Of a stretch of 11,021 nt of DNA, positions 1 through 11,021 are shown piece by piece (the stretch's first letter is position 1; each line of letters opens with the position of its first letter). The translations under genes were made by a program, and so were the position numbers. Where the stretch lies: assembly GCA_030039695.1 (NCBI GenBank), contig JASHVB010000533.1, positions 1 to 11,021 of the forward strand. Direction: 5' to 3'. This DNA comes from Acetobacteraceae bacterium. GTDB taxonomy: Bacteria > Pseudomonadota > Alphaproteobacteria > Acetobacterales > Acetobacteraceae. The notes under the pieces were generated by a model. It was not told where the DNA came from and made no database searches. It saw only the letters and a program-made list of their open reading frames with translations.

Positions 1-350
1 TTCGGCGCGCTTCGGCAGAGACGCGCGCGCTCTGGTCGCGCGCGAACGCCTACGTGCAGGAGGCCGCGCCCTGGACTGCGCTTGGGGCCGACCGGGCGCG
101 GGCAGCGCTGGTGACACGCACCGCACTCAACCTTGTACGGCTCAGTGCGACCGTGGCTTGGAGCATTGTGCCGAACCTCGCGGCGCGCGTCCTGCAGTTG
201 CTGGGCGATCCCTCAGCCGACACGACACCACGGTGGCCTGACAGAATCGACCACACGACCCTTAGTAAGATTACGGGTGTGCTAAGCCCCGCTCCTGCGG
301 AGCCTCTGGTTGCCAAGGTAACCGTCAATCACCTCGCGTTTGGCGAGTAG
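1..350 (+). CDS. metG: Methionyl-tRNA synthetase, C-terminal fragment (5' end outside window)
   Basis: The reading frame is open from base 3 to the TAG at 348-350. It enters from the left edge, so only about the last 115 residues are present. The segment around bases 45-170 reads ANAYVQEAAPW followed by RTALNLVRLSATVAWSIVP. This is the helical anticodon-binding domain of class I methionyl-tRNA synthetases, which charge tRNA-Met with methionine in the cytoplasm. The catalytic HIGH and KMSKS domains lie outside the window. The last ~25 residues (PLVAKVTVNHLAFGE at the end) look less conserved, and no C-terminal tRNA-binding EMAP-like domain follows, so this is the short form of the enzyme or one with an altered tail. 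The fragment is too small to show whether the whole gene is intact. Identification rests on remembered family sequence, not on a search. Confidence 0.78.
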   Translation, partial: RRASAETRALWSRANAYVQEAAPWTALGADRARAALVTRTALNLVRLSATVAWSIVPNLAARVLQLLGDPSADTTPRWPDRIDHTTLSKITGVLSPAPAEPLVAKVTVNHLAFGE

Positions 351-467
351 CCCGTGCATCGACTCTCTGCACCAATCCCGCCTTTCCTTGTCGGATCGGC
401 TGGAATCGACCCATTGCAGCCGTTAACCGCCAAGTTGATATTAAGGCGTGGTCCGGGAGAAACAGCG

Positions 468-970
468 ATGTTGGTCGTGTTCGGTGGCTTGCCGGGGACC
501 GGCAAGACCACGATCGCAATCGACAGATTGCAGCCCAGCGATCTGCGACTTACCTGCGCATTGACGACGTTGAGCAGGCCATCCGGACGTCAGGAGTTCT
601 CGTCGGGGACATCGGCCCAGCGGCTTACTTTGTTGCCAACGCACTGGCAGCGTCCGACCTGGCGAACGGACTTACTGTGGTCGTGGACTGCGTCAGTCCT
701 GTTGAGGAGAGTCGTCAAGGATGGCGAGAAGCGGAGACCCGTGCTCAAACACGAATTATCGAAATCGAAATTGTCTGTTCCGATCCTGTCGAGCATCGTC
801 GTCGAGTGGAGAGCCGAAATCCGGACATCGACGGCCTCATTTTACCGAGCTGGCAGGCAGTCTTGGAACGCAACTACTTGCCCTGGGAGGAGCCGCATCT
901 AATTATAGACACAGCCGACCTCACCCCGAATGAGGCAATGGCGTTCGTCGAGCAGCACATGAATGCTTAA
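468..970 (+). pseudogene. P-loop kinase / AAA-type ATPase, frameshifted after Walker A
   Basis: ATG 468 is preceded by GGGAGA at 455-460, a good ribosome site. The first 17 residues contain a perfect Walker A motif, GLPGTGKT (residues 7-14). The frame then breaks. From base 521 the family-like sequence continues one frame back (RQIAAQRSATYLRIDDVEQ onward), with VVVDCVSP as a Walker-B-like strand and IEIVCSDPVEHRRRVESR as a probable lid/arginine segment. It ends at the TAA 968-970. Joining the frames gives about 166 residues, the usual size of small predicted zeta-toxin or adenylylsulfate-kinase-like P-loop kinases. The break fits two extra bases near 519-520, or one lost base. The unshifted frame runs to 902 with meaningless sequence. 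No substrate can be assigned. A sequencing error would give the same picture, so pseudogene status is likely, not certain. Confidence 0.8.
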
Positions 971-974
971 GTCT

Positions 975-1022
975 GCTTTCCACCCGTCTCCTCCATACAT
1001 GCCACCGGGCCGGTTTCGACCC
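975..1022. repeat. First copy of a two-part intergenic repeat
   Basis: It begins five bases after the kinase pseudogene stop. GCTTTCCACCC (975-985) and GGTTTCGACCC (1012-1022) recur in the same order and orientation at 3894-3929. The following bases CGAAGCGGCCG (1023-1033) make a loose inverted counterpart of the GCTTT arm, so a degenerate palindromic element is possible. Confidence 0.4.
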
Positions 1023-1101
1023 GAAGCGGCCGTTCGACCCCTCGCCGCGGCGCAGTACGCATGGAATTGCCGCAGGCGCGGTAGCGGCATCGTTGTCCGG
1101 C

Positions 1102-1129
1102 TTGTCTCTTCGATGGCACAGGCTAAGAT
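1102..1129 (+). promoter_or_regulatory. Possible sigma70-type promoter for the DUF1993 gene
   Basis: TTGTCT (1102-1107) and TAAGAT (1124-1129) are separated by 16 bp and lie 40 bp before the start codon. Each hexamer matches the consensus at four of six positions. A second possible -35 (TTGTCC, 1093-1098) lies too far away. This is a modest call based on spacing and position only. Confidence 0.35.
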
Positions 1130-1168
1130 CGCCCGCAATCTTCCCTGACCCTACGAGGAGAGTGTTCC

Positions 1169-1678
1169 ATGGCGATCACGATGTACACCGGCTTTGTGCC
1201 GGTATGCCTGCAGTTGCTCGGTGGCCTCAAGACTGTGCTGCAGAAGGCTGAGGCGCACGCCACGGCCCAGAAATGGGATACCACCGTAGTGCTGAACCTG
1301 CGGCTCTTCCCCGACATGTTCCCGCTCGAGCGGCAGGTGCGGCAGGTCTGCACTCATTCATGCGGAGCGGGCCGGGTCGCCGGGATTAGCTTGCCGTCCT
1401 TCGCCGACCATGACAACAACTTCGCCGAGATGCAGGCGCGCATCGACAAGACCGTCGACTTCCTGAAAGGGCTGCGCGCGGATCAGCTCGACGGCAAGGA
1501 AGATACCGTCATCACGGTCCCGATGGGTGGCCAGCCGCGCGAGTTCAAGTGTCAGAATTACCTGTACCATTTCGCGATGTTGCAGGTGCAGTTCCACGCT
1601 ACGACGGCGTACGACATCATCCGCACCACCGGCGTCAACCTCAGTAAGCTCAACTATCTCGGCCAAATGCCGTCGTAA
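1169..1678 (+). CDS. DUF1993 family protein
   Basis: A complete 169-residue protein. The start ATG 1169 is supported by GAGGAGA at 1155-1161. The sequence follows the DUF1993 pattern throughout: LLGGLKTVLQKAEAHA near the N-terminus, then LNLRLFPDMFPLERQV at residues ~42-57, a middle helix with SFADHDNNFAEMQARI and a C-terminal FKCQNYLYHFAMLQVQFHATTAYDIIR. The family is cytoplasmic and helical, resembles the DinB/YfiT four-helix-bundle fold, and has no established reaction. The usual helix after the RQV segment, which I recall as resembling CDFAKGAAARLAG, is here CTHSCGAGRVAG. That is one residue shorter and unusual, but the frame is intact on both sides. It stands alone: the next gene starts 421 bp downstream. 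A small hairpin, CGTCG/CGACG (1671-1685), overlaps the stop codon. Confidence 0.85.
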   Translation: MAITMYTGFVPVCLQLLGGLKTVLQKAEAHATAQKWDTTVVLNLRLFPDMFPLERQVRQVCTHSCGAGRVAGISLPSFADHDNNFAEMQARIDKTVDFLKGLRADQLDGKEDTVITVPMGGQPREFKCQNYLYHFAMLQVQFHATTAYDIIRTTGVNLSKLNYLGQMPS

Positions 1679-2099
1679 ATCGACGCACTTATCCAATTGG
1701 TAGAGTCGACGACAGGCGCGGTAACGCTAGCTGCTCGATGAGTCGTTGGTGTCGCTTTCGCGCACTCCCCTCAATCACGGCTGGCACGGCTCCGTTTCCT
1801 GCCGCCGCTCGTCGAACTGGACGTGCGGAACTATCGTAACCGCGGCCGCAGCATCACATTGCTCGGAGCGGGTCGGTCATGATTGCGCGCCGCTGAGGCT
1901 GGCTGTCCCCCAATTTCATTGCGGTGTGCCTAGATGAGACCAAGGATCCCGCTCACCAGCTCCTGAATTCAGGGAATGTAGGCTAGGATGGTTCCCCAGT
2001 CGGTGGTCACGTGTCTCTCCTGGGCTCCAGGGGTGAGGAGGGGTTTCAACGAGACGAGACAAAGCGATGGCGGCTGCGCTTCACAGAGGAGACGGAAAC
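1679..2099. other. Intergenic stretch without a supportable gene
   Basis: The 421 bp between the DUF1993 gene and the next gene hold no convincing coding frame. A 63-codon open frame at 1746-1937 (+) has no ribosome site and no family resemblance. A short hairpin, CCTGG-GCT-CCAGG, lies at 2019-2031 in the leader of the following gene, and a GAGAC/GAGAC direct repeat lies around 2050-2060. The words at 1689-1705 look a little like a tRNA D-arm, but no tRNA is present. Confidence 0.5.
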
Positions 2100-2750
2100 A
2101 TGCCACAAAAAGGTCGCGGGATTTTCATGGTGTACGTTGATATCGACGCCAAAGACGTGCAGGAATTCAACGAGTGGTATAACAAGGAACATCTACCGGA
2201 ATTGTTATCGGTGCCCGGCATTCTCTCAGCGGCCCGCTACGAGGCAGTCAAGGGTGGCCCGCAGTACCTGGCATGCTACGAACTGGAAAGCGTGGCGGTG
2301 ATGCAGACGCCGGCGTTTACCAACCGGCCGCGGACGCCGTGGGGACAGAAAGTCTCACCGTCCGTGATTGGGAAGAATTTGACACGCATTGTCGGGGAAC
2401 AAATTTACCCGGACGGCATAGAAATGCCGGAGCGTGGCATGGCGCCGGTGTTGCAGATTGGCCGTATGTCCGTCCCCGCCGAGGTCGACGCGGAGTGGAA
2501 CGCCTGGTACAGTGACGAGTATGTGCCAGGCTACCGCAAGGTGCCCGGAGTGATCTACGCCCGCCGCTATCGGGTGCTCGAGGGTACCAGCGGCTACAGT
2601 ACTGTCTACGAATTTGCCAGCACGGCCGTGCCCGAAAGCCCGGCGTGGAAGGAGCAACAGCAACATTCCTCGCCCAATTCGCCGCGTATGCGGCAAGCCA
2701 TGACGCACGCACCGGGTTCGGCCGGGGTGTACGTACGGGTGAACCCCTAA
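2100..2750 (+). CDS. Tandem dimeric alpha-beta-barrel (ferredoxin-like) protein
   Basis: A complete 216-residue protein from ATG 2100, chosen over the in-frame ATG at 2067 because AGGAG (2087-2091) sits 8 bp before it. It is an internal duplication. Residues 9-64 and 117-174 each form one dimeric alpha-beta-barrel unit with the same signature: EFNEWYNKEHLPELLSVPG (22-40) and EWNAWYSDEYVPGYRKVPG (132-150). Each is followed by a strand ARY/ARRY and a second strand ending in YELES or YEFAS. Over 28 aligned core residues 12 are identical. Two fused units can form a pseudo-dimeric barrel in one chain. Relatives include EthD-like and small monooxygenase-like or isomerase-like proteins, but no catalytic residues can be assigned, so the function is unknown. 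There is no signal peptide or membrane segment. The last ~35 residues are polar and probably disordered. Confidence 0.78.
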   Translation: MPQKGRGIFMVYVDIDAKDVQEFNEWYNKEHLPELLSVPGILSAARYEAVKGGPQYLACYELESVAVMQTPAFTNRPRTPWGQKVSPSVIGKNLTRIVGEQIYPDGIEMPERGMAPVLQIGRMSVPAEVDAEWNAWYSDEYVPGYRKVPGVIYARRYRVLEGTSGYSTVYEFASTAVPESPAWKEQQQHSSPNSPRMRQAMTHAPGSAGVYVRVNP

Positions 2751-2823
2751 AGTCCAGGGTGCGCCAGAATGTAGCTGCTCGACATCATCGGCGGCCGTGC
2801 TCGATTTCGTCGACCAACCCTGC

Positions 2824-3563
2824 TCAAATTGAGTGATCGCAAGGTCTGCTTCGACGATTGTGCCGGCGGCCCGACGGTGGAGGTGCCGCGGCATGATGCC
2901 GGAACTGGGGCCTCCTACGCGGAGCTGGTGACGCCAAAGGTCGCCGGCGATCCGCAACTCCACACGCATGTCTACGGTGCCGAATGTGGTGCTCACCGAG
3001 AGTGGCCGGGTAGGTGGGCGCGTCCCCCAAGGCCGAGTAGAGGATCTTTTGGATGGTGCGGCGGACGTCGCGTTCGAATTCCGTCTCGGGTACGTCCGGG
3101 GGATGGAAATAGAGCTGGTAGAAGAGTGAGTTGTCGTTCTCCGGCATCGTGGTGGTCGGGCGGACCTGCCCCCGGGGCATAAACCGTACGCTCAAACCGA
3201 TCACTCCATTGAAGCGGTCGGGGCGCAAAAGCGCCGCCTGCCACGCCACCGGGGCGCCCCAATCGTGGCCGGCAATCACTGCTGTCTCAACACCCAAAGC
3301 GTCGGGCAGACCTACTACGTCGCCAACGAGGTGCAGCAGTATGTACTTGTCGATCTCTCTGGACGGTCTCGTACGACCAAAGCCACGCATGTCTCGCGCG
3401 ACAACGTGGCATCCGGCCTGTGCAAGCGCTTCGAACTGATGGCGCCAGGAGTACCAGGATTCAGGAAAGCCGCGGCAGAGGACAACCAGGGGGCCTGCGC
3501 CCTGCCAACCACACGCATACGAATTCCGTTCGTTTCGACGGTTAGGTGCTTTACCTCGTTCAT
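2824..3563 (-). pseudogene. Epoxide-hydrolase-like alpha/beta hydrolase, frameshifted and truncated
   Basis: Translation starts at ATG 3563-3561, with AGGAA about 10 bp upstream. It gives MNEVKHLTVETNGIRMRVVG and then loses frame near 3501-3506. The family sequence resumes in the frame of base 3501: AGPLVVLCRGFPESWYSWRH, later DKYILLHLVGDVVGLPDALG and GHDWGAPVAWQAALLRPDRF. The epoxide-hydrolase nucleophile Asp is the GAT at 3262-3264. The oxyanion-hole motif HGFP has become RGFP (CGC at 3472-3474, one transition from CAC). Similarity stops near base 3018 after GDAPTYP. The frame stays open to the TGA at 2824, but this tail is not hydrolase-like. About 100-130 C-terminal residues, with the acid and histidine of the triad, are missing. 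It cannot encode a working enzyme. The frameshift alone could be a sequencing error, but the missing C-terminus and the lost His cannot be explained that way. Confidence 0.85.
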
Positions 3564-3893
3564 CGTGGTATCGTTCCTAACTATCCTTGCTGCTACGGCG
3601 CGGCCACACTGCAGTAGATCTCGGCCCTACGCTAAAGTGCGCGTTTGCCTGAAGACTTCCTACTACTACTACTTTTTCCTCGCGAGAGTGGCCTGTTTGC
3701 GGTGAATAAGCATTCGCAAGATGACCGCCGGCTTCGACTGGTCCACGCTGAACATTAGGCATTGTGGCCACCCCGGCAATCATCTCAGGATCGGAGCGGT
3801 TCGCAGGCCTCGTTGTGGCTGACAGATTCACAGTAGCGCGGCTGACAACCTGTCAACGCCTAAGCGATTCTGTTCAGCCCCGTTTGGTTGACC

Positions 3894-3929
3894 GCTTTCC
3901 ACCCTGAGTCGCTGGTATGGTCTCGACCC
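3894..3929. repeat. Second copy of a two-part intergenic repeat
   Basis: GCTTTCCACCC (3894-3904) is identical to 975-985. GGTCTCGACCC (3919-3929) differs from GGTTTCGACCC (1012-1022) at one base. The two parts are 14 bp apart here and 26 bp apart in the other copy. Both copies are intergenic, which suggests remnants of a dispersed repeat, though two short words are limited evidence. Confidence 0.4.
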
Positions 3930-4060
3930 ATTCAAACTAGACACGCTTCGCAATTGACTGCCCGGAAGCAGACTTAGGCAGAAAGTGCTCGTCGGTGGTG
4001 AGCAGCTTCCCCCTGGAGCGATAGCTGGTATGGTTCAGTGCACGGCAATCCTGTTCCGGG

Positions 4061-4088
4061 TTGGCACAAGTGCGGGATATGCTATAGT
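4061..4088 (+). promoter_or_regulatory. Strong sigma70-type promoter with extended -10, for the GFA gene
   Basis: TTGGCA (4061-4066) and TATAGT (4083-4088) each match the consensus at five of six positions. The spacer is 16 bp and TGC directly precedes the -10 hexamer, an extended -10. Transcription would start near 4095, giving a leader of about 75 bases to the ATG at 4171. Confidence 0.68.
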
Positions 4089-4118
4089 TTTGGCCGTAAA
4101 TGCTATATGTTTTTGCCG
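4079..4118 (+). promoter_or_regulatory. Phased direct repeat over the GFA promoter; candidate operator
   Basis: ATGCTATA occurs at 4079-4086 and again at 4100-4107, exactly 21 bp apart, about two helical turns. The similarity extends through GTTTTGGCCG (4087-4096) and TGTTTTTGCCG (4108-4118). The first copy covers the -10 box and the second lies just past the predicted start site. That is a natural arrangement for a repressor binding two sites on one DNA face. No regulator gene is adjacent. Confidence 0.45.
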
Positions 4119-4170
4119 CCGATATGTTCGGCGACCTGCCCCAGACGCCAACCAATAGGGAAGGGCGGAT

Positions 4171-4611
4171 ATGGAACGTGTCGCACAATGTCACTGCGGC
4201 CAACTGCGTGTAATCGCAACAGGTTACCCGGACAGGGTCTACGTCTGCCACTGCATTGCTTGCCAACGTCGTACTGGTGCTGTCGTGCACTCGGGTGCCT
4301 ATTATCCGGCCAGCCAGGTTCGGCAGGAGGGTGTCGACAAAGTCTATAGTCGGACCGGCGATAGCGGACGCACTGTGCGTTTTCACTTCTGCCCAGATTG
4401 TGGAACATCGGTCTGGTGGGAGGGAGGGCCAACTGCGGGACACCGCGGTGTTGCCGTTGGATGCTTTGGCGACCCAAGTTTCTGGGCACCGACGTACTCG
4501 GTATATGAAGAAGGAAAGCACCCGTGGCTTGGCTTGCCCGCCAACGTTCGGGACCACTTCGGGAAGACACGCCCGCCAGAACACGTCCCTGCTCGTCCCT
4601 GGAAGGCGTGA
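4171..4611 (+). CDS. GFA / CENP-V domain zinc protein
   Basis: A complete 146-residue protein from ATG 4171, with AAGGG at 4161-4165 upstream. It has the full cysteine set of the GFA (glutathione-dependent formaldehyde-activating enzyme-like) fold: CHCGQLRV (Cys7, Cys9), CHCIACQRRTGA (Cys26, Cys28, Cys31) and FCPDCGTSVWWE (Cys74, Cys77). In this family these bind two zinc ions. The founding member Gfa was reported to speed formation of S-hydroxymethylglutathione, but most relatives have no proven reaction, so formaldehyde detoxification should not be assumed. The length fits a single-domain member and it is cytoplasmic. No formaldehyde dehydrogenase gene is nearby. It is monocistronic and converges on the fusion gene, whose stop lies 135 bp away. 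Open frames on the opposite strand across this gene are shadows. Confidence 0.9.
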   Translation: MERVAQCHCGQLRVIATGYPDRVYVCHCIACQRRTGAVVHSGAYYPASQVRQEGVDKVYSRTGDSGRTVRFHFCPDCGTSVWWEGGPTAGHRGVAVGCFGDPSFWAPTYSVYEEGKHPWLGLPANVRDHFGKTRPPEHVPARPWKA

Positions 4612-4699
4612 GTGACGCGCAGTAAGGGGTCACCGCACGATCTGTGCAAAATCGTAAGCTAGCGGCGGCGGCTCCTAGGACAGGTATGCACGAGCGACA

Positions 4700-4727
4700 T
4701 TGCCGGAAAGAATGCGAGCAACGGCAA
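4700..4727. repeat. Inverted repeat between convergent genes
   Basis: TTGCCG (4700-4705) and CGGCAA (4722-4727) are perfect complements around a 16-base loop, between the converging stops at 4611 and 4747. It may act as a weak two-way terminator, but no T-run follows on either strand. Confidence 0.3.
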
Positions 4728-4746
4728 CATCTGGAGTTTGGCCACC

Positions 4747-6846
4747 CTACAGAAGCTCGGCAAGCAGTGCAGCCGCTCGAACGTCTCCATCGCTCTCGAC
4801 GCAGCGATAGGCGGCGGGACGGCTAAGCCGTTGCAAAATGGCACCGGCGATGTCGTCGGGGGTTGAGTTCATGTAGTCCATGTGGTGCCCGGCGCAGTAG
4901 CACCCGAGACGATGCCGCACGTGCACAGTTTGTTCGAAGTGATTGTGCAATGGGAAGTAGATGAAGGGGATTTTGGCGGCGGTGAGTTCCATGCAGGTCG
5001 TCAGGCCGCCCTGAACCACCGCGATATCGCAAGCGGCGAGGTGGAGATGAAGATCGGCGACGTAGCCGCGTATTTCCACCCCTGGGACACGGGGCAGTCT
5101 CTTGGGATCGATGCGCGGGCCGGCGACGATCACAAAGCGCAGTTCGGGCAGCCGCTCACGCGCGGGGGTGGTTGCTTCCAGCACACGTCTCAGCAGAGAC
5201 TCCCCGACGCCGGAGCCGCCCACGGTGACGATGCAGATTTTCTCATCCTCGGCGTAACCGAGCCGGTGCCGTAACGTGGCGTGATCGGCGATGTCACCGG
5301 GGTCGATGCCGGTGATATAGCCGGAAAAGTCGAAGTGCTGTTGGGTCCAGTCGCGTATCGCGGGCAAGCCGGGTCCGAATGTGGCGTCAACGATGTCCTC
5401 GGGATTGCCGACGTAGATCGAGCGGTCGCGGACGCGCGGATAACGCTCGATGTGCTCCAGCATTTCGGCGTTGTAGTCGGCCGTCAGATAAGCCTCGCGG
5501 TCACCACCTTCCGGCATCGGCATATAGCCGACGAAATCGGTGAACCAGGCAAACGCGCCGCGCTTGAGTTCGGGATGTTCATGCCAGAAATGATCGACGT
5601 CCCATGCCTCATCACCTATGATGAGATCGTATTGCCCGTCCTCTACTACTTCCTGAAACACCATGAAATTGGCGACCAGGATTTCGTCCATGTTGCGCAG
5701 AGCCTGGAAGACATGCAGGTCGTGCTCGCCCGCTTCGCTTTCGATGTGCTGGGATTCGTTCACCAGGAGGCGGCTCGCGGGGTGAATGGTTTCTCCGACG
5801 CGATCAAGCAACGTTGTGACCGGGTGCTGGGCGAGCCACTCGATCTGCAGTTCGGGCCGTTGCTGACGCAGGCGCCGGGCGATCGCCAGATCGCGGCGCG
5901 CGTGCCCCAGGCCGATGGGTGAGGAGAGGTAGAGCACGCGATGGCTGCGGCCGAGGCCGTGACGAATGACCGACGGCGCGGCGATGCGACCGGTGGTGCG
6001 ATCGGCGAAGTCCTTGATCAGGCGGTTCATCGCTACCGGATGACGCGCGATCGGAATGTGGCCTGATCCTTGCAATGTGATGAGTGGTGCACCGATTATC
6101 TCGGCCACGCGCTGTCCCTTTCCGTACGGTACGATCCCGTCACGGTCACCATGGACGACAAGGGCCGGACGGCGGATCGTGCGGTACAGATCCTCACCCT
6201 GCGCCCATTCGGACTGCGCTCGCCCGAGCACCGTGTCGGTCAGGACTTCGGGGGCGGTTTCGCAAGCCCAGCCGATCGCGTCCTCGATCTGCTTTGTCGA
6301 ATGCGGCTCTGGAAAAGCCTGGGTGAAGAAAAATTCCGCGAAGCCGCGGTAATCGCGCCGCCAATACTCGCGGTTGAACTTGCCCCAGCCTTCCTCGGTC
6401 TTGAGAGCGCCGAGGAAGTCAGACCGGCCGGTGATCGGCTGCCCGAAGGGTGCTGTGGGCGCGATCAGCATGGTGCTGACGACGCGTTCGGGATGGCGTG
6501 CGGTGATGACCGCAGCGAGGTGACCGCCCAGTGAGAGGCCGACGACCACGGCTATGCCGGTGCCGGTAGCATCCATCACCGCCAGGGCGTCGGCGACATA
6601 TTCTTCGTTGCGGTAAGCGTCGACACCCCGCGGCCGGTCCGACAGTCCGTTCCCCCGCCCGTCGAGGGTAATGACGCGGTAATGGCGTGCGAGATAGGGG
6701 ACCTGGGCCTTCCAGAGTCGTGCGTGGACAATCGCCCAGGCCGGCAGCAGCAGGATTGTTTCGCTGCCCTGGCCGTGCACTTCGTAGTAGGTTTTGACGC
6801 CGTCGCGTTCGACATAGCCGGATTTATCGGGCTGACGCGCGCGCAT
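4747..6846 (-). CDS. Alpha/beta hydrolase - glycosyltransferase (GT-B, MGT-like) fusion protein
   Basis: One uninterrupted 699-residue frame. ATG 6846 is preferred because GGAG lies 8 bp upstream. A TTG at 6876 would add ten residues but lacks a ribosome site. Residues ~8-285 are an alpha/beta hydrolase with the nucleophile elbow GLSLGG (Ser105), GDRDGIVP (Asp236) and GSGHIP (His263), so the triad is complete. After a short linker (~285-302) residues ~303-699 form a GT-B glycosyltransferase: SSPIGLGHARRD (308-319) at the N-lobe, VTVGGSGVG (540-548) and QGGLTTCMEL (612-621) with PLHNHFEQ (632-639) in the nucleotide-sugar-binding C-lobe. The end RAAALLAELL looks like a natural family C-terminus. 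No signal peptide or membrane segment is seen. It probably hydrolyses and glycosylates a small molecule, or does both to one scaffold; the donor sugar and acceptor are unknown. The gene overlaps tetR by 23 bp and is likely co-transcribed and translationally coupled. Confidence 0.9.
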   Translation of the reverse strand: MRARQPDKSGYVERDGVKTYYEVHGQGSETILLLPAWAIVHARLWKAQVPYLARHYRVITLDGRGNGLSDRPRGVDAYRNEEYVADALAVMDATGTGIAVVVGLSLGGHLAAVITARHPERVVSTMLIAPTAPFGQPITGRSDFLGALKTEEGWGKFNREYWRRDYRGFAEFFFTQAFPEPHSTKQIEDAIGWACETAPEVLTDTVLGRAQSEWAQGEDLYRTIRRPALVVHGDRDGIVPYGKGQRVAEIIGAPLITLQGSGHIPIARHPVAMNRLIKDFADRTTGRIAAPSVIRHGLGRSHRVLYLSSPIGLGHARRDLAIARRLRQQRPELQIEWLAQHPVTTLLDRVGETIHPASRLLVNESQHIESEAGEHDLHVFQALRNMDEILVANFMVFQEVVEDGQYDLIIGDEAWDVDHFWHEHPELKRGAFAWFTDFVGYMPMPEGGDREAYLTADYNAEMLEHIERYPRVRDRSIYVGNPEDIVDATFGPGLPAIRDWTQQHFDFSGYITGIDPGDIADHATLRHRLGYAEDEKICIVTVGGSGVGESLLRRVLEATTPARERLPELRFVIVAGPRIDPKRLPRVPGVEIRGYVADLHLHLAACDIAVVQGGLTTCMELTAAKIPFIYFPLHNHFEQTVHVRHRLGCYCAGHHMDYMNSTPDDIAGAILQRLSRPAAYRCVESDGDVRAAALLAELL

Positions 6847-7474
6847 GGTCTGTGCTCCGTGGCTTCGTCTCTTCAAGTTTTCGGATCAGTGCCCCGAAGC
6901 GGCGTAAGGCGCGACGGATCGGCATGCCGGTCTCCTCGAAGCCGAGAAGCAGCATCGCCTCACAGCCGAGGAAGGCATTGCCGATGAGCGTTGCGATATC
7001 GTCCGGTTTCAGGGGACCGACCGGGCCGGTTTTGGCAATGACTTCCTTGCCGACATCTGCGAGCAGCGCGTACCAACCGGCGAGAAAATCGCGCACCGCG
7101 GCGGCGATATTGGGGTTGGACCAACCGGCGGCCATCATCTCCTGCAAGATGCGCACGTAGCCGGAGGCCAGGTCCTGATCGAGGTAGTCGCAGGCCTGCT
7201 GCCAGCGCCTCCACAGCGGCAGGTCGGCCGCGAACATGGCGCGCTGACGTTCCAGCAGGCGATTGTTCTGGTGCTGCAGCAAAGCGAGCAGCAGCGCGTC
7301 CTTGGAGCCAAAATAATAATGGATCTGGCTTAAAGGCATGTCGGCGGATTCGGCGACCCGACGGGTCGAGAGGCCGGAAATGCCGTGTGCACGCAGGCAG
7401 CGCTCGGCTGCTTCCAGCAACATAGTGCGGGTATCCGCCTCTGGCCCTGCCGTAGCGATTGCCCGCCGCGCCAT
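6824..7474 (-). CDS. TetR/AcrR-family transcriptional regulator
   Basis: A complete 216-residue protein from ATG 7474, with GAGGG (7489-7485) 10 bp upstream. Residues ~14-60 are the TetR DNA-binding domain, with a helix-turn-helix at ~35-55 reading LSTRRVAESADMPLSQIHYYF and then GSKDALL. This is the typical N-terminal three-helix unit ending in YFGSK. The remaining ~150 residues are the variable ligand-binding and dimerisation domain. Such proteins are homodimeric repressors released by a small ligand. It is the first gene of a two-gene leftward operon, and its TAA lies inside the fusion gene. A near-consensus promoter (7549-7577) and an 18-bp inverted repeat over the predicted start site (7532-7549) suggest that it represses its own operon and perhaps the divergent methyltransferase. 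The ligand is probably a substrate or product of the neighbouring enzymes, which is an inference. Confidence 0.92.
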   Translation of the reverse strand: MARRAIATAGPEADTRTMLLEAAERCLRAHGISGLSTRRVAESADMPLSQIHYYFGSKDALLLALLQHQNNRLLERQRAMFAADLPLWRRWQQACDYLDQDLASGYVRILQEMMAAGWSNPNIAAAVRDFLAGWYALLADVGKEVIAKTGPVGPLKPDDIATLIGNAFLGCEAMLLLGFEETGMPIRRALRRFGALIRKLEETKPRSTDHARASAR

Positions 7475-7531
7475 GATGATTTTTCCCTCGCGTTTTCGTT
7501 TGACTCCGGCCTAGAGCCGAGGCATAGTTAG

Positions 7532-7549
7532 TTCAGTCGACCGACCGAA
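7532..7549. promoter_or_regulatory. Candidate TetR operator, 18-bp inverted repeat
   Basis: TTCAGTCGACCGACCGAA reads as half-sites TTCRGTCG and CGACYGAA around a central AC. Fourteen of 18 positions are symmetric, with one mismatch per arm plus the central pair. TetR-family operators are usually inverted repeats of this size. It begins at the -10 box of the leftward promoter and covers its predicted start site (~7542). Confidence 0.65.
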
Positions 7550-7577
7550 TTATAGAGGGTTCGTATGCGACCGTCAA
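7549..7577 (-). promoter_or_regulatory. tetR-fusion operon promoter
   Basis: On the minus strand, TTGACG (7577-7572) and a perfect TATAAT (7554-7549) are separated by 17 bp. This is close to an ideal sigma70 promoter. The start would be near 7542, leaving a leader of about 67 bases before ATG 7474. A rightward -10-like TATAGA (7551-7556) overlaps it but has no good -35, so the methyltransferase promoter is not clear. Confidence 0.72.
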
Positions 7578-7670
7578 GTGCCATCAGACGGGCGACCGGC
7601 GGTCAGGATCTGGCACGGCGAGCCGCCGATCAGGGTGGCTTGCTGGTTATCTTCGAGGAGGACAACCGTC

Positions 7671-8723
7671 ATGGACGCGGCGAAACTGAAGGAGTTTGTC
7701 GGGCGTATGCTGGATGATTTGGGCGGCGCGTTGAGTGTGCCCATGGTACGAATCGGCGATCGTCTCGGGCTTTACAGGACGTTGCATGATCAGGGGCCAA
7801 TCACGGCGGGTGAACTCGCCGCGAAGGCTGGCATCAATGAACGCTATGCGCGGGAATGGCTGTGCCATCAGGCAGCGTCGCGTTATCTTGCCTATGATCC
7901 CGCAGCCGGAACGTTCGCTTTGCCGCCGGAGCAGGCGATGGTCTTCGCTGTGCCCGAGAGTCCTGTCTACATGATGGGCGCGTTCGATCTGGCGACGGCC
8001 ATGATGGACAACGAGCGGCTGGTCGAGCCCGCGTTCCGCACCGGCGCCGGGGTCGGCTGGGGCAGGCAGTCGCAATGCCTTTTTTGTGCCGTCGGACGCT
8101 TCTTTCGCCCGGGATATCACAATAATCTCGTGGCATCCTGGCTGCCCGCGCTGAACGGCGTCGTCGCCAAGCTGGAGCGCGGCGGCGTGGTCGCCGATGT
8201 CGGATGCGGCCACGGATTCTCAACCGTGATGATGGCCAAAGCGTTCCCGAAGGCCAGCTTCATTGGCTACGACTTTCACCCGGAATCCGTGGAGCAAGCC
8301 CGCATTCACGCGGCACAGCACGGCGTCACGGCGAATACGCGCTTCGAGGTAGCGACAGCGGTTGACTATCCGGGCCGGGACCTCGATTTGGTGACGTTCT
8401 TCGACTGTCTGCACGACATGGGCGACCCGGCGGGCGCGGCCCGGCATGTGCGGGAAACCTTGAAGCCCGACGGCACCTGGATGATTACCGAGCCAGCGGC
8501 AAACGATCGCTTGGAGGACAACATCAATCCGGTTAGCCGCTTGTTTTACGCGGCATCGACGTTGATCTGCGTGCCAACATCGCTCGACCAGCCGGGCCAA
8601 ATGGCGCTTGGAGCGCAGGCGGGCTTCGATCGGCTGTCGGCGATCGTCGGCAACGCGGGTTTCGGGCAGGTGCGTAAGGCAACCGAAACGCCGTTCAATA
8701 TGATCCTTGAGGCGCAACTTTAA
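7671..8723 (+). CDS. SAM-dependent methyltransferase, Rv2258c-like, with N-terminal winged helix
   Basis: A complete 350-residue protein. ATG 7671 is preferred over upstream in-frame starts because GAGGAG (7655-7660) lies 10 bp before it. Residues ~20-90 form a winged-helix-like dimerisation domain (GLYRTLHDQGPITAGELAAK, then AREWLCHQAA). Residues ~145-350 are a class I methyltransferase: motif I VADVGCGHG (174-182), the acidic residue after strand 2 in GYDFHP (Asp201), FFDCLHDMGDP (243-253) after strand 4, and DGTWMITEP (267-275) at strand 5. The layout matches the Rv2258c-like group; substrates in that group are largely unknown. The stretch at ~130-143 (GRQSQCLFCAVG) lies where relatives, as I recall them, carry a His-rich WxEHH-type segment, so its active-site region may differ. 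It is transcribed away from tetR and may share the operator. It probably methylates the same compound handled by the fusion protein, but that is an inference. Confidence 0.88.
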   Translation: MDAAKLKEFVGRMLDDLGGALSVPMVRIGDRLGLYRTLHDQGPITAGELAAKAGINERYAREWLCHQAASRYLAYDPAAGTFALPPEQAMVFAVPESPVYMMGAFDLATAMMDNERLVEPAFRTGAGVGWGRQSQCLFCAVGRFFRPGYHNNLVASWLPALNGVVAKLERGGVVADVGCGHGFSTVMMAKAFPKASFIGYDFHPESVEQARIHAAQHGVTANTRFEVATAVDYPGRDLDLVTFFDCLHDMGDPAGAARHVRETLKPDGTWMITEPAANDRLEDNINPVSRLFYAASTLICVPTSLDQPGQMALGAQAGFDRLSAIVGNAGFGQVRKATETPFNMILEAQL

Positions 8724-9001
8724 CTGGTATACATACCGTAACAATAGGGTCCCGACGGCGGGATATCTCTGACCGCAAGCCGCTACGGCCTCGGCGTACG
8801 CTCCAAGGGTGCGTGTGGAGCCAACGGTCGAATCGTTTTGCTGAATATACAGGGCCCACCGGACGATTTGTACAAAGTGGTCTGCTAAGCGGCGAGGACG
8901 GAATATAGGACGAGGATCCCGTAGAGCCCAAAGTTTGGGACTGAGAGAGTGTCGATGCATGTATAACTGGAGTTTCCACTAGTCTTAAAAATCCGATACC
9001 A

Positions 9002-9553
9002 AGCGACGATCCGTGACACGGTTGGTTGGCTGATGTTTTAGAGGCGTGCCATGTCGGCACCAGACTTCCGGCCCCTGATGACGCTCTCCGCAATCTCGCG
9101 TTGATTTGCGGCGTCGAGTTTCCAACGACGCTCGCCTGTTCACCCCTCGGCCCTGGCAGCGGCGAGACCGGCGGAGGTCCGTTCGCGAATCATCGCCCGC
9201 CTAAACCCGGCGAAGGCGCGGACCATCTGCATCATTATCCGTCCCGCCGGAGTGGTGGTTTCAACGTTCTCCGTGATCGAGCGGAAACCCGCACTCACGT
9301 TGCCGGTCCGGTCCATGATGTGCAGCACATCGTTCAGCGACCGCGAAAGATGATCGAGCTTCCAGACCACGACCATATCGCCCTCACGCGGGTGGTCCAG
9401 CATCCGGTGCAACTCGGGGCGATCCCAACGGCCGCCTGGCGCGGTCCCCCCGAACAGTCGCCGGCAACCTGCGGCCTTGAAGACTTTCGGTTGCAGGAAT
9501 GTCTGCTGTGTCCAGTCGGCCAACCGAAACCGGACAGGCAGAAGACCACCCAA
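9002..9553 (-). pseudogene. Serine recombinase (Tn3 resolvase/invertase type), decayed
   Basis: A single frame runs through a recognisable resolvase. FKAAGCRRLF and RPELHRMLDHPREGD come first, followed by VVVWKLDHLSRSL, FRSITENVETTTPAGRIM and IRERTSAGLAAARAEG. An in-frame TGA (9140-9142, one transition from CGA) comes next. After it the same frame reads RRWKLDAANQREIAESVIRG and GADMARL, then a TAA (9038-9040), then NISQPTVSRIVA, the C-terminal helix-turn-helix that binds DNA. The position of the catalytic serine (ARVS in the family) appears as RLA, with GCC at 9518-9520. The conserved DRL of the active site is DHL (9350-9352). The gene is therefore inactive. It is a relic of a transposon or invertible element. 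No inverted repeats, res site or partner transposase were recognised beside it. The next 278 bp towards the methyltransferase (8724-9001) hold no gene; a short palindrome GGTAT-AC-ATACC lies at 8726-8737. Confidence 0.88.
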
Positions 9554-9920
9554 GGCGGTCGCTCGTCGGCCGCCCGTGCCGACGCTTCGATGGCGCCAAG
9601 AACCGCATTATAGGTGGTCACCGTCAGAACCTTTGAAGTGCGGTCGTGCGAAGAGAAGGATACTTGCAGGTGGCTAAATCTTGCCAAAACAAGATGACCA
9701 TCACCGCCGCTGATACAGAGCTCATCATGCGAACCACGAAATCCACAGCGAAAGGCTGATCCGCACAGGGTGGCTGAGCTTGATCACAGCAGCCCCTGCT
9801 GCTGCCGTCGAAATCGAAGAAGTCCAGCACCTCCTACGAAGCATGAAAAGGAGATTGCAGTTCCGCAGGCAGGCCGGCATGCTGCGCGACAACTGACTGA
9901 CAATCGAATGGAGGTTTGCA
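9554..9920. other. Intergenic stretch with two small inverted repeats
   Basis: These 367 bp lie between the divergent recombinase relic and cupin gene. No open frame here resembles a known family. ATCTTG-CCAAAA-CAAGAT (9678-9695) is a perfect 6-bp inverted repeat, and CAGCAG-CCC-CTGCTG (9787-9801) another. The first could be a small operator or a hairpin. No clear promoter for the cupin gene was found. Confidence 0.45.
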
Positions 9921-10391
9921 GTGGATAAGACATCGGGATTCGATCCGCTGACGCTGCCTGAAAGCAACGCGACCAGTTATCCGGAACCCTACCGCACCGC
10001 GAACCAGCAACGTTGGAACCGTCGCCTTGGGGATCACGCGAAGCTCACGAATTTTGGCGTGAACCTTACGCGCATCGTTCCGGGTGGTCAGTCCTCGCAT
10101 CGCCACGCGCACTCGCGGCAGGACGAGTTCATCTACGTCCTACAGGGTGAGGTCGAACTTGAGACCAACGCCGGCGTCGAGGTGTTGCGTCCTGGCATGT
10201 GCGCCGGCTTTCCGGCCGGAACAGGAAATGCCCATCGATTCGTCAATAGATCCGATGAGAACGTGCTTCTACTCGTGATCGGCGACCGTACCTCCGGCGA
10301 CGATATAAAATATCCCGACATCGACATGCACGGCCGTATGGGGCCGGACGGTAGGTACACTTTCACCCACGAGAACGGAACCCCGTACTGA
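9921..10391 (+). CDS. Single-domain cupin protein
   Basis: A complete 156-residue protein from GTG 9921. GGAGG at 9910-9914, six bases upstream, decides the start. Cupin motif 1 is exact: G56 then five residues, His62, His64, four residues, Glu69, six residues, Gly76. Motif 2 follows with G92, Pro98, Gly100, His105 and Asn109. His62, His64, Glu69 and His105 form a complete metal site in the beta barrel, so a metal-bound protein is likely, though the metal and reaction are not readable. The N-terminal ~40 residues (LPESNATSYPEPYR) and C-terminal tail (MHGRMGPDGRYTFTHENGTPY) resemble stand-alone cupins of unknown function, often annotated as sugar-isomerase-like or dioxygenase-like. No helix-turn-helix is present. 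It is monocistronic. Confidence 0.9.
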   Translation: MDKTSGFDPLTLPESNATSYPEPYRTANQQRWNRRLGDHAKLTNFGVNLTRIVPGGQSSHRHAHSRQDEFIYVLQGEVELETNAGVEVLRPGMCAGFPAGTGNAHRFVNRSDENVLLLVIGDRTSGDDIKYPDIDMHGRMGPDGRYTFTHENGTPY

Positions 10392-10774
10392 CGGGGAGCG
10401 ACCATGCTGGAACTCGTCGCTCGGATCTCCGCCGTGCGTACAAACGCCTAGCATATCGACGCAACTTCAGGTATCGGAAGTACGCCCTGGAGCGCAAACG
10501 AATACATCGGCGGGTTTACCGCTCCGCCAACTTTTCTCTTGCCCATTGGTGGGAAGTCCCAACAGGACAAGAGCTTAGACCGGTCGCCCGAGGGCCTCCA
10601 GAGCTGGCGAATCAGGGGGGTGATGCCCTGCGCGCTACAGCCGCGTTCGATCCAATTTACGGTCAGCGACGCCCTGAACACTTGCAGGACGGTTGCCTCC
10701 GAGATCCGCCGGTGAACATAATTTCGGATTCACGCCCACTGCAACACTTGGCCTTGTCGTGTGGACCCACCGAT
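10392..10774. other. Intergenic stretch, unassigned
   Basis: These 383 bp lie between the cupin gene and the convergent gene at the right edge. Apart from the hairpin at 10396-10422, frames are open for about 75-80 codons on both strands between ~10450 and 10710, without ribosome sites or recognisable family sequence. I cannot support a gene here. Confidence 0.4.
10396..10422 (+). terminator. Hairpin after the cupin gene, possible terminator
   Basis: GAGCGAC (10396-10402) pairs perfectly with GTCGCTC (10416-10422) around a 13-base loop, four bases after the cupin stop codon. ACGG (10391-10394) and a downstream CCGT could extend it with bulges. No T-run follows, so it is not a classic intrinsic terminator. 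Confidence 0.35.
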
Positions 10775-11021
10775 TTAGAAATAGTCCGTATGCAGGATTC
10801 CAAGTTGGCCGATAAGCTCGTTTAAGTCCGTTTTATCTCCAGCGCAACTCACAACCTGCCAGTATTCCTGCCCACCTATCAGGAGGTATGTCACCGCGAC
10901 GATGACACCTCCCTTGACCCCGTGCACGTCCGAGCCAACCTCAATACCAGTATACCCAAGCGACGGAAGGCCATAGTAGATGTTCGTAGCGATTAGGTTT
11001 TTGACATCGTCGACCGTCTTG
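10775..11021 (-). CDS. Unrecognised protein, C-terminal fragment (5' end outside window)
   Basis: The minus-strand frame is open from the right edge (first full codon 11020-11018) to TAA 10777-10775, giving 81 residues and no start codon inside the window. The sequence looks like a real folded protein: KTVDDVKNLIATNIYYGLPS and GYTGIEVGSDVHGV, then the strand GGVIVAVTYLLIGG, QEYWQVVSCAGD, and a closing helix NELIGQLGIL. It has alternating hydrophobic strands, balanced charge and a few cysteines. I do not recognise the family. It is soluble as far as seen. The base composition is visibly less GC-rich than the fusion and methyltransferase genes, with frequent A/T-ending codons, which may point to a different origin. 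Competing frames over this stretch contain stops. Moderate confidence that it is coding; no function proposed. Confidence 0.65.
   Translation of the reverse strand, partial: KTVDDVKNLIATNIYYGLPSLGYTGIEVGSDVHGVKGGVIVAVTYLLIGGQEYWQVVSCAGDKTDLNELIGQLGILHTDYF

Follow-up and report, generated by a model that had tools for sequence, protein, structure and literature searches.

We describe a gene module, well supported as a conserved grouping, in which a fusion of an alpha/beta hydrolase to a GT-B glycosyltransferase is accompanied by a TetR-family regulator and a methyltransferase; this gene composition is shown by comparison across loci. On balance, and by a small margin over even chances, we favor its being an inducible, self-contained detoxification operon acting on a small compound, perhaps one with a thiol, by hydrolysis, glycosylation and probably S-methylation. 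In the window (the whole 11,021-nucleotide stretch analyzed), the module comprises the following features:

4747–6846, minus strand: alpha/beta hydrolase–GT-B glycosyltransferase fusion, 699 aa; best start ATG 6846, stop 4747
5992–6846, minus strand: alpha/beta hydrolase half; predicted triad Ser105-Asp236-His263 (699-aa numbering)
4747–5943, minus strand: GT-B glycosyltransferase half, GT1-like
6824–7474, minus strand: TetR-family regulator, 216 aa (TetR_N, E 7e-12); opens the minus-strand operon
7500–7528, plus strand: weaker sigma-70-like promoter TTGACT-17-CATAGT of the methyltransferase gene, 9/12 consensus matches
7532–7549, no strand: predicted TetR operator TTCAGTCGACCGACCGAA
7549–7577, minus strand: sigma-70-like promoter TTGACG-17-TATAAT of the TetR-fusion unit, 11/12 consensus matches (consensus match only)
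7671–8723, plus strand: SAM methyltransferase (MT) with an N-terminal Rv2258c-like winged helix, 350 aa, from ATG 7671

Since the regulator gene spans 6824–7474 and the fusion starts at 6846, they share 23 bp. The fusion length from ATG 6846 lies within that of its close homologues (~698–702 aa), and TTG 6876, also listed as a start, is probably too long. The MT start is preceded by GAGGAGGA and yields a protein comparable to its closest homologues (mostly 350–356 aa), the listed GTG 7578 again being probably too long. Regulator and MT diverge from an intergenic region at 7475–7670; the gene calls thus agree with the preliminary description, which had reported the overlapping regulator and fusion genes, the divergent MT and a shared control region of 196 bp. 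No Rfam match at gathering score was found in the window, and the idea of an RNA element was given up accordingly. The surroundings of the module that could be viewed amount to 11 kb, and outside the module the window has an eroded look, containing gene pieces and a fragment of a resolvase.

We evaluated the grouping in 112 unique fusion loci, selected by the fusion, from which 5 duplicates were removed beforehand and 13 at another step; the first 80 loci are the best 80 of at least 263 relatives, and are therefore biased to close kin. A TetR gene adjoins the fusion in 80/112 loci, in 77 of them upstream and on the same strand. Counting from open frames within 3 kb of the fusion, an MT of the window's family was found in 29 loci (window included), the methyltransferase MddA in 35, both together in none and neither in 48, of which 31 have at least 2.5 kb on each side; of the 64 MT or MddA matches, two (MT in L062, MddA in L061) are incomplete genes cut by a contig end. 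Taken alone, the 30 loci added once the first scan was complete gave 3, 6 and 0 for MT, MddA and both. Clusters recurring within 3 kb in the first 82 loci were the fusion (81), TetR (60), MddA (29), MT (24) and a LuxR-type regulator (10), and all others occurred in five or fewer. In 9/112 loci, DUF1326 and/or DUF2182/PpoB2 occur no farther than 4 kb from the fusion; no paper naming both DUF1326 and DUF2182 was found in the literature searched.

Conserved synteny across distant taxa had been set beforehand as a check, and an MT with the HTH_65 domain is indeed found beside the fusion in 28 loci other than the window, whose records carry titles of Pseudomonadota, Actinomycetota and Chloroflexota. 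The window's GFA, EthD-like, DUF1993 and cupin genes match nothing in the other 111 loci (E 1e-5). These results, with the conservation of the regulator and of its predicted operator (below), bear out the proposal that the genes form one system. An accidental grouping, in whose favor the eroded look of the surrounding DNA may be cited, was rejected given its recurrence in 112 loci of several phyla with a common operator; we regard it as next to impossible.

The predicted operator is conserved across loci and, as a sequence element, well supported. Its consensus, TTCGGTCGNNCGACCGAA, was drawn from 47 loci, window included, and the inverted repeat noted previously at 7532–7549 departs from it by one mismatch. 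With up to three mismatches allowed, the window contains two sites (7532–7549 with 1 and 9511–9528 with 3) against 0.09 expected. Loci were classed by their regulator, as class A (close TetR, n=61) or class B (distant TetR, n=19). At the same threshold the operator is present in 55/61 class A loci compared with 0/61 when those regions were shuffled once, and the best site carries at least two mismatches in 9/61. Exact-core sites lie at the module in 36 of 38 cases (26 genomes), and are absent from 18 of 45 fusion-bearing genomes. The operator is absent from the 19 class B loci, 8 of which share a different dyad, TTAG-N8-CTAA (commonest dyad in shuffles, 3–4). In 14 loci that combine a LuxR-type regulator with MT, no dyad stood out to a similar degree, the best occurring in 5/14 versus 2–3 when shuffled (5-mers).

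The position of the operator bears on which genes it might control. In the window, the final −10 base of the TetR-fusion promoter (7549) is the operator edge, and the MT promoter ends 3 bp ahead of the operator, so that transcription of MT would be expected to start inside it. In L036 and L049 the operator precedes both transcription units, with MddA standing apart downstream. In L024 a second operator copy stands ahead of an OsmC gene (Pfam E 5e-19), and in L180 ahead of a gene that looks similar by eye; OsmC is associated with peroxide stress. A site in genome G006 (L142) lies off the module between two same-strand genes, and an operator-like site between convergent genes (G017:C44:13749, in L141) was not counted as regulatory.

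The structure model of the fusion has a mean pLDDT of 94.0 and a pTM of 0.93. The hydrolase half (Abhydrolase_1, E 6.5e-22) has the fold and the Ser/Cys-Asp-His triad of alpha/beta hydrolases, and its nearest solved folds are esterases and lactonases. The triad is kept in 105 aligned fusions (Ser 98 and Cys 7, Asp 105, His 105), and active-site residues are conserved in both halves. Est816 and 3-oxoadipate enol-lactonase share fold and triad with the hydrolase half at ~20–26% identity, but the module's hydrolase is fused to a glycosyltransferase. The other half adopts a two-Rossmann GT-B fold closest to small-molecule GT1 enzymes (2iya macrolide GT, calicheamicin CalG1–G4 and Bacillus YojK/YjiC/UGT109A1; 13–19% identity among the best 20 matches), from which it differs by its fusion to the hydrolase. 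The deglycosylation suggested in the preliminary description left no trace in these comparisons, the hydrolase half matching esterase/lactonase-like alpha/beta hydrolases. The fusion is uncommon (4/398, 27/396, 7/385 and 9/251 genomes in four genome sets) and occurs as a single copy in 44/45 fusion-bearing genomes.

The hydrolase half weakly matches macrolide esterase models (NCBIfam) and the glycosyltransferase fold is closest to macrolide enzymes, which raises the idea of a dedicated antibiotic-inactivation cassette pairing a macrolide-type esterase with a macrolide-type glycosyltransferase. However, the scores lie far under the equivalog cut-offs (best esterase model 68.4 versus 420; MGT 26 versus 260), for which reason membership in the macrolide resistance families was dropped; moreover, the module's methyltransferases include MddA and match no rRNA methyltransferase in the families listed. 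We consider such a cassette very improbable.

The window MT combines Methyltransf_31 (E 7.1e-20) with HTH_65 (PF21320, E 8.8e-16), and is thus an HTH_65 (Rv2258c-like) methyltransferase; the winged-helix domain was absent from the preliminary description. Its solved relatives are TnmJ (E 1.6e-60) and 5f8c (E 2.2e-39), the latter of which we take to be Rv2258c. To our knowledge neither is a thiol methyltransferase, and we know of no such enzyme beside a hydrolase-glycosyltransferase fusion; as sequence relatives, their own substrates do not reveal that of the window MT. HTH_65 homologues are numerous (at least 7999 scored). PADLOC returned one partial match, of MT to mad2 (118 residues overlapping the SAM domain), and none for TetR or the fusion; a known anti-phage defense system was considered on this basis but is not among the readings we favor.

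The strongest functional clue is the presence of MddA in the place of MT in other genomes. MddA (methanethiol S-methyltransferase, NF045656) belongs to a different protein family from the window MT, whose best NCBIfam score is 35.1, with NF045656 (cut-off 270) absent among the best 25 of 32 families; all 12 of the 35 linked MddA proteins that were tested exceed that equivalog cut-off. A third methyltransferase, presumably recalling TMT1/METTL7 motifs, is found in five loci (L064, L167, L185, L178 and L012), all among the 48 with neither MT nor MddA, and sits in the operator-led unit in L064 and L167. The L167 operon also contains a gene read by eye as an MFS transporter, so the earlier statement that no transporter is present holds for the window's module and fails in L167. 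At least five swaps between MT and MddA map onto a quick tree of 105 fusions (7 fusion pieces <500 aa left out), and comparison thus shows that methyltransferases are exchanged in this slot. Of the MT copies scoring at least 340 bits in the 45 fusion-bearing genomes, 16/32 are unlinked to a fusion and nest among the linked ones, and 13 MddA copies were found away from any fusion, some in the same genomes.

Could the module primarily be a sulfur-gas operon, methylating H2S and methanethiol to DMS, with the fusion in a subordinate part, for instance to release or store the sulfur compound? The linked MddA proteins tested qualify as methanethiol S-methyltransferases by the equivalog cut-off, and Mdd enzymes use MeSH and H2S, according to the accessible part of PMC12904073. 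Yet it is the fusion that is constant (the loci being chosen by it) and the methyltransferase that is variable or absent, a GT1-like enzyme would, judging from its fold neighbours, suit larger acceptors, and the same genomes also carry MddA genes away from the fusion; we find this explanation unlikely. No report of MddA linked to a TetR-fusion operon was found in the parts of the literature covered by the search.

Similarly unlikely, in our estimate, is a tailoring cassette that would finish or activate, by hydrolysis, glycosylation and methylation, a natural product that the cell assembles elsewhere. It would suit the kinship of the glycosyltransferase half to macrolide and calicheamicin enzymes, the LuxR-type (15/112) and SARP-type (8/112) regulators among the loci, and the closest solved chain of MT, TnmJ, a tiancimycin cluster gene product in the accessible text of PMC9464397. 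Against it stand the single fusion copy per genome, the near-confinement of the operator to the module, and the lack, besides the module and the LuxR-type regulator, of any further enzyme cluster that recurs within 3 kb of the fusion in over 5/82 loci.

Based on these observations, we propose for the detoxification operon that TetR binds the palindrome at 7532–7549, which would span the start points expected for the two divergent transcripts, and, given the conservation and position of the operator, represses its own gene, the fusion and MT. A lipophilic compound, foreign or metabolic, would free TetR and derepress the genes; the bond then cut by the hydrolase half may be that of an ester, thioester or lactone, its GT1-like partner in the fusion would cap the released nucleophile with a sugar, and MT may methylate, and so cap, a thiol or some other nucleophile. 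The derepression, the reaction order, the thiol substrate and the chemistry of MT are our inferences. As MddA holds the methyltransferase place in many other bacteria, our leading guess for the window MT is S-methylation, and the target molecule may itself be a reactive thiol or give rise to one.

Several observations count against the detoxification operon: (i) the nearest solved relatives of MT are TnmJ and 5f8c; (ii) 48/112 loci have neither MT nor MddA, with the third methyltransferase in just five; (iii) many MT and MddA copies are unlinked; (iv) the 19 class B loci lack the operator, and LuxR-type or SARP-type regulators occur elsewhere; and (v) exact-core sites are missing from 18/45 genomes, the fusion is uncommon, and the first 80 loci lean to close kin.

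More tentatively, and at somewhat less than even probability, the module's HTH_65 MTs may form one more family of thiol S-methyltransferases, recruited independently and able to trade places with MddA and the TMT1-like enzyme in one slot beside a fusion commonly under one TetR operator; the whole would then parallel, in bacteria, the combined phase I/II metabolism of drugs. Thiol methyltransferases alike in proposed function are the bacterial MddH/MddM1/MddM2 and the human TMT1A/B. In the accessible part of PMC12904073, MddA is unrelated to MddH, MddM1, MddM2 and TMT1, and MddM1 and MddM2 have 210 and 204 aa, compared with 350 aa including HTH_65 for the window MT. No description of the fusion or the operon was found in the literature searched (titles and abstract openings among the matches listed).

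Each element of the module, from its DNA site and regulator to its interchangeable enzymes, can be tested, and the numerous HTH_65 methyltransferases gain a concrete activity to assay. In soil metagenomes, mddA has been counted as a source of methanethiol-dependent DMS (PMC5607357, as far as its accessible part states). Since mddA is tied here to a conserved TetR operon with a hydrolase-glycosyltransferase fusion, some of these counts may not report DMS production; if the more tentative reading of the HTH_65 MTs is correct, many soil mddA genes would serve the capping of xenobiotic thiols rather than the production of DMS.

The genes of the module lie at 4747–8723 of the window, with start codons picked by the length of homologues:

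4747–6846, minus strand, alpha/beta hydrolase fused to a GT-B glycosyltransferase (Pfam Glyco_tran_28_C), 699 aa
6824–7474, minus strand, TetR regulator (Pfam TetR_N)
7671–8723, plus strand, methyltransferase (Pfam HTH_65 and SAM methyltransferase), 350 aa

The fusion and TetR genes overlap by 23 bp, and 196 bp separate TetR from the methyltransferase gene. Both the layout and the Pfam families agree with the preliminary description, whose account of the genes was correct. The surroundings of the module appear eroded, as judged by an N-terminal piece of a resolvase (9140–9553), a partial second alpha/beta hydrolase (2824–3390) and a methionyl-tRNA synthetase-like fragment that the window end truncates (3–350).

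We compared 112 fusion loci, comprising a first genome scan (80 loci, the best 80 of 263 relatives), genome draws, one Deinococcus plasmid and the window, minus five duplicates. At E ≤ 1e-100, and with the centre genome included, the fusion was present in 4/398 genomes drawn from the phylum of a Reyranella locus (L015, Pseudomonadota) and 7/385 from its class, in 27/396 from the phylum of a Cellulomonas locus (L060, Actinomycetota), and in 9/251 from the phylum of L005 (Chloroflexota). On the plasmid of Deinococcus sp. QL22 (L001, 8055–10106), the annotation shows separate hydrolase and glycosyltransferase genes after TetR; this fusion is either interrupted or truly split. Three homologues of ~1020 aa (P0071, P0079 and P0088) are tandem hydrolase-hydrolase-GT proteins, where the first hydrolase domain reads GLCDS and the second GLSMG at that place, so the nucleophile may have been lost from the first.

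TetR adjoins the fusion in 80/112 loci, upstream on the same strand in 77, and, by profile matches, 64 of these 77 genes lie within 25 bp of the fusion or overlap it. A methyltransferase of the window's HTH_65 family (MT) is found within 3 kb in 29/112 loci: in 15 it is upstream and in 10 downstream, with the same orientation as the fusion, and in four it is upstream and divergent (L008, L034, L063 and the window). The unrelated methanethiol S-methyltransferase MddA is found within 3 kb in 35/112 loci, 33 upstream and two downstream, all on the same strand. MT and MddA occur together in this range in 0/112 loci; the 30 loci added after the first scan contribute three MT, six MddA and none with both. 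As a control, the clusters recurring within 3 kb in the first 82 loci were the fusion (81), TetR (60), MddA (29), MT (24) and a LuxR-type regulator (10), with no further cluster in more than five. The GFA, EthD-like, DUF1993 and cupin genes of the window are without match in the other loci, and these two results bear out the module ends proposed previously. DUF1326 and/or DUF2182/PpoB2 genes (copper chaperone in Pfam) lie within 4 kb of the fusion in 9/112 loci (L024, L028, L053, L068, L078, L160, L172, L187 and L192).

Regions upstream of TetR or MddA were searched for inverted repeats in 47 loci, including the window, and TCGGTC-N4-GACCGA was present in 38; in five shuffles the most frequent 6-mer dyad reached 1–2. 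In the tested upstream regions of loci with a close TetR (class A), the predicted operator TTCGGTCGNNCGACCGAA is found with at most three mismatches in 55/61, 52 of them with at most one, and in 0/61 after one shuffle of the same regions; in loci with a distant TetR (class B) it is found at that threshold in 0/19. Operator copies usually precede the first gene of the operon, and L036 and L049 carry a further copy before an MddA standing downstream of the fusion. The exact core is present in 27/45 genomes. With one Dactylosporangium genome (G043) set aside, the remaining 26 hold 38 exact-core sites versus two for a reversed control pattern, and 36 of the 38 lie at the module (29 by position among the sites listed, seven by agreement of counts). 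G043 itself holds 235 exact-core copies, clustered among the copies listed, with many between TetR and the fusion in its locus, L077; these are a dispersed palindromic repeat resembling the operator.

The window site has one mismatch to the operator pattern. Two promoter-like sites adjoin it: a strong one for TetR-fusion, whose final –10 base is the edge of the operator, and a weaker one for the methyltransferase, which ends 3 bp short of it. The operator is therefore expected to cover both transcription starts, at their predicted positions. As read from the sequence, this layout is that of an autorepressed divergent operon. Among class B loci, low TetR scores occur (L005, L028 and L081 included), and another dyad, TTAG-N8-CTAA, stands upstream of TetR in 8/19, in its longer form TTAGT-N6-ACTAA in five; this dyad probably represents another type of operator.

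Of the 35 linked MddA proteins, 12 were tested, and all of these score above the curated equivalog threshold for methanethiol S-methyltransferase. On a quick tree of 105 fusions, whose state changes do not separate gain from loss, the rows labelled MT or MddA require at least five changes; the starred branches alone force six label changes for MT and five for MddA, each against all other rows. A third, class I SAM methyltransferase of ~208–245 aa, in which no HTH_65 match was found, lies 84 to 3202 bp away in five loci without MT and MddA (L012, L064, L167, L178 and L185). It is reminiscent of the TMT1/METTL7 thiol methyltransferases. In L064 a second operator copy heads a unit with this methyltransferase as its second gene, and L167 (3389–8106) reads, by eye, operator, third methyltransferase, MFS-transporter-like gene, TetR and fusion, apparently one operon with a transporter.

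The main argument for S-methylation by the module is that one slot is taken by at least two unrelated methyltransferase families, one with known thiol chemistry. It is weakened by unlinked copies and by loci lacking both enzymes: in 45 fusion-bearing genomes, 16/32 MT copies of at least 340 bits are unlinked to the fusion. Unlinked MT copies nest among linked ones, MddA also occurs unlinked, and 48/112 loci have neither enzyme, 31 of these being flanked on each side by 2.5 kb or more. By eye, the unlinked MddA genes of L096, L097, L099 and L101 have a winged-helix regulator and CoA-transferase-like genes nearby, and three of the four also a GFA-like gene.

We propose that TetR would repress at the predicted operator until released by a small molecule, after which (i) the first half of the fusion would act as a hydrolase, (ii) its second half would add a sugar cap and (iii) the methyltransferase would add a methyl cap, most probably to sulfur. 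In L024 an OsmC gene follows a second copy of the operator; this gene, and a similar one in L180, would fit thiol or peroxide stress. GT1 enzymes are known to inactivate drugs, and we consider detoxification a likelier role than tailoring. Thiol methylation is reported as a known route to lower thiol toxicity (PMC7921093, PMC12904073): METTL7B is described as methylating H2S and thiol drugs (PMC7921093), and expression of mddM1 and mddM2 as raising H2S and MeSH tolerance in E. coli (PMC12904073).

Every enzyme family of the module is already known, and the literature searched, which covered few subscription papers, contained nothing that describes the fusion together with this regulator, this operator and methyltransferases that replace one another. 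Based on these observations, we regard the module as a variant within an established type, TetR-controlled detoxification operons.
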